Below, in pieces: positions 1 to 64,000 of a DNA stretch of 64,000 nucleotides. The notes below the pieces were generated by a model. It ran no database searches and had not been told where the DNA came from. It saw only the letters and a program-made list of their open reading frames with translations. The DNA comes from Saprospirales bacterium. GTDB taxonomy: Bacteria > Bacteroidota > Bacteroidia > Chitinophagales > Saprospiraceae. The stretch covers positions 1 through 64,000 of the forward strand of contig PAAY01000064.1 in the NCBI GenBank assembly GCA_002698985.1, written 5' to 3'. Each line of letters starts with the position of its first letter. The stretch's first letter is position 1. Position numbers and translations under genes: made by a program.

Positions 1-313
1 CAACGGCGGGAATTTTGCCAGTCCCCCTACCCACATCAAACTTCTATTCAGAACATCACATCAGGAATGATCAATCACCATATAGCTGGAAATGTTGATG
101 CTGATGTTTTGTAAAGATGTTTGATGCAGTGGGGTGTTTGTCCGTCAACCCCTCGCTGCCTGCCTAGTCGGCAGACAGGAAGCAAGGGGTTTCAAGATGT
201 TTGATGGAGTGGAAGGTTATTAGCCCACAAGAATTTGACCTGCAACTTCAGTATCAAATTGCTCATGGAATACCCTCAAAGGCGGAATGACGGAATTGTG
301 GATAATCGATAGC
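1..313. other. Intergenic region with short direct repeat and hairpin
   Basis: No convincing gene is visible. A 19-base sequence (AAGATGTTTGATGcAGTGG) occurs at 114-132 and again at 194-212 with one difference. Between the copies, at 149-189, lies an imperfect inverted repeat with arms of about 17 bases (CCCCTCGCTG...AAGCAAGGGG). It lies downstream of the minus-strand OmpA-family gene and may help end its transcript, but there is no clear T-run. Confidence 0.5.
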
Positions 314-353
314 CCTCTAAACCTCTCTCAACTCCTCTAAACCTCTCTCAACT
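314..353. repeat. 20-bp tandem repeat (two copies), CCTCTAAAC family
   Basis: Two perfect copies of a 20-base unit (CCTCTAAACCTCTCTCAACT) lie at 314-333 and 334-353, just past the stop of the OmpA-family gene. The unit is the reverse complement of the GGTTGAGAGG/GGTTTAGAGG decamers found upstream of the same gene, so the gene is flanked by inverted copies of one repeat family. Confidence 0.85.
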
Positions 354-359
354 CAATCC

Positions 360-2411
360 TCACCCCTTCCCATTATCAAATGGATTGCCGGGCTTGTATT
401 CCACTTTTACCGGCTCGTCGATGTGGATGATCCGCACTTCGGTGCGGCGGTTGTACTGGTGCTCTTCGTCGGTGCAAGGCACGCCGTCCACGCAGTGGTT
501 ACGGATTTCGGCTTCGCCCATGCCGAAGGCTTTGATGCGGGAGGGATCGATGCCTTTTTGCACCAGGTAGCGCTTGGCGGATTCGGCGCGTTTGAGGGAA
601 AGGTCGAGGTTGTAGGCTTCACCGCCCCGGCTGTCGGTGTGAGCCACCAGTTCTATTTCCATGCTGGGGTAGAGCTTCATCAGTTCGGCCAGGGCATCCA
701 GTTCGGAGGCGGCGCCTTTGCGGATGAAGTACTGGTCAAAGTCGTAATAGATGTTTTCCATCACGATGACGCTGCCCTCTTTGATGGGCTCCCGGGCGAT
801 TTCAATTTTGACGGGTTGCAGCATCACCTCCACGTTCAGCACCTCGGCGTTGTTGGTGCCGGTGGTTGACACTTTGGAGATGCCCTTGGTGTAGCCTTCC
901 TTTTCAGCAAAAACGGCGTACTCATGGCCGAAAGGCAGGCAGATGTCGAAGGTGCCGTTGGCTTTGGTTCTGATGAGTTCCTCGGCACCGGTGGTTTCGT
1001 TGACGATGCGCACGAGGGCATTGGGCACCCGGGTGTCGCTGCCTTCCACCTTCACCGTTCCGGCAACGGAGGTGCAGGCTTTGGGCTTCATGGGCACCCG
1101 GATGGTCTGCGAGGTGCTCTCCCCTTCGGTGGAGAAGCGGAGCTCGGCGTTTTCGTAGCCATCCCGGCTGAGCAGCAACAGGTAGTTCTTGTTGGGTTTC
1201 AGTTCCGTAATGGCCTCACCGTTGATGCCAGTGCGGATGGTTGGCTCGCCGAGATTGCCGGCATCTTTTCTGACCAGTTTCAGCAGCAGGTCGCCGTTTT
1301 CCGAAGGCAGCAACTCCACGTCGTAAAAGTCATTGCTTTCGATGGAGCCGTCGGCCGCCTGCTGGAAAATGCGCACGTCCACCCCGGGTATTCTTTCGTT
1401 GGTTCTTTCGTCGTAGGCAATGACCATGGTGCTCAGGGCTTCGGGCTCTGCCTCGATGATGCTCTCATCCGACTCAAAAAGGTATATGTCGTCTTTGCCT
1501 TTGCCGCCGGGGCGGTCGGAAGCCAGAAAGCCGCGGGTGCCTTCTTCGTTGATGATGAGTCCGAGGTCGTCAAAAGAGGAGTTGAAAGGTTCGCCCAGGT
1601 TTTTGACCAGTCCCACCACATCGCCGGAGATGTCCACCATGTAGAGGTCCAGCCCGCCCAGGCCGCCGTGGCCGTTGGAGGCAAAAAAGAGGGTGCCGCT
1701 CTCGTGCATGTACGGGAACACCTCGTTGGAAGGGGTATTCACCTCCGGCCCCAGGTTGATGGACTGGCTCCAGCCATCGCTGCGGCGCTCAACGTAATAG
1801 AGGTCCATGCCACCGTAACCGCCCGGCATATTGGACGAGAAATACAGGCGGCTGCCGTCGGCCGTGAGGGCCGGGTGCACACAGGTGTAGTTGTCGCTGT
1901 TGAAAGGCAGCTCTTTCACCTGCTCCCAATCGTATTTTCCTCTTCTTGCTTCGTAAATTTTGAGCACCACATCGCCGCGCTCATTGGCTTTGGTGATGCC
2001 TTTTTGAATGTTGTTTCTGGTAAAGTAGATCAAGTTGGCATCCTTGCTGAAGGACACCGGCCCCTCGTGGGCTTGCGAATTGATGGAAAGGGAAAATGGC
2101 CGCGGACTCTGGGGGAAACCCCTGGCGTCAAACTCGGCGTAAAACAATTCGAAGAAGGTCTCCCCGATCTTCTGATCCACCGGGCCGCTCTTGTACCTCG
2201 ACGACACGAACACGATACCGTTCTGGTAATACACCGGCGAGAAATCCAGGTTGGGGGAGTTGATGCCGCTGCAATCGTACAGCCGAACCTGCCGGTTCAG
2301 TTCTCCTTTTTCGTAAAGCTTGTTGGAGCTTTTCGACTTGGAACTCTGCTGCTGGGCCGGCATTGCGCCAGCGAGCAACAGGAATATGAACATGGTAAAA
2401 AGGTTCTTCAT
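360..2411 (-). CDS. OmpA family protein with PD40 propeller repeats
   Basis: Exported envelope protein of 683 residues, expected to bind peptidoglycan from the periplasmic side of the outer membrane. An N-terminal signal peptide (hydrophobic core FMFLLLAG-like, ending near PAQQQ) is followed by PD40/WD40-like blades at about 60-320 (repeated YFSSNMPGGYGG and LASDRPGGKGKDD type motifs). Next come carboxypeptidase regulatory-like segments at about 330-520. A C-terminal OmpA domain lies at about 550-665, with YYDFDQ, the peptidoglycan-binding HTDSRG and a closing NRRTEVRI. The architecture resembles T9SS accessory proteins such as PorE, although no TPR segment is seen. It is the third gene after the adhesin and PorP/SprF genes on the same strand, a recurrent set in Bacteroidota. 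I infer a role in anchoring or exporting the adhesin. Family assignment is firm, exact role is not. Confidence 0.9.
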   Translation of the reverse strand: MKNLFTMFIFLLLAGAMPAQQQSSKSKSSNKLYEKGELNRQVRLYDCSGINSPNLDFSPVYYQNGIVFVSSRYKSGPVDQKIGETFFELFYAEFDARGFPQSPRPFSLSINSQAHEGPVSFSKDANLIYFTRNNIQKGITKANERGDVVLKIYEARRGKYDWEQVKELPFNSDNYTCVHPALTADGSRLYFSSNMPGGYGGMDLYYVERRSDGWSQSINLGPEVNTPSNEVFPYMHESGTLFFASNGHGGLGGLDLYMVDISGDVVGLVKNLGEPFNSSFDDLGLIINEEGTRGFLASDRPGGKGKDDIYLFESDESIIEAEPEALSTMVIAYDERTNERIPGVDVRIFQQAADGSIESNDFYDVELLPSENGDLLLKLVRKDAGNLGEPTIRTGINGEAITELKPNKNYLLLLSRDGYENAELRFSTEGESTSQTIRVPMKPKACTSVAGTVKVEGSDTRVPNALVRIVNETTGAEELIRTKANGTFDICLPFGHEYAVFAEKEGYTKGISKVSTTGTNNAEVLNVEVMLQPVKIEIAREPIKEGSVIVMENIYYDFDQYFIRKGAASELDALAELMKLYPSMEIELVAHTDSRGGEAYNLDLSLKRAESAKRYLVQKGIDPSRIKAFGMGEAEIRNHCVDGVPCTDEEHQYNRRTEVRIIHIDEPVKVEYKPGNPFDNGKG

Positions 2412-2463
2412 CGTGGGTCCTTGTTGAGCTTGTGACGATCGAGGGCACTGTAAAAGTCATTTT

Positions 2464-2556
2464 GGTTGAGAGGGGTTGAGAGGGGTTGAGAGGGGTTTAG
2501 AGGGGTTTAGAGAAGTCTCTCGCAACCTTTCTCAACCCCTCTAAACCTCTCTAAAC
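2464..2556. repeat. Decamer tandem repeat with inverted arm (GGTTGAGAGG family)
   Basis: Five consecutive 10-base units, three GGTTGAGAGG followed by GGTTTAGAGG and GGTTTAGAGA, run from 2464 to 2513. A run in the opposite sense (CTCAACCCCTCTAAACC) follows at 2529-2556, so the transcript could fold on itself. It lies in the 252-base gap between the PorP/SprF gene and the OmpA-family gene, that is, in the leader of the latter. Confidence 0.8.
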
Positions 2557-2663
2557 AACTTCTGGCACTTTCCACAGTGAACTCGCAAGTAAAATTACGA
2601 ACCGCAAGGGTTTGCAATTTATTGCCAAAGGGGCAAACTACAACCGCCTGCTTTTGACCTTCG

Positions 2664-3617
2664 TCAGAAAAAGCGGGGGTTGACAAAATCCTTCCGCTTG
2701 TTGGCCTTGCCGATGCAGTAGTGCAAAGAGGCTTCGATGCTGCCGGTTGTGTAATCCCTCAGGTCCGAGAGCGTAAAGTCATAGGACAGGCTGAAAAGGA
2801 TGTTGTTGGTCAGTTGCGCAGCGAGGAGGATGTCAATACTCTCGCCGAGGCCGCTTTTCTTGTTTCCGCCCAGGCGGTAGGTAAGGCCAACGATGTAGCG
2901 ATCCTGCAGGATCAGGTTGGCGTTGGCGTCGAAATCCACCGGAGCGCCGGTGACGTATTTCATCAGCACCTGTGGCTGCAACTTCACCTGGTTGTTGAGC
3001 GGTATTTCGAGGCCACCCATCAGGTAGATGTGCTGTATCTCCCGGGAGATCTGCACGTCGTTGTCAGCGTAGTCGATGTTGTTCTTCAGCAAGCGGGGCA
3101 CGCTGAGGCCGATGTAAAATTTTTCGGAGTTGAAGTAGAGACCCGTACCGAAGTTGAACAGGAACTTGTCCTGTGTTCCATCGGGAATGCTGGGGTCTTC
3201 GGCTTTGGGTTGTGTGGCGCTGGTCAGCTGGAAGTCGTTCTCCCAGGAGCGCACGGAGCCCATCACGCCGATGCCCAGCATGCCGTTGCCGAGGCGGGTG
3301 CGGTAGGCATAGGCCAGGTCCAGGTTGTGGATGCTGGTGATACCGATGGTGTGGCGGTACAGGTTGGCGCCGATGCCCACCCGCTGGTTGAACAGCGGCA
3401 TGTTAAAGGTGATCGCCATGGTTTTGGGTGCACCGTCCAGGCCCAGCCACTGGTTGCGGTAGATACAGCTGATGCAGGTGTTTTCCTGACTGCCGGCGTA
3501 TGCCGGGTTGTAGCCCAGTTTGTAATAAAAGAACTGGGTGTTCTGGGGCTGCTGCTGCGCAAACGCCGTTGCGACAGCGAAGAGAACAAAGAGGAAGTTG
3601 ATGATGATCTTTTTCAT
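2664..3617 (-). CDS. PorP/SprF family T9SS outer-membrane protein
   Basis: Outer-membrane protein of 317 residues from the PorP/SprF family, which works with the type IX secretion system. In Flavobacterium johnsoniae, SprF is specifically needed to deliver the adhesin SprB. The sequence shows a signal peptide (residues 1-20, ending AFA-QQQ), the family's characteristic start of the mature protein (FFYYKLGYNPAYAGS), the CIYRNQW segment, and alternating beta-strands to the end. It lies 59 bases downstream of the giant adhesin and upstream of the OmpA-family gene, in one direction. This matches the sprB-sprF type order and suggests it is dedicated to that adhesin. A strong hairpin sits in the gap after the adhesin gene. 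The family call is firm; the pairing with the adhesin is inferred from position. Confidence 0.92.
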   Translation of the reverse strand: MKKIIINFLFVLFAVATAFAQQQPQNTQFFYYKLGYNPAYAGSQENTCISCIYRNQWLGLDGAPKTMAITFNMPLFNQRVGIGANLYRHTIGITSIHNLDLAYAYRTRLGNGMLGIGVMGSVRSWENDFQLTSATQPKAEDPSIPDGTQDKFLFNFGTGLYFNSEKFYIGLSVPRLLKNNIDYADNDVQISREIQHIYLMGGLEIPLNNQVKLQPQVLMKYVTGAPVDFDANANLILQDRYIVGLTYRLGGNKKSGLGESIDILLAAQLTNNILFSLSYDFTLSDLRDYTTGSIEASLHYCIGKANKRKDFVNPRFF

Positions 3618-3635
3618 ATCCTAAACCGGTAATGG

Positions 3636-3670
3636 CCTTCGGTAAAACCAGGCGCTGGTTTTACCGAAGG
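3636..3670. repeat. Perfect 15-bp-stem hairpin between adhesin and PorP/SprF genes
   Basis: Perfect inverted repeat: 15-base arms (CCTTCGGTAAAACCA and its complement) around a 5-base loop (GGCGC). It sits between the adhesin stop at 3677 and the PorP/SprF start at 3617 on the minus strand. No T-run follows, so it is not a standard intrinsic terminator. An RNA-stability or processing element that sets the ratio of the two products is possible. Confidence 0.8.
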
Positions 3671-3676
3671 AATTGA

Positions 3677-6600
3677 TTAGCGTTGAATGATGAGGTAACC
3701 CGAAGTCGGCTTCTGTCCGTTGCCCAGGTCGAGAATGTAGAAATAGGTGCCTGCCGGCAAGTCTTCACCGTCGAAGGTGCCCTCCCAGTCGTTGCGGTAA
3801 GGCGAGGCGTGGAAGACCTCGTCGCCCCACTGGTTGAAGATGCTGAGGGTGTTGCCTACGAAATCGTTGATGTTGGCCAGGCAGGGTATGATGAAAGCGT
3901 CGTTGATGCCGTCGTGGTTGGGCGTGATGATGGACGGAATGTCGCATTGCGCATCGTTGCCCACGTTGAAGACGATGGTGCCGGTAGCGCAATCGCAGTT
4001 CTCCACGCAGATCTCGTAGATGAGCTGGTCTTCGCCAATGAAGTTGATATCGGCTTCGTAAGAAACATTGCCGAAGATGTCAGCCTCGGCCACCCCATGC
4101 TCCGGTTGCTGCAAGATGGTGAAGGTGTAATCTCCCGGAATCACGTCGTTGGCCACGGCGTTCAGGCTGGCCTTGCCGCCGAATTTGACATTGGCAGCGT
4201 CGTCGTTCACCTCCGGTGAGAAGAAGTATTCCACCAGCACCGAGTCAACGGAGTAAGAACCGCAGGCACCGCCGTTGATGGTCCAGACCAGCACGTTGAT
4301 GCCTTCCTGCAGGTTGCAGACGGTGGAGTTAGGGTTGGTTGGCGTCACAAACTCGATGTTGGGATCGGGGCTGGTCCAGAGACCTACGCCGCTGAGCGCC
4401 GGCACCGCACTGAGCACCGTGCAGCCATCGCCGCAGTCGGTGTAGTCAGCTCCGGCAAATGCCGATTCGTTGGAAACGGAAACCACCACCACATCCGAGG
4501 ACACTCCACAACCACTGTTGATGGTCCAGGTGAAGATGTACTCATTGCCGGGCGTCAGACCGGTGACGGTGGTGTTCGGATCGGTCGGATCCATGATGAC
4601 CACGCCCAACTGGGCCTGCGTTTGCGGCTGCGACCACATGCCCTCATTGGAGGTTGGCATGGTGGCATGAAGCTGCACAGAGGTGGTAAAACAGGCGTTG
4701 ATCTGCTCACCGGCGTCGGCCAGTTCCTGCTTGTTCACATATACCGAAGTGGTATCGGATGAATAGTCCTCACAGGCACCATTCGAGAGGGTCCATTGGA
4801 AGACATAAGTCTGGTCGGGTATCAGACCGGAAACGGTGGTATTGGCCTGGTTCGGGTTGGCAATGACCACGCCGGTGGGGTTGCCACTGTAAAGTGTCCA
4901 CATACCGGTGCCCACGGAAGGTGCCGTGGCAGCCAGCTGCAGAATGTCATTTTCACAAGCCACGATGGGCGGCCCGGCTTCGGCCTCGTTGTTCGGAATG
5001 GTATTCAGGGCCACAACCGTTGGGGCCGAAGGCGCCGACTCACAGCCATCCACACTGGCAACCACATAGAACGAGGCATTGCCTTCGCCGTACTGTTCCG
5101 GATCGGGCAGGGCAAAATTCAGCGCCGGAGTGGCATTGCCGAGGGGCTGGCCATTGCTGTTGTACCAGGTGTAGCTGGCACCCGGCGTGGCCGAGTTGGA
5201 GCTCACCAGCAGCATCACGTCATCGGTGCTGGAGCAGTAAGGCCCGGCATTCATGGCCACGGGCGTACCCGGCTTTTCTTTGATCTCGACGTTCAGCGTC
5301 AGCACTTCCGACCAGCAGCCGTCCACCCGTTTTCTGACGGTATAAGTGCCGGAATGGGTAGCCGGGTCGGCGTTGTTGATGACCGGATTGCAAACGGAGG
5401 CACTGAAGCCACCGGGACCGGTCCATTCATAGCTGGCACCGCTGCTGCAGTTCACACTGAGCTGGATTGCATCGCCTTCGCAAACGGGGCTGTTGCTCAA
5501 GGGCTGCACTACGGGAATCTGATTGACAGTAACAACAGTGGAAGCAGAAGCTACTGACAGGCAGCCATCCACACGGTACTGCACGGTATAGGTTCCCGAA
5601 TCCGTCATGGTCAGGTTGCTCAGCGTCAGCGAGGGGCTGGTAGTTACCACCATGCCGGCAGGGGTATTCCAGACATAATCGGCAGTGGCACCACCCGGGT
5701 AAGCGGGTATGCTCAGGGTCAGGCTCTCACCTTCGCAGAAAGGATTGCTGCCGCTGAGCGCAGGTGCCGAGGCCGGCGTCGCCACCACTTCAGGGATGAC
5801 CACATTGACGGTGTAGGGCAATGACGAACATCCATCCTGGTTGGTAACCACAAGGGTGTAGGTGCCGCTATCGTCGGCGGTGGCACCCGGAATCACGGCA
5901 TTGGCATCCGAGGAGGCATAGCCATTGGGGCCCGTCCAGAGGTAGTTGTAGGTTCCCGGATCTATGGGGAAGAGCGTGGCCACCAGGTTCACATCCACCG
6001 GCCCGAGGGCACAGTCGGGTGCGTCACTGCTGGCGCCTGTAATATCCGGCCGGTCAAAGACATCCAGGAAGACAAATTCCTGAACCGAACAACCGAACTG
6101 AGAGGTCACCACTACGGAGTAGGTGCCCTCGTCGTTGAGGTTTACATTTTCGATGATTGGGTTTGCTTCGGCAACGACCTGCCCGTCGGGGTAGCTCCAT
6201 TTGTAGCTCACGTTTTGAGTGGCAGAGTTGGCCGAGAGCTGCACGTCCTGCCCTTCACAGGCAGCCGAAGGATTGGCGGAAACATTCACGGATTCCGGTA
6301 GCGGCGCCACATAGACAGTGGTTGGCTCCGAAGGCTGTGATTCGCAGGGGTTGCCATGGGCGATCACCGTCCACTGACCGGCGTCTTTGTTGATGTCCAC
6401 CGCCGGTATGGTCAGCACGTTGGTCGGGGTGGTTATCGTCGTAAACATGGGCGTGGTCCACTCGTACGAAACTACACCCGGTATGGCCGTGGCCGTCAGG
6501 GTCACCGTCTCGCCGGCACAGGCCGGATTGGCAGCGGTGGTGCTGTTGGTGATGGTCGGTTTGGGCGGAATGGGCACCACCGTTACGGTTACATAAGCCG

Positions 6601-9600
6601 GTTCGGAAACGCAGCCATTGTTGGTCACCACCAGTTCGTAAACACCGTCGTTGCAATCACTCACATTGGTGATGGCCGCCGGGCTGCAACTTGAGGAAGT
6701 GAAACCGCAGGGACCCGTCCACTGGCAAATGGTGCCGGGTGCGTTGTTGATGGAGTTCAACAAGAGGGTTTCACCTTCACAAAGCAAAAAGTTGTCAGTT
6801 TCAGGAACCGCAATGGGCTGCTGTTTCACTTCAATGGTTACCGTGTTTGAAACTTCAGAGTCACAGCCTTTCCGCTCCACAACCATGTAGAACATATAAG
6901 TGCCGGAAGCAGGTGGCGTCATGCTGAATGATGGGATGCTGGTGGTAGCCACCAACATGCCGTTGGGCGCTGCGCCCGAGAACCATTTGTACGACACATC
7001 CGAACCGCAAACGACGGAAGATGAAAGTTCGAAGCTCTCCCCTTCGCAAATGGAAGTGGCGGCAGCCTGGATGTTGGGTGTTGCCAGCGGCAGCAGGTCG
7101 CAGGTCACCTGAACGGTGTTGACTGCCGAACAACCGGTAACGCCGGTGATCTCAACGGTGTAGAATCCCACATCGCTCATGCTGGCATTCAGGATGGTCG
7201 GGTTTTCAACAAAAGAGAATGGCAAGCCCTGCGGGTTGTACCAGGTGTACTGGAAGGCGTTGTTGCCGCCCGGTGCTGCCGGCGGGTTGGCGAAGAACTG
7301 CAAGTCGGCACTTCCGCAATTGCTGGTCACGGTCGGTTGCGGCTTTTTGGTGCTCACCCCAACGAAAGTGTTGCAGGTGGACACATTGCCCGAAAGGTCC
7401 TCCACCGTGAGGGTCACGTTGACCACACTCGGCGAGTTGCAGGTGATGGTATTCGGCGAAACGGTCATGGATGCAATTCCGCAATTGTCGGAACTGCCCA
7501 GGTCGATTTCTGCCGGGAAGATGGTATCGATGACAAAACCACTTGGGTTGATCTCCACGAAGGTGGGGCCACAAAGGGCCTGCGGAGCTTCGTGGTCCTC
7601 CACGGTAATGTCAAAAGTACATTCGTTCTCATTTCCGTTCAGGTCGGTCAGCATATAATGAACGGTGCTCGTTCCCTGAAGGAAGGTAATGGTCTCCGGC
7701 TCCAGCGGTGGAATCAGGGTGGTGGGATCAAGGGAAGTGGCCCCCGTCACGTAAAAGTCCGGCGACACACTCTCATAGCTTATCGTCGCAAACATGTAGC
7801 TGCCATCGGTGTCACCATCGCTGGTCACCTGCAGCGGGTCGCAGGGGTTGATGCCCCAGCCGGGTCCGGCGGGAGGAATCGGATAGCTCTGGAAAGACTT
7901 GGCCGTGATCTGGAAGCTGCCGTTGGCGGCCCAGGTATTGAAAGTGGAAGCCGGCACCTGGAAAATGGCCAGACTGGGTGTGTTGCAATCGCCCGGCACC
8001 ACGTGGGGCTGCCCTTTGGCAGTGGTTCCCAAAAAGTTGCCGTCGGGGTCGTAGATCTCGAAATAGGCGCCCGAAGAATCCACATCACCCTGAATGGTGA
8101 TGATCAGGCTGACCACACCCGGGGTGGCGTTGGCCGGCAGGCCGACGAAAGTAAAGACCTTGTCATCGGCCACATAATCGTTCAGGTTGGGGTTGTAGGT
8201 ATAGGTGATCAGTCGCTCTGAAGGCTGATCGGGCTGGGTCTGCTCGGTGGGGGTGGTGACGCCGCAGTTGTCGCTCACGTTGAGGAACAAAGGCACTTCC
8301 ACGTCCATTTCGCAGACGCCGTTTGGCAGTACCAGGTTTTGCGAAGGCGGACAGACGATCTGCGGCACCTCATTGTCTTCAACGGTAATCTGGTAACTGC
8401 ACGATGCCTCGTTGCCGACGCAGTCGGTGAAGTAATAGGTCACGGTATTGGTGCCCAGGGCCAAGGTTTCAGCCACAGGGGCCACCGGAGCAACCGGCAC
8501 CCTGGCACCGCCATTCACACTGTATTCAAATTGCAGGTATTGCGGGAAATTGGCTTTGTAGATCAGCTCGGCACTGATGGAGCCGCCCGGGCAAATCGGG
8601 TTCACGGAAAAACGACCCGGCTGTCCGGCGGGGATGTTGGGCTTCACGGTGATGGTGACCACCCCGTCGAAAGCCCACTGATCGTAAAGCGAAGCTGCCA
8701 CCTGTATGCTCGAGGTGGTGTCGCCGCACTGAACAGCCGTGTGTGCGATGGAGCCAATGAACAGGTCGTTCTCGCCATAAACATTCAGGTATTCGGTGGG
8801 TGCCTCTGCATCCACATCGGTCAGGGTAAAGGTGAATGTCACCGGCCCTTGCGTCGCAAAGGGAGGCCCGGGAACGGCAAAGTTGAAGACCACATCGTTC
8901 ACAGGGGTTTCAACGGGATCGGCCCCGGCCGGAATGCTGAACACTTCCGAAAGCGTCAGGGTATCCGAAACCATCACATTTCCGCAATCTTCGGAAATGG
9001 AGGGCAGTTGCAGCAAGGTGGTATAATCGCAAACTCCGGGATCGGCGCTGACGGTAATGTCTTCCGGACAGTTGGTCAGCACCGGTGCCATGTCGTCGAT
9101 GACGGTGAATGTGGCGGTGGTCGTGTCGGAATTGCCGCAGTCGTCCCTCACCACGAAGTCCACCGTGCTGGTGCGATACACCTGTGAGGAATCAGCCACG
9201 CAAACAGGGGCTTGCAGGTAGGCGGTGTCAGCCGTTCCGGAAATGAAAGCCGTCCAGGTCAGCAGAGATGGGTGCGTACAGTTGTCATCGGCAGTGGCCC
9301 CGGCATGGATGGCAATCCAGGCATCGAACAAGCTGTCCAGGTCAACGCCGGGCTCGCAGGTGTAGACCACGTCGGAAGCCTGGTTGTCGATTGTGGGCTG
9401 CTGTATGTCGGTCACTGTGATGACCTGCACAGAGTCGATGCTGTTGCCGCAGGCGTCGTAAACCGTCCAGGTTCTGTAAATGGTAAAAGAGTTGGTACAA
9501 AGCCCCGCCACGATGACGTCCATGGTGGAATCCTGTGGCATGGGGTCGCAGTTGTCGTTGAAATTGGTGGCGCGGCCGGTCACGTTCAGGTTGTCGGCGT

Positions 9601-10765
9601 CAGCACAGTCAACCGTGATATCAGCAGGAAAATCAGCCGTCGGCGGAATGGTATCGACCACCGTGATGGTCTGCTGTTTGGTGCGGCTGTTGCCGCAGGC
9701 GTCGGTCACCGTCCAGGTGCGCAGGATGGTAAATGATTGAGGGCAGGCACCCGCCACGATTTGCTCGTCGAAAGCATAGGTGAGGTCGGGATCACAGTTG
9801 TCAGTGATGTTGGTGATGCTTCCCAGCAAAGTGGTGTCCGGGTTCATGTCGCAGGTGATGGTGGTGTCCGCCGGAATATCGAAATCCGGTTCCATCAAAT
9901 CCTCCACATTGATCACCTGGTCCATCTCCACGGTGTTGCCACAGAGGTCGGTGGCCGTCCAGGTCCTGATGATGGTATAGGTATAGTCCGTACAGGTGCC
10001 GTTGCTTGTTTGCGAAGAAGATTCGTTGAACTGCACCGTAACGTTGGGGTCGCAATTGTCCGTTGCCGTCACCACCGGTGCACTTGGGATTGGATCCGTA
10101 CAGGATAGAAAAACATTGGCCGGAACGCCGTTCAACACGGGGGCCTCGTTGTCCTGAATAACATAAGCTACCGTTTGCGAAGCGACGTTACCTGAGTTAT
10201 CAACGACGTAAAAAGTGACAGTCACCTCCCCGCACAGATCGGTGAAAGCAGGAGGGCCATCGTGGTAGATGGTATCGATGCTGCAATTATCCGTGGCGTT
10301 GGCCATCACAGAGTCCAGTTGAGCCTGGACCCAGGTGGCGTAATCAGCCGTATCGCAGCTCACCGTATCACCCACAACGGTGTAGTTCATCATTGGCGGT
10401 ACCGAATCCACGAACACAATGTCAAAACAGAGTGTGTCTGAAATTCCGTTGCCGCTTACGATGTAGTGCATGGTGACGGTGGTTCCACTGGGAATCTGAG
10501 CCCCCAGGTTGTAGCCCGTTAGCGCTGAGCTGAAATTCAGGAAACTTGCGGATGGTTCCACAAGAATGGCCCCCGTGCCAATGAGGAGCGTGTCCTGACA
10601 ATTGTTCTGATCGACAAAAAAAGTGTCAGGTCCAATATAAGTTAATGTGAAAAGGTCGCCGGGATTCTCGCAGAAGTTTTGCGAGTAGGCGCTGTTCGTC
10701 CATGAGAAAAAAGCTGCCACCAGGGTGAGTGTCAACAGCCAGCTTTGCATAAATCGGTTCTTCAT
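3677..10765 (-). CDS. Giant HYR/Ig-like adhesin with gliding-motility C-terminal domain
   Basis: Secreted surface protein of 2362 residues, the likely cargo of the T9SS. A signal peptide (residues 1-28, ending NSAYSQ) is followed by many HYR-like modules at about 100-1150, recognisable by recurring TDNCDP, WTVTDACGN and DITVSADPGVCDY motifs. Two longer inserts there look like lectin or proprotein-convertase P-type beta-sandwiches. From about 1150 to 2200 there are tandem Ig-like/PKD modules (SGTYTVVVTN-type strands, CEGE motifs). The last 90 residues form the gliding motility-associated (CHU_C, T9SS type B) sorting domain: ITPNHDGINDAF, FNQWGDEVF, LPAGTYFYILDL. SprB of F. johnsoniae has the same general plan. 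The gene leads a minus-strand set with PorP/SprF and the OmpA-family gene. An adhesion or gliding role is inferred, and the ligand cannot be told from sequence. Confidence 0.9.
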   Translation of the reverse strand: MKNRFMQSWLLTLTLVAAFFSWTNSAYSQNFCENPGDLFTLTYIGPDTFFVDQNNCQDTLLIGTGAILVEPSASFLNFSSALTGYNLGAQIPSGTTVTMHYIVSGNGISDTLCFDIVFVDSVPPMMNYTVVGDTVSCDTADYATWVQAQLDSVMANATDNCSIDTIYHDGPPAFTDLCGEVTVTFYVVDNSGNVASQTVAYVIQDNEAPVLNGVPANVFLSCTDPIPSAPVVTATDNCDPNVTVQFNESSSQTSNGTCTDYTYTIIRTWTATDLCGNTVEMDQVINVEDLMEPDFDIPADTTITCDMNPDTTLLGSITNITDNCDPDLTYAFDEQIVAGACPQSFTILRTWTVTDACGNSRTKQQTITVVDTIPPTADFPADITVDCADADNLNVTGRATNFNDNCDPMPQDSTMDVIVAGLCTNSFTIYRTWTVYDACGNSIDSVQVITVTDIQQPTIDNQASDVVYTCEPGVDLDSLFDAWIAIHAGATADDNCTHPSLLTWTAFISGTADTAYLQAPVCVADSSQVYRTSTVDFVVRDDCGNSDTTTATFTVIDDMAPVLTNCPEDITVSADPGVCDYTTLLQLPSISEDCGNVMVSDTLTLSEVFSIPAGADPVETPVNDVVFNFAVPGPPFATQGPVTFTFTLTDVDAEAPTEYLNVYGENDLFIGSIAHTAVQCGDTTSSIQVAASLYDQWAFDGVVTITVKPNIPAGQPGRFSVNPICPGGSISAELIYKANFPQYLQFEYSVNGGARVPVAPVAPVAETLALGTNTVTYYFTDCVGNEASCSYQITVEDNEVPQIVCPPSQNLVLPNGVCEMDVEVPLFLNVSDNCGVTTPTEQTQPDQPSERLITYTYNPNLNDYVADDKVFTFVGLPANATPGVVSLIITIQGDVDSSGAYFEIYDPDGNFLGTTAKGQPHVVPGDCNTPSLAIFQVPASTFNTWAANGSFQITAKSFQSYPIPPAGPGWGINPCDPLQVTSDGDTDGSYMFATISYESVSPDFYVTGATSLDPTTLIPPLEPETITFLQGTSTVHYMLTDLNGNENECTFDITVEDHEAPQALCGPTFVEINPSGFVIDTIFPAEIDLGSSDNCGIASMTVSPNTITCNSPSVVNVTLTVEDLSGNVSTCNTFVGVSTKKPQPTVTSNCGSADLQFFANPPAAPGGNNAFQYTWYNPQGLPFSFVENPTILNASMSDVGFYTVEITGVTGCSAVNTVQVTCDLLPLATPNIQAAATSICEGESFELSSSVVCGSDVSYKWFSGAAPNGMLVATTSIPSFSMTPPASGTYMFYMVVERKGCDSEVSNTVTIEVKQQPIAVPETDNFLLCEGETLLLNSINNAPGTICQWTGPCGFTSSSCSPAAITNVSDCNDGVYELVVTNNGCVSEPAYVTVTVVPIPPKPTITNSTTAANPACAGETVTLTATAIPGVVSYEWTTPMFTTITTPTNVLTIPAVDINKDAGQWTVIAHGNPCESQPSEPTTVYVAPLPESVNVSANPSAACEGQDVQLSANSATQNVSYKWSYPDGQVVAEANPIIENVNLNDEGTYSVVVTSQFGCSVQEFVFLDVFDRPDITGASSDAPDCALGPVDVNLVATLFPIDPGTYNYLWTGPNGYASSDANAVIPGATADDSGTYTLVVTNQDGCSSLPYTVNVVIPEVVATPASAPALSGSNPFCEGESLTLSIPAYPGGATADYVWNTPAGMVVTTSPSLTLSNLTMTDSGTYTVQYRVDGCLSVASASTVVTVNQIPVVQPLSNSPVCEGDAIQLSVNCSSGASYEWTGPGGFSASVCNPVINNADPATHSGTYTVRKRVDGCWSEVLTLNVEIKEKPGTPVAMNAGPYCSSTDDVMLLVSSNSATPGASYTWYNSNGQPLGNATPALNFALPDPEQYGEGNASFYVVASVDGCESAPSAPTVVALNTIPNNEAEAGPPIVACENDILQLAATAPSVGTGMWTLYSGNPTGVVIANPNQANTTVSGLIPDQTYVFQWTLSNGACEDYSSDTTSVYVNKQELADAGEQINACFTTSVQLHATMPTSNEGMWSQPQTQAQLGVVIMDPTDPNTTVTGLTPGNEYIFTWTINSGCGVSSDVVVVSVSNESAFAGADYTDCGDGCTVLSAVPALSGVGLWTSPDPNIEFVTPTNPNSTVCNLQEGINVLVWTINGGACGSYSVDSVLVEYFFSPEVNDDAANVKFGGKASLNAVANDVIPGDYTFTILQQPEHGVAEADIFGNVSYEADINFIGEDQLIYEICVENCDCATGTIVFNVGNDAQCDIPSIITPNHDGINDAFIIPCLANINDFVGNTLSIFNQWGDEVFHASPYRNDWEGTFDGEDLPAGTYFYILDLGNGQKPTSGYLIIQR

Positions 10766-11220
10766 ACCTTGAGGTTTGTTACGCCGGATAATAAAGTGGA
10801 TACGTCAGGGTTGCTTTACCTGGTTTTTGGGTTTTTTGTTTCTTCCAAGAGGAAGATTTGCTGGATTTCAGGTGTGGAAAATTTGCGAGGTGTGGTTTCC
10901 TCCAAATCAAGTCAACCAGACATGGAATGCCCCATGCCTTTACGGCCTACTTGTTCTACGATGCGTTCAAAGGAAATAGGTGCGCAAAAAGGTGTGTAAA
11001 TCGGTTTCATAGAAAAATTCATTCACGGGATGTTCAAAAACAAGAATCACAACTGTCTATACGGCTCAAAAATCGGGCACAAATTAGAATTAACCACTAC
11101 CTGTTAGCCGTGATTTTGTACCTGCGCAAGATAAGGCATTGCCCATCAGTAATTTACACACATTGTAATTTTTAGGTATTTTTTCTTCGCCCTCCGGGCA
11201 ATTACCAGGGCTGCCCTGCT
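10766..11220. other. Long intergenic region upstream of the adhesin
   Basis: About 455 bases with no convincing gene on either strand. The 60-105-residue reading frames listed on the plus strand have no recognisable domain and overlap one another. The region separates the glucosaminidase terminator from the adhesin start, so it presumably holds the adhesin promoter and a long 5' leader. I could not find a good TAnnTTTG match. Confidence 0.5.
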
Positions 11221-11223
11221 CAG

Positions 11224-11272
11224 AAAGAAAAAAGGCGAAGGCTTGTAATCGCATCGGGATTACAAGCCTTCG
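11224..11272 (-). terminator. Rho-independent terminator of the glucosaminidase gene
   Basis: A perfect 15-base-pair stem (CGAAGGCTTGTAATC with its complement, 7-base loop) spans 11236-11272. It is followed on the minus strand by a T-rich run (the A-rich 11224-11233 on the plus strand). It lies 30 bases past the stop codon. Confidence 0.9.
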
Positions 11273-11301
11273 TCAACCGGTAGCAAACAGCTTTGTCGTT
11301 T

Positions 11302-12105
11302 TCAATCCCACACTACTTCATAAACCGGTTCCACAACGATGATCCGGGGTTCATCGTCCTGTTTCACGGCTGCCGGCTTCATTTCGTAGTCAGTCCGGTG
11401 CCCGGCCGGCTGATCGAAAAAGCCTTCTCCCGGTAACTGGGCCAGTTTGTACGTAGGAGCTTTGAGTATGGCGCTGCCGATGGTGCGTTCACTGGTCGTT
11501 GAAGGTGTGTTCACCTCCTCAACGGCGGCTGAGACAAAGGCGCTTTGCATCGGTGCATCCACCACTTCGATACGGTCCAATGGCATGGCATAATCGTACA
11601 CGAAAAGGCCATAGCGCTCGATGATGCCAATCAGTTTTTCGGCGTATTCAGGATCGGTGGCATAGCCGCAGTTCTTCAAACCCCTGGCCCATGCAGAATA
11701 GTCTGTAACCGGATTTTCAAACAATGACCGGTAACGCAAGCCGTCTTTCAGAAAAATGGAATGATCCCGGAATGACTGCACGACATCGTTGTACTTCCGG
11801 AAGCAGGACTTGTCCGGCTCGTCGTCCATGGCAAAAAAGGTTGGGCCTTCCCAGCCATTGTAGCACTTGATCCCAAAGTAATTGTTGGCATTCATGGCCG
11901 TTTCGCCCTGCCCCCAGCTGGATTCCAGAATGGCCTGTGCCAGGGTGATGCTCGAGGGTATTCCGTAATTCAGCATCTCGTCAACAGCCAGTTGAGCGAA
12001 GGTTTCAATGAATACCTGCCGGTCTTCTTCTGTGAGGTTGGTGGTGTTGTTTGCCTGTGCACAGATGGCCAACAACATCGAAAAGATGATCGCGTGTAGT
12101 TTCAT
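11302..12105 (-). CDS. Glucosaminidase domain-containing protein (GH73-like)
   Basis: Exported peptidoglycan hydrolase of 267 residues, predicted to cleave N-acetylglucosaminyl bonds. A signal peptide occupies residues 1-18 (LLAICAQA-NN). The catalytic domain at about 25-165 shows the family hallmarks: ILESSWGQGETAMNANNYFG with the glutamate expected to be the acid, then GIKCYNGW, a YNDVVQSFRDHS segment, and YATDPEYAEKLIGIIERY. The C-terminal 90 residues are low-complexity and carry no LysM or SH3 domain. The product could act in cell separation or flagellum-independent wall remodelling. It is a stand-alone gene ending in a strong terminator. The domain call is secure, but the physiological role is not known. 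Confidence 0.9.
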   Translation of the reverse strand: MKLHAIIFSMLLAICAQANNTTNLTEEDRQVFIETFAQLAVDEMLNYGIPSSITLAQAILESSWGQGETAMNANNYFGIKCYNGWEGPTFFAMDDEPDKSCFRKYNDVVQSFRDHSIFLKDGLRYRSLFENPVTDYSAWARGLKNCGYATDPEYAEKLIGIIERYGLFVYDYAMPLDRIEVVDAPMQSAFVSAAVEEVNTPSTTSERTIGSAILKAPTYKLAQLPGEGFFDQPAGHRTDYEMKPAAVKQDDEPRIIVVEPVYEVVWD

Positions 12106-12568
12106 GAGTCCGGGTACTTTGGACCGAACCCGGGAATGCCTCCCTGCGGTTCAGTGGATTATAATTTGTCGTTTATTCAGCCTTTATCCCGGTACACACT
12201 CATAGTAAGGTTAGTGCTAATACATGCTTAGCAAGAAGGGTACCAGCTCACATGATTCGGAATGTTAAATTTTAATTTTTATCATTTGTTTCCCGGACGG
12301 GGTATAACTCTCCCCCCTGCTCGATGGCCGGTGATTCGCCATTCGAATGGCCTAAATGGCAATTACTTAAATGTGTAACTCTTCGCAAAAAGAGCGCAGA
12401 CCCCCAGCTTCTGCAATACGGCGCTTTGACCAAATGAAATTGTGCCAATGCCCAAAATCACTTTGCAACCTGATTTAACACTTTGCCCTGAACAGAAGAA
12501 ACAATAACTTTGCCCTCGCTTTTAACGACAGGCCTCCCCGCACGGTTAGTATCACCGATAAATTTCGT
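12106..12568. other. Divergent regulatory gap between glucosaminidase and DksA-like genes
   Basis: A stretch of about 460 bases with no coding signal between two divergent genes. It contains a good Bacteroidota-type promoter for the rightward gene, listed separately. Nothing else recognisable was seen. Confidence 0.5.
12482..12512 (+). promoter_or_regulatory. Bacteroidota primary-sigma promoter (TTTG / TAACTTTG)
   Basis: TTTG at 12482-12485 and TAACTTTG at 12505-12512 are separated by 19 bases. This is a full match to the -33 TTTG / -7 TAnnTTTG promoter consensus known from Bacteroides. The expected transcript would start near 12520, about 95 bases before the ATG of the DksA/TraR-like gene. 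Confidence 0.7.
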
Positions 12569-12613
12569 GTGATTGCATTACGCATTTTATTTTCATCCAA
12601 ACTTATTGATACT

Positions 12614-12988
12614 ATGGATACTACAACCAATAATAAGACGAGGTACTCAGACGAGGAATTGGCTGAATTTCGTGAACTGATCGAACAAAAACTCGATGAG
12701 GCTAAGAAGCAGCTCGCATACTATAAAAAGCAACTGGCTGAAATGGCTGACAACCCCGACAGCAAGGTCAAAAGCCTCGAAGATGGAACGGGTTCTGCCG
12801 AACGTGAACAGCTCACCCAGCTGGCTGCACGGCAGGAAAACCTGATCGTTCACCTCGAGAATGCGCTGCTCCGCATCGAGAACAAGGTTTACGGCATCTG
12901 CAGAAAGACCGGAAAGCTGATCAGCAAAGAGCGGCTCAAAGCAGTTCCGCACGCCACTCTCAGCATCGAAGCCAAAAATTCAAGGTGA
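12614..12988 (+). CDS. TraR/DksA family protein without zinc cysteines
   Basis: Cytoplasmic protein of 124 residues from the TraR/DksA group, whose members bind RNA polymerase through the secondary channel and modulate transcription. I chose the ATG at 12614 (MDTTTNNKTRYSDEEL) over the GTG at 12569, because the YSDEEL start is typical of Bacteroidota members. A long coiled coil (about 10-85) is followed by the compact C-terminal fold YGICRKTGKLISKERLKAVPHATLSIEAK. Only one cysteine is present there, so the four-cysteine zinc site of classical DksA is missing, as is common in this phylum. A 15-bp-stem hairpin follows the gene. Which promoters it regulates cannot be seen. Confidence 0.88.
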   Translation: MDTTTNNKTRYSDEELAEFRELIEQKLDEAKKQLAYYKKQLAEMADNPDSKVKSLEDGTGSAEREQLTQLAARQENLIVHLENALLRIENKVYGICRKTGKLISKERLKAVPHATLSIEAKNSR

Positions 12989-13011
12989 TTTTTTTGTGCT
13001 ATTATTGTTCG

Positions 13012-13049
13012 GCAAACGCCCGGAGCACTGGCTTGCTCCGGGCGTTTGC
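13012..13049 (+). terminator. Strong hairpin after the DksA-like gene, possible terminator
   Basis: Perfect 15-base-pair stem (GCAAACGCCCGGAGC and its complement) with an 8-base loop, 23 bases past the stop codon. The T-run expected of an intrinsic terminator is absent on the plus strand, so it could instead be an attenuator ahead of lspA. Confidence 0.6.
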
Positions 13050-13196
13050 ATTGCTGACAGCTCTTGTCATCGCCGGCCTTTTTGAAAGCCAAACATCAAA
13101 AACAGGCTTTGACACATCTTCTGTCGTTGAATCCTCCGGGGTTTCCGAACTTTGGAGCCCGAAAGTTGTCTATTACTGGTTAAACAAGTTCAAGAT

Positions 13197-13949
13197 TTGA
13201 AGAAGTCACACAAGATAGCCCTGCTGATAATACTGGTGCTCCTCATTGACCAGGCCGTCAAGATCTGGATCAAAACCAACATGGAGTACGGCGATGAAAT
13301 AAAGATTTTCGGTTTGGATTGGGCCCGCATCCATTTCGTCGAAAACGAAGGGATGGCTTTTGGCCTCGAGCTGCCGGGGTCTTACGGCAAACTGGCGCTG
13401 AGCCTCTTCCGGCTTTTGGCTGTAGGGGCCCTGTTTTACTACCTGCACCTGCTGGTCAAAGCCAACGCACCTTTTGGACTGCTGGCCAGCTTCGGCCTCA
13501 TCCTGGCCGGTGCCCTCGGCAACATCATTGACAGTGCTTTTTACGGGATGATCTTTTCCAACTCTTCCTTTCATGGCGGACTGGCCACCTTGTTTCCCGA
13601 AGGAGGAGGCTATGCGGGCTTTCTGCATGGCCGGGTGGTGGACATGTTCTACTTCCCGATTTATGAAGGCTATTTCCCCGATTGGATGCCATTCTGGGGC
13701 GGTGAATACTTCCAGTTTTTCCGGCCGGTTTTCAACGTTGCCGATGCCTCCATTACCATAGGTGTTTTCAGCCTGCTGCTGTTCAACCGCAAGTTCTTCA
13801 GCAGCCACTCCATCGAGGACCTGCAAAAACAATCTGCAGGTGAGGTTGCCGAAGAAAGTGAAATGCCGACCAATGAAGAACTGGCCACTGCACCTCAATC
13901 CCTGACCATTGAACCCAACCCGGACCAGGAAAACGCCAAAGAATCCTGA
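13197..13949 (+). CDS. lspA: Lipoprotein signal peptidase (signal peptidase II)
   Basis: Inner-membrane aspartic protease of about 250 residues that removes signal peptides from prolipoproteins. Both candidate starts are TTG. I prefer 13197 because it gives a short K-K-S-H-K head directly before the first membrane helix (IALLIILVLLIDQAVKIW), as is usual in the family, whereas the TTG at 13152 adds 15 unrelated residues. Four membrane segments are visible. The catalytic aspartates lie in GALGNIIDSAFYG and FNVADASITIG. The periplasmic loop between them (with HGRVVDMFYFP) is long, as in other Bacteroidota, and an acidic, disordered tail of about 40 residues ends the protein. A near-consensus GAACTTTG box lies shortly upstream. 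Assignment is secure; the start codon is a judgement. Confidence 0.93.
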   Translation: MKKSHKIALLIILVLLIDQAVKIWIKTNMEYGDEIKIFGLDWARIHFVENEGMAFGLELPGSYGKLALSLFRLLAVGALFYYLHLLVKANAPFGLLASFGLILAGALGNIIDSAFYGMIFSNSSFHGGLATLFPEGGGYAGFLHGRVVDMFYFPIYEGYFPDWMPFWGGEYFQFFRPVFNVADASITIGVFSLLLFNRKFFSSHSIEDLQKQSAGEVAEESEMPTNEELATAPQSLTIEPNPDQENAKES

Positions 13950-13991
13950 GTTTTGGCAATGTAACTTAACGATTGGCAGGTGATCTGGAAA

Positions 13992-15194
13992 TCACCCGTA
14001 CCGGTATTTCCACACACGATAGGCCTCACCTTTATTGAAATCTGTTTCGCCTGCCGGCAATTCAAGAAAAGCATCTGCATCCACAAGATTGGCAAGGTCG
14101 CCGGAACCTCCACCTTTGTAAGGAATGGCTGTAAGCACGCCTGCGGGATCGAAAGCAAGCTTTACCTGCAGGAAATAGGTGAGGGGAGGCTTGAAAGTGA
14201 AATCGGAGGACAGCTGTGCATAGACGGGAGTTTCAGCCTTCTGCCCCAGGCAGCGTTGCAGCCAGGGTTGAAAATAACGGTGCAGGCACATGAATGATGA
14301 AGCCGGGTTGCCCGGCAGGGCGAAGACTACGGCAGCGCCTTTCTTTCTTCCAAACCAGAAAGGTTTTCCCGGTCGCTGCGCAATGCGGTGAAAGACCTTT
14401 TCCACTCCCAGTTCCTCCAACACTTCGGGCAGGTAATCCAGCTTGCCCATGGATACCCCCCCACTCAGCACCAGTGCATGGTTGCTTTCCAGCAGGGCGC
14501 CGAGGGTATTCCTGATCTGTTCTTTTTCATCAACGACGTGGTGGCAACTCACCTCCACTCCCCATTGCCGAAGCGCAGCACTGAGTGCATGCACATTGGA
14601 ACGGCGGATCTGATGCGGCAGCGGCACCTGCTCAACCGGCACCAATTCATCCCCACTGGAAATGACCGCCACTTTGGGCTTTGCACTTACCCGTATGTGC
14701 GCCTTTCCCACCGTTGCAGCCACGCCAATTTCGGCCGGACTGATCTTCATGCCCGGCTCTGCCAATACGGCACCTGCCGGCCGGTCACTGGCCTGTCCGT
14801 GTATGTTTTGACGAAATTTAACCTCATCTAACTCAACGGTGGCATGCCCGTCAGCGAGGCTCACATCTTCATACCTGACAACCACGTTTGCCCCTTCGGG
14901 CAAAATGGCGCCGGTCATCACTTCCAGGCAGGTGCCTTTGCCAATGAGTTGCTGCTGCGGACTGCCGGCTGCCTGCAAACCCGTGATCCGGAAATTCCGG
15001 ATGCCGTTTTGAAAATCTTCGAAACGAATGGCGATGCCATCCATGGCCACCCGGTCAAATGGTGGAAAATCCCGGTCGGCCACCAATTGCTCACGAAGCA
15101 CCCTGCCGCAGGCATCCGCCAACGCTACGGATTCCTCCGGCAGCAAAGTGACGGTTTCCAAAATCAGTCTTTCAGCTTCAGAAACGGGAATCAT
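13992..15194 (-). CDS. moeA: Molybdopterin molybdenumtransferase
   Basis: Cytoplasmic enzyme of 400 residues that inserts molybdate into adenylylated molybdopterin, the last step of molybdenum cofactor synthesis. It shows the MoeA N-terminal region (FPPFDRVAMDGIAI), MTGAILPEGANVVV, the MoCF_biosynth domain with VISSGDELV, SGGVSMGKLDYLPEVL and FALPGNPASSF, and the small C-terminal beta domain. The length is typical for the family. It is the last gene of a minus-strand group after moaA, separated from it by 127 bases rich in short tandem repeats. The rest of the cofactor pathway (moaC, moaE, mogA) is not in this window. Confidence 0.95.
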   Translation of the reverse strand: MIPVSEAERLILETVTLLPEESVALADACGRVLREQLVADRDFPPFDRVAMDGIAIRFEDFQNGIRNFRITGLQAAGSPQQQLIGKGTCLEVMTGAILPEGANVVVRYEDVSLADGHATVELDEVKFRQNIHGQASDRPAGAVLAEPGMKISPAEIGVAATVGKAHIRVSAKPKVAVISSGDELVPVEQVPLPHQIRRSNVHALSAALRQWGVEVSCHHVVDEKEQIRNTLGALLESNHALVLSGGVSMGKLDYLPEVLEELGVEKVFHRIAQRPGKPFWFGRKKGAAVVFALPGNPASSFMCLHRYFQPWLQRCLGQKAETPVYAQLSSDFTFKPPLTYFLQVKLAFDPAGVLTAIPYKGGGSGDLANLVDADAFLELPAGETDFNKGEAYRVWKYRYG

Positions 15195-15260
15195 TTTTTG
15201 AAAGGTTTTTTCGGAAGGTTTTTGGTGGGTTTTTGAGGTTTTTGAAAAAGTTTTTCAGGG
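15195..15260. repeat. T-rich imperfect decamer repeat (AGGTTTTTGA family)
   Basis: Immediately upstream of the moeA start, runs of five or six T alternate with GAAAGG, GGAAGG, GGTGGG and GAGG at roughly 10-base spacing. A closely similar array lies directly upstream of the M4 peptidase gene near 45.43-45.51 kb. Confidence 0.6.
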
Positions 15261-15290
15261 GTTGCTGGTATTATTCTACCGGGTAAATTC

Positions 15291-15318
15291 ATCCCTCATC
15301 CCTCATCCCTCATCCCTG
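15291..15318. repeat. 7-bp tandem repeat ATCCCTC, four units
   Basis: Four consecutive 7-base units (ATCCCTC three times, then ATCCCTG) end three bases past the moaA stop codon. Such arrays change length easily between strains; no function is evident. Confidence 0.85.
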
Positions 15319-15321
15319 TTT

Positions 15322-16314
15322 TCATCCCCCAATGGTAGCCATGGATTCTGAGGCAGGCAATCCCAGCCTGCGGGCTTCGGCTTCGAAGCCGTTGCGGGCC
15401 CGGTTGTTCAGCGCATCCAAAAAGGCCTGTTTGATTTGCTCATCGGTAGCGCCGTTGCGCATCAGGTCACGGATGTTGAAAACTCCATCGTCGTAAAGAC
15501 AGGTTTTGATGGTTCCCTGCGCCGTCAGCCGGATGCGGTTACAGGTTCCGCAAAAGGTGCGGCTGTAGGCAGCTATGATTCCGACATTGCCCTGGTGGCC
15601 CGGAATGAAATAGTTTGACGAAGTGGAAAAAGGAGGGTCAGGCACCTTTTGAAGATCCGGATAAATGGCCTTGATGGCTTCCAGTATTCTTATGTGGTTC
15701 CAGTGCAGATCAGCGTATTTGGCACCTTCGCCGTTGAAGGGCATTTCCTCTATGAAGCGCACGGAGACGGGGTAATCACGGGTCAGGTTGACCAGGCCTT
15801 CGAGGTCTTCTTCGTTCTTCCCCTGCATCAATACGGAATTAATTTTCGTCGGAATGCCCAGCTTGATCAGTTGATGAAAGGTAGCCATCACGTTCTCGAA
15901 ATCATCCCGACGGGTGATCTGGTGAAAGCGCTTTGGGTCCAGAGTGTCCAGGCTCAGGTTTACCGAAGAGATGCCGAGTTCTTTCAATTCCGGCAACCAC
16001 TTACCGGCGATGGTTCCATTGGTGGTCAGGTTGATCTGTTTGATGCCCTCGATCCGGCTCAGTGCCCGGAAAAGCTCCATGATGTCCTTTCTGACAAAAG
16101 GCTCTCCACCTGTGATCCGCACCTTTTCAATGCCCATTCCGGCCAGCAGGCTCACCAGGCGCACAATCTCTTCGTATGTAAGCAGGTGATCCTTGGGCAG
16201 GTACTCTATGCCGTGTTCGGGCATGCAATAGAAGCAGCGCAGGTTGCAGCGGTCGGTCACCGCCAGGCGCAGGTAATTGATCTTTCTCCCGTGATTGTCG
16301 AATAAAGGCGGCAT
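15322..16314 (-). CDS. moaA: GTP 3',8-cyclase
   Basis: Radical SAM enzyme of 330 residues that converts GTP to 3',8-cH2GTP, the first committed step of molybdenum cofactor synthesis. The N-terminal radical SAM cluster site is CNLRCFYC (CxxxCxxC, about residues 23-30). ITGGEPFVRKDI follows for SAM binding, and the second Fe-S cluster site FCGTCNRIRLTAQGTIKTC is near residue 260. The protein ends in GG, the tail needed for activity in characterised MoaA proteins. Length is normal. It lies 82 bases downstream of the epimerase gene on the same strand and upstream of moeA. Confidence 0.96.
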   Translation of the reverse strand: MPPLFDNHGRKINYLRLAVTDRCNLRCFYCMPEHGIEYLPKDHLLTYEEIVRLVSLLAGMGIEKVRITGGEPFVRKDIMELFRALSRIEGIKQINLTTNGTIAGKWLPELKELGISSVNLSLDTLDPKRFHQITRRDDFENVMATFHQLIKLGIPTKINSVLMQGKNEEDLEGLVNLTRDYPVSVRFIEEMPFNGEGAKYADLHWNHIRILEAIKAIYPDLQKVPDPPFSTSSNYFIPGHQGNVGIIAAYSRTFCGTCNRIRLTAQGTIKTCLYDDGVFNIRDLMRNGATDEQIKQAFLDALNNRARNGFEAEARRLGLPASESMATIGG

Positions 16315-16396
16315 ACAACTTTAGTTAGAGGGCTTAAAAGTAAAAGGAAGCAAAACCGCCAAAGGTGATTTTTGTCTCCTCAATAAAGGTAAAAGC

Positions 16397-17443
16397 TCAC
16401 TGAAAAGAAAGAAGCATTGGCTCAAAACCTTTTTTAGCTGCTTTCAGAAACTGCTCAGCCATTTCATCGATGGTCCTTTCAATGGGGGTGTACTGGAAAC
16501 CATCGAAAGCGCTCAGGGATTTTGAATTGTCATACAGTTTGGTGGTGGCCGAGCTCCTGGCCGTTTCTTTGGTGATGAGCGGTGGTGTGCCGGTCAGCTT
16601 GGATTGGAGCCATGCGGCCCGCCAGGCCATTTCCCGAAGGAAAGCATTGGCCCTGATGGAAGGTGCCGGCACGTCCAGGGCAGCTGCAATCCGGTCAAAA
16701 AGCCATTTAAAAGTCCTGTTTTCTGCGCTGAGGATGTATCGCTCCCCTTCTATGTCGCTTTCCATCAATTTCACCATGAAGCGTACCACATCCCGCACAT
16801 CCACCCAACCCGTGCTGCCCGGCGGATAGAATTTCAAGCCCTGCCAGATGGTGTGAAACAACTTGCCCGTACTGGTCCTGCCCCGCCAGAAGCCGCTTCC
16901 CAATACATTGGCCGGATTCACCACGGCCACCGGCAAGCCTTCTGCCCTGCCCCGCCACACCTCCATTTCAGCCAGGTGTTTGGTCAGGCCGTAGTTGGTG
17001 CCCCGGTGCCCCGGCTCCCATTTTGTCGCTTCTGAAATGGTGTTGGAATCTTTGGGGCTGCCCAGCGCCGCAATGGAACTGACGTGGAGGAGTTTTTCCA
17101 CTCCTTCGTCCAGGGCCAGGTTCACCACATTCGCCGTACCTTCTACATTCACCTGCTGCATTCGCCGGGCATCGGCGTCGTTGAAAGAAACTACCGCCGC
17201 CGAGTGATACACTTTCTTCACGCCTTTCATGGCCAGGGCCAGGTCGGCTACATCACACACATCCGCTTCCACCCATTCAATCCGATCGGCAATGGTGCTG
17301 ACCAGATCCATCGGGCTGCCGGGCCGTTTGATGGCCCTGATATCAGAATAACCTTGCTGCAAAAGGTAATGCAGCAGGTAGGCACCTATAAAGCCGGTGC
17401 CTCCGGTAACGAGGATTTTCTGATTGCTTTCAGTCGTGCTCAT
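16397..17443 (-). CDS. NAD-dependent epimerase/dehydratase family protein
   Basis: Extended short-chain dehydrogenase/reductase of 348 residues. It shows the nucleotide-binding TGGTGFIGAYLL at residues 13-24, an acidic residue region after beta-strand 3 (EADVCDVADLALAMKG), and the catalytic tyrosine-lysine pair in NYGLTKHLAEM at about 150. The substrate is not evident: related proteins act on nucleotide sugars, dihydroflavonol-like compounds or steroids. Its start overlaps the stop of the upstream nitroreductase gene by four bases, so the two are probably co-translated. The downstream gene is moaA, but a direct role in cofactor synthesis is not implied. Confidence 0.88.
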   Translation of the reverse strand: MSTTESNQKILVTGGTGFIGAYLLHYLLQQGYSDIRAIKRPGSPMDLVSTIADRIEWVEADVCDVADLALAMKGVKKVYHSAAVVSFNDADARRMQQVNVEGTANVVNLALDEGVEKLLHVSSIAALGSPKDSNTISEATKWEPGHRGTNYGLTKHLAEMEVWRGRAEGLPVAVVNPANVLGSGFWRGRTSTGKLFHTIWQGLKFYPPGSTGWVDVRDVVRFMVKLMESDIEGERYILSAENRTFKWLFDRIAAALDVPAPSIRANAFLREMAWRAAWLQSKLTGTPPLITKETARSSATTKLYDNSKSLSAFDGFQYTPIERTIDEMAEQFLKAAKKGFEPMLLSFQ

Positions 17444-18021
17444 TCACTGATCCAGGTTGTTTTCGTCTCAATGGGATCGCGGGGTGTGGGCGGTAGCGGG
17501 GTGTCGTAATAACCCATGTAAAGCAATCCCAGGCATTTTTCGCCTTCGGCCAAACCCAGGAATTCCGAGGCTTCCAGGATGGATTTGGGGCTGCTCCAAT
17601 AACACCCGATGCCGTAAGCGGTGCAACTCAGCCACATATTTTCAACGGCGCAAGCTACTGCCGCCAGTTCCTCCCATTCAGGCACCCGCTTTTGCGGATC
17701 GGGCATCATACCAATGGCGATAACACAAGCCGATTTCAATGGTTTCTGGATGACCTTGTTGAGCTTCTTTTGTGAAAACTCTTCCGGCGGGGTGTTTTTG
17801 CGGTAATACTCCCCCAGGTATTCACTGAGCCTTTCCAGCGCCTTGCCCGTCACCACTTTGAAGCGCCAGGGCTGGGTCAGTTTGTGGGTCGGTGCCCACC
17901 GGGCATTCTCCAGAATTTGTTCTATGATTTTCCTCGCAATGGGCTTGTCGTTGTAAAACTGCGGGTAAACAGCCCTTCTTTGCTTAATCAATTCGTTGAG
18001 TTGTTCGGCGGTTAGGCTCAT
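17440..18021 (-). CDS. Nitroreductase family protein
   Basis: FMN-dependent oxidoreductase of 193 residues. The listed reading frame extends upstream to 18315, but the extra 98 residues show no domain and overlap the divergent gene. I take the ATG at 18021 (MSLTAEQLNEL), which gives the normal family length. Family features are IKQRRAVYPQFYNDKPI, the flavin-contacting ARWAPTHKLTQPWRF, AVACAVENMWL, and a C-terminal GLLYMGYYD with a following proline-rich tail. It resembles the NADH-dependent YdjA/Frm2-like group, and the natural substrate is unknown. A TACCTTTG promoter box lies about 48 bases upstream. The stop codon overlaps the start of the epimerase gene (ATGA). Confidence 0.88.
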   Translation of the reverse strand: MSLTAEQLNELIKQRRAVYPQFYNDKPIARKIIEQILENARWAPTHKLTQPWRFKVVTGKALERLSEYLGEYYRKNTPPEEFSQKKLNKVIQKPLKSACVIAIGMMPDPQKRVPEWEELAAVACAVENMWLSCTAYGIGCYWSSPKSILEASEFLGLAEGEKCLGLLYMGYYDTPLPPTPRDPIETKTTWISE

Positions 18022-18068
18022 GCATGTTACTTTTGGTGTCCGGAGAGATTTTTTGTCCTGGGGCAGAG

Positions 18069-18076
18069 CAAAGGTA
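18069..18076 (-). promoter_or_regulatory. Candidate -7 promoter element TACCTTTG
   Basis: On the minus strand this octamer matches TAnnTTTG, the Bacteroidota -7 box, and lies about 48 bases before the nitroreductase ATG. No clear TTTG box is present at the -33 position, so support is partial. Confidence 0.45.
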
Positions 18077-18166
18077 GGTTTCTGACACCATTTGGAAGGC
18101 CCCCGAAACAGCATGGCAAAATCACTGTTCTTCGTATAACAACTCACTTTCAACCAATAACAACAA

Positions 18167-18523
18167 ATGATATCACGCTTCAGAATGAAAGTGGATTTGC
18201 TGGGACAGGCGGTGCTCATCGTTGCCGTCGTACTGCTCGGCTTTTTTGCCAGCGGCAAAGCCTGGACCAACACCATGCTGGTGGTGCTGGGCATCTGGCA
18301 ATTTGCCAGCGCCATCCACCTGTTGCAGGTTTACCGGCACATCGACCGGATGAATTTCATCAAAACTGCCGTCGTCCTTGTGGTCAGCCTTCCGGTCTGG
18401 ATTCACCTGGTGGGCGTTTTGGCTTACTTCCCCGTTGCAGGTGTCTTTCTGTGGTATTTCATTCAGACCATTCAGGACACCATCAAAGTGTACAACCGGC
18501 CCCGTTCATTTTGGGACCTGTAA
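18167..18523 (+). CDS. Small multi-spanning membrane protein
   Basis: Hypothetical inner-membrane protein of 118 residues. Four hydrophobic segments are visible at about 9-28, 32-52, 63-82 and 84-103, with a short charged tail (IKVYNRPRSFWDL). An in-frame ATG at 18185 (MKVDLLGQ) is an equally good start. I do not recognise a named family. Such four-helix proteins without catalytic motifs are common in Bacteroidota. It lies 36 bases upstream of the rhomboid gene in the same direction, so the two may form an operon. Confidence 0.7.
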   Translation: MISRFRMKVDLLGQAVLIVAVVLLGFFASGKAWTNTMLVVLGIWQFASAIHLLQVYRHIDRMNFIKTAVVLVVSLPVWIHLVGVLAYFPVAGVFLWYFIQTIQDTIKVYNRPRSFWDL

Positions 18524-18559
18524 TAATTCTTTTCCTTCGGTAAATTCTGCACCAGGCGT

Positions 18560-19228
18560 ATGATTTTTCCAATTGGCGATGATCAGGTAAAAGGCGGATA
18601 CCTGCCAATCTTCAGCTATGGTTTCATAGGCATCAACATCGTCATTTTCCTCATCCAGTCTTCCTTCTCGCCCGGCCAGCAAGCCGGTTTTTTCAATGAG
18701 TTCGGCTCCATCCCCTACGAGATCTCTCACGGTGAAGACCTGTTCACCGTCCTCACTTCCATGTTCATCCACGGCGATTGGAAGCACCTGCTCGGCAACA
18801 TGCTCTTCATGTGGGTCTTTGCCGACAACATCGAGGCCACCATCGGGAACAGCCGCTTTCTGCTGTTCTATTTTCTCGGGGGGATTGCCGCTGTTTTAGG
18901 TCACATCTTTTTCAACATGGACAGCATGGTGCCCATGGTGGGGGCCAGCGGCGCCATTTCTGCAGTGATGGGCGCCTACCTGGTCATGTACCCCGCTTCC
19001 AGAATCCGGGTCTTGCTGCTCGTCTTTCCTTTCAGGGTCTCCGCCTGGCTCTTCCTCGGCTTCTGGATCTGGCAACAATGGACCTATGGTACGGCCTCCC
19101 TGGCCGATGGGCAACCTGGCGGTGTAGCCTGGTGGGCTCACATTGCCGGCTTCGCCATGGGCCTGCTCAGCGGCTTTTTATTCCGGATGAGCGGAATGAT
19201 GCAGGGCAAAGAGTTGGAAGTAGATTAA
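18560..19228 (+). CDS. Rhomboid family intramembrane serine protease
   Basis: Membrane protease of 222 residues that cleaves transmembrane substrates within the lipid bilayer. Six hydrophobic segments are present. The first loop has the HGDWKHLLGNMLFMWVFAD signature with conserved histidine and asparagine. The catalytic serine is in VGASGAISAVMGAYL, and the catalytic histidine is in HIAGFAMGLLSG near the C-terminus. All expected active-site residues are present, so it should be an active enzyme rather than a pseudoprotease. Substrates are not evident. It is followed by hemA after 176 bases. Confidence 0.93.
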   Translation: MIFPIGDDQVKGGYLPIFSYGFIGINIVIFLIQSSFSPGQQAGFFNEFGSIPYEISHGEDLFTVLTSMFIHGDWKHLLGNMLFMWVFADNIEATIGNSRFLLFYFLGGIAAVLGHIFFNMDSMVPMVGASGAISAVMGAYLVMYPASRIRVLLLVFPFRVSAWLFLGFWIWQQWTYGTASLADGQPGGVAWWAHIAGFAMGLLSGFLFRMSGMMQGKELEVD

Positions 19229-19335
19229 GCTTGCACCGCTCTTTTCATCAACACTGCCGCCCTTTCTTTTACTTCGAAATGACGAATGTCAGTTTCAACT
19301 TACAGAATCATGACACAGCGCCTGACAGGCCGGAA

Positions 19336-19343
19336 TACATTTG
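19336..19343 (+). promoter_or_regulatory. Candidate -7 promoter element TACATTTG before hemA
   Basis: TACATTTG fits the Bacteroidota TAnnTTTG box and lies about 60 bases before the hemA ATG. The matching -33 TTTG is not seen, so this is a candidate only. Confidence 0.4.
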
Positions 19344-19404
19344 CAGGCAGTTATTGACGAGTGTAAATCATTTTCATTAACCGGATGCACCTTCACAAAT
19401 TTTC

Positions 19405-20640
19405 ATGCTGAAAGGCTATCACATACTGACCGTTACGCACAGAAATACACCTCTCTCGTTGATTGGGTCCTTTCTCTTCAACGATGTTACAGAGGATGAA
19501 CTGCCGCTGAAACTTGAAGCACTGAAAGCAGTTTTCGGACTGGAAGAACTACTGTATGTGGCCACCTGCAACCGGGTCATTTTCCTCCTGCACAGCTCCC
19601 GGGACATCGATGCATCCTTTCCTCAGCAATTTTTCAACTTCGTCAATCCTGACCTGGACAAAGACCTGATCAACAAACACGTCATTCACTATCAGGGCGA
19701 TGAAGCCGTGCAGCACCTTTTCAAGGTGGCCGCTTCCATCGACAGCCTGGTAGTTGGCGAGCGGGAGATCCTGCGGCAGCTTAGAGAAGCCTACCAGCGT
19801 TGCCTCGACTGGAAACTCACCGGCGATAAGATCCGCCTGCTCATGGACCAGGCCATCGTAGCTGCCAAAGATGTTTATTCAAACACCCGGCTCGGTGAAA
19901 AGTCGGTTTCGGTCGTTTCCCTGGCCATCCGTAAAATGATGGACAACCACCTTCCCAAATCCGCCAGGATTTTAATGGTGGGCGCCGGCCAGACCAATGT
20001 CCTCGTTTCCAAATTTCTCGTCAAATACGGCTTTTCCAATGTTACCGTTTTCAACCGCACCATTGAAAAGGCCCGAAACATTGCGAAGAAGTTCAGCAAC
20101 GGTAAAGCACTGGACATCGCAGAACTGGAACATTTCACCGGAGGCTTTGATTGCCTGATCGTATGCACAGGCGCCACCAAAGCCATCGTTGACCGAGCCC
20201 TGTACGCCAGGTTGCTCAATGGTGAATCCGGAAGCAAAATTGCCATCGATCTTTCGGTACCTCACAACATAGATGCCTCCATCACCTCTGCCTTCGATGT
20301 CAAACTCATCGAGGTGGAAGGCCTCAAAAAGCTTGCAAAGCAAAACCTGCATTTCAGGGAGCAGGAAGTTGAGCAGGCCATGGAACTGCTGAGCGCCCAC
20401 CTGCAGGAATTCAAATCCCTCTTCCGCACCCGTGAAATTGAACTCGCCTTCCGGCAAATCCCACAGGAAGTAAAAGCTGTTCGTGAAAAAGCAATGAACG
20501 AGGTGTTCCGCAAAGAGCTGGAACACCTCGATGAAAACTCCCGCTCTCTGGTGGAGCGCATGCTGACTTACATGGAAAAGAAGTGTACCGGCATCCCCAT
20601 GCGGGTGGCCCGTGAGGCACTGGTCGTAAAGTCATCCTGA
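19405..20640 (+). CDS. hemA: Glutamyl-tRNA reductase
   Basis: NADPH-dependent enzyme of 411 residues that reduces glutamyl-tRNA to glutamate-1-semialdehyde, the entry point of C5 haem synthesis. The catalytic cysteine lies in VATCNRVIFLL at about 52. The conserved substrate-domain segment ASIDSLVVGEREILRQLREAY is near 115-135. The NADPH-binding motif VGAGQTNVLVSKFL follows at about 195, then TVFNRTIEKA. A C-terminal helical dimerisation region ends with CTGIPMRVAREA. Length is normal. The following small gene is in the same direction; no other haem genes are in the window. Confidence 0.95.
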   Translation: MLKGYHILTVTHRNTPLSLIGSFLFNDVTEDELPLKLEALKAVFGLEELLYVATCNRVIFLLHSSRDIDASFPQQFFNFVNPDLDKDLINKHVIHYQGDEAVQHLFKVAASIDSLVVGEREILRQLREAYQRCLDWKLTGDKIRLLMDQAIVAAKDVYSNTRLGEKSVSVVSLAIRKMMDNHLPKSARILMVGAGQTNVLVSKFLVKYGFSNVTVFNRTIEKARNIAKKFSNGKALDIAELEHFTGGFDCLIVCTGATKAIVDRALYARLLNGESGSKIAIDLSVPHNIDASITSAFDVKLIEVEGLKKLAKQNLHFREQEVEQAMELLSAHLQEFKSLFRTREIELAFRQIPQEVKAVREKAMNEVFRKELEHLDENSRSLVERMLTYMEKKCTGIPMRVAREALVVKSS

Positions 20641-20707
20641 GTACACCCTCCTCATCACTCCATTCACTTCTTCCGATTATCTTTGGGCAAATCCAATCAT
20701 CACCTTT

Positions 20708-21064
20708 ATGCCCAAAACGCTGAACCCTGAAAAAGTTGCTGAGATTGCTGCGCTCTTGCCAAAGCGGGAACGAAGTGACCTTGCACAGAAAGACCTGTCG
20801 AAAGAATGGCTGACATCGCAGATCGAGCTTTGTCAAAAGCGAATGAAGCGCGACCTATGGGTTGGCTTGCCCTGGTTCCTGATTTACAGCTACCTGCTTT
20901 TTACCGAAGGAGTAAAAGCTGTCACCATGGGCGTTTTTGCCATTGGCATGGTTTACTTCGTTTACACCATTTTCACCACTGGCTCCTACGGCCTGAACAA
21001 AAACCGGGTGAAAGTGTACAAGATGCTGTTGGAAGAATTTAATGGAAACGTTGAGAGGAGTTGA
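20708..21064 (+). CDS. Small 2TM-domain protein
   Basis: Hypothetical membrane protein of 118 residues. A charged N-terminal half with two predicted helices (KVAEIAALLPKRERSDL, SQIELCQKRMKRDL) precedes two membrane segments (VGLPWFLIYSYLLFTEGV and AVTMGVFAIGMVYFVYTIF). This matches the loose 2TM domain type of Bacteroidota in general appearance. The last residues (VERS) and the stop codon are made by the first copy of an intergenic decamer repeat, suggesting that repeat growth has altered the C-terminus. Function unknown. Confidence 0.7.
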   Translation: MPKTLNPEKVAEIAALLPKRERSDLAQKDLSKEWLTSQIELCQKRMKRDLWVGLPWFLIYSYLLFTEGVKAVTMGVFAIGMVYFVYTIFTTGSYGLNKNRVKVYKMLLEEFNGNVERS

Positions 21065-21110
21065 GAGAAGTTGACCTACAGCCATAAACCCCTCTAAACC
21101 CCTCTAAACC
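21050..21110. repeat. Inverted decamer repeat (GTTGAGAGG family)
   Basis: GTTGAGAGGAGTTGAGAGAA starts at 21050 and the opposed arm AAACCCCTCTAAACCCCTCT ends by 21110. The same family flanks the OmpA-family gene at 0.3 and 2.5 kb. Here it overlaps the end of the upstream coding region. Confidence 0.8.
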
Positions 21111-21143
21111 AAACAAATGGACTGATTCATCAATTGATTTGAA

Positions 21144-21530
21144 ATGAAATTGTCTTTCAGAAAATACGCCCCCAGCTTTTCAAAGCCCAGGTTTTTGAAA
21201 AAGGTGAACAAGTACTTCAGGGACATGGGTGTCAAAACCACCTACTCTGCACTGCTGCTGTACCATGCCTTTGAAAGAAGGGACATTCCGCTTTACGCCA
21301 AGAACATCATCCTGGGGGTGCTGGGCTACCTGATCTCTCCCATCGACTGGTTGCCTGATTTCACGCCCCTCTTCGGTTACACTGACGATCTGGGGGTCAT
21401 GGCTTTTGGCCTGGTTACCATTGCCTGCTACATCAACGACGAGGTTCGTATCAAAGCCAGAAAGCAGCTGAAAAACTGGTTCGGCGAGCTGGATCTGGAA
21501 CAGCTGGCGGAAGTGGATGCCCGATTGTAA
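21144..21530 (+). CDS. YkvA family protein (DUF1232)
   Basis: Membrane-associated protein of 128 residues with the DUF1232 core YLISPIDWLPDFTPLFGYTDDLGVM at about 65-90. This is the conserved helix-SPIDxxPD segment that names the family. The N-terminus is basic (KYAPSFSKPRFLKKVNKYF). No enzymatic activity has been established for the family. It stands alone on the plus strand, convergent with atpC. Confidence 0.85.
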   Translation: MKLSFRKYAPSFSKPRFLKKVNKYFRDMGVKTTYSALLLYHAFERRDIPLYAKNIILGVLGYLISPIDWLPDFTPLFGYTDDLGVMAFGLVTIACYINDEVRIKARKQLKNWFGELDLEQLAEVDARL

Positions 21531-21549
21531 GCGTTTTCCGAAGGGCACG

Positions 21550-21583
21550 AAAAAAGGGAGTAGACATCGAAGCCAACTCCCTT
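21550..21583 (-). terminator. Rho-independent terminator of atpDC
   Basis: An 8-base-pair stem (AAGGGAGT / ACTCCCTT) at 21554-21583 is followed on the minus strand by a T-run (A-run at 21550-21555 on plus). It lies about 30 bases past the atpC stop. Confidence 0.85.
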
Positions 21584-21611
21584 GAAACAACAGCGAAATA
21601 AAAAAAAAGAA

Positions 21612-21935
21612 TTACTTACCGTTTTCGAGGTTATTCTTCAAGCCCCTTACAAGCAGGCTGATATTGTTGTTCAGCACCTCAATGAATCCACCCTGAATTT
21701 CAAAGTTGATTTTCTTACCGGCTTCTTCGCTGGTTTTGATGGTTCCTGATTCGATATCGTAGTAACTGTGTTCACCTTTTGCAGTTACCAGCGTCACAAG
21801 ACCGTGCTCCAGGGAAGAAACAATTGGTGCGTGGTTTTTAAATACCTGGAACTGACCGGCAGAACCGGGCACTTTCACTGAAACCACTTTCCCTTTGAAA
21901 ACCTCTTTGTCAGGTGTCAGAATGGTGATATCCAT
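21612..21935 (-). CDS. atpC: F0F1 ATP synthase subunit epsilon
   Basis: Central-stalk subunit of the ATP synthase, 107 residues. It shows the N-terminal beta-sandwich (MDITILTPDKEVFKG, VPGSAGQFQVFKNHAPIVSSL). The usual C-terminal helical hairpin is largely missing, with only a short NNNISLLVRGLKNNL tail, so the protein is shorter than the approximately 135 residues of E. coli epsilon. This short form is frequent in Bacteroidota and would lack the inhibitory helices. It lies 43 bases downstream of atpD on the minus strand. Confidence 0.95.
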   Translation of the reverse strand: MDITILTPDKEVFKGKVVSVKVPGSAGQFQVFKNHAPIVSSLEHGLVTLVTAKGEHSYYDIESGTIKTSEEAGKKINFEIQGGFIEVLNNNISLLVRGLKNNLENGK

Positions 21936-21978
21936 TGATTAAGGATTTGCTTTTATTAAGTAGTGACCAGCGGCTTCA

Positions 21979-23508
<1,530 letters not shown>

Positions 23509-23572
23509 TTAAGGAGCGGCACATTCAGAATGGAGAAAGCACCCCCTCCCCGAAAATCGGCGCAAAGATACA

Positions 23573-23580
23573 TTATTGGG
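23573..23580 (-). promoter_or_regulatory. Candidate -7 promoter element TATCTTTG before atpD
   Basis: On the minus strand TATCTTTG matches the TAnnTTTG box and lies about 85 bases upstream of the atpD ATG. The -33 TTTG box is not clear. Confidence 0.5.
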
Positions 23581-23770
23581 GCACTTTGCCAACTTCTTTC
23601 AGCATTAATTGAAAGGCACTCAACCGCTTTATTAACAGGTAGTTGAGTGAACCCGGACAGGTGCCGAAAACATTGTTTTACGAAGAAAAAGATGCGCCTC
23701 ACCAATGGCCACCATTTCGGAGCTGTTCAAAACTTTATTTCGCCTGCCGGCAATTTCTTGCAATGATGAC

Positions 23771-25129
23771 CTATTGCACCTCTATGCGTATTTTCCGAAG
23801 CACTTTTTCCATTTCACGCTTGTAGGCAGTGGATGAACCCGTGTAATTGTTGTGCATGAAGCTGAAGATGAGCAGCCTTCCGCTACGGGTCAGGAGGTAG
23901 CCGCTGAGACAGTGATTGTTGCGCAGGGTCCCGGTTTTTGCGAAGACGTAAGGTTGAATGCCATTGCCATACCAATCCTCGATGGTACCAGATACACCAC
24001 CGGCCGGGAAGATGCCCAGCAGACGATCCTGTGGTACGATTCTCCTGATTTTATCCAATACGGCAACGACCGAACGCGGCGTAAACAGGTTGTACCTCGA
24101 CAAGCCGGAGCCGTCAACCCACTGAGGCTCATCGGGCAGGTCCAGGAACAGCCTGTCTTTTACATAGTGGATCATCTTGCGGGTGTTCATCTCTCCGAAG
24201 ACCTGGTTGGAACAAAGCAGCAACATTTGCTCTGCAATGAAATTGTCGCTTTCCTGCATCATCAGGCGGTAGAGGCTGTCCACGTGGAGGCTGTAAATGG
24301 TTGCCGCATCGGGCGGGGGCATCATGTTGGCGTTCAGCACACCGACCGGGCGGTGGAGGGTGTCGCTCAGCATTTTGACGAAAAACTCCGGTGAGAAATG
24401 AAATGGCACATGCGCCTCAAATTGATCGCCTTTGATGGCATCGGGGTTGAACACAAAGGCATTGCTGAACTCCTCCCTCGTCACGGGTTCTTCTTCGTCA
24501 AAAGTGAGGCCCTCGGCCAGGTTGTTCTTCAGAAAGGCCGGCATCACCTGAATCTCGCCGGTGAGGGAATCCAAACTGAAATGAGCCACATTGCTGTAAA
24601 CCGGAAAAGGCGATTTTTCAGCCTGGTAATAATAGGGATAATCGCTCCACATCCAGCCGGAGCCGTAGCGTTGATCACGGTAATTGGCTGGGCAAAACAG
24701 CAGGTAGCCGGGGGCATTTTTCAGGAACTCAAACACCGCCGGATTTTGCTGAAGATGGGGATTCAGAAATGAGGGATCACCGGTGCCCCAGATGATGGTA
24801 AGGTCTCCCTGCCTGGACCACTTGAGTGCCGGAACAGAGTCCTGCAAGATGCTCAATGCCGTGAACAGGGTCAGGATTTTGGTGTTGGAGGCGGGGGTGA
24901 AATACTTGTCAGAGTTGTACTCGTAGAGCATTTTGCCCTTGTCGGGATCGTAAAGTGCAAAACCGGTGAAAGCCTTTTTGAATACCGGGTTTCGCTCCAG
25001 GTGAAGGTCAAACTTTGCAACTGTTTCGACAGCAGCTTTACCCCGTCGCTTTTTCCTTTTTTGCCCGAAGGCATCCGGAGCAAAAGCCACCAGGGCAATC
25101 AAAGCGAACAACCACCATTTCGTGTTCAT
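23771..25129 (-). CDS. dacB: D-alanyl-D-alanine carboxypeptidase/endopeptidase (PBP4 type)
   Basis: Periplasmic penicillin-binding protein of 452 residues that trims or cleaves peptidoglycan cross-links. A signal peptide (residues 1-22, ending DAFG-Q) is followed by the transpeptidase fold interrupted by the class C insert. The three active-site motifs are present: SNTK with the serine at residue 81, SDN in MQESDNFIAEQML, and KTG in VFAKTGTLRNN. The length and order fit PBP4/DacB. It lies 56 bases downstream of the beta-lactamase-like gene on the minus strand, in a group headed by an ECF sigma factor. A TACTTTTG box at 25149-25156 could give it its own promoter. Confidence 0.92.
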   Translation of the reverse strand: MNTKWWLFALIALVAFAPDAFGQKRKKRRGKAAVETVAKFDLHLERNPVFKKAFTGFALYDPDKGKMLYEYNSDKYFTPASNTKILTLFTALSILQDSVPALKWSRQGDLTIIWGTGDPSFLNPHLQQNPAVFEFLKNAPGYLLFCPANYRDQRYGSGWMWSDYPYYYQAEKSPFPVYSNVAHFSLDSLTGEIQVMPAFLKNNLAEGLTFDEEEPVTREEFSNAFVFNPDAIKGDQFEAHVPFHFSPEFFVKMLSDTLHRPVGVLNANMMPPPDAATIYSLHVDSLYRLMMQESDNFIAEQMLLLCSNQVFGEMNTRKMIHYVKDRLFLDLPDEPQWVDGSGLSRYNLFTPRSVVAVLDKIRRIVPQDRLLGIFPAGGVSGTIEDWYGNGIQPYVFAKTGTLRNNHCLSGYLLTRSGRLLIFSFMHNNYTGSSTAYKREMEKVLRKIRIEVQ

Positions 25130-25148
25130 GACTTACGAGTTTTGCTAC

Positions 25149-25156
25149 CAAAAGTA
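25149..25156 (-). promoter_or_regulatory. Candidate -7 promoter element TACTTTTG before dacB
   Basis: The minus-strand octamer TACTTTTG fits TAnnTTTG and lies 20 bases before the ATG. This would give a very short leader. No -33 box is evident. Confidence 0.4.
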
Positions 25157-25185
25157 AGCTGTTGGCCTTTCAGGCGGAAGGGCAC

Positions 25186-26427
25186 TCAATCGTATTTCTC
25201 AACGATGAAGCGGCTCAGATCGGGTTTGTGTCGGCGTTTTCGCTTCAATTCATATTCGTACACCACCCGCCCCAGTTCCGCCAGAAAGGGCAGACCCACG
25301 GTTGTGTACTCGTAGTTGTCATCGTTGTAAATCCCGTCTTCATTGACATGGATGGTAGCTGCCAGAAAGAACTCCACGCCGTTTTCAAAATCCACCACAT
25401 AGGCCACATCCGTCAGGTAACCGTAAGCCCAGCCCACCTTGTTGAAAATGCGCACATGATCGGGCATTCGTTCGGCATCGGGCCGGTCGCCGTAGATGAA
25501 GAACTTGACGTAGTGATCGGGCTTGTCGGCATAGTTGGGGAAGCGGCTCTCACGCGGCCGCTCTGACATGACTTGATACAGAAAGCGATAATCCTCCTCC
25601 GTCAAATCGAAACGGCGAGCCGGCGGCACATCATCCGGAAATATCACTGCCTGCAGCATGTCGTGGAGGTTGCGCAGCGAAACGAAATTTTTCTTCGAAA
25701 AATCAAACGGCTGTTCCACAAATTTGCCATCCTGGAAATAGCCTTTCCCCTTTCGCTCACCATTCACTGAAAATGAGGGCTCGAACCTTGAGTACACCTC
25801 CCCCTGAAAATACAGTTGCCGCTTGCCGTTGAAAAAGGAGACCGGATTGGTGTAGCAGTTGGCCTCTGCATCAAATCCGCTGATGCCCAACCTGTGGATA
25901 ATGCGGCTGTGGTCGTAGCCTTTTTGCCGAAGGGCCTCATTGAGCACTCGCTGGCCGAGGAACTCGTACAAGCGGTTGTTGGCGTCGTTGTCGGAGACCA
26001 GGAAGATCTTTTTCACATAATGCGCCACACTGGGCAAACCGGTGGCAGCCGTGCTGTCCTTTTCCGCGGGTGATTGCGGCGGGTGCCCCTCACCTGTCAG
26101 CATGGTGGAATGCTTGTCCAGGCCAATAATGGACAACTTGTTGAGTTTTTCCAGCGCCATGAAAGCCACGGGCATTTTCACCGTACTGGCCGGGTAGAAA
26201 TACCTGTTTTCATCGAGTAGCCAGGTTGAAGTGGTAAAGGTTGGCTTGTTGTTTTGATCCCGGTCGATCTGGGTGTAGATCACCTGCACTTCGTATTTCT
26301 CTGGCTTGGCAGCCACCTCGCCCAGCCGGTCAGCATTTTGCCGGATCAGCTTATTCAGGATGTTCTTCTGAGAAAAAGAAAGAGCCGGAACCAGTACCAA
26401 AAAAAGAAAAGTAAGAACTCTCCGCAT
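25186..26427 (-). CDS. Serine hydrolase, class A beta-lactamase-like
   Basis: Exported serine hydrolase of 413 residues. A signal peptide (1-20) is followed by the beta-lactamase/transpeptidase fold. The catalytic SxxK is STVK with the serine at residue 81 (YFYPASTVKMPVAF), and an SDN motif lies in FLVSDNDANNRLYEFLG. The third motif, normally KTG, appears to be KVG in FNKVGWAYGYL. The omega-loop glutamate of true class A enzymes is not obvious. The protein is longer than typical class A lactamases by about 120 residues. I infer a peptidase or esterase rather than an antibiotic-hydrolysing enzyme. Its neighbours are a PBP4-type peptidase downstream and an ECF sigma pair upstream, pointing to cell-wall work. 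Confidence 0.82.
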   Translation of the reverse strand: MRRVLTFLFLVLVPALSFSQKNILNKLIRQNADRLGEVAAKPEKYEVQVIYTQIDRDQNNKPTFTTSTWLLDENRYFYPASTVKMPVAFMALEKLNKLSIIGLDKHSTMLTGEGHPPQSPAEKDSTAATGLPSVAHYVKKIFLVSDNDANNRLYEFLGQRVLNEALRQKGYDHSRIIHRLGISGFDAEANCYTNPVSFFNGKRQLYFQGEVYSRFEPSFSVNGERKGKGYFQDGKFVEQPFDFSKKNFVSLRNLHDMLQAVIFPDDVPPARRFDLTEEDYRFLYQVMSERPRESRFPNYADKPDHYVKFFIYGDRPDAERMPDHVRIFNKVGWAYGYLTDVAYVVDFENGVEFFLAATIHVNEDGIYNDDNYEYTTVGLPFLAELGRVVYEYELKRKRRHKPDLSRFIVEKYD

Positions 26428-26489
26428 GCTGCTTTTTGCGGCAAGTTAGTGCGCCCGGCGGTTTTCAGGTAACAGCCCTTCGGAAAATG

Positions 26490-27980
26490 TCAAAGCTGAA
26501 AAGCCAGCCCCACGTTCAAGGACCAGGAAAAGATATTGGTCTTCAGCTTCTTGTTGTCGAAGATGGGTGTGAGGTTGGTGCGGAAGGTGGGCAACAGAGT
26601 CAGGTTGATGCGGTCATTCAGGTTTAACTGTGCCCCGCTGGAAAGCTGCATGTCAAGCGTAAAATCTTTGAGTCTGCGCGTCAGTTTGTCACTCGTTATC
26701 CGGAATGAGCGGGCCTGCATCCTGGGGTGCACCCCCCTTGCTCTTTGCAGGCTGAATTCTCCATCAATGATCCAGTTACCAATCAGGCCTGCCCGGCTGA
26801 TCCATTGCACAGGGCCCCGGCCGCTGCGGTATTCCAGCAGGAGCGGAACGCCCAATTGCCGGATGTTCGTTCCGGCGGTGATCTCAACGGGAAAGAGCCT
26901 GCCCTCGCTTAGGTCGGGGTTGTTGGCAGCCCCGTCATCGGCCACTCGGATCTCGATGCTGGCATCGCCAAATGAAGTGGGCACATCGGTGGTGTAGGTG
27001 TTGATGCGGTTGCCAAACATATCGGTTTGGGAATTCTGAAGGGTATAGCGAAGGGCCATCAGGTGGGTGGACTCCTGCGAATAGCTGAAGTAGTCCAAGC
27101 CGGTCAGCAATCGCAGTTTGTCACTGAACTGTACACCGGTCAGCACACTTGCCGTCCATGAAAAGCCAGCCGTCTCGGTTCGTTCAAATTTGGTGTCGAT
27201 GTCTTTGCCTTTGTAGGTCAGCAGACGGTCGGAAAGCACCGGCGAGAAAGAGAACTCCAGCGGCAGCATCCTGGCCTTTGAGACATGCCGGCTGCCATCG
27301 GGTTCGAGGTCGAAATTGACGGACAGGTCCGGATGGTCAACTTCGAGAAAGTTCCAAAGATCGGGAATGAGTACGGAGGTGGCAATGGCTTGCCTTGATT
27401 CATTTATCCCGGATTTCACAACACCCTCAGGTGTCTCAGTTTTTCCTTCTTCAGCAACTGCATTTGTTTGTCCTTCGGCAAAATTGGAAGGCGCTGTAAG
27501 GTCCTCATAGCCAACCGGGGGGCTAATCCCTTTGTCTGAGGCAATGACCTGACTGGATCTATCAGCCGTCCCCATATTGGCGGCTCCCCCTTCGGCAAAA
27601 GCCTTCTCCGATTCCGCACTTCCTGTTTCCACATCTGCTTCTGCTAATCCGGCACCCTCATCAGCGGCTGATTGCACCGGCTTGTTGGCTGCGATGATCT
27701 CCCTGATCTCCTGCCGTTGCTGGGCCACGGTTTTTTCCAGTTGCTCAACCTGCCGTTGCGAAGCGAACCAAAGGCCTGCAAAGAGAAGTGCCAGCAGGGC
27801 CAGCAGCGCTATCAGCAACACCCGCCACCAGACCACAGGCTGCCTGCGGTCAGCAATTTCGGACTCGATGCCTGCCCAAACCCGGTCAGAAGGCACATCC
27901 CAGCCATCAGGCGATGCGCCTGCATCCTGACCGGAGAGCCTGGCCTTGAAAAACTGATCGAGTTTGTCTTTTTCTTCCAT
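26490..27980 (-). CDS. Membrane-anchored protein paired with ECF sigma factor
   Basis: Hypothetical protein of 496 residues, using the ATG at 27980 rather than the TTG two codons upstream. The N-terminal 50 residues are cytoplasmic (MEEKDKLDQFFKARLSG, then WDVPSDRVWAGIESEI). A membrane helix (VVWWRVLLIALLALLALLFAGLWF) is followed by a coiled coil (QLEKTVAQQRQEIREII), a low-complexity linker, and a region of about 280 residues rich in beta-strands, like an outer-membrane porin fold. The start is 10 bases downstream of the sigma gene stop, so they form an operon. By position and layout it could be an anti-sigma factor with a periplasmic sensor, but no zinc-binding anti-sigma motif is visible. 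Function is inferred only. Confidence 0.72.
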   Translation of the reverse strand: MEEKDKLDQFFKARLSGQDAGASPDGWDVPSDRVWAGIESEIADRRQPVVWWRVLLIALLALLALLFAGLWFASQRQVEQLEKTVAQQRQEIREIIAANKPVQSAADEGAGLAEADVETGSAESEKAFAEGGAANMGTADRSSQVIASDKGISPPVGYEDLTAPSNFAEGQTNAVAEEGKTETPEGVVKSGINESRQAIATSVLIPDLWNFLEVDHPDLSVNFDLEPDGSRHVSKARMLPLEFSFSPVLSDRLLTYKGKDIDTKFERTETAGFSWTASVLTGVQFSDKLRLLTGLDYFSYSQESTHLMALRYTLQNSQTDMFGNRINTYTTDVPTSFGDASIEIRVADDGAANNPDLSEGRLFPVEITAGTNIRQLGVPLLLEYRSGRGPVQWISRAGLIGNWIIDGEFSLQRARGVHPRMQARSFRITSDKLTRRLKDFTLDMQLSSGAQLNLNDRINLTLLPTFRTNLTPIFDNKKLKTNIFSWSLNVGLAFQL

Positions 27981-27989
27981 TTGCAAGGT

Positions 27990-28568
27990 TTAGATGCCTT
28001 TTGTCTTTTGATTCTCGAGGGCTTGCTTCTCTGATGCCATGATGCTTTCAATCATGGTCTTCAGGGTTTTGCGGGCCTTGAAAAGTTGCGACTTCGAGGT
28101 GCCCTCGTCAATGCCCAACATCTCTGCAATCTCTTTGTGCGAATACCCTTCCACCGCATATAGGTTGAACACGGCCCGGTAACCGGCGGGCAACTGTTGC
28201 AGCAGCTTTGTGAGCGCCCGGGCATTCAGGTCGGCCAGCACATCGCCGCCCGTGTCCAGCTCAGCAGCATTTTCGAGGCTTTCAACCGGAAACAGGCGCT
28301 TCTGCCTGCGCACGTGCATGAGGGCTGCATTCAGTATCACCCTCCGTATCCACCCGCCGAGGGCACCTTCAAAACGGTAGTTTTTCAGATCGTTGAAAAC
28401 TTTCACAAAACCGTCCTGTAGGATGTCTTCGGCCTCCGGCCAATCCCGGGCATAGCGCAAACACAACCTGAACATGGGCACCTTGTACTGTTCGTACAAG
28501 CTCCGCTGTGCGGAAGAGTCGCCTTTGAGGCACTTTCTGACGAGATCATGTTCATCGTTGCGGCTCAA
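27990..28568 (-). CDS. ECF-type RNA polymerase sigma factor
   Basis: Group 4 sigma-70 factor of 192 residues. Region 2 is at about 22-90 with the DWPEAEDILQDGFVKVFNDL segment. Region 4 is at about 125-175 with LPAGYRAVFNLYAVEGYSHKEIAEMLGIDEGTSKSQLFKARKTL, a classic helix-turn-helix. The only in-frame start that keeps region 2 complete is TTG at 28568 (LSRNDEHDL), since no upstream ATG or GTG exists in frame, so low translation efficiency is likely. It heads a minus-strand group with a membrane partner and two penicillin-recognising enzymes, suggesting an envelope-stress regulon. Confidence 0.92.
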   Translation of the reverse strand: MSRNDEHDLVRKCLKGDSSAQRSLYEQYKVPMFRLCLRYARDWPEAEDILQDGFVKVFNDLKNYRFEGALGGWIRRVILNAALMHVRRQKRLFPVESLENAAELDTGGDVLADLNARALTKLLQQLPAGYRAVFNLYAVEGYSHKEIAEMLGIDEGTSKSQLFKARKTLKTMIESIMASEKQALENQKTKGI

Positions 28569-28868
28569 TACCCAAAGTTTGATCGGTGTGTCATTGGCTT
28601 TGGTGCAAGTTAGCGCAAAAAGGTTGCCCGAAGGGCGAAGGAAGGGAGGAGGAACTGAAGCCCCGAAAGCTTTCGGGGGAGGAACTGACGCTGGCAGAGG
28701 TTTGGAACCCTGTCAGCGTTCCTGGTTTATTGAACCCGCCCTTTTTGCAGTGGACTCAGGAATCGAGCATACCTGGCTGAATAGACAAGAAGTGATGGGA
28801 ACAATTGTTCTGTCTTCTGTCAGGCTCTTTTTAGAGGAATTGGTACCTTTAGGTGAAACTATGAACCA
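28569..28868. other. Intergenic region with palindromes, AT-rich module boundary
   Basis: No convincing gene. It contains a perfect 18-base palindrome (CCCCGAAAGCTTTCGGGG) at 28661-28678. An imperfect inverted repeat (ACGCTGGCAGAGGTT with a near-complement) follows at 28688-28719. Base composition shifts from GC-rich to AT-rich towards its right end, where the next two genes begin. The structures may be a degraded short repeat element. Confidence 0.55.
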
Positions 28869-29357
28869 ATGAAAGCAATGTTTGATCGCAGAGGGTATTT
28901 AACTCCTCCTCGCCCAATCGATTGTACACTGGAATTTATCGAAGACAACTTTGTTGATGGAATCCCAGATCTAGCCCATAGAAGAAATTTATTCAATGGC
29001 TATTTATCATTTCTGGACAATCTTGAGAAGGCGGTAAATGCACCATTTGAGCAATGGGTAAACGGAAGTTTTATCAGCAAGAAATTAGTGCCCAGAGATA
29101 TTGATGTGGTCACTTTTATTGATTACAAAATCGTGAGCGCAAATCCGAATATATTTAAAAATCTATCGGGTGAATCTGCTCTTTTGAACTACACCGTAGA
29201 CTCAAACATTGTCAAAGTTTACCCCGAAAACCACAAACATCATATTTTCACAAAGTCTGACAGATTATATTGGTACCATCTTTTCACACATACTGCAAGA
29301 GACAGCAGAGGGAAAAGGCACCAGAAAGGATTTATCAAGATTATTTTTCAACCATGA
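28869..29357 (+). CDS. Nucleotidyltransferase-fold protein (DUF6932-like)
   Basis: Protein of 162 residues that I tentatively place with DUF6932. The core motif of the nucleotidyltransferase superfamily is visible at about 58-71: NGSFISKKLVPRDIDVVTF, i.e. GS followed by DxD, which would bind metal and nucleotide. The N-terminal half is helical (LAHRRNLFNGYLSFLDNLEKAV) and the C-terminus is basic (ARDSRGKRHQKGF). Codons are much richer in A and T than in neighbouring genes, suggesting acquisition. The downstream gene overlaps it by four bases (ATGA), so the two are translated as a pair. Similar folds occur in MNT-type toxin-antitoxin and abortive infection proteins, but no HEPN partner is seen. 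Activity and target are unknown. Confidence 0.72.
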   Translation: MKAMFDRRGYLTPPRPIDCTLEFIEDNFVDGIPDLAHRRNLFNGYLSFLDNLEKAVNAPFEQWVNGSFISKKLVPRDIDVVTFIDYKIVSANPNIFKNLSGESALLNYTVDSNIVKVYPENHKHHIFTKSDRLYWYHLFTHTARDSRGKRHQKGFIKIIFQP

Positions 29358-29656
29358 CCAGGACTCAGACCATAATAATTGAAGACCTTGTTGAACAGAT
29401 CCTGAACACGCAGGAAATGGTCAAGCTTCATCAGGACCACGATGATGAATTCATGGTCGAACAGTATATCTACAGGAGAAACTCTTTTGTCAAGAAGCTT
29501 TTGATCGAACTATTGAAAGTTGAGGAACAGAACCAAAACATAATTCAGGCTATCAAGACATGTGTTAGAATACTTGAAAAGAGCACTCCCGTGCAAAAAG
29601 GGAAAGGCGCCCGCAGTGGTTTAAAAAATCTGGCTTCTTTGGAATCAATAGCCTGA
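29354..29656 (+). CDS. Small helical partner of the nucleotidyltransferase-fold protein
   Basis: Protein of 100 residues, starting at the ATG overlapping the upstream stop (MTRTQTIIIEDLVEQIL). The longer listed frame from 29270 has no better support. It is almost entirely alpha-helical, with heptad-like hydrophobic spacing in VKKLLIELLKVEEQNQNIIQAIKTCVRIL, then a basic, glycine-rich tail (KGKGARSGLKNL). I do not recognise a family. The tight overlap and shared AT-rich composition argue that it works with the upstream protein, for example as a binding partner or inhibitor. Confidence 0.7.
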   Translation: MTRTQTIIIEDLVEQILNTQEMVKLHQDHDDEFMVEQYIYRRNSFVKKLLIELLKVEEQNQNIIQAIKTCVRILEKSTPVQKGKGARSGLKNLASLESIA

Positions 29657-29674
29657 CCCATTCTTCGGTAAACG

Positions 29675-29713
29675 AAAAAATGGCAGCCAAAACGAATCTG
29701 GCTGCCATTTTTC
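29675..29713. terminator. Bidirectional terminator
   Basis: The stem ATGGCAGCCA / TGGCTGCCAT is flanked by an A-run on the left and a T-run on the right, so it can act on both strands. It serves the AT-rich gene pair from the left and sprA from the right. Confidence 0.88.
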
Positions 29714-29734
29714 ATTGAGGGATTGCTATCCTCA

Positions 29735-32700
29735 TCAATTCAGCGAGAACCTCACCGTCACACCGCTTCGGATGTTGGTGGTGGGATAACCTTGAGAGGT
29801 TTTCGGTTCATTGCGACGATAATCAAAGAAGAAGCGCATGCTGAGCTGTTTGTTGAGCTGGTAGGTCACCTGCGGCAGAATGCTCAGGGTGCGGTTACCG
29901 CGTGAGGGCTCCACAAGGTCGGTGTCAAGCTCGTAAATGCTGGTGATGTCATCGCGCAGCGAGAAATCGAAAGTGATGTCGAGGTCACCTGCCTCTCCCT
30001 GGCCGCGGGAGGCACCGGGGCGGGATGGTTGAGAAGGCTGGTTGTTGTTCGCACCTGGACGACGGCGTTTTTTCTTGGAAGAAAGGAATCCGAAATCCAC
30101 TTCCTTCAGCTTGTAGCCGAATCCGATGGTCAGTTCAGAGCCTTTGGTTTCGTGGAGGCGGTTGTCCACAAAGCCCATGTTCAGTGTACGGCTCTTTTTG
30201 TAATCCACCTTGAAGGACATGTCATTTTTCAGGCGCATATCCACACCCAACAGCGGGCTGAACTGCTCCTGGATCATGATGTTCGGAACCTCGAAACGGG
30301 TGTAAAAATCCAGTTTCGTCTGGTCCTGTTTGGTGGGGTCGTTGAAGTCGTACTGTAGGTTGCTCTGGAAAGAGTTCACCGTCAGGGTTCCCTTGTAGCC
30401 GTGGCTGAGGCTGAAGCTGGAGAAGATCTCGGAAAAGAAAGGCAGCTTCGACAGCCCGTTGTAAGTAAGGCGCCAGTTGGGCTTGGGCAGGGTCTTGATC
30501 AACACGTCGTTGATGAAGTCCGTACTCACATCCATGGTGGCAGCATCCTGTCCGGTGTAGGCAGCCAGGAAGGACGGCACCAGCACGTTTTGCTGGTAGC
30601 GGCCGTAGCCCTTCGGATAACCCAGCGATGCATCTTCGTCGTTGTCATGAACGCCCGTTCCAATGCGCTTGGCCACGACGACCCTGTTGTTCTCAAACTG
30701 GTGGAACAAGCCTACCAGGTCGTCATCGAACAAGGTTTTCAGGGCTGAATATGAAACCGTGAAGGATCCGAAATCGCTCGGAATCAGGTGTTCAAACTCT
30801 TCCTGGAAGCGCTCGTCGGGGTTGCCGAGTATTTTGTTGCGACGGAAAAACTCACTGTGGTTCTCCTGCTTGCTGCGGCTGGCCTCCACATCCACCCGGA
30901 AGTCGCTGAAGGGCTCCAGGGTCAGTTTACCATCCATTTGTTGCTTGTAGTTCTGGGTCACCGGTGCATTCAGCAGCTGGTCACCTGTGATCCACTGCCA
31001 GTTCTTGTAGAGCCAGTCATTGGGGCCGTAGTAGTCATTCAGGTCGATGTTGGGCTGCAAGCCGGCCACGAATCCCCATCCCGGAGAATCGAAACCGTTC
31101 ATTCCAAGTAGATCGGTATTGGGCAGATAGCCCGGCACCACGGTGGCAAAGTCTTCCTGGTAGTTGAGGCGAACCCTGCGCACCAGCATCAGCGGGCGGA
31201 TGAGGGCTTTTTCAATGGAACTTGGTCCGGTTTGCTTTTGCCGTTGGTTGTTGCGGCCCTGCGTATTGGGCCGGCGGCGGTCAGATTCTTCCTGAGCTCC
31301 CTGGCGGCTGCGGCTGCGGGTTTGTACCCGTCCGCGACGCTTGGTGTTGATACTCTTAAGGTAGTCGGAATAATTGTAGAGTTTTTCAAAATCGAAATCC
31401 CCGTTGATTTGGCGGTTCTGACCATTGCGGATGATGTTGCCGAGGCTGCGGGCACTGGGTGCCTGGCTGGCAGCATCCCAGCCGTAATTGGCCCGGTAGC
31501 TGGCCTTCACATTCACCCAGTCGAGGAATGGGAAGTTCTTCAGCGGTACATTGTAGGTCAGATTGATGTTGTGCTGGTAGCTCTTTGTACGGCCAAAATC
31601 CCGGATGCTTTGCCACACTGAATCCCGGCGGTATTGCCCGATGTCAGAAATGTACATGGGATCGGTGCTAGGCAGCATGGAGCGTTGCAGCATCAGGGTT
31701 TCGTCGGGTTCGTCGATCACTCCCCGGTTGTCGGCGTTGAACTGGAACTTCAGGTTCTTCGTCAAATCCCAGTTCAGGTCGTAATTCCGGTTCCAGAGGA
31801 ATTGCTTGTTGTAATAGGTATTGAACAGCGGATTGGTGCCGGCAAAGCGGTACTTGGTGGTATTGAAACGGCGATCGAGGTCCGTGCTGAAGCTGAAGGA
31901 ATTGGGCAGCGGATTGAAGTTGATCTCACGGATAAACTTCAGGGCCTTATTGTCGCTGCCTATCACTTCCTTGAACGGTTCGATGTAACCAGCCCGTCGG
32001 CTGTAGGTGTAATCGATGGCCCCTCTCCGGCGGGTCAGCACATCGCTCTCGATGATGGGGTCCCGGCGGGTGGTCTCGTCAAAGGCGTAGGTGAAGCTGA
32101 AGTTGGCAATGTCCCAAGGCATGGGCTTCTTATCCGGCCTCGTTCGCTCCTTCCGCACATTGGTAAAGTTGTAACTCTTGATCTCGGTCACCGTCTGTGC
32201 CTGCTCCTTTATCTGGTCCTTTTCTTCCTGTGTGTCGGCTGCCGCCAACTTTTCTTTCAGCTCGATGTCCAGGTCGTAGGGGTCGAATTGCGGATTGCGG
32301 GTTTCTTTGGAATACTGAAAGTAAAATGGTAGACGAATGCCCGTGTTGCCCGGAATGAACTTGGACAGTTCCAGGCTGGTAGCAATGTCGTACTGGGTGA
32401 TCTCCTCCCGGCTCCGCTCGGCCAGTTGCTGGTCCAGCGCACCATAACCAATGCTGGAATACTTGGTGGAGAAGGTGAAGGTTCCCAGGTCGGCCATTTG
32501 CAGGTCAATGCGGGCCGTGGCAGCCACCCCACCCCGCTCGTCGAGGCCGAAAACGCGCAGCTCGTTCACCCAAACTTCCACGCTCTTCTTGTCGGCGGGG
32601 TCACAACCGGAGCCCTGTATGGGATTCCGCACACCCACCATGATAGACTTCACCAGACCCAGGTTCGGGTTACCCTTGATACTCACCCTGGCATCGGGCC

Positions 32701-35700
32701 GGTCGGGGTCGTTTTCAATGTAAAGGTCGCCTACGGCAACACCGCTGCCGTTCCGGTTGATCTTGATTTGCTTCAGCAACTCGAAGTTGATGTTGAAATC
32801 GTTTTCAGCCGGCCAAACCACCCGCGGGTATTCGGGCGCATTGTAAGGCACCGTAAAGTCGTTGGAGATCTTCAGCGGAATCTCGTATTCGTAAAAGTTG
32901 TTCTTGAAGTCGGAACCGATGCGGATAAACACGCTCAATTCACCATCCTGGATGTCCTCCAGTCCACTGCCGCAGTCGTTGGGCTCGGCATGAACGAACA
33001 TCTTCAGCTTTGATAAGACACGCAGGTCCAGGTTCAGGTTTTTGAAAATACCGCGGGCGTCGCCGTCTTCCAGGTCGCAAATTTCTATGGCCAGCGCTTG
33101 CTCGTTTTGCAGGGCATTGATGTTGACACCCAGGGCCTGCTCACGGCTGATGCCCGGCGGCAGGGCGTAACCAAATGGCTGGCGCTGGCTGTTCTCCTCG
33201 ATGTTGACGGCATTCACCTCAAATTGTGTCTGGTCGAAATCGCTGGGATCAACACCCAGGCAGGTTTCACCGAGGGGCTGCTGGTAGCGGCGCCACTGGT
33301 TGCGCACCAGCTCCAGCGTTGCGAAGCGAAAGTTCACCTTTTTGCGGAAGCCCTTGAAATACATCCGCATGAAGCGAATGGAACGGAAGTCCTGAATACC
33401 ACCCACTTTCTTGAAGTTCGGGTCGGTTTCCAACAAATTCAGCGGAACCCGGAAGCGGTACCAGATGCGCCGGTCGTCTTCAGAAACGATTGACTCGGTA
33501 ATGAATGGGTTGCCCTCCGTCTCGATTCCACGGTCACCGTCGTATTTGATGGGGATGCGGTATTGGAAATAGCTTTCGGTTTCATTCAGGGTCCTGTCGC
33601 CGTCCAGGTCTTCGGCATCCGGCAACTGCGTGGACGACATCACGAAGGTGCTACCGGTGTTCTCGGGGGTGTTGCCCTCCGTTCCGAAAAAGCGGCTGTA
33701 GCGCTCCAGCACCGGCGTATCGTCGGGGAAATCACGGTAGTGAACAAAGTTGTCATTGGAGGGGTCGGCTTCTATCTGTGCGTAAACCGCCGGCGACACC
33801 CCGCCCTGCACGGCCGCCAGGTAATTGGCAAATTTTTGTCGCTCCCCATCGTCATTCAATCCGTCGAGGCCCACGTCCTGTGCCCGGCGGTTCTCAACAT
33901 CGATGTCGAAGGCGTTGGTGATCTGCTGCGACAGCGGCACCCGCCCCCACTGGGTTTCCGTGGTGCGGCGCCCTTGTGTATTCGGGCCCGGCAAACCGTT
34001 TTCGAAGAACTTCCGGCTGTCCGGCATGATGTCCTCCGACACGTTTCCGAGGTTGAAATAAATGTACCCGTCCATGCCTCCGTCGGCGGCTTCGGGGTTA
34101 CCGCCGATGGCACCGGTGGTGTCCAGGTAGGGGCTCATCATCCAGAACTCGATGAACTCGATGTTGGCCGCCTGAAAGTCGTTGGTGTTGAGGGCTCGCA
34201 TGATACCTGCCCAGCGGGTCTCCGGTGCCAGCAGGCTACCGTCGGAATCCAAGCCGGCAGAATAGGGCGTACCACCCGGCACATCAAAGTTGTACGAACC
34301 GCGCCGTGCCGGATCGTAGTTGATGTCGAATATCTGTGCATAGGTATCACCAAACTGCTGGGTGGGCGTGAAGTTGGGGAAGATCTCCTGCTGGCGGATG
34401 GGCAAGGTGTAAGGATTGCCCTGGTCAACGCCCTGGTTCCGCAAACTCGGGTCTATCCGGAACCAGCTCACATAAGCCCGGTTGACGCCCGGATAGGTTG
34501 TATCGGTGCGCTCCGCTTCGGGAAACATCGGATTGTTGTTGTTCTCGTCGTTGCGCGGCACACTGGCCAGCACCCAACCGTTGTTGCCGATGAAGGGACT
34601 GCGCAAGTCTATGCTGGAAACACTGCCTTCAAAGTCATCGAGGTACACCACCCCACCTTTGTCTTTGTCGTCGGCCGTGTCTTCGTTAATGGCTTTGGAG
34701 TGGCCGGGTTTCAGTGCGGCCGTTTCGGCAGAAAAGGTGATGGTTGATTTTTCCTTCGTAGAATACAGCGGCAGCTTGTCCACCAGCCTGGTGAGCCAGG
34801 GGGCTTCATTGCTGTAATTCACGTCGAGTCCGAAAATCCGGTTGTTGATGGGGTCGTCGCCGATGTTCACCTTTTGGGTGTAAGGGCGCTCGAAGAGGTG
34901 CAGGTAAGTGGCCCCCAGGGTCACGTGCTTGTTGAGGGTGTAATCAGCCCGCAAACCGAGCATGGTTTTCGTCTGAAAACCGAACAGGGTGTTGTCTTCA
35001 AAAGACACCTTGATGGGCACCCCGGCATTCAGGATGGCATCGTTGAGGATCTTCACCCGGCCGATGTTGTAATCCACTTCGTAATCCACACCTTCGCGCA
35101 AAATCTGCCCGCCGGCACTTACGGAAACGGAGCCGGGTGGAATGTTGAAGGCTCCGAGCGAAATTTCCGACGAAACAGAACTCTTGTAACTACCCTCGAT
35201 GGTGAAGCGGTTGAACTCGGCAAACTCCCTCGCCACAAACTGGGTATTGTCGTAGAGCTGGGAGTACACGAATTTGGCGGAGTCAGCAGGGTTGTCGAAT
35301 TGCTCTGCCAGGGCGCTGCCAAAAGGCTCCAGCTTCGGGAAGATGATTCGGCCGTTGCGGGTGTTGATGGTGACCCCTTCTACGAAGTCGAACACCCCAT
35401 CGGGTTGGGGATCGTTCTGTACGTTCAGCCGGTCCAGGTTGAACACCCGCAGCAGCGGTATGCCCGCCAGGTTGGTTTCCGGAAGGAAGCGCTTCTTGCC
35501 CTCGCCGGGGTCTTCGTAATAAATGTCCAATTTGAAATCCTCCCTCGACACGTTGAAAGCGCCGATGGAGTACACGTTTTTCATCATCAGGTCCCAGGTC
35601 GGCAGGTCTACCGGCTGGGTGGTACCCTTCAGCATTTTCACGAAGAGCACGTTCTGGGTGGTGGTGTCGGTGTTTTGCGGGATGTCTTCGGCAATTTCAC

Positions 35701-37219
35701 CCACCTGGTAAACGCTGTCGCCGTAAGAATACTCAAATGCGATACCCACCACCTGGTCGGGCTGGATGTTCACGTTGAGCGAGATGAATCCGAGGTTGGG
35801 GTGGTAGGTGAACTCCGTCGGAGAAAGCTGGCGGGCGGTCACCTTTTCAAAGTCGCGGCCCTGTTGCAGGTTGAATCCGGGGCCGCGCAATTCGTTCACC
35901 ACCTTCTCGACCGTACGGGTGCGGCGGTCTGCCAGCAGTTTTCCGTAGATGGGGTTGGCATTGTTGTCGGGCAGCGGGTCGCCGTTCAGGTCGGTGAAAA
36001 CGGGCACGGCCGGCGGCTGCAAGTCGGGATTGGTATTGGTGGTGCGGGTGGTTTCACCCAGGTCGGCAATGGCCACGATGTTACGGATGTTCTCGGTGGC
36101 GTTCCGTGTGTCGGTCACCCACACCTGAATGTTCTGCACCGTGAACAGGGTTTTGATCTGCGGCAGTTCGCTCAGGGCATCCTCAAAGTGGTTGCGGTTG
36201 TAATGCGTGAGGAAGAAGTGGCGGTTTTCGTCGTACTCGTCGGCAAACACTTCAAAAGTCTGGAACTGGCTGCCACCCTGCAGGGTGATCTCCTCCCGCT
36301 CTGACTTCTGTTGCGAAGCGACGGTGGTCAGCCGCAAGCGGCCAAACTGCATTTCTGTTTTCAGACCGAACAAACTCTGGCTGCCCTGGATGAGGGTTCC
36401 GCGCAGCGGGAGGCTCACATTACCGGCCTCTATTTTCTTGATGATGTCGTCTTCGCCAAAAGCATCGGTGTTGTAATCGAGCTTCATGGTGTTGTCGAAG
36501 TCGAAAGTAGCCTGGGTATTGTAGTTGGTAGAGAGCTTCAGCTTCTTACCGATGGAGCCCTGCACGTTCATCTGGATGCCCATGTCGAAGTCGAATCCAC
36601 CCTGACGCTGCTGGCGCTGGGTGAAGCTGGGGTTCTTGATGTTGGAGAACTCCACCCCGAAAGTCAGATCGATGTTACCCTGCGGGCGGATGTCCACCTC
36701 AGTGCCGCCAAAGAGGCGGTCGATGAGCTGGTTTTTGACATCGACTTCCTGAATGGGGTCCAGCCTGCCGGTGCTGCTGCCGCCGGAGCTGAGCCCTGCC
36801 AGGTCGCGGAAATACTGGGTTTCCTGCTGTTTGGAGCGGTATTCCAGGTACTCCTCAAAAGTCATGTATGTGGGCGGGCGGAAATAGTACTCACCCACGC
36901 TCTCGGTGATGATGTATTGCCCTGTTTCGGGGTCGTACTCTACGTTCTTCTCAATAGCAGGGGGATCCTGCAGATCGAAGGGGTTGGGAGTTGTGTGAAG
37001 AAAATCGTCGTAACGTTCCTCAATGGGGATGGTGTCCTGTGGCGGGGTTTGTGGTTCAGGTGTGGGGTCTTCCTTTGCCGGCTGCTCATCAGCTGCGGCC
37101 AGCACATTGGCTGGGGTGAAGGGGTTGGCCGGCAGATTGGGGTTGGCCAACAACCAGATACTCAATGAAAAAACCAGTCCTGTCACTAATACGCCGGGTA
37201 AAACTGTACGCTTCATCAT
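29735..37219 (-). CDS. sprA: T9SS outer-membrane translocon SprA
   Basis: Very large outer-membrane protein, about 2495 residues, that forms the secretion channel of the type IX secretion system (SprA/Sov). I start at the ATG pair 37219/37216 (MMKRTVLPG) rather than the TTG listed at 37234. A signal peptide precedes a proline-rich segment. The rest is beta-strand-rich with family landmarks: VDIRPQGNIDLTFG, GNVSLPLRGTLIQGSQSLFGLK, KGGVVYLDDFEGS, and NPIQGSGCDPADKKSVEVWVNELRVFGLDERGGVA. It ends with a strand typical of barrel proteins (RSGVTVRFSLN). The length is close to F. johnsoniae SprA (about 2400). ruvA lies upstream, an order I recall from other Bacteroidota. It would export the sorted proteins encoded in this window. 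Confidence 0.96.
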   Translation of the reverse strand: MMKRTVLPGVLVTGLVFSLSIWLLANPNLPANPFTPANVLAAADEQPAKEDPTPEPQTPPQDTIPIEERYDDFLHTTPNPFDLQDPPAIEKNVEYDPETGQYIITESVGEYYFRPPTYMTFEEYLEYRSKQQETQYFRDLAGLSSGGSSTGRLDPIQEVDVKNQLIDRLFGGTEVDIRPQGNIDLTFGVEFSNIKNPSFTQRQQRQGGFDFDMGIQMNVQGSIGKKLKLSTNYNTQATFDFDNTMKLDYNTDAFGEDDIIKKIEAGNVSLPLRGTLIQGSQSLFGLKTEMQFGRLRLTTVASQQKSEREEITLQGGSQFQTFEVFADEYDENRHFFLTHYNRNHFEDALSELPQIKTLFTVQNIQVWVTDTRNATENIRNIVAIADLGETTRTTNTNPDLQPPAVPVFTDLNGDPLPDNNANPIYGKLLADRRTRTVEKVVNELRGPGFNLQQGRDFEKVTARQLSPTEFTYHPNLGFISLNVNIQPDQVVGIAFEYSYGDSVYQVGEIAEDIPQNTDTTTQNVLFVKMLKGTTQPVDLPTWDLMMKNVYSIGAFNVSREDFKLDIYYEDPGEGKKRFLPETNLAGIPLLRVFNLDRLNVQNDPQPDGVFDFVEGVTINTRNGRIIFPKLEPFGSALAEQFDNPADSAKFVYSQLYDNTQFVAREFAEFNRFTIEGSYKSSVSSEISLGAFNIPPGSVSVSAGGQILREGVDYEVDYNIGRVKILNDAILNAGVPIKVSFEDNTLFGFQTKTMLGLRADYTLNKHVTLGATYLHLFERPYTQKVNIGDDPINNRIFGLDVNYSNEAPWLTRLVDKLPLYSTKEKSTITFSAETAALKPGHSKAINEDTADDKDKGGVVYLDDFEGSVSSIDLRSPFIGNNGWVLASVPRNDENNNNPMFPEAERTDTTYPGVNRAYVSWFRIDPSLRNQGVDQGNPYTLPIRQQEIFPNFTPTQQFGDTYAQIFDINYDPARRGSYNFDVPGGTPYSAGLDSDGSLLAPETRWAGIMRALNTNDFQAANIEFIEFWMMSPYLDTTGAIGGNPEAADGGMDGYIYFNLGNVSEDIMPDSRKFFENGLPGPNTQGRRTTETQWGRVPLSQQITNAFDIDVENRRAQDVGLDGLNDDGERQKFANYLAAVQGGVSPAVYAQIEADPSNDNFVHYRDFPDDTPVLERYSRFFGTEGNTPENTGSTFVMSSTQLPDAEDLDGDRTLNETESYFQYRIPIKYDGDRGIETEGNPFITESIVSEDDRRIWYRFRVPLNLLETDPNFKKVGGIQDFRSIRFMRMYFKGFRKKVNFRFATLELVRNQWRRYQQPLGETCLGVDPSDFDQTQFEVNAVNIEENSQRQPFGYALPPGISREQALGVNINALQNEQALAIEICDLEDGDARGIFKNLNLDLRVLSKLKMFVHAEPNDCGSGLEDIQDGELSVFIRIGSDFKNNFYEYEIPLKISNDFTVPYNAPEYPRVVWPAENDFNINFELLKQIKINRNGSGVAVGDLYIENDPDRPDARVSIKGNPNLGLVKSIMVGVRNPIQGSGCDPADKKSVEVWVNELRVFGLDERGGVAATARIDLQMADLGTFTFSTKYSSIGYGALDQQLAERSREEITQYDIATSLELSKFIPGNTGIRLPFYFQYSKETRNPQFDPYDLDIELKEKLAAADTQEEKDQIKEQAQTVTEIKSYNFTNVRKERTRPDKKPMPWDIANFSFTYAFDETTRRDPIIESDVLTRRRGAIDYTYSRRAGYIEPFKEVIGSDNKALKFIREINFNPLPNSFSFSTDLDRRFNTTKYRFAGTNPLFNTYYNKQFLWNRNYDLNWDLTKNLKFQFNADNRGVIDEPDETLMLQRSMLPSTDPMYISDIGQYRRDSVWQSIRDFGRTKSYQHNINLTYNVPLKNFPFLDWVNVKASYRANYGWDAASQAPSARSLGNIIRNGQNRQINGDFDFEKLYNYSDYLKSINTKRRGRVQTRSRSRQGAQEESDRRRPNTQGRNNQRQKQTGPSSIEKALIRPLMLVRRVRLNYQEDFATVVPGYLPNTDLLGMNGFDSPGWGFVAGLQPNIDLNDYYGPNDWLYKNWQWITGDQLLNAPVTQNYKQQMDGKLTLEPFSDFRVDVEASRSKQENHSEFFRRNKILGNPDERFQEEFEHLIPSDFGSFTVSYSALKTLFDDDLVGLFHQFENNRVVVAKRIGTGVHDNDEDASLGYPKGYGRYQQNVLVPSFLAAYTGQDAATMDVSTDFINDVLIKTLPKPNWRLTYNGLSKLPFFSEIFSSFSLSHGYKGTLTVNSFQSNLQYDFNDPTKQDQTKLDFYTRFEVPNIMIQEQFSPLLGVDMRLKNDMSFKVDYKKSRTLNMGFVDNRLHETKGSELTIGFGYKLKEVDFGFLSSKKKRRRPGANNNQPSQPSRPGASRGQGEAGDLDITFDFSLRDDITSIYELDTDLVEPSRGNRTLSILPQVTYQLNKQLSMRFFFDYRRNEPKTSQGYPTTNIRSGVTVRFSLN

Positions 37220-37494
37220 AATCGTAGTGGGCAATAGCTTCGAATTCTTCAGGGTAGTACAAAGTCGTTTTTGCAGATAGGCAAGGCAGGAAAGAAACCT
37301 TCCCCCATCCTGAAATGAGGGTTTTACGCAAGCTTACCGGAATGGTTGGGTTGAAAATGTAATTTATCTCCAGTAAATGAAATTGGTTATCGAATCCCGC
37401 AGTTGCCCGCAATTTTTTTGACACGCCCTGAACGCCTGGCATCAGGGCTATTTTCTAAGCTTTCGGACTTTAACGTTTCGGCGTCGCCCCTTTG

Positions 37495-38094
37495 TCATGA
37501 CAGTTGCTGCAAAGCCAGCCGGATGAGGTCTTCCACCCTGCTCAGGCCGGGGTTGTCCTGCAGCACTTTGTTCAATGCCTTTTGGGCCTGTATCTTGTTC
37601 ACCTGCAAAGACAGCAGCGCCGCCAGGGCCTCCTGACGCATGGCATTGCCGGCAGGCGAAGTGGAATGCGCCTCCATGCCTGCAGAACCACCTTCTTTCA
37701 ACAATACATTCTTCAGGTCCAAAATGATCTGTTTGGCCGTTTTGCGGCCGATTCCCTTGACCTTGCACAGCGAGGCTTCGTTTTCTGCAATAATGGCCGC
37801 ACGCAGTTCTTCGGGCGGCAGGGTACTCAGCATCACCTGCGCCGTAGAGGGCCCCACACCCGACACCGAAATCAGACGCACAAACAGGCTCCGCTCGTCG
37901 TCGTCGGCAAAGCCGTACAACTGCTGGGAGTCCTCTTTGACGTGGTAATAGGTCAAAATCTTCACCTGCTCCAGTTGCTCGATCCGGGCATAGGTGTGCA
38001 GGCTGATGTTGATGAAATAACCAATACCGCCCGCCTCCACCACGATGTGCGTGGGAGCCTTGAAAGTGATTTGACCTTTTACATAAGTGATCAT
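37495..38094 (-). CDS. ruvA: Holliday junction branch migration protein RuvA
   Basis: DNA-binding subunit of the RuvAB complex, which moves Holliday junctions during recombination and repair. Start taken at the ATG at 38094 (MITYVKGQITF), the canonical family start; the TTG at 38112 is disfavoured. The 199 residues show domain I (OB fold, GYFINISLHTYARI). Domain II has two helix-hairpin-helix motifs (ISVSGVGPSTAQVML and VKGIGRKTAKQIILDL). C-terminal domain III (ALAALLSLQVNKIQAQKALN) contacts RuvB. ruvB and ruvC are not in the window. sprA follows 275 bases downstream. Confidence 0.96.
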   Translation of the reverse strand: MITYVKGQITFKAPTHIVVEAGGIGYFINISLHTYARIEQLEQVKILTYYHVKEDSQQLYGFADDDERSLFVRLISVSGVGPSTAQVMLSTLPPEELRAAIIAENEASLCKVKGIGRKTAKQIILDLKNVLLKEGGSAGMEAHSTSPAGNAMRQEALAALLSLQVNKIQAQKALNKVLQDNPGLSRVEDLIRLALQQLS

Positions 38095-38240
38095 AAATGC
38101 CGTCTTGTTCAATGAGGTAATGACTGCGAGTCATCACTTCATTTGAATACCTGGTCAGAAAACGGCGCGAAGGTAGGAAAAGCGGGAATCAGCTGTAATG
38201 GGCTGATAAGTCTAAGTCATCTGTTCTATCCCCTCTCATA

Positions 38241-39674
38241 TCACAGCACCACCTTCACCAGTTTGAGCCGGTGCCGGCGTTCGCTGGGCACAATGAAGGT
38301 GTCGGCTGACACCTGCACCCCGTAGCGGAAGAGCAGGCCGAGGTCCTTGCGTTCTGTGTTCATGACGGAGTCGTGGTCGAAGCTGCCATCGGCGCGTACG
38401 ATGTACTCGCTGACGGTATTTTCGGTTTTGACCTCATCGTTGTACACCAGGCGCAGGGCCGCAGGGGTTTTGGCCAGGAAGTAGGAGGAGTAGATGCCGT
38501 CGTCGTCCTGGCTGTATTGCTTTTTGTGGAGGATGATCTTCCAGTGCTCGTCGCCGTTGGGGTGGAGCGAGATCATAAAAACGTCGTCGTAATAATAGTC
38601 CGTGATGGGCCGGATGCCGGTGCGGGCATAGTAACTGTTGCTGGTGACGCCGCGCTGAAAACGCTTGTACAACTCTGCAATCATGATGATGCCACCATCC
38701 CGCCGGTGCACGATGTCCTGCACGGTCACTTCAGCAATGCTTTTGTGTTTCAGCCGCTCTTTGTCGCTCTCCAGCAACACCCTCACGAATTCGTCTTCAA
38801 ACTCGTAGAATTTCAATTGCTGGCTGGTGAAATCATCGGCTTTGGCGTGGAAGAAAAAGTACCCTTCCGCCCTCATGGTGTTGTTGACGGAATAGAGCCC
38901 CGCCGCCACCAGGTTCTTGTTCAGGTTGTCGAAGGACCACAGCACATCAAAGGTGAGGTAATTGGCCATGTTGATGAGGTGGCGTCGCATCAGCCCATCG
39001 GTGAGATCCCCCTGCACGAAGACTTCGAAATGGTGCTCATCGGCTTTGGCCTTCCGGTTTTTGCGGTCCAGGACGAGGTACATGTTGCCCTCGTTGTCGG
39101 TCAGCATCTGCACGAAATCCCGCTGGTACAGGAAGTCGTCAACGGTGAATTGTGTCTCCCACAGCAATTCCATGTTTTTCATGCTGAAAGAGAAGACGTT
39201 GAACTTGTCCATGTCTTCGATGAACCAGATGAGGGCCGTCTGTTTGTCTTCGGAAACGACGATTTCGTAATTGGGCGAGTAAAACAGTTTTTCGAAAATG
39301 TGGATGGTGGTGGAGTCCACCAGGTTGGCACCGGGGCTGTAGCGGTGCACTTTCAGCACGGGCTGCAACTTGTGGCGAAACTCATAAAACACGCAAAAAT
39401 CGCTGCCCATGGGCACGGCCTGTATGACTCTTGGCCTTTTTTTATCCAGTTCCAATTCTCTTTCCCATCGCTTGCGCAACTCGTGGTCGTAGCCCCGCAC
39501 CTCCACCTTGTTTTGCTGGTCCAGAAACAGCAGCACATTGCCCCTCCCGTCGGGAATCACTTCGTAATAGGCCTCATCTTTCAGAATGAGCTGGTCGGAG
39601 ACGGTCACCGTTTGCGACGAAAGAAACAGCGGCAGAAAGAGGCAAAGCAGGAAGTGAAAACTAGATTTTTTCAT
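38241..39674 (-). CDS. Exported hypothetical protein, beta-rich
   Basis: Protein of 477 residues starting at the ATG at 39674 (MKKSSFHFLLCLFLPLFLSSQ), which gives an ideal signal peptide; the longer TTG/GTG-type start adds ten unrelated residues. The remainder alternates short beta-strands with charged turns (GRGNVLLFLDQQNKVEVRGYD, GNMYLVLDRKNRKAKADEHHFEV), suggesting a propeller-like fold. No T9SS sorting domain is present at the C-terminus (SERRHRLKLVKVVL), so it probably stays in the periplasm or outer membrane. I do not recognise a named family. It lies between the RDD gene and ruvA on the same strand. Confidence 0.75.
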   Translation of the reverse strand: MKKSSFHFLLCLFLPLFLSSQTVTVSDQLILKDEAYYEVIPDGRGNVLLFLDQQNKVEVRGYDHELRKRWERELELDKKRPRVIQAVPMGSDFCVFYEFRHKLQPVLKVHRYSPGANLVDSTTIHIFEKLFYSPNYEIVVSEDKQTALIWFIEDMDKFNVFSFSMKNMELLWETQFTVDDFLYQRDFVQMLTDNEGNMYLVLDRKNRKAKADEHHFEVFVQGDLTDGLMRRHLINMANYLTFDVLWSFDNLNKNLVAAGLYSVNNTMRAEGYFFFHAKADDFTSQQLKFYEFEDEFVRVLLESDKERLKHKSIAEVTVQDIVHRRDGGIIMIAELYKRFQRGVTSNSYYARTGIRPITDYYYDDVFMISLHPNGDEHWKIILHKKQYSQDDDGIYSSYFLAKTPAALRLVYNDEVKTENTVSEYIVRADGSFDHDSVMNTERKDLGLLFRYGVQVSADTFIVPSERRHRLKLVKVVL

Positions 39675-39711
39675 AGCCAATGGGTTTACGACGGGGGCTG
39701 TCAAAAAGGGT

Positions 39712-40449
39712 TTACCTCGTCAAAACAATGTAATCACGTATTACGGTTTTCAAAAACTCGGTTTTTTCACTTTTGGGCGGTGGGATGCCGAGGCGCTTGC
39801 TCACATTGTCAACCGCCAGGTTCAGGGCTGAGGCATGTGCGGCATTGGGCCATTTGCTGTAGCGTCGCAGCAGTTGCTTCAGTACCAGCACATCTTCCTC
39901 CGTAAGCTGTTTCACCGAAGGGTATTGCGGCTGGTAGCTATCCAGGGTCACGATGCGTGACAGATCTTCCAGGGTGAAGTTGGTTTTGTTCTGGAGGCGC
40001 ACCACCGTGGTGCCGGCGGCCAGGTCGCCAAAGCGTTGCGACCGGGTGGTGGATCCAATGAGCATGGCCCCCAGCACGCCCAGCGACAAAAAGAAATCAA
40101 TCAGCATGAAGATGGCCCGGATGAGGTAATCGCCCAGGGCTGCCTCACGGCCATCGGGGCGCACCACCCGCAGCTTCATCATTTTCTTCCCCAGCGTTTG
40201 CCCCCCACTCAGTGCCTCAAACAACAACAGGTAAATCAAAAAACCGGAAATGGTGAGCAGGTAGAAAAAGGCCAGCCCCCAATTGTCCAGGTACCTTGCA
40301 AAAACGAAGCTAAAACCGGTAAAAAGGATAATATAACTAATGTAAAATACCGCCAGATCAATGATCAGGGCCAGAAAACGGTCCATCAACGAGGCCAGTT
40401 CGTACTCGATGACCACGTTTTGACTGGTGCGTATTTCGATGTTTGCCAT
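39712..40449 (-). CDS. RDD family membrane protein
   Basis: Inner-membrane protein of 245 residues. The RDD domain occupies about 10-150: LASLMDRFLALIIDLAVFYISYIILF contains the conserved arginine and two aspartates in the first helix. Two more hydrophobic segments and a GGQTLGKKMMKLRVVRPDG loop follow, which is diagnostic for the family. The C-terminal 90 residues are soluble and helical. Some family members transport small solutes, but the role here is unknown. Its leader holds an unusual 20-bp hairpin array. Confidence 0.88.
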   Translation of the reverse strand: MANIEIRTSQNVVIEYELASLMDRFLALIIDLAVFYISYIILFTGFSFVFARYLDNWGLAFFYLLTISGFLIYLLLFEALSGGQTLGKKMMKLRVVRPDGREAALGDYLIRAIFMLIDFFLSLGVLGAMLIGSTTRSQRFGDLAAGTTVVRLQNKTNFTLEDLSRIVTLDSYQPQYPSVKQLTEEDVLVLKQLLRRYSKWPNAAHASALNLAVDNVSKRLGIPPPKSEKTEFLKTVIRDYIVLTR

Positions 40450-40460
40450 TTGGGATGTTT

Positions 40461-40540
40461 ATGCGCCTGCGGCGCGTTTAAAGGCCTGCGGCCGGTTTAC
40501 ACGCCTGCGGCGTGTTTAAAAGCCTTCGGCTGGTTTAGTG
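40461..40540. repeat. Four-unit 20-bp tandem array of small hairpins
   Basis: Four consecutive 20-base units lie at 40461, 40481, 40501 and 40521. Each contains a small palindrome followed by GTTTA: GCGCCTGCGGCGC, GGCCTGCGGCC, ACGCCTGCGGCGT and AGCCTTCGGCT. When the outer base changes on one side, it changes on the other, so base pairing is preserved; the last unit has a C(TTCG)G tetraloop. The array lies just upstream of the RDD gene start, within its probable leader. Confidence 0.9.
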
Positions 40541-40571
40541 GTTGCTGAAGCCTCAAAACTAGCCACAACGT

Positions 40572-41348
40572 TTACACCATTTTCGCTGCCAGTTCTTTTA
40601 GCAGCTTCGCTGCAACGGCGGCGGTCATGTCTGATACATCGCGGTGGGGGTTGTATTCCACGATATCGGCACCTATCAGCTCAGCATCCACGCGGTGGAA
40701 GAGGTCCAGTACCTGCCGGGTGCTCAGTCCTCCGGGCTCGTGGTGCGACACCCCGGGGGCAAAAGCCGGATCCAATCCATCCAGGTCCATTGAAATGTAG
40801 AGCGGTCGGTTGAACTCCAAACTTCGCCATTTTTCTTCAAAATCGAGCATGGTGATCTGCTCCACCCCGAAACGCTGAGCCTGCTCCAACTGGTGCGGAT
40901 TCAGGGTGCGCACACCTACCTGCACCAGGCGGTTCACCAGCCCCTCTTCCATAATGCGTGCAAACGGGCAGGCATGCGAATGCGGATCGCCTTCAAAAGC
41001 CTGGTACAGGTCTCCGTGGGCGTCGATGTGCAGGATGTCGAAAGAGCCGTACACTTCTTTGTAAACCTTGATCAGCGGATAAGTCACCGAGTGATCGCCA
41101 CCCAGGCTCAGGAGTTTCACGCCGGGTTTCAGCACCTGCCGGAGTTCTTTTTCGATGTCTTCGTAATGCTCAACCGTGAGGTCTCCGCCATCGCTGAAGT
41201 CCGGGTGTTCGATGGGGTTTTGCAGCTTTTCCGTCCAGTAATTGGAGCTGCCGTTGTGCAGTACCTGCCGGATTCGGACAGGTGCCAGCGCCGGCCCTTG
41301 CAGGAAGCTGGATTTTTTGTCGAAAGGTATTCCTATCAGTTTGACCAT
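40572..41348 (-). CDS. Arginase/agmatinase family ureohydrolase
   Basis: Manganese-dependent ureohydrolase of 258 residues, acting on agmatine, arginine or a guanidino relative. Start taken at the ATG at 41348 (MVKLIGIPFDKKSSF), the usual family start; the TTG nine codons upstream is unlikely. Metal ligands are visible in LLSLGGDHSVTYPLI, LHIDAHGDLYQAF and SMDLDGLDPAFAPGVSHHEPGG. Length and motifs fit agmatinase (SpeB-like) slightly better than arginase, but substrate choice cannot be settled by eye. It is divergent from mnmE, with 52 bases between the starts. Confidence 0.9.
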   Translation of the reverse strand: MVKLIGIPFDKKSSFLQGPALAPVRIRQVLHNGSSNYWTEKLQNPIEHPDFSDGGDLTVEHYEDIEKELRQVLKPGVKLLSLGGDHSVTYPLIKVYKEVYGSFDILHIDAHGDLYQAFEGDPHSHACPFARIMEEGLVNRLVQVGVRTLNPHQLEQAQRFGVEQITMLDFEEKWRSLEFNRPLYISMDLDGLDPAFAPGVSHHEPGGLSTRQVLDLFHRVDAELIGADIVEYNPHRDVSDMTAAVAAKLLKELAAKMV

Positions 41349-41400
41349 GAGTATTCGGAACTTTGCGGCATACAATCAGTTTTCGCAGGAAAAATAAAAA

Positions 41401-42855
41401 ATGCAATACAGCAGGCATCAACTTTCCGACACCATCGTCGCACTGGCAACACCGCCGGGGGTGGGAGCCATTGGCGTTATCCGGCTTTCCGGGCCGCAGG
41501 CACTCAGCATCGTGCAGTCCGTGTTCAAAGGCAAAGACCTCACTAAACAACCCGGCCACACCGCCCATTTCGGGGCCCTGCTGACCGACGAAGGCGAAGT
41601 GCTGGACGAGGTGCTGGTTACAATCTTCAAAGCCCCTAACAGCTACACCGGAGAAGACACGGCAGAGGTGTCCTGCCACGGTTCGCCTTTCATTCTGCAA
41701 AAAGCCATCGAGTTGTTCATCAGCAAAGGTGCCCGCATGGCCCAGCCCGGAGAGTTCACCCTGCGGGCCTTTCTCAACGGCAAGATGGACCTTTCACAAG
41801 CCGAGGCCGTGGCCGACCTCATCGCCGCCAACTCGGCAGCAGCCCACAAGGTGGCCATGCGGCAGATGCGGGGTGGCTTCGGAAAACAGATCCAGCAACT
41901 GCGGCAACAACTGATCGACTTTGCCAGCCTCATCGAGCTGGAGCTGGATTTTTCCGAAGAAGATGTCGAATTCGCCAACCGCGATCAGCTCCGCAAACTG
42001 GTACTCGAAATCCTGAACCTGCTCGAAGACCTCATCCGCTCCTTCCGCCTCGGCAATGTCATCCGTCGGGGAGTGCCCACCGTCATCGCCGGCAGGCCCA
42101 ATGCCGGCAAGAGCACCCTGCTCAACGCCCTGCTGGCAGAAGAGCGGGCCATCGTCAGTGAGGTGCCCGGCACCACCCGCGACACCATCGAAGAGGTGCT
42201 CAACATCAAAGGCGTGGAATTCCGCCTCATCGACACCGCAGGCATCCGCGAAGCCCAGGACCAGATCGAAGCCATCGGCGTGGAGAAGACCATGGAGAAA
42301 GTGCGGCAAGCCAGCCTGCTGGTCTATGTTTTTGACGTCGGAAACACCAAACTGGATGAGGTCCTTTCCGACCTGGATAAATTGCGCAGCGAAGAAATGC
42401 AACTGCTGGTAGTCTGCAACAAAATGGACACTGACCCCTACTTCAAACCCGAGTGGCTCACCAACCCAACCGACCCAACCATACCGGAGTACTTTTTCAC
42501 CGAAGGGAAACGCCCAAACTCTACACCCTACACCCTAAACCCTGAACACATCATCACTCTCTCCGCCCTCCACGGCATGAACATCCCCTACCTCAGGGAA
42601 AAACTCTACGAAATGGTGATGGCCGGCGGCAGCCTGGAAAGCCCCGTCGTCACCAACACCCGCCACCTGGAAGCTCTGGAAAAAGCCGCCGGCAGCCTGC
42701 GGGATGTGCTCAAAGGGATGGACGAGGGCATCACCTCGGACTTCATCGCCATGGACATCCGCCGGGCCCTGACCTACCTGGGCGAGATCACCGGTGAAGT
42801 AGGCGTGGAAGACCTGCTGGGGAACATCTTTTCGAGGTTTTGTATAGGTAAGTAA
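41401..42855 (+). CDS. mnmE: tRNA modification GTPase MnmE
   Basis: GTPase of 484 residues that works with MnmG to modify the wobble uridine of certain tRNAs. An N-terminal tetrahydrofolate-binding domain (about 1-118) and a helical domain flank the G domain. G1 is GRPNAGKST near 227, G2 TTRDTIEE, G3 DTAGI and G4 NKMD. The C-terminus FCIGK supplies the conserved cysteine. Between G4 and the SALHG loop there is an insertion of about 18 residues (TEGKRPNSTPYTLNPEH) whose DNA is a short repeat (CTACACCCTACACCCTAAAC). The 3' end of the gene is duplicated just downstream. The 3' end of this gene is an integration site in other bacteria. Confidence 0.95.
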   Translation: MQYSRHQLSDTIVALATPPGVGAIGVIRLSGPQALSIVQSVFKGKDLTKQPGHTAHFGALLTDEGEVLDEVLVTIFKAPNSYTGEDTAEVSCHGSPFILQKAIELFISKGARMAQPGEFTLRAFLNGKMDLSQAEAVADLIAANSAAAHKVAMRQMRGGFGKQIQQLRQQLIDFASLIELELDFSEEDVEFANRDQLRKLVLEILNLLEDLIRSFRLGNVIRRGVPTVIAGRPNAGKSTLLNALLAEERAIVSEVPGTTRDTIEEVLNIKGVEFRLIDTAGIREAQDQIEAIGVEKTMEKVRQASLLVYVFDVGNTKLDEVLSDLDKLRSEEMQLLVVCNKMDTDPYFKPEWLTNPTDPTIPEYFFTEGKRPNSTPYTLNPEHIITLSALHGMNIPYLREKLYEMVMAGGSLESPVVTNTRHLEALEKAAGSLRDVLKGMDEGITSDFIAMDIRRALTYLGEITGEVGVEDLLGNIFSRFCIGK

Positions 42856-43024
42856 GAGACTTTGATTCTATTGATTTTGTGATTGCCTTGATTGATTATT
42901 GTCCAGCTTGTCAATGGCGAGATCATAGGTGAAGTCGGCATGGAAAACCTGTCTTCTCGAGGTTTCCATTGGGAAGTGAGGGGCTTTGATTTTTATGATT
43001 TTGTGATTGCCTTGATTGATTATT
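42781..43024 (+). repeat. Direct duplication of the mnmE 3' end
   Basis: Copy 1 (42781-42900) covers the last 25 codons of mnmE and 45 bases beyond. Copy 2 (42916-43024) repeats it imperfectly. The coding part (GGCGAGATC, GGTGAAGT, TGGAA.ACCTG) has diverged with amino-acid changes and an 11-base deletion. The non-coding tail keeps an identical 28-base stretch (at 42873-42900 and 42997-43024). Copy 2 is not a functional gene. Confidence 0.88.
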
Positions 43025-43090
43025 CAACCTGCATTTTATTGTCTGCCAATCCGCTTAATCTACTTTCTAACACCTAAGAAATCAGCCATC

Positions 43091-43128
43091 AAAAAGAAAG
43101 GCCCCCACTCTTCAGCGGGAGGCCTTTC
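43091..43128 (-). terminator. Rho-independent terminator of the M4 peptidase gene
   Basis: GAAAGGCC at 43096-43103 pairs with GGCCTTTC at 43121-43128 with additional inner pairing. On the minus strand it is followed by a T-rich run (AAAAAG on plus). It lies about 60 bases past the stop codon. Confidence 0.85.
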
Positions 43129-43191
43129 GCATCTACCCCAATGTTTGAGATTGCCTTTGGAGAAACTGGCAACGCCGGGATGGACGCCGCA

Positions 43192-45408
43192 TCAGTTGCG
43201 GAGTTTAACCAGTTTCAGCGTTCGTTTCTCCGAAGGGGTGATCAGCTCCAGGTAATAGACCCCGTCGTCGAGGTTGCCGGTTTCAAATTCGCGGGAATGG
43301 AACCCGCTGTCCTGGAGTTCACGGTCGGCCAGGCGGCGCTGCAGGCGGCCGGTTTGGTCGTACAGCAGCAAACTGACTTCGGTGGTCTGCGGCAGGTCGT
43401 ATTGCAAGCGGAAGCTGCCAGAGAAGGGGTTGGGGTAGGCAGTGCATTGCAGCGAAGCTGCTACAGAAGCCGTCGGTTTTGGATGTGTTCCGGGAAGGGT
43501 CAGCACGGCACTGCGGCTGCCCAGGCCGGCGCTGGAAGCACCACAGGGAGCGATAAATGCGTGAAAGTCATCGCCGCTGCGGAAGCCGGGGCGCAACACG
43601 ACGTGATGGCCGGCCTGGAAGGAAACCAGCGTGCCGTTGGCGGCGATGTTGCAGTCGGAATAAATGTCGTTGAGGGCCACGGCGCTGTAAGGCAGCAAAA
43701 GGCCGTGGATGGCGTTCAGGCTGGGACAGTCGATGGCGATGTCGTAGCCCAGCGCATCGCTGGTGTAAAGGCCCACGGCCGCCCAGGCCCGTGCGGTTTG
43801 AAACACCTCGTTGGAACAGGAACCGAACAAATCCTCAGCTGCCTGGATGGCGCCGTCTTTGGCGGCGGCGTAGTCGGAGGTGGGCCCCAGGTAGGTGGTC
43901 AGGTTGCGGTAGGCGATGCGGGCGGCATTCACCGGGCCGATGCCCTGCACCTCGAAATAATCACCGTTGTCGTTGAAGCCGGAGCCGCCCTGCGAGAGCA
44001 GGTAGAACCAGTAGTTCTGCACGCCGCTGTTGGTATGCACCCCGCCGTTGTCAATGCTGTCGGCGGTGGTGGGGAACCAGTTGGTGCCGAGGTAGGTGTC
44101 AGGGTCACCGAAGTTCCCGGGTGCCGACAGATCACGGATGGCACCGCGGTCGCCGCCCACTAGCCAGTCCATAGTTCCTTCGGTAAACAGCTCCACCATT
44201 TCCCCGAAGATATCGCTGAACGACTCGTTGAGGGCGCCGGACTCTCCGAGGTATTGCAGTCCTGCGCTGAACTGCGTCACGGCATGCGTAAACTCGTGCC
44301 CCACGATGTCCACCGAGTTCCAGTCGTCGGTGGCGGTGGCGGTGGCATTGTCGCCGAAGCGAAGCACCTGCGAGCCGGGGCTCCAACTGGCGTTGCTCCA
44401 GTAGGTATTTCCGGAAGAGCTGATGAAGCCGGCCTCGTTGTAGCCGTTGATATTGGCGGCGCTGTCGTCGTAGCTGTCACGGCCGTGTTGGGTCAGGTAG
44501 TACTGCCAGCTTTGGCGCAAGCCGAAGTAGGTCTGCACGGCGCTGGTGTTGGTCCATACATTGTCGCCGTCCACGTATTCCGTCGCAAAGGCGGTGGAGG
44601 CAGAATCGTTGCCGTTGAAAACGTGGATGTTGGGTGACTGACAGTCGTCCAGCAGGATGAAGCTGGAGCCGGACTGGTCGCTGTTCACGGTCACGTTGCC
44701 GTTCCAGGTGGTGTTGCCGGTACCGGGATCGCAGTGGATGTCGAGCGGGATCTTGCGGATCAGCTCGCCGGTGTAGGCGTTGAGCAGTACGGTTGCGGAG
44801 CGCCCGTCGTCGGTGAAGATGTCGAATGCCCAGCAAAGCTGCATGTTGTCGGGGCTGTAGCCTTTGCGCAGGTCGGCGCATTCCCACACCATTTTTCCCT
44901 TCGGGTAAAAAGAGGTGTCGGGGTTTTCGGTTCGCTGGCGCAACTGGGCGGTGGCCTTTTCGTCCAGCCAGAGGTAGCTGGTGGAGGGCACTGCATCCAG
45001 GGCTTTCACAACGGCCTTGCTCTCGTTCATCCAGCCGGGAGGGGGAGCCGGGATGCCGGCCACCAGTTTGCCATTGGCCAGCTGCACCCGGCCGTCTTTT
45101 TCGTGCAGTTGGTACTCCAGCCCCCGCACCGGAAATCCGTGTGCAAATTGCTGAAGGCGGTAGTGGGTCATGCCCAGTTCATCGGTTTTGACGCTGCTGA
45201 TGCGCAGCTCGTCAGCAACCGGAAGTTGAAGGGCCGGGCGCAGCGCCTGCAGAAAGTCGGCAGCCGGCAGTGAAAGCTCCGGTCGCACTTTCAGCCACTC
45301 GGCGGTGCTGCCAGGCCGGGCCAGTTGGAGGAGGGCCTCGTTTTGCCCGAAGGCAATGCCCATCCAGCCCAACAAGCCTATGCTTAAGGTGATGATATGC
45401 TTTTTCAT
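43192..45408 (-). CDS. M4 family metallopeptidase with T9SS sorting domain
   Basis: Secreted zinc protease of 738 residues related to thermolysin. A signal peptide (1-21) and an FTP-type propeptide (about 30-200) precede the catalytic domain. The zinc motif is VGHEFTHAVTQFSAGL, with the third ligand in GALNESFSDIFGEMVE. NGGVHTNSGVQNYWFYLLS supplies the conserved catalytic histidine region. The last 80 residues form a T9SS type A sorting domain (TAYPNPFSGSFRLQYDL ... DDGVYYLELITPSEKRTLKLVKL), so it is exported through SprA and attached to or released from the surface. An MtN3-free linker with HVVLRPGF-type motifs (common in Bacteroidota sorted proteins) precedes it. It probably degrades external protein for nutrition. 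Confidence 0.95.
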   Translation of the reverse strand: MKKHIITLSIGLLGWMGIAFGQNEALLQLARPGSTAEWLKVRPELSLPAADFLQALRPALQLPVADELRISSVKTDELGMTHYRLQQFAHGFPVRGLEYQLHEKDGRVQLANGKLVAGIPAPPPGWMNESKAVVKALDAVPSTSYLWLDEKATAQLRQRTENPDTSFYPKGKMVWECADLRKGYSPDNMQLCWAFDIFTDDGRSATVLLNAYTGELIRKIPLDIHCDPGTGNTTWNGNVTVNSDQSGSSFILLDDCQSPNIHVFNGNDSASTAFATEYVDGDNVWTNTSAVQTYFGLRQSWQYYLTQHGRDSYDDSAANINGYNEAGFISSSGNTYWSNASWSPGSQVLRFGDNATATATDDWNSVDIVGHEFTHAVTQFSAGLQYLGESGALNESFSDIFGEMVELFTEGTMDWLVGGDRGAIRDLSAPGNFGDPDTYLGTNWFPTTADSIDNGGVHTNSGVQNYWFYLLSQGGSGFNDNGDYFEVQGIGPVNAARIAYRNLTTYLGPTSDYAAAKDGAIQAAEDLFGSCSNEVFQTARAWAAVGLYTSDALGYDIAIDCPSLNAIHGLLLPYSAVALNDIYSDCNIAANGTLVSFQAGHHVVLRPGFRSGDDFHAFIAPCGASSAGLGSRSAVLTLPGTHPKPTASVAASLQCTAYPNPFSGSFRLQYDLPQTTEVSLLLYDQTGRLQRRLADRELQDSGFHSREFETGNLDDGVYYLELITPSEKRTLKLVKLRN

Positions 45409-45426
45409 TTTTCAGGTTGTTAAATG

Positions 45427-45514
45427 GTTTTTGATGAGGTTTTTTGATGAGGTTTTTTGATGAGGTTTTTTGATGAGGTTTTTGAGGTTTTTTGAAGGTT
45501 TTTGAAGGTTTTTT
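45427..45514. repeat. 13-bp tandem repeat GATGAGGTTTTTT and related decamers
   Basis: Four copies of GATGAGGTTTTTT (the last one base shorter) start at 45433, 45446, 45459 and 45472. They are followed by GAGGTTTTTT and two GAAGGTTTTT units at 10-base spacing. The array lies 20 bases upstream of the M4 peptidase start, in the leader or promoter. A similar array precedes moeA. Confidence 0.88.
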
Positions 45515-45523
45515 CCAGCACCC

Positions 45524-47074
45524 TCAGTTCTTCGATTCTTCAATTCCTCGATTCCTCAACAACTCAATCTGCTTCTGCTGCTCGATGACGATGAGCGTAA
45601 GCTCTTCGATCTTCTGAAGCAAGATGGCCTGCATTTCGCCGAGGGCGATGCCCTGGTCGGCCACTTCACTGGCAGAGGGCACCCCGGGGAGGTGTTTGTT
45701 GGCTTTGATGAAAGCCTCCCATTCGGTGGTGCTGGGCAGTTGGTAATCCTCTTCAAAAACGTAGTCGGGCCAGTCAGCCTGGAGGGATACTCTCACTTCT
45801 TCGCAAATCAGCTTGCCGGCGATGGCTGCCCGGTAGCCGCTAGGCATGGAAGCGCTGTTGACGCCTACCCGAAGGTTGTCGGTGGCAAAGAGGTCGTTGC
45901 CGGCTTCTACATCGGCTGCGGCTATTACATCGTTGCCGGCCTCCACATCAACGCTGGCTCTGACATCGTTGAAAGCTTGGACATTGACACCGGCTGTGAC
46001 GTCGTTAACGGCTTGCACATTGACACCAGCTTTTACATCGAAAGCTGCGATTACATTTTGTCCGGCGGTCACATCGCCAAAGTCGGCGGACACATTGCCG
46101 AGGAGGGCTTTGACATTTTGCGAAGCTTCCACGTCGCCGGTGCTGGCGGTCACGTTTTGGGCAACCAGGTTGCCATTCGGAGCCAGCAGGTGGCCGTTTT
46201 GCGAGGTGATGTTCTGATCGGCAGAAATTTCACCTGAGAGGGCAGTGATGTTTCCATTTTGCGAAGTGATGTTCTGATCGGCGAGTACATTGCCGCTGAG
46301 CGCCTGGAGGTCGCCGGCTTCGGCAATGAAATTTCCGTGCTTCGCAATGAAGTCGCCGTTGTTGCCGTAGGCGATGAAATCTCCTTCACCGGGTGTGTCA
46401 CAGTCCACGGCCGGGCTGGCGCCGCCAAAGGCCACCACATTGCCCTGCTCGGCGATGAGGTTTTTGGTGGTTTTGAAGCACTCGGTTTCCAGCGTTCCGC
46501 AAACCCTGAGGCCGGGGCATCCAACGTACACCCCACCTTCGAAATCGCCGTTGTGGTTGATGGCCAGCACATCACCGGGCAGGCCGGTGAAGCCATCCGT
46601 GTCAGTGTGAGTGAAGGCCTCACCACCGTCGGCAAAAGGACTGGCAAGGCCGAGGAAAATCCGCTGTCCCCGCACGATGGTGTTGCCGTTGATGTCGAGC
46701 AGTTCCTGTGGATTGGCGAGGCCGATTCCGATGTTGCCGTTTTCGAGGATGGTCATGCGCTCGTGGTTGAAGAGGTCGGAGCCGCCGGTGTAGAATGCCA
46801 GCCGTCCGGGCAGGTATCCGGGGGTTGGAGTTCCGGTCACATAGGTTCTGATGGCGGTACTGGACTGGTATTCGTCGCCGGGTGTCCAGCCCCGGAAGTG
46901 CATAGTGCCGAGGATTTCGCCGTCTTCAACGGGCAGCTTGGCGCCGGTGGTGGCGGAATTGTAGCGGTTGAGGTAGAGGTCAACGACCTGTCCGCTGATT
47001 TGTGCGCTGAGGTCTTGTGCGAAAAAGAGGCTCAGGAACAGAGCCATGATCGGGAAAGTTTTCATTCGGTTCAT
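45524..47074 (-). CDS. Secreted hexapeptide-repeat beta-solenoid protein
   Basis: Exported protein of 516 residues without a recognised named family. A signal peptide (MNRMKTFPIMALFLSLFFAQ) is followed by a domain resembling tail-fibre-like Bacteroidota proteins (GTMHFRGWTPGDEY, ERMTILENGNIGIGLANPQELLDINGN). From about 200 to 410 there is a hexapeptide periodicity, for example GDVTAG-QNVIAA-FDVKAG and NDVIAA-ADVEAG-NDLFAT, with pattern x-[ND]-[VIL]-x-A-x, expected to form a beta-solenoid. The C-terminus (KANKHLPGVPSASEVADQG, then a coiled coil EIEELTLIVIEQQKQIELL-like) matches the usual ending of such surface proteins and may trimerise. There is no T9SS domain. It lies between two sorted-protein genes. 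Function unknown, structural or adhesive by inference. Confidence 0.72.
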   Translation of the reverse strand: MNRMKTFPIMALFLSLFFAQDLSAQISGQVVDLYLNRYNSATTGAKLPVEDGEILGTMHFRGWTPGDEYQSSTAIRTYVTGTPTPGYLPGRLAFYTGGSDLFNHERMTILENGNIGIGLANPQELLDINGNTIVRGQRIFLGLASPFADGGEAFTHTDTDGFTGLPGDVLAINHNGDFEGGVYVGCPGLRVCGTLETECFKTTKNLIAEQGNVVAFGGASPAVDCDTPGEGDFIAYGNNGDFIAKHGNFIAEAGDLQALSGNVLADQNITSQNGNITALSGEISADQNITSQNGHLLAPNGNLVAQNVTASTGDVEASQNVKALLGNVSADFGDVTAGQNVIAAFDVKAGVNVQAVNDVTAGVNVQAFNDVRASVDVEAGNDVIAAADVEAGNDLFATDNLRVGVNSASMPSGYRAAIAGKLICEEVRVSLQADWPDYVFEEDYQLPSTTEWEAFIKANKHLPGVPSASEVADQGIALGEMQAILLQKIEELTLIVIEQQKQIELLRNRGIEESKN

Positions 47075-47399
47075 TGTAGAATGGTTTTAATGAGTGATTA
47101 AAATTGAATGACTGTTGGTGCCCAAAGGCGGGTGCTGCCGAAGGCGGCAGCGGAAATTGGGTGTGAGGTGGGAAAACTGGTTTTTTGGGGTTGTCAGGCG
47201 TTTGCCGAAGGAGAGAATGGCAAGCCGGACGACCCTTATTCCCGGCAAGTGGCCCAGCGTTACCGAAGGGAAGAAAAATTTTGAAAAAAAAATTTTCCGA
47301 AGGGAAGGGGAAAGGGAAAGATAACAAGGGTGCCTAGCAGATTAAGACACACTTTGCCTGACAATCATTTTTAAGCCAGCGCAAACGGTCCGCCTTTGG
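47075..47399. other. Intergenic region rich in CCGAAGG motifs
   Basis: A stretch of about 325 bases with no gene. It contains four CCGAAGG motifs, two of them followed by GAAG and flanking an A/T-run block (AAAAATTTT). It separates the Kelch-like gene from the hexapeptide-repeat gene. No clear terminator was identified. Confidence 0.5.
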
Positions 47400-49019
47400 T
47401 CAGTTCTTAACAAATTGCCGGGCAGTCTGAAATTTACCGGAGGTCAAAACCAAAGAATAGGTACCCGATGAAAGTGTGTGCACCGGTAAGTGCATTTCAA
47501 ATTTCCCTGACGAAAGATCATGGCTTTCCGAAAGCTGAATTCTTCCATTCACATCAACTACCGACATGCTCAACTGCCCTGCCACCGGCAGCCCGAATGA
47601 GACCGTCAATTGCTCCGTAACCGGATTGGGGGCAACTTCAAGTCCGAAGAATTCTTCACCGTCAATGATTTCAACTGAGGTCGGTGCAGCTTCAATGAAC
47701 ACCTTGAAAACTTTTGTTGAAGCCTGGCTCTCTGTGCCTGTGTTTATAAAAAAGATGTTTGGCTGAGTACTTTCAATCCCGCCGACGAGGTAACCTGCAA
47801 GCTGCTTTCCGGTCCCAATGTTATCGAGATCAACCACGCCCTGACCGGAATAAATGGGCAGGTCCTCCACCGGAAGAAATTCTGCGCCTGCCCCGAGATA
47901 GGCCTCCAGTTCACCGATTTTCGATTCTGTCATGGTACCATCAGCCAGCCTGCTGACCACACTGATGGTTTTCACAAATGGCACGTCCGGGTCATCCACC
48001 AGGTTCCCGTCAGCATCGAGGTAATAGCGGCTGATGCCTCCAAAAAACACCGTGTGCATGCTGTTTTGCACAGCACTGTAAACCGGCAATTTGGCACTGT
48101 GGTAATTGCTGAGGAATTGCTGAAAACTGTCATTGACTGAATAACCTGCTTCGTCAACATCGACACTGTTGAGCCAGGGCAAGTCCACATCAAACTGAAA
48201 AACACCGCTGAACACAGTGAACCCTTGTGTACCGTCGGGAAATACCTGTGGAGCCATGTTGTAATCCCGGCGATGCAGGTTCAGGCTGTCAATGATTTCC
48301 TGGTAGTTCTGAATCGCGAGGTCATTGCCATCATCGAGCACTTCAAATGACCGGATGGCATTGGTATATTCCTGTAAAAAACCTGGCCCGTGCTGCGGTC
48401 CCATTGGATTGTAGCGACCTTCAAAGAGCTGACCTCCAACGAGGTAAAAGCGGTTGTTCAGTAACCCCAGCTGTCCCCCGGTTACCATCATCCGTTCATC
48501 ACCCATTTGCCGGAAATGAGGAGCCATAGGCCCACCGTTTTGAATTGCCTCCATCAAGCCGGGAAGGTTCACTGCCGTTAAAAACGGATGGGTGATCCAT
48601 TCGTCCAATTCTTCGCTGTAACCATAGCCCCCAACGAGGTACAATACCGTATCCCGCTGAACAAATTCCATGTTGGTACTTTGCAACTGCTCCCTCAAAT
48701 TGACAGGAAGTTCATCCACACTGCGCTGCCAGATTTGTTTTTCGTCAAAATCGGCAAGGGTGATTGTCGTGTTGTTTCCGTCCGGCTGAAATGCCGCAAA
48801 AGGCTGGCGGCGGTGCAGCCCATCGGTTCTTCCGCCTATGAAAACCCACTTTCCATCATGATGGCCTGCAACAAAGGACTGGATACCGGGAAAGGCAGGA
48901 AAGTTGACTGGTTCGACACTGATCGCGAATGGAAGGTCCTGAGCCGAAGAGGAAACATTCAGTACTGCTATCAAGATGATAGCAACCATCGTTTTCAGAA
49001 TAGATGTAGATGTCTTCAT
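47400..49019 (-). CDS. Kelch-like propeller protein with T9SS sorting domain
   Basis: Exported protein of 539 residues, starting at the ATG at 49019 (MKTSTSILKTMVAIILIAVL); the listed TTG lies two codons upstream. After the signal peptide, repeated segments such as GKWVFIGGRTDGLHRR, YLVGGYGYSEELDEW, MMVTGGQLGLLNNRFYLVGGQLF and LAGYLVGGIES have the GG-centred blade pattern of Kelch propellers. The C-terminal 75 residues form a T9SS type A sorting domain (EVAPNPVTEQLTVSFGLPVAGQL ... LSSGTYSLVLTSGK). It is predicted to be surface-exposed. Binding partner unknown. It is divergent from uvrA and upstream of the hexapeptide-repeat gene. Confidence 0.85.
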   Translation of the reverse strand: MKTSTSILKTMVAIILIAVLNVSSSAQDLPFAISVEPVNFPAFPGIQSFVAGHHDGKWVFIGGRTDGLHRRQPFAAFQPDGNNTTITLADFDEKQIWQRSVDELPVNLREQLQSTNMEFVQRDTVLYLVGGYGYSEELDEWITHPFLTAVNLPGLMEAIQNGGPMAPHFRQMGDERMMVTGGQLGLLNNRFYLVGGQLFEGRYNPMGPQHGPGFLQEYTNAIRSFEVLDDGNDLAIQNYQEIIDSLNLHRRDYNMAPQVFPDGTQGFTVFSGVFQFDVDLPWLNSVDVDEAGYSVNDSFQQFLSNYHSAKLPVYSAVQNSMHTVFFGGISRYYLDADGNLVDDPDVPFVKTISVVSRLADGTMTESKIGELEAYLGAGAEFLPVEDLPIYSGQGVVDLDNIGTGKQLAGYLVGGIESTQPNIFFINTGTESQASTKVFKVFIEAAPTSVEIIDGEEFFGLEVAPNPVTEQLTVSFGLPVAGQLSMSVVDVNGRIQLSESHDLSSGKFEMHLPVHTLSSGTYSLVLTSGKFQTARQFVKN

Positions 49020-49312
49020 TTTCAATGCTTTTCAGAAAATCACTGGCGGCAAAAAAAAGAGAAATTGGGAAGGCTGACGAATGACGATGGTCACAAAACG
49101 GAAATTCAGCCCATCCTGCCACAGCTGAGAATGCCCCTGGCGATCATCTGCTTCCAATTTCAGCTAGCGTCATCGGCTTCTTCTTCCTTCGGAAAACCCA
49201 AGCCAGGGCTCACCTGTTGGTGAAATGCCAAAACGGGTGCCTGGTCGGCACTACCCCGAACCCAATCGAATGGCTAACTTCGCAGGCCGGTTTCAAATCT
49301 TCTGAAAGATCC

Positions 49313-52192
49313 ATGCCTGAGTCCGCAAAAGAAAACACAGAAACACTCGTTGCCCCCCTCCCTGATGTCGTTGCCGAAGAGGAGGTGATTGAAGTGGTGG
49401 GTGCCAAAGAGCACAACCTGAAAGACATCAGTGTGCGCATACCGCGCAACCAACTGGTGGTGGTCACCGGCATCAGCGGTAGTGGCAAGAGTTCCCTGGC
49501 TTTTGACACCATTTACGCCGAAGGGCAGCGCCGCTACATGGAGACTTTCAATTCTTACGCCCGGCAGTTTTTGGGCAACATGGAGCGGCCGGAAGTGGAG
49601 ATGATCTCGGGTCTGAGTCCGGTCATTTCCATCGAGCAAAAGACCACCGGCCGCAACCCCCGCTCCACCGTTGGAACCATCACAGAGATTTACGACTTCC
49701 TGCGTTTGCTGTACGCCCGCATTGGCGAGGCCTACTCCTTTGCCACCGGCAAAAAGATGGTGCGCTACAACGAAGACCAGATGTTGCAGCAGATCATGGA
49801 GCGCTTCGACGGGAAAAAGATCCTGCTGCTGGCACCCCTGGTGCGGGGCCGCAAAGGCCATTACCGGGAGCTCTTCGACCAGATGCGCAAACAGGGCTAC
49901 ACCCGGGTGCGGGTTGATGGCGAGGTACTGGAGATGGAACCCGGCATGCAACTGGACCGCTACAAGGTGCACGACATCGAGCTGGTGGTGGACCGGCTGT
50001 CGGTAGCAGAGAAACGGCGCGATCGCATCTCCTCTTCCATGCAGACAGCCCTGCGCATGGGCAACGGCCTCATCATGGTGATGGAGATGGAAAAGGAGGG
50101 AGAACCCATTGCCTTCAGCAAAATGCTCATGGACCCCGAAACGGGCCTCAGCTACGAAGAGCCTTCACCCAACAGCTTTTCTTTCAACTCACCCTACGGC
50201 GCCTGCCCCGATTGCAACGGCCTTGGTCAGATGAACACCGTGGACATGGACAAGGTGATCCCCGACCCCAACAAGAGCATCGATGAGCAGGGCATTGCGC
50301 CCTTCAGGGAAGTGCGCGACAACTTTACCTTCAAACAACTGAAGGCCATTGCGAAGAAATACAAATTCAGCTTTTCAACGCCGGTCAAAGACATTCCGAA
50401 GAAAGCCCTCGACATCATCCTGCACGGCGGTGATGAGAGCTTCAAGATGAACCTCAGTTTCGCACAGTCGGAATACGTTTACAGCCTGGGCTACGAAGGC
50501 CTCATCAACCAGCTCAAACGCTGGTACGAGGAAACCACCTCGGAAAAAATACGCCAGTGGGCCGAAGAGTACATGACGGTGGCGGAGTGCCCTACCTGCA
50601 AGGGCCAGCGCCTGCGCATCGAAAGCCTGCATTTCAAGATCGGAGGAAAGAACATTTCCGAACTGGCGGAAATGGACCTCAGCACCCTGGCCGAGTGGAT
50701 GGACGAACTGGACCAACACCTCACCGACCGGCAAAAAACCATCGGACAGGAGGTGCTCAAGGAAATACGGCTGCGGCTGGGTTTCCTGCTCCACGTCGGG
50801 TTGGACTACCTCAGCCTGAATCGCCCGGCCCGGACCCTCTCAGGCGGTGAAAGCCAGCGCATCCGCCTCGCTACGCAAATCGGTTCGCAGCTCACCGGCA
50901 TCACCTACATCCTGGACGAACCGAGCATCGGCCTGCACCAGCGCGACAACCACCGCCTCATCGAGGCCCTCCGGGAATTGACCTACATAGGCAATACCGT
51001 CATCGTTGTGGAACACGACAAAGACATCATGCTGGCAGCTGATTACCTGATCGACCTGGGCCCGGGTGCCGGTCTGCACGGTGGGGAGATCGTTGCCGAA
51101 GGAAAGCCGGAAGAATTCAAAAAATTGCACACCCTGACGGCCGATTACCTCAACGGCCGCCGGAAAATTGAGGTGCCGAAAAAGCGCCGCAAAGGCACCG
51201 GCAAGAAGCTGGTGCTGAAAGGTGCCACCGGCCATAACCTGAAAAACGTAACCCTCAGCATACCGCTTGGAACATTTACCTGCGTGACGGGCGTGAGCGG
51301 CAGCGGCAAGAGCAGCCTCATCAACGAAACGCTCTACCCCATTTTGCGAAGCCACTTTTACAAAAGCCTGCAAAAGCCCCTGCCGTACAAGTCCATCAAA
51401 GGCCTGGAACACCTCGACAAGGTCATCGAGATCGATCAGTCGCCGATTGGCCGCACCCCCCGGTCCAACCCGGCTACCTACACCAAGCTTTTTGACGATA
51501 TCCGCAAGCTGTTCGCCGGATTGCCGGAGGCGAAGATCAGGGGCTACAAGCCTGGGCGCTTTTCATTCAACGTGAAGGGCGGGCGCTGTGAAGTTTGCCA
51601 GGGCAGCGGCAAGCGGGTCATCGAAATGAACTTCCTGCCAGATGTGTACGTGGATTGCGAAAGCTGCCTGGGCCGCCGCTACAACCGGGAAACGCTGGAA
51701 ATCCTTTACAAAGGGAAAAGCATCAACGATGTGCTGAATATGTCGGTGAGCGAGGCCGTGGAGTTCTTCGAAAAAATACCCAAAATCTACCGCCGGCTGA
51801 AAACCCTTGAGGATGTCGGGCTGGGCTACATCACCCTGGGCCAGCGAGCCACCACCCTCTCCGGTGGGGAAGCACAGCGGGTAAAGCTCTCCGAAGAACT
51901 CTCCAAACGGGACACCGGCAACACCCTCTACATCCTCGACGAGCCCACCACCGGTCTCCACTTCGAGGACATCCGGCACCTGCTGCGGGTGCTCAACAAA
52001 CTGGTGGACAAGGGCAACACCGTGCTCGTCATCGAACACAACCTCGACGTGGTGAAAATGGCCGACTGGATCATTGACCTCGGCCCCGAAGGTGGTAACC
52101 GCGGTGGCAACATCGTCTGCCAAGGCACTCCGGAGCAGGTGGCCAAAGTGAAGGAAAGCTTTACGGGGCAGTATTTGAAGGGGGAACTGTGA
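49313..52192 (+). CDS. uvrA: Excinuclease ABC subunit A
   Basis: DNA damage-recognition ATPase of nucleotide excision repair, 959 residues from the ATG at 49313 ([10 protein letters not shown]). The longer non-ATG start at 49217 adds 32 residues without homology features. Two ABC modules are present, with Walker [11 protein letters not shown] and [10 protein letters not shown] and signatures [11 protein letters not shown] and [11 protein letters not shown]. Zinc-binding cysteines are in [19 protein letters not shown] and [19 protein letters not shown]. The length is normal. The last 89 bases recur 2.2 kb downstream with only synonymous differences, so the present 3' end may come from an integrated element. 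A bidirectional terminator follows. Confidence 0.97.
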
Positions 52193-52224
52193 AGGAGCTT
52201 GGGAGTTGATCATGGGTAATCAGT

Positions 52225-52268
52225 AAAAAAAATTAGGCTTACCTGATCAGGTAAGCCTAATTTTTTTT
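52225..52268. terminator. Perfect 44-bp palindromic bidirectional terminator
   Basis: A 44-base perfect palindrome centred at 52246/52247 has a GC-containing core (TTAGGCTTACCTGATCAGGT), with eight A on the left and eight T on the right. It can terminate uvrA transcription from the left and the propeller gene from the right, 15 bases past that gene's stop. Confidence 0.92.
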
Positions 52269-52283
52269 CATTTTTTTCTCAGG

Positions 52284-53840
52284 CTATCGGGTAACGATTA
52301 TCGTCTTACTGTCAAAGACATGCTCATCTTGAGAAACCACTTTTACCACATAAATCCCAGGCTGCAACCGGTTAAGCTCAATTTCGGAAATAGAGAGAAC
52401 ACCAGGTTGGGAGCGAACAGATACTTGATTTTCCAATTGACCTTCCAGAGAATATAAATAGATATCTGCCGCACCTCTGGTTTCCACCTTTACAATACCT
52501 GATGCAGGATTTGGAGACACCTTAAACCAGTTCAATGGCTGCCGGATTATTTTTAGACCATTATCCTGCTGTTGCGCAATCAAAGACGAAAGATCTGAAG
52601 TGGAATGTTGATATAGAAAATCAAAATTTAGGTCGTAAATCATCAAAAGGTCTTCATTCATCCTCTCTATACCAGAACCTTTCCCTCCCATTAAGAAACC
52701 AGGATTATTATTGCCAATAATCCTGTTCACATTTTCTTTGGAAAAATAGGAAAGAAAGCTTCCGTCGCTCACGAACAATGGCTCATTAAAGAAAAAATTA
52801 AAATTGTCATTTTCACCTTTGGGTAGCCTCATCCTTTGACCTACCACTACTGACTTGCCTGAGGCCCTGTCAACAACGATACTATGAGGAAAAGAATTGA
52901 ACTTTTTTTCAAGCAGTACAAATTCATCCGTAATTAAAAATTTCTCAAACGGCATTTCCCCCAAAACTGAATTGACAAAAGCCAGATTCAAGTCATCTCC
53001 ACTGGCCACCCTTGCCATCCATGACTGAATTTCCTCCTCGCCGATTCCGGAGAAAGGTGCATCATAGACTTCCGCGAGTTGGCCGTCGTAACTAACCTCA
53101 TAAATTTTCCCAGTAAAAGGAGGATTAAAATACACACGCCTACCATCTTTAACAAAGCGACCAGAAGCTACAAAATTCAAAACCTGACAAGCTTCATTGA
53201 TAGGAAACATTGATTTTATTAGTTGACCATCTTCGCTGAAAATATGAATCGAATTATTTGCGAAATCTGAATTGGACGAGCTACCAGCTTGAGGAGCATA
53301 AACTATAAATCGGTGATCATGCGGGGAATAAGAGAAATCAATGAAGTTGATTCCGATTTTAACAGACTTGACTACGTTGCCATTCTCTTCAAGAAAATAA
53401 ATTCGCCCATCCAGTGCGTCACCCAAAACAATCAGCTTGCTCTTAGCATCGTACGAGAAGCCGGCAGGGTGAGCAATGCCCTGCTCATTCAGAATACTGT
53501 AGGGAATTTCAAACAATAGAGCTGAATTGTCCAAATTCAAACATTTGATTGGATATTGTTGCTGAAAATCAACTGAAAATAATTTATCTCCAAATACGGC
53601 AAGCTCTTCAATTCGATATGCAGATTCACCACTACAAAGAGGAAGATCAAAATACCGAACATTGTTATATCCTTTACTTAAGTCAATTTCCTGCGACCAT
53701 GCATCAAACAACCTCAAGTCAGATATTTCCTTCGCAAAAGAAATTGGCTCCGAAGTGGTATTCCGCATGGCCAAAAACACAACTACAGCAATGAAAATAG
53801 CAAGTGTTCCAATCAGTTGAAATGAGTTAAACTTTTTCAT
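52284..53840 (-). CDS. 6-bladed propeller-like protein with T9SS sorting domain
   Basis: Exported protein of 518 residues, starting at the ATG at 53840 (MKKFNSFQLIGTLAIFIAVV). The listed upstream extension of 28 residues lacks support. After the signal anchor, segments such as ELAVFGDKLFSVDFQQQYPIKCLN, GFSYDAKSKLIVLGDALDGRIYFLEENGNVVKSVKIG and GRRVYFNPPFTGKIYEVSYDG look like blades of the 6-bladed beta-propeller proteins common in Bacteroidota. The C-terminus is a T9SS type A sorting domain (VSPNPASGIVKVETRGAADI ... LQPGIYVVKVVSQ). It is AT-rich compared with neighbours. A broken cysteine-rich secreted-peptide frame lies 23 bases upstream; small cysteine-rich proteins often precede such propeller genes in Bacteroides (NVEALA type). 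Function unknown. Confidence 0.82.
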   Translation of the reverse strand: MKKFNSFQLIGTLAIFIAVVVFLAMRNTTSEPISFAKEISDLRLFDAWSQEIDLSKGYNNVRYFDLPLCSGESAYRIEELAVFGDKLFSVDFQQQYPIKCLNLDNSALLFEIPYSILNEQGIAHPAGFSYDAKSKLIVLGDALDGRIYFLEENGNVVKSVKIGINFIDFSYSPHDHRFIVYAPQAGSSSNSDFANNSIHIFSEDGQLIKSMFPINEACQVLNFVASGRFVKDGRRVYFNPPFTGKIYEVSYDGQLAEVYDAPFSGIGEEEIQSWMARVASGDDLNLAFVNSVLGEMPFEKFLITDEFVLLEKKFNSFPHSIVVDRASGKSVVVGQRMRLPKGENDNFNFFFNEPLFVSDGSFLSYFSKENVNRIIGNNNPGFLMGGKGSGIERMNEDLLMIYDLNFDFLYQHSTSDLSSLIAQQQDNGLKIIRQPLNWFKVSPNPASGIVKVETRGAADIYLYSLEGQLENQVSVRSQPGVLSISEIELNRLQPGIYVVKVVSQDEHVFDSKTIIVTR

Positions 53841-53863
53841 GACAGTGAATTTAGTGAGAAAAA

Positions 53864-54181
53864 TTAAGCGCATAAATTTCCTGGGCAACACCCGTTGACA
53901 CAGTTTGAGGGATTTTCTCCACATTCCCTTAATTCAGGCGTACATTGAAATGAACCTCACGGATAACAGACAAATGTTGAGCCTGGAACAAAACAAGAAT
54001 AGCTGTAGCCATCATCACAACAACACACTGTTGCCACTGGCTCACAATTTCGCAGGTCTAACCACCAGGTTACATCTAAATTTTGATTTTAATGAAGGTG
54101 AAGGTCAGGCAAAAGAACCGACGAGAAAGAATTGAACAAGATCAATGTTGAAAAGATGAAACTGTGTAGAACTAACTTCAT
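53864..54181 (-). pseudogene. Cysteine-rich secreted peptide frame interrupted by two stops
   Basis: Not in the ORF list because stop codons split it. Reading the minus strand from ATG at 54181 in one frame gives a signal-peptide-like start (MKLVLHSFIFSTLILFNSFS), a TAA at 54089-54091, then NCEPVATVCCCDDGYSYSCF and FVCYP. A TGA at 53957-53959 is followed by QCTPELRECGENPSNCVNGC and CPGNLCA, and a final TAA at 53864-53866. That is 106 codons with twelve cysteines after the signal part, all in one frame, which is unlikely by chance. It ends 23 bases before the propeller gene start. I read it as a decayed small secreted disulfide-rich protein, perhaps the NVEALA-like partner of the propeller. 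Recoding is a remote alternative. Confidence 0.6.
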
Positions 54182-54361
54182 GGCAAATCACATTTTAAAT
54201 TTGATTTGAATGTCATTAACACTTGTAAAAAAAATTCCTACACCTTTCCGAATCAAGTATTTTTAAAAAATTTAACGCCTTTTCACATAATTTCACACAG
54301 AATATTAAATATCCCATATCCTGAAACAGAAAGGGTTCTGTAGCATAAGGATATAAGGAAA
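54182..54361. other. AT-rich non-coding end of the island
   Basis: A short, strongly AT-rich stretch between the cysteine-rich frame and the second uvrA repeat. It probably contains the promoter of the two island genes on the minus strand. No TAnnTTTG match with a good -33 box was found. Confidence 0.4.
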
Positions 54362-54462
54362 GTGGCAACATCGTCTGCCAGGGCACTCCGGAGCAGGTGG
54401 CCAAAGTGAAAGAAAGTTTTACGGGGCAGTATTTGAAGGGGGAACTGTGAGTTTTGGCTAGT

Positions 54463-54957
54463 TCAGCGACGTAAAATTTCGTCTTCTTTCTTTTTCCAAT
54501 TTTCGTAAGCCAGTTTTACCTCCTGCCTGAGTTCCCTTACAGTGCTGAAATGGATGCCCGCCTCCCGGCAAAATTTTTCGGGCACATCGAGGAATTGCCG
54601 GAGTTGGTTGTCCCATTCTTCTTCGCTCGTGGTTTCCAGCATTTCTTCAATCTCCTCATTGATAAGCTCATAATCTGCTCCCAATTCATCCATCATCCGT
54701 TTGTAGGTTTTGATGAGCAGGTTCCTGAAATAGCGATGCATGGCACCGGACCAAAGCGAAGGCAACAGCGGATGAATCGGGTTGAGCCGGCTGCTGTAAA
54801 GCCATACCAACTCATCGCATATTTTAATGGTATCAGGGCTCAATCCCAGGGCTTTGAGGTCAGTGATGTTGTCACCGAAATGCTTGCGGGTGTTTTCATC
54901 AGCAGCCCAAAGGCAGGAGCATTGGTAGTCGAGCAGGAATTTGAGTTTAGGCTTCAT
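54463..54957 (-). CDS. Hypothetical helical protein
   Basis: Cytoplasmic protein of 164 residues, mostly alpha-helical, with no signal peptide or membrane segment. Notable motifs are LKFLLDYQCSCLWAADENTR at the N-terminus, LVWLYSSRLNPIHPLLPSLW in the middle, and an acidic stretch (EEIEEMLETTSEEEWDNQL). I recall similar small hypothetical proteins that may be immunity proteins of polymorphic toxin systems, but I cannot support that here. It begins on the opposite strand to uvrA and its stop lies 12 bases past the second uvrA 3'-end copy. Before the island entered it was probably the immediate convergent neighbour of uvrA. Confidence 0.65.
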   Translation of the reverse strand: MKPKLKFLLDYQCSCLWAADENTRKHFGDNITDLKALGLSPDTIKICDELVWLYSSRLNPIHPLLPSLWSGAMHRYFRNLLIKTYKRMMDELGADYELINEEIEEMLETTSEEEWDNQLRQFLDVPEKFCREAGIHFSTVRELRQEVKLAYENWKKKEDEILRR

Positions 54958-55099
54958 AGGCAGAGCAGCTTACCTTTCCCTCTCATCGAAGATCGAACCA
55001 AAGTCAAGCCGTTTCAGGCATTCCCCGATCAGCTTTGTCGAGCTGGCCTTCCACAAAATGCAACAGACTGGCTACCTTGGCAGGCCAAAACGACGACAC

Positions 55100-55603
55100 A
55101 TGAAGAAAAGCGAAAGGCCCAGGCTTGAACTGGAATGGAACTACCTCGATTATGCCCTCGAAGCCATAGCCTTTACGGCGGCTGTATCTGCTCCGCTCAT
55201 TGCCATCTCCTACTATTCCGAACTGCCCGATACCATCCCCATCCATTTCAATGGCCGGGGCGAACCCGACGGCTGGGGCGGCAAGGGATTTCTATGGTTT
55301 TTGCCTGTCCTGGGCCTGGGCATTTATGCCCTGATGACCTTCCTCAACAAATCGCCACATACATTCAACTATCCGGTACACATTACAGAAGAAAACGCCG
55401 AATGGCAATACACCCTTGCCACCCGCGCCATCCGCTTTCTGAAAGCCGTCATCTGCCTTTCTTTTGCCCTCATCACCTGGTTCATGATCAAGACCGCCAC
55501 CGATGAAGTGCAGGGCCTGCCAACCTGGCTGTTCATCCTGCTATTGGGAGGCACCCTCGTCCCTGTGTTCATCCTGTTTTTTGTCTCTAAAAAGAAAAAC
55601 TGA
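55100..55603 (+). CDS. DUF1648 domain membrane protein
   Basis: Inner-membrane protein of 167 residues, starting at the ATG at 55100 (MKKSERPRLELEW); the upstream extension in the ORF list overlaps the divergent gene and is unlikely. The DUF1648 segment IAISYYSELPDTIPIHFNGRGEPDGWGGK lies at about 40-68, followed by further membrane helices (FLWFLPVLGLGIYALMTFL, AVICLSFALITWFMI, LFILLLGGTLVPVFILFFV). The family is linked to SdpI-like proteins, but the immunity role is not implied here. It ends six bases before the 5-oxoprolinase gene, so they are probably co-transcribed. Confidence 0.82.
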   Translation: MKKSERPRLELEWNYLDYALEAIAFTAAVSAPLIAISYYSELPDTIPIHFNGRGEPDGWGGKGFLWFLPVLGLGIYALMTFLNKSPHTFNYPVHITEENAEWQYTLATRAIRFLKAVICLSFALITWFMIKTATDEVQGLPTWLFILLLGGTLVPVFILFFVSKKKN

Positions 55604-55609
55604 CCTGCC

Positions 55610-58600
55610 ATGCCCCCCTGGAAAATCTGGATAGACACCGGCGGCACCTTTACCGATTGCATTGCCCTTAGTCCTTCGGGCAACATCCACCGCTGCAAGG
55701 TGCTCAGCAGTGCCTGCCTAAGGGGGCGCATCACCGGAAGAACTGCTGAGGGCCAGTGGATCATCGATCAGCATTGGGGAACCGGACAGGACATTTTCGA
55801 AGGCTACGAATTGCGGCTGCCCGGCACTGCCATTGCGCAGCGAAGGGTGAAAAAAACCGACCTGAAAAACGGCCTCCTCCAACTCGATGAAGACCTGCCG
55901 GCAGACCTCCAACTGTCTGCCCTGTTCGAGGTCAGCGCCGGCGAGGAAGCACCCGTGCTGGCCGCCCGCCTCGTCACCGGAACGCCACTGAGCCAGCCAC
56001 TGCCGGAGATGGAAATGCGACTGGGCACCACCAAAGGCACCAATGCCCTGCTGGAAGGCAAAACGGCGCCGGTCTTGCTCATCACCACCAAAGGCTTTGC
56101 AGATCTGCCCTACATCGGCACCCAGCAGCGGCCACATCTTTTCCAGCTCGACATTCCGGAACCGGTAAAACTGCACCGCCAGGTCATCGAAGTGGACGAA
56201 AGGGTGGCAGCCGATGGCAGGCCCCTCAAACCGCTCGAAAAACAAGCGCTCGATTCCCTCATTGCGCAAGCGAAGGAAGCCAGCATTCCATCTGTCGCCA
56301 TTGCCTTGCTGAATGCCTGGAAAAACCCGGAACACGAGCAGGCACTTGGCGCATCGCTGCGCAAGGCAGGCATCGCCTACACTTCCCTGAGCCACGAGCT
56401 GATGCCGGCCATCAAGCTGTATCCCCGGCAGATGACCACCCTGGTCAATGCCGGCCTCACGCCCATTTTGGATGACTACCTTCGGAAAATAGAGCGGGCC
56501 ATGTCCGGCAGCAGCCACCTGCACGTGATGACCAGCGCCGGTGGCCTCAACCAGGCCCGGCAGTTTCATGCAAAGGACAGCCTACTGAGCGGACCCGCCG
56601 GCGGCGTGGTCGGCGCGGCAACCGTGGCCCGCACGCTGGGCTATGAAAAAGTGCTCACCCTCGACATGGGCGGCACCAGCACCGACACGGCCCGTTTCGA
56701 CGGCAAATACGATTACGCCTACAGCACCAAAGTGGGCGGTGTGGAGCTGACCTTGCCCTGCCTGAGCATCGAGACGGTGGCGGCGGGAGGCGGCTCCGTA
56801 TGCTGGTTCGACGGGCACAGGCTGTGCGTAGGCCCGGAGAGCGCAGGGGCCAGTCCCGGGCCGGCCTGTTACGGTGCCGGCGGCCCCCTCACCATCACGG
56901 ATGTGAATTTGCTCCTCGGCAAACTGGACCCCTCGGCAATGGGCATTCCCGTGAGCCGGGAGGCCGCAGTAAAAGCCCTTCGGAAAGTTGCAACGGAAAT
57001 AGCTACCCGGTCGGGAATCGAGTACAGCGAACAGGAGTTGCTGAAAGGCTTCGAGGCCATTGCCGACGAAAAAATGGCCGATGCCATCCGGCGCATATCG
57101 GTGGCCAAAGGATTTGACCCGAGGGAATATGCCCTGCTGGTTTTCGGCGGTGCAGGTGGCCTGCACGGATGCAGCATCGCTGCGCAACTCGGCATCGAAA
57201 CCGTCATCCTGCCTTACGATGGCGGGCTGCTGAGTGCTTTCGGAATTGGCTCGGCGGCGGTGGAGCGCTTCGTACACAGACAGATCTTGCAGCCGCTTTC
57301 GGAATGTGCCTCCTCGCTGGCGCAATGGATTGACGAGGCCAGCCGTGAGGCCATCCTTGCCCTGACCGTTGAAGGCATTGCCGAAGCAGAGGCCGAGGTG
57401 GGGGAAGTGCTTTTGTACCTCCGCTTCAAAGGCCAGGAGCAAAGCCTCGAGATCAAATGGGAGGGGGATGCCGGCAGCCTGGCCGGAGTTTTCGAACGAA
57501 AGTACCGGGAGCTGTTCAACCATTTCCCCGAAGGGCATGCCATCGAGGTGGAAAGCATAAAAGTGTTCGCCAGGGCCGTGCAGGCTGCTGAAGTGTTGCC
57601 GGCAGGCCCGGCACCTGTGGCCGTTCCTGAAAAAGGGCTGGCAAAGCACTGGGACCAGTTTACCGAAGGAGATACCCTCAGCGGCCCGGCCATCCTGCTC
57701 AACGACAACTCCACTGCCTGGCTGCCGGAAGGCTGGGAGTTGGAAGTGCGTACCGGCAGAAACCTGGTGCTGCACCACCGGAAAAAAGACCGCAAAGAAG
57801 CTGTCGGGGCAGCAAAAGCCCAGGGTGTCGATCCCATCAACCTGGAGTTGTTCACCAACCGCTTTGCAGCCATAGCGCAGGAGATGGGCGTCTTGTTGCA
57901 GCGCACGGCCTTTTCGGTCAACATCAAAGAGCGACTCGATTTCTCCTGCGCCGTTCTCAGTCCGGATGCCCGGCTGCTGGTCAATGCCCCGCACATTCCG
58001 GTACACCTGGGCAGCCTGGGCATCTGTGCCCGGTTGATGCTGCAAAAAATCCAACCCGGCCCCGGCGATGTGCTCATCACCAACCACCCGAAATACGGCG
58101 GCTCCCACCTGCCCGACATCACGCTGCTGATGCCGGTGTATGAACACGATACGGGCGGAAGGCTGCTGGGCTACGTCATCAACCGGGCCCACCATGCCGA
58201 ACTGGGCGGCAAGCGCCCCGGCTCCATGCCCCCCGACGCCCGCAACCTGGCTGAGGAAGGGGTGGTGTTTCCGCCCATGCTGTTTGCCGAAGGAGGAAAA
58301 GTCAGATGGGCCGAAATAGAAGCCCTGCTGAAAAGCGGCCCCTGGCCGAGCCGCAGCCCTTCGGAAAACCTGGCCGATCTGAACGCCGCTTTTGCCTCGC
58401 TGCGCAAAGGGGCCGCCATGCTTCGTGAACTGGCAGCCAGGCATGGTGCTGAAACGGTAAACCTATACATGACAGCCCTGCAGAACACGGCCACGGAGGC
58501 CCTTCAGTCGGCTCTTCGCCCCTGGCGGGGCAATGCTTTCAATGCCGAAGAATTTCTGGACGACGGACACAAGATCGCCGTGCGGGTGGAGACCGGTGCT

Positions 58601-59383
58601 GAAAAGGTGCACATAGATTTCTCCGGTTCATCGGCCACGCACCCCTTCAACCTGAACGCTAACATCGCCATCGTGCACAGCGTGGTCATTTACGTTCTGC
58701 GACTGCTGTGCCAGCGGGAGATACCCCTCAACGAAGGCCTGATGCAGGGGGTGGAGATTATCCTACCCGAGGGCAGCTTCCTCCACCCCGATTTTGACGA
58801 CGATGCGGAAAAATGCCCGGCCGTGGTGGGCGGCAACACGGAAGTGAGCCAGCGCATCACCGACACCCTGCTGAAGGCGCTGGCACCGCTGACCAAAACG
58901 GCCTGCAGCCAGGGCACCATGAACAACCTCCTCTTCGGAAACGAGCATTTCGGCTATTACGAAACCATCGGTGGCGGGGCAGGTGCAGGCAATGGCTTTC
59001 ACGGGCGCAGTGCCGTGCACCAGCACATGACCAATACCCGCATCACCGACCCGGAAGACCTGGAATTGCGCTACCCGGTCCGGCTGCTGCGTTTTGCGCT
59101 TCGAAAAAATTCAGGAGGCAATGGAAAATGGAAAGGAGGGGATGGAATTGTGAGGGAGCTGGAATTTCTGGAAGAAGTGGAACTGACCATCCTCAGCCAA
59201 CACCGCAAAGAACAACCATACGGCCTGTCGGGAGGCAGCCCGGGCATGGCCGGAAAACAGTACCTGATCAGAAAATCAGGAGCAGAGGAAAAGCTGGCTG
59301 GTGTGGACAGTTGCCGGGCAGAGCCTGGCGACAGAATCGTCATAGAGACACCCGGTGGTGGAGGATTCGGCCAGGAAGATTGA
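55610..59383 (+). CDS. 5-oxoprolinase (fused HyuA-HyuB, ATP-hydrolysing)
   Basis: Cytoplasmic enzyme of 1257 residues that would open 5-oxo-L-proline to glutamate with ATP. The HyuA half (about 1-700) starts with the phosphate-binding WIDTGGTFTDCIA and has LDMGGTSTDTARFDG and VFGGAGGLHGCSIAAQLG. The HyuB half (about 725-1250) shows INLELFTNRFAAIAQEMG, LITNHPKYGGSHLPDITLL, RAHHAELGGKRPGSMPPDA and a C-terminal GGGGFG. The single-chain form and length match eukaryotic-type OPLAH rather than the separate hydantoinase A and B subunits. Acetone carboxylase or hydantoinase activities are alternatives within the superfamily. It ends 17 bases before the convergent rnc stop. Confidence 0.9.
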   Translation: MPPWKIWIDTGGTFTDCIALSPSGNIHRCKVLSSACLRGRITGRTAEGQWIIDQHWGTGQDIFEGYELRLPGTAIAQRRVKKTDLKNGLLQLDEDLPADLQLSALFEVSAGEEAPVLAARLVTGTPLSQPLPEMEMRLGTTKGTNALLEGKTAPVLLITTKGFADLPYIGTQQRPHLFQLDIPEPVKLHRQVIEVDERVAADGRPLKPLEKQALDSLIAQAKEASIPSVAIALLNAWKNPEHEQALGASLRKAGIAYTSLSHELMPAIKLYPRQMTTLVNAGLTPILDDYLRKIERAMSGSSHLHVMTSAGGLNQARQFHAKDSLLSGPAGGVVGAATVARTLGYEKVLTLDMGGTSTDTARFDGKYDYAYSTKVGGVELTLPCLSIETVAAGGGSVCWFDGHRLCVGPESAGASPGPACYGAGGPLTITDVNLLLGKLDPSAMGIPVSREAAVKALRKVATEIATRSGIEYSEQELLKGFEAIADEKMADAIRRISVAKGFDPREYALLVFGGAGGLHGCSIAAQLGIETVILPYDGGLLSAFGIGSAAVERFVHRQILQPLSECASSLAQWIDEASREAILALTVEGIAEAEAEVGEVLLYLRFKGQEQSLEIKWEGDAGSLAGVFERKYRELFNHFPEGHAIEVESIKVFARAVQAAEVLPAGPAPVAVPEKGLAKHWDQFTEGDTLSGPAILLNDNSTAWLPEGWELEVRTGRNLVLHHRKKDRKEAVGAAKAQGVDPINLELFTNRFAAIAQEMGVLLQRTAFSVNIKERLDFSCAVLSPDARLLVNAPHIPVHLGSLGICARLMLQKIQPGPGDVLITNHPKYGGSHLPDITLLMPVYEHDTGGRLLGYVINRAHHAELGGKRPGSMPPDARNLAEEGVVFPPMLFAEGGKVRWAEIEALLKSGPWPSRSPSENLADLNAAFASLRKGAAMLRELAARHGAETVNLYMTALQNTATEALQSALRPWRGNAFNAEEFLDDGHKIAVRVETGAEKVHIDFSGSSATHPFNLNANIAIVHSVVIYVLRLLCQREIPLNEGLMQGVEIILPEGSFLHPDFDDDAEKCPAVVGGNTEVSQRITDTLLKALAPLTKTACSQGTMNNLLFGNEHFGYYETIGGGAGAGNGFHGRSAVHQHMTNTRITDPEDLELRYPVRLLRFALRKNSGGNGKWKGGDGIVRELEFLEEVELTILSQHRKEQPYGLSGGSPGMAGKQYLIRKSGAEEKLAGVDSCRAEPGDRIVIETPGGGGFGQED

Positions 59384-59400
59384 TCCTCCCCATCGTAGAA

Positions 59401-60225
59401 TCAACGATTGGATTTTCCATTTGCACTAGGTTGGTCCGGTCTGCCATTTTTGCCGTCCTTCCGGGCCTTGCGCTCTTTGCCGTTTTCGTTGGTCTTGTCA
59501 CCCAGCAGTCCAAGCATTTCCAGCGCTTTTTCTGAAGCAGTTTGCTCGGCGCTCTTTTTGTTGAAGTCATCGGCGGTGGCCAATTTTTTACCATCAACAA
59601 GCACGGCAACTTTGAAACGATCCCGTTTCTCGAATTTGTAGCGTGCCACCAGCTTGTAGGCTACCGTCTGACCATTCTTCTGGCAATGTTCCAAAAGCTG
59701 GCTCTTGTAGTTGTCATCATAGCTCTCCAGCTCGTGCACATCCACATAGTTTCTCAGAATCTTGTTGATGACGAAGCGCTTTGTTCCTTTGTAACCGGAC
59801 TCCAGGTAAACCGCTCCCACCAGGGCTTCAACGGCATTGCCGAGCATGGAGCGGCTCAGTCGGGTCTGGCTGTATTCCTGCAACAGCACATCCAAGCCCA
59901 TCTTGTCGCCAATCTTGTTGAGGGTGTTTCGCTTCACAATTTTGGAGCGCATCTTCGTCAGAAAGCCCTCGTTGGCGTTTGGGTATTTCTGGAACAGGTA
60001 CTCGGCCACCACGGTGCCTAAAACGGCATCGCCCAGGTACTCCAGGCGCTCGTTGTTTTGCATGGCGTAGGCCTTGTCAGAAGGGTTGCTCTTGTGAGAA
60101 AAGGCGAGTTTGAAAAGCCCGATCCGTGCCGGGGTGAATCCGAGAATGGGTCTGATCTTCTTCGCAAATTCTTTGTCCCGGTGAAAGAATTTGTTGCGCA
60201 AACGTAAAAGTAGCCTTACCAACAT
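59401..60225 (-). CDS. rnc: Ribonuclease III
   Basis: Double-strand-specific endoribonuclease of 274 residues that processes rRNA precursors and structured mRNA. The catalytic domain contains the signature NERLEYLGDAVLGTVVAEYLF at about 78-98 and the second acidic site in MLGNAVEALVGAVYLESG. A double-stranded RNA-binding domain follows at about 165-240 (QLLEHCQKNGQTVAYKLVARYK...ASEKALEMLG). The C-terminal tail is short, basic and low-complexity. It is the downstream gene of the fabF-acpP group, an order (acpP-fabF-rnc) widely conserved in bacteria. Confidence 0.96.
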   Translation of the reverse strand: MLVRLLLRLRNKFFHRDKEFAKKIRPILGFTPARIGLFKLAFSHKSNPSDKAYAMQNNERLEYLGDAVLGTVVAEYLFQKYPNANEGFLTKMRSKIVKRNTLNKIGDKMGLDVLLQEYSQTRLSRSMLGNAVEALVGAVYLESGYKGTKRFVINKILRNYVDVHELESYDDNYKSQLLEHCQKNGQTVAYKLVARYKFEKRDRFKVAVLVDGKKLATADDFNKKSAEQTASEKALEMLGLLGDKTNENGKERKARKDGKNGRPDQPSANGKSNR

Positions 60226-60583
60226 TTTGCATCATTAATGCACAAAAATCCCGTTTTCCTGCACGGGGCAGTTGCGCGGTTCTAAAGCCAAATCTCTACC
60301 GTACAGAACAGTTATAACACGGCAGATCCTTCAATAAAAAGGGTTGACAAAAATGCCTGCTGGTATTAAGGCTGGCCAGGCCGGGAACGGATGCGGGTTA
60401 CAGGTCGAAATCAATCAGTAAGAAGACCCCTAACTCGCATGACTGTGGGTATTCCGGCTTTTCAACTGTCAAAAAAGGACAGTAAAGAGCAGCCCCAAAA
60501 TATTTGCTAACAGGCAGGATGTGCAGTTGGGTTCAAGGCATTTTGGTGTTCTCAACTCGATGCCCAACGGCACATCCCGTTTA
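60226..60583. other. Intergenic region between fabF and rnc
   Basis: A gap of 358 bases without a gene, unusually long for the fabF-rnc junction, which is tight in many bacteria. I looked for a tRNA and found no cloverleaf. A TTGACA-like hexamer on the plus strand near 60.34 kb has no gene behind it. Nothing else stands out. Confidence 0.45.
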
Positions 60584-61831
60584 TCAACCTTTGTATTTCC
60601 TGACAATCACCGATGCGTTGTGACCACCGAAGCCGAAAGTGTTGCTGAGCATGGCATTCACTTCTTTTTCCTGGGCTTCGTTAAAGGTCAGGTTGAGCTT
60701 CGGATCGATCTCCGGATCATCGGTGAAGTGATTGATCGTCGGCGGAACAAAGTTATTATTTATTGCCAGAACTCCGGCAATGGCTTCAATGGCACCTGCA
60801 GCCCCCAGCAAATGGCCGGTCATGGACTTGGTAGAACTGATGTTCAACTTGTAGGCTGCCTCACCAAACACCTGCTGGATGGCTTTGATCTCAGAAACAT
60901 CACCCAGCGGAGTGGAGGTTCCGTGCACATTGATGTAGTCAATATCTTCAGGATTCATGCCAGCCTCTTCCAGGGCCAGTTCCATCACTTTGGCAGCACC
61001 CAGTCCTTCAGGGTGCGGAGCAGTGATGTGATAGGCATCGGCAGTGGCCGCAGCGCCAACTACTTCGCCGTAAATGGTGGCTCCTCTTTTAAGGGCATGC
61101 TCCAACTCTTCCAGTACAAATGCACCGGCACCTTCGCCCAGTACAAAGCCATCGCGTTCAGCATCGAAAGGACGGGAAGCCGTCAGGTAATCATCATTGC
61201 GGGTTGACAGCGCTTTCATGGCACTGAAGCCACCAAGGCCGACCTGCGTGACTGCTGCCTCAGCACCACCGGTGACAACTACATCGTTGCGGCCGATGCG
61301 GATGGCATCGTAAGCAGCCATGATGGCGTGGGTAGAGGATGCACAGGCTGAAACAGTGCTGTAGTTGATACCCCGGAAACCGTACTTCATGGAAATGAGG
61401 CCCGGCGCGATGTCGATGATCATTTTCGGTATGAGGAAGGGATTGAAGCGCGGCACACCTTCGCGGTGGGCGTGGGCCTCTATTTCCTCTTCAAGGGTTT
61501 TCATTCCTCCGATACCGGAAGCGAAGATCACACCGGTGCGATCCATATCCAGCTTTTCCAGGTCCAGCCCTGACATTTGAATCGCCTCGTCAGCGGCTAC
61601 CATGGCATAGACCGAAAAGCGATCCTGGCGGCGCAGTTCTTTGCGATCGATGAAATCTTCAGGATTAAAGTTCTTCAGTTCGCAGGCAAACTGCGTTTTG
61701 TAAGAAGAGGTATCGAAGTAAGTGATGGGGTTGGCACCACTCACGCCATTGCGCAAGCCTTCGAGGTATGCCTGTGTATTGTTTCCAATGGGCGTCAGCG
61801 CACCCATTCCTGTAATTACAACCCTTCTCAT
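60584..61831 (-). CDS. fabF: 3-oxoacyl-[acyl-carrier-protein] synthase II
   Basis: Condensing enzyme of 415 residues that elongates fatty acyl chains on acyl carrier protein. It has the thiolase-like fold with the Cys-His-His active site: nucleophilic cysteine in VSACASSTHAIM, histidines in NVHGTSTPLGD and KSMTGHLLGAAGAIEA. The N-terminus VVITGMGALTPIGN is typical. Length is normal. It lies downstream of acpP on the minus strand with an inverted repeat between them, and upstream of rnc. Confidence 0.97.
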   Translation of the reverse strand: MRRVVITGMGALTPIGNNTQAYLEGLRNGVSGANPITYFDTSSYKTQFACELKNFNPEDFIDRKELRRQDRFSVYAMVAADEAIQMSGLDLEKLDMDRTGVIFASGIGGMKTLEEEIEAHAHREGVPRFNPFLIPKMIIDIAPGLISMKYGFRGINYSTVSACASSTHAIMAAYDAIRIGRNDVVVTGGAEAAVTQVGLGGFSAMKALSTRNDDYLTASRPFDAERDGFVLGEGAGAFVLEELEHALKRGATIYGEVVGAAATADAYHITAPHPEGLGAAKVMELALEEAGMNPEDIDYINVHGTSTPLGDVSEIKAIQQVFGEAAYKLNISSTKSMTGHLLGAAGAIEAIAGVLAINNNFVPPTINHFTDDPEIDPKLNLTFNEAQEKEVNAMLSNTFGFGGHNASVIVRKYKG

Positions 61832-61917
61832 ACAATCAATTTGTGAAGGACAGCAATGTAATGTCGGAATGTAAAAAAAGCAGGAGCTGTCCGGTGAAAG
61901 AACTTCTCAGAAGAGAA

Positions 61918-61957
61918 ATCAAAAACCGGAGAGTTTGAAACTCCGCCGGTTTTTGAT
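61918..61957. terminator. Hairpin between acpP and fabF, terminator or attenuator
   Basis: ATCAAAAACCGG pairs with CCGGTTTTTGAT, and an inner GAGTTT/AAACTC pair extends the stem. It has A- and T-runs on either side, so it can act on both strands. Since it sits between acpP and fabF on the minus strand, it may make part of the transcript end after acpP and so yield more carrier protein. Confidence 0.8.
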
Positions 61958-61980
61958 TGAAAGACAAAATTGCTGGGAGC

Positions 61981-62217
61981 TTACTTGGTGTTGGCTTCCA
62001 GATATTCGATGGCCTGGCCTACTGTTTGGATTTTTTCAGCCTGCTCATCCGGGATGGAAATGTCAAATTCCTTTTCCAGTTCCATGATCAGCTCAACAGT
62101 GTCAAGTGAGTCAGCACCGAGGTCATTGGTGAATGAAGCCTCCGGAGTAATCTCTGACTCGTCAACGCCCAACTTGTCAACGATGATCTTGGTAACGCGT
62201 TCTGCAATGCTAGACAT
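61981..62217 (-). CDS. acpP: Acyl carrier protein
   Basis: Carrier of growing fatty acyl chains, 78 residues from the ATG at 62217 ([12 protein letters not shown]); the listed 14-residue extension is not typical. The phosphopantetheine attachment serine is in [16 protein letters not shown] at about residue 37. The rest is the usual acidic four-helix bundle ([19 protein letters not shown]). It leads the acpP-fabF-rnc order on the minus strand and is divergent from pyk. Confidence 0.97.
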
Positions 62218-62596
62218 AAGCGAAACTCTTTTAGAATGTGTTTGTGAAATTTTCCGCAAAGAAAGAGATTATACCCCTATTCAAAAAAATATTTCCCAGA
62301 CAATTTGGATGCACCAAAGTGGCAAGCAGCGTAGTTTAGCAGTTGAACGGGGCCTGCCGGGCAGGTACCCGGGGCAGTAAAAATTCATGGCTCTGTTGGA
62401 CAGAAAAGCCCAGAGACGTACTTTTGGCCCTCTTCTTTGGCAGGTACCGCTGATTGATCAGGAAGTGGTATTTGCAACATGGCCCGCATTACCAGATACT
62501 ACCAAGCATTTTACACACTTTCACAAAACGGAGGACTGAGGAGAAAGCTTAGATCAGCCTGCTTGATGCCCTCCCCATTTGCTTTTCAGCAAGTTT
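62218..62596. other. Divergent regulatory region between acpP and pyk
   Basis: About 380 bases with no gene between two divergent starts. A short palindrome (CCTGCCGGGCAGG) lies at 62353-62365. Weak CTTTG boxes occur towards both genes, but I could not find a full promoter match. Confidence 0.45.
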
Positions 62597-64000
62597 ATGA
62601 ATGACACTTTTCATAATAATACCAAAATAGTGGCCACCGTCGGTCCGGCCAGCAGCAGCTACGAAGTTTTGCTGAGCCTCGTCAAAGCCGGTGTAGATGT
62701 TTTTCGTCTCAACTTTTCCCACGGCGACCACGAGGCACACCGCAAGGTCATCCAGCACATCACCTATATCAACGAGACTTACGACACCCACGTCGGCATC
62801 CTTGCTGACCTGCAGGGACCCAAGCTCCGCGTAGGCCAGATCAAAGACGAGCCCCTGATGCTGGAAGATGGCGATGAAATCACCTTCGTCAATTACGAAT
62901 GCGAGGGAACCAAAGAACACATCTACATGAGCTATCAAAGGCTTGCCAAAGATGTGAATGTGGGCGAAGTCATCCTCGTTGACGACGGAAAGATCCGGCT
63001 GGAAGTGGTGGACACCAATAAAAAGGACACCGTCAGGCTAAAAGTGCTCAATGGCGGACCCTTGAAATCCAGAAAAGGCGTCAACCTCCCCAACACGAAA
63101 GTCAGCCTGCCGGCCCTGACCGAGAAAGACCTCAATGACCTGGATTTCATCCTGACCCAGCCCGTCAACTGGATTGCACTCTCTTTCGTCCGTTCGCCAA
63201 AAGACATCAAAGACCTTCGGCAACGCATCGAAAAGCGGGGCCACCCGGCCAAAATCATCGCCAAGATTGAAAAGCCTGAGGCCCTTACCAATATCGACAA
63301 GATCATCAAAGCCTCCAATGGCATCATGATCGCCCGCGGTGACCTGGGTATTGAGGTGCCCATCGAAAACCTGGCCCTCATCCAGAAAAACATCATCCGA
63401 AAGTGCCTGCAGCGGGCCAGACCTGTCATCGTTGCCACCCAGATGATGGAATCGATGATCGACAACCCGACGCCCTCCCGGCCGGAGGTGACGGACGTGG
63501 CCAATGCCGTCCTGGACGGCACCGATGCCGTGATGCTGAGCGGAGAAACCGCTGTGGGCAAATATCCCGTAGAGGTCATTCAGACCATGAACAAGATCAT
63601 CGCTGCGGTGGAAAATGACGAGAGCTTTTATGTGGAACCACCCCGTGCCGTGCCGAAAGCCAGCACCTTCCACAGCGATGTCATTTGTTTTGCCGCTGTT
63701 GATGTTGCCGAAGAAATAAGTGCCAAAGCCCTGATTGGACTGACTGTCCAGGGTTATACCGCTTTCAAGATTTCATCCTGCCGGCCCAAGCGAAAGATCT
63801 TCATTTTCTCAGATCGCATGCACATGCTGGCCACCCTTAACCTGGTTTGGGGCGTTCAGAGTTTTTACTACGACAAGTTCACCACCACCGATGACACCAT
63901 TACCGACGTGGTTGACATTTTGAAGAAGCATGGAAAAGTCGAAGTAGGTGATTACGTCGTAAACGTAGGGGCCATGCCCCTCCAGGCCCGCAAGCGAACC
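62597..64000 (+). CDS. pyk: Pyruvate kinase (3' end beyond window)
   Basis: Glycolytic enzyme converting phosphoenolpyruvate and ADP to pyruvate and ATP. The gene starts at ATG 62597 (MNDTFHNNTKIVATVGPASS) and runs off the window after 468 codons, so only the final residues are missing; it is absent from the ORF list for that reason. Key motifs are FRLNFSHGDHEAH near the N-terminus and LADLQGPKLRVGQI. The active-site signature is IIAKIEKPEALTNIDKII, followed by GIMIARGDLGIEVP, PVIVATQMMESMIDNPTPSR and DGTDAVMLSGETAVGKYPVE. The C-terminal regulatory domain is present to its last strand (VGDYVVNVGAMPL). Confidence 0.96.
   Translation, partial: MNDTFHNNTKIVATVGPASSSYEVLLSLVKAGVDVFRLNFSHGDHEAHRKVIQHITYINETYDTHVGILADLQGPKLRVGQIKDEPLMLEDGDEITFVNYECEGTKEHIYMSYQRLAKDVNVGEVILVDDGKIRLEVVDTNKKDTVRLKVLNGGPLKSRKGVNLPNTKVSLPALTEKDLNDLDFILTQPVNWIALSFVRSPKDIKDLRQRIEKRGHPAKIIAKIEKPEALTNIDKIIKASNGIMIARGDLGIEVPIENLALIQKNIIRKCLQRARPVIVATQMMESMIDNPTPSRPEVTDVANAVLDGTDAVMLSGETAVGKYPVEVIQTMNKIIAAVENDESFYVEPPRAVPKASTFHSDVICFAAVDVAEEISAKALIGLTVQGYTAFKISSCRPKRKIFIFSDRMHMLATLNLVWGVQSFYYDKFTTTDDTITDVVDILKKHGKVEVGDYVVNVGAMPLQARKRT

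Follow-up and report, generated by a model that had tools for sequence, protein, structure and literature searches.

A candidate toxin-antitoxin-type pair of a DUF6932 nucleotidyltransferase and a small helical partner in a Saprospirales bacterium

In the MenAT1 system of M. tuberculosis, the nucleotidyltransferase toxin MenT1 is silenced by MenA1, a 68-residue, two-helix protein without a DNA-binding domain, and sister systems use larger partners (PMC10435456). Which member of such a pair is the toxin cannot always be read from its annotation: in PD-lambda-2, an Xre-peptidase abortive infection system, the upstream toxin-like gene turned out to be the antitoxin (PMC9519451), so that domain names can mislead on which partner is toxic. 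A third system, PDC-M63, consists of a DUF6932 protein (PDC-M63A) and a partner of about 310 residues (PDC-M63B). It is a candidate and as yet unproven defence system; removing PDC-M63AB from E. coli NILS69 left the plating of ten phages unchanged (PMC12409345). Our literature search found no paper naming DUF6932 and no measurement of toxicity, binding or defence for any DUF6932 protein. The domain is nevertheless common, and a survey of its relatives supplies a testable function together with a minimal partner that would be quick to assay.

We analyzed a 64,000-nucleotide stretch of a Saprospirales genome (assembly GCA_002698985.1, contig PAAY01000064.1; hereafter the window) that contains two short overlapping genes, A and B (Table 1). 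An earlier note had likened the pair to toxin-antitoxin or abortive infection modules and suggested that it might be a new type. The likeness is upheld by the toxin-antitoxin- and defense-type contexts described below. An unrecognized type is not supported: A is a known domain of unknown function belonging to a known candidate system, and what is new is B and its family.

An inserted module and its nucleotidyltransferase gene

The two genes share a common ATGA and, as the earlier note had recognized, form an AT-rich pair between GC-richer genes. The GC content of the module is 38.8%, compared with 53.5% for the window, and values this low occur in 5 of 317 equal-sized segments. The neighbors, named from our reading of the sequence without a family search, are presumably an ECF-type sigma factor gene and an SprA-like gene. 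The module adjoins sprA in two of 14 genomes of the genus, that of the window and that of a sister species, G568, in which the tail of SprA is 97% identical; a scan of genome contigs likewise gave a match only in the sister MAG. In the congener G959 (79% identical), the sigma frame starts 128 nt past the sprA stop and the gap is empty, compared with a distance of about 1.17 kb in the window. Because the congener gap is empty while the sister carries the module, A and B are an insertion between sprA and the sigma gene that predates the split of the two close species. Within the toxin-antitoxin reading the pair would have been acquired horizontally, a proposal that we regard as evenly balanced.

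Table 1. Features of the A/B module and its surroundings in the window.
Feature	Position	Strand	Remark
ECF-type sigma factor gene (presumed)	27990-28568	minus	left neighbor of module
Dispersed palindrome CCCCGAAAGCTTTCGGGG	28661..28678	.	left of module and outside it; 39 genome copies
Gene A (candidate toxin, PDC-M63A-like DUF6932 protein)	28869..29357	+	162 aa, nucleotidyltransferase core
GSx9DxD catalytic motif	29064..29105	+	codons G66-S67 to D77-x-D79; conservation scored in 61 relatives
D111, probable third acidic active-site residue of A	29199..29201	+	D/E in 59/61 relatives
Gene B (candidate labile antitoxin, helical hairpin)	29354..29656	+	100 aa from ATG at 29354
ATGA, overlap of A stop and B start	29354..29357	+	4 nt
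C-terminal Ser-Ile-Ala of B	29645..29653	+	site of relatives' Ala-Ala
Probable bidirectional terminator (A/T-flanked inverted repeat)	29676..29712	.	between B and sprA
SprA-like gene (presumed)	29735-37234	minus	2,499 aa; 3' end facing module from right

The two edges of the module differ in what they can tell us. The palindromes on the left had been taken for its border, a role that we reject: CCCCGAAAGCTTTCGGGG occurs at 39 genomic sites with at most one mismatch, its reversed control at none, and three copies lie 112 nt apart on a single contig (G000, C52; at 37, 149 and 261). It is a REP-like dispersed repeat. The inverted repeat on the right is real, with 14-nt arms (29676-29689 and 29699-29712) that are 100% complementary around a 9-nt loop. 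It was missed by a simple terminator scan; a terminator common to B and sprA is plausible here.

Gene A matches Pfam DUF6932 (PF22014) with a score above the curated cut-off (97.7 bits against 27; E 1.1e-27) across the whole domain, profile positions 3-141 of 142, and it also matches the PADLOC candidate PDC-M63A (E 1.9e-15) and PHROG 9194 (E 1.5e-18). The GS...DxD core on which the earlier note had based a nucleotidyltransferase assignment is conserved throughout the family: G66 and D79 are found in 61/61 relatives, D77 in 60/61 and S67 in 59/61, and 48 of the 61 keep the GSx9DxD spacing. R38 and G154 are invariant as well, and F68, P75 and K153 join S67 and D77 as nearly invariant positions. 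Several family members are also recognized by Pfam nucleotidyltransferase-type profiles (Polbeta in 12/61, NTP_transf_2 in 6/61 with a best E of 2.5e-5, DNA_pol_B_palm in 3/61), and the best PDB match of the family profile is the nucleotidyltransferase CdnE (E 0.059). The AlphaFold2 model of A is confident (pLDDT 97.6, pTM 0.91). Foldseek found weak matches of the model in the PDB (TM about 0.3, E about 0.1), the named top ones being mostly nucleotidyltransferases, and the named matches in a viral fold library are divergent nucleotidyltransferases only. The catalytic residues and the Pfam matches of its relatives, with weak support from Foldseek, thus place A in the Pol-beta superfamily. We are confident that it is a nucleotidyltransferase and suggest, from its sequence, that it is a divergent and probably active one. 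At one locus (L025:1486-2652) a single protein joins the DUF6932 domain to one that resembles alpha/beta hydrolases (Hydrolase_4, E 8.2e-5), and a further ORF, of 114 aa, lies downstream.

DUF6932 partners and the B family

Counting matches above the family cut-off, DUF6932 occurs in 24 of the 396 Bacteroidota genomes sampled and, within the order, in 34 of 399. In nearly all of about 70 loci a second gene lies directly 3' of it, a co-occurrence that the earlier note had proposed as a check and that takes the pairing beyond chance. Where the partner is small, B starts between -40 and +30 nt from the stop of A in 36 of 38 loci, a count that is biased upward because B starts were chosen near that stop. 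Four classes of partner can be told apart: small helical proteins (65-146 aa), in the order to which the window belongs; HTH proteins of the Xre type, about 150 aa long; proteins of 424-483 aa that combine Xre and M78 peptidase domains, one of which matches PD-Lambda-2_B (E 1.4e-77); and a class of 303-328 aa, whose one tested member, from a prophage, matches PDC-M63B (E 4e-42). The Xre HTH and Xre-M78 partners, which belong to other taxa, have antitoxin-type architectures. An N-terminal hairpin common to the small, HTH and 310-aa partners seems likely by eye; we do not claim it, since it scores weakly in profile comparisons (hmmsearch E of 0.001-0.01 at best, hhalign probability no higher than 6.5%). 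In prophages of Escherichia, Erwinia and Klebsiella, cI is followed immediately by DUF6932 and the 310-aa partner, at a site occupied by rexAB in lambda and by bstA in BTP1 (PMC8585504). Of the 5,426 complete genomes of E. coli, 96 carry the prophage form, and the 4-nt overlap recurs in lambdoid prophages.

We considered whether this arrangement might reflect a sensor-effector defense pair, in which B or the larger partners would sense infection and switch on A, and A would then modify host or phage molecules. A constant A beside widely varying partners would suit such a scheme, as would the position of the prophage copies next to cI. The neighborhoods of 20 modules point the same way: 140 neighboring proteins gave matches to 105 PADLOC models, among them those for a DRT reverse transcriptase and for Cas6/Cas7, and 140 control proteins to 18, the counts being of models rather than of proteins. 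This excess is only a hint of a defense role. PDC-M63AB had no defense activity in the one test, however, and the degron-like tail of B and the survival of intact B beside broken A, both discussed below, are more in keeping with an antidote than with a sensor. We therefore regard the sensor-effector scheme as possible and rather doubtful.

The second gene conforms to the earlier description of a 100-residue helical protein with no recognized family. Searches of Pfam and NCBIfam yielded no family for B, and weak matches to PADLOC NsnC (E 1.4e-4, residues 4-78) and to Pfam Tubulin_C (E 0.023) were set aside as chance coiled-coil matches. AlphaFold2 predicts helices at 3-28, 32-54, 61-77 and 91-97 (pLDDT 85.1), i.e. 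a helical hairpin followed by further helices toward the C terminus. The structure prediction that had been proposed as a check therefore bears out a helical B and a confident A whose matches are mostly nucleotidyltransferases, but the matches of A are weak and the structure search with B gave nothing significant. The positions conserved most are I16, Q37, Y38 and L49. The B profile matches 55 of 298 genomes of the host's family, and a scan of viral contigs gave one weak match only. We collected 103 distinct B proteins, of which 73 lie in stretches that also hold DUF6932 and 30 in stretches without A. B represents a new family of small helical hairpins, described by none of the libraries searched and taking the place of the 310-aa or HTH partners used elsewhere.

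At some loci B genes are repeated in tandem after A, in up to three copies (L055, L073, L128 and L144), a multiplication that resembles immunity-gene arrays. Divergent arrays of two to three genes are seen at L144 (G941:C223), L055/L131 (G736:C258) and L073, and at L144 there are two copies of A, with a separate B array behind each.

The copies of B found without A raise the question of how specific B is. At L116, L117 and L133 it is the third gene, 14-21 nt past a ParE toxin whose short upstream gene is a probable ordinary antitoxin; elsewhere it follows Uma2 nucleases (L124, L125), XisI (L113) or an MNT gene (L138; E 6.4e-15 to PDB MNT), and some copies adjoin ordinary genes. B may therefore be a general accessory of many toxin modules, such as a proteolysis-linked adaptor or regulator, rather than the specific antidote of A. 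There is a precedent in PD-lambda-2, whose third gene is needed for defense and not for neutralization (PMC9519451). On the other side, the 73 B genes that share a stretch with DUF6932 usually do so at translational-coupling spacing, and we noticed no other antitoxin gene in those 73 stretches. Weighing these observations, we find a generic accessory improbable.

Loss patterns, the tail of B and a proposed mechanism

In seven loci (L077, L081, L102, L053, L149, L137 and L092), A is broken by stops, frameshifts or truncation and lies beside an open B. Together with an IS3-interrupted prophage copy, described below, and the occurrence of B without A, this argues that B is safe alone. The asymmetry of the seven loci is only suggestive: with A twice the length of B, seven breaks in A and none in B would arise by chance with a probability of (490/710)^7, or about 0.08, and some of the breaks may be assembly errors.

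Two of the disrupted copies can be described further. In the sister species G568 (L002:362-948 / L077), an in-frame TAG and an insertion of about 100 bp interrupt A, and B is intact; the inserted segment is rich in inverted GC stretches and is perhaps a small palindromic element. In a prophage of E. coli OkiPb01716 (L224, 1298-3961), an IS3 element has replaced the last residues of DUF6932, with the downstream partner intact.

The direction of loss also bears on whether the roles might be reversed, with A acting as an antitoxin that nucleotidylates a toxic B in the manner in which MntA polyadenylylates HepT. The nucleotidyltransferase core of A is intact, MNT chains are among its weak Foldseek matches, and the near-invariant Gln-Tyr of B (Y38 in 33/37) could accept AMP. 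The persistence of intact B beside broken or absent A would be unexpected of a toxin, however. Moreover, the HEPN motif (RX4-6HXY) occurs in 0/103 B members, on which ground we rejected a HEPN partner, and the spacing in A is GSx9DxD rather than the GSx10DxD of MNT (PMC7641770). We consider such a reversal unlikely.

The C terminus of B provides a possible explanation for how an antidote of this kind could be short-lived. Ala-Ala, a candidate ssrA-like C-motif for ClpXP, ends 62 of the 103 B members, and 72 of 103 have a final Ala; the commonest tails are Leu/Ile/Val/Glu/Lys/Gln-Ala-Ala. Such an ending is rare in control sets: one of 252 flanking proteins with a length of 200 aa or more has it, and none of 71 A proteins or of 29 large partners does. 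The tail is found in 10 of 19 B clusters formed at 40% identity with the last three residues left out of clustering, and on a tree of 84 tips its state changes at least 16 times by parsimony, so that Ala-Ala has been kept or regained and not merely inherited. According to one review, ClpXP prefers two C-terminal alanines, and antitoxin C termini show no consensus degron other than a stretch of small hydrophobic residues in HicB (PMC4963847). The host itself encodes ClpX and a tmRNA tag, GNYQYAMAA, that ends in AMAA. The B protein of the window ends in ...LESIA, with a single Ala, that of its closest relative, the sister, in ...LESIV, and two relatives at about 45% identity (L039 and L062) in ...PLAA; the tail is thus reduced in the lineage of the window. 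The degron step is thus weakest for the window's own copy.

We suggest that A and B form a toxin-antitoxin-type pair of the PDC-M63 kind, with A as the toxin and B as a labile antitoxin, a reading to which we give an even chance. Free A would transfer nucleotides to a vital target, either tRNA or protein, and growth would stop. B, made right after A through coupled translation and without a DNA-binding domain, would bind A directly and so inhibit it, in the way that the two-helix MenA1 acts on MenT1. The Ala-Ala tail would make most B relatives ClpXP substrates, such that B would need continuous synthesis and its failure, e.g. during phage takeover, would free A. With Ala-Ala at the end of most family members, the idea that the antitoxin is unstable would be directly testable via two residues. 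A broader and more speculative proposal, which we think doubtful, is that the small B proteins are an undescribed family of plug-in antidotes with an ssrA-mimicking tail, serving unrelated toxins (DUF6932, ParE, Uma2 and MNT-linked) and having their lifetime set by ClpXP. If true, B would couple toxin release to the proteolysis and translation state of the host.

Comparison with known systems

The pair is best described, from its sequence matches, as a PDC-M63-like variant. A matches PDC-M63A, and the two-gene organization, gene order and, in prophage copies, the 4-nt overlap are alike; B, at 100 aa, matches no PDC-M63B model, so that the pair as a whole falls outside PDC-M63. With PD-lambda-2 the connection is made by the DUF6932 genes of some Bacteroidota, which lie ahead of an Xre-M78 protein with a match to PD-Lambda-2_B in its C-terminal part. 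The first gene of PD-lambda-2 is HigB-like, however, and not a nucleotidyltransferase, and the B protein of the window has neither an Xre nor an M78 domain.

HEPN/MNT (HepT/MntA) modules likewise comprise two genes with a nucleotidyltransferase core, but motif spacing, the lack of RX4HXY in all 103 partners and the opposite loss pattern lead us to disfavor this identity. A relation to AbiE or MenAT finds no match to AbiEii-type or AbiEi/COG5340-type models in Pfam, PADLOC or NCBIfam, in keeping with the earlier view that the partner resembles neither HEPN nor AbiEi proteins. DUF6932 is a different nucleotidyltransferase family from that of MenT1, A matches no PADLOC AbiE model, and the likeness of B to MenA1 is one of size and helical build rather than of sequence. 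In both cases, however, a nucleotidyltransferase is accompanied by a very small helical protein without a DNA-binding domain, and relatives have larger partners. A MenA1-like mode of action for B is possible, and MenAT1 is the closest working model for the A/B pair.
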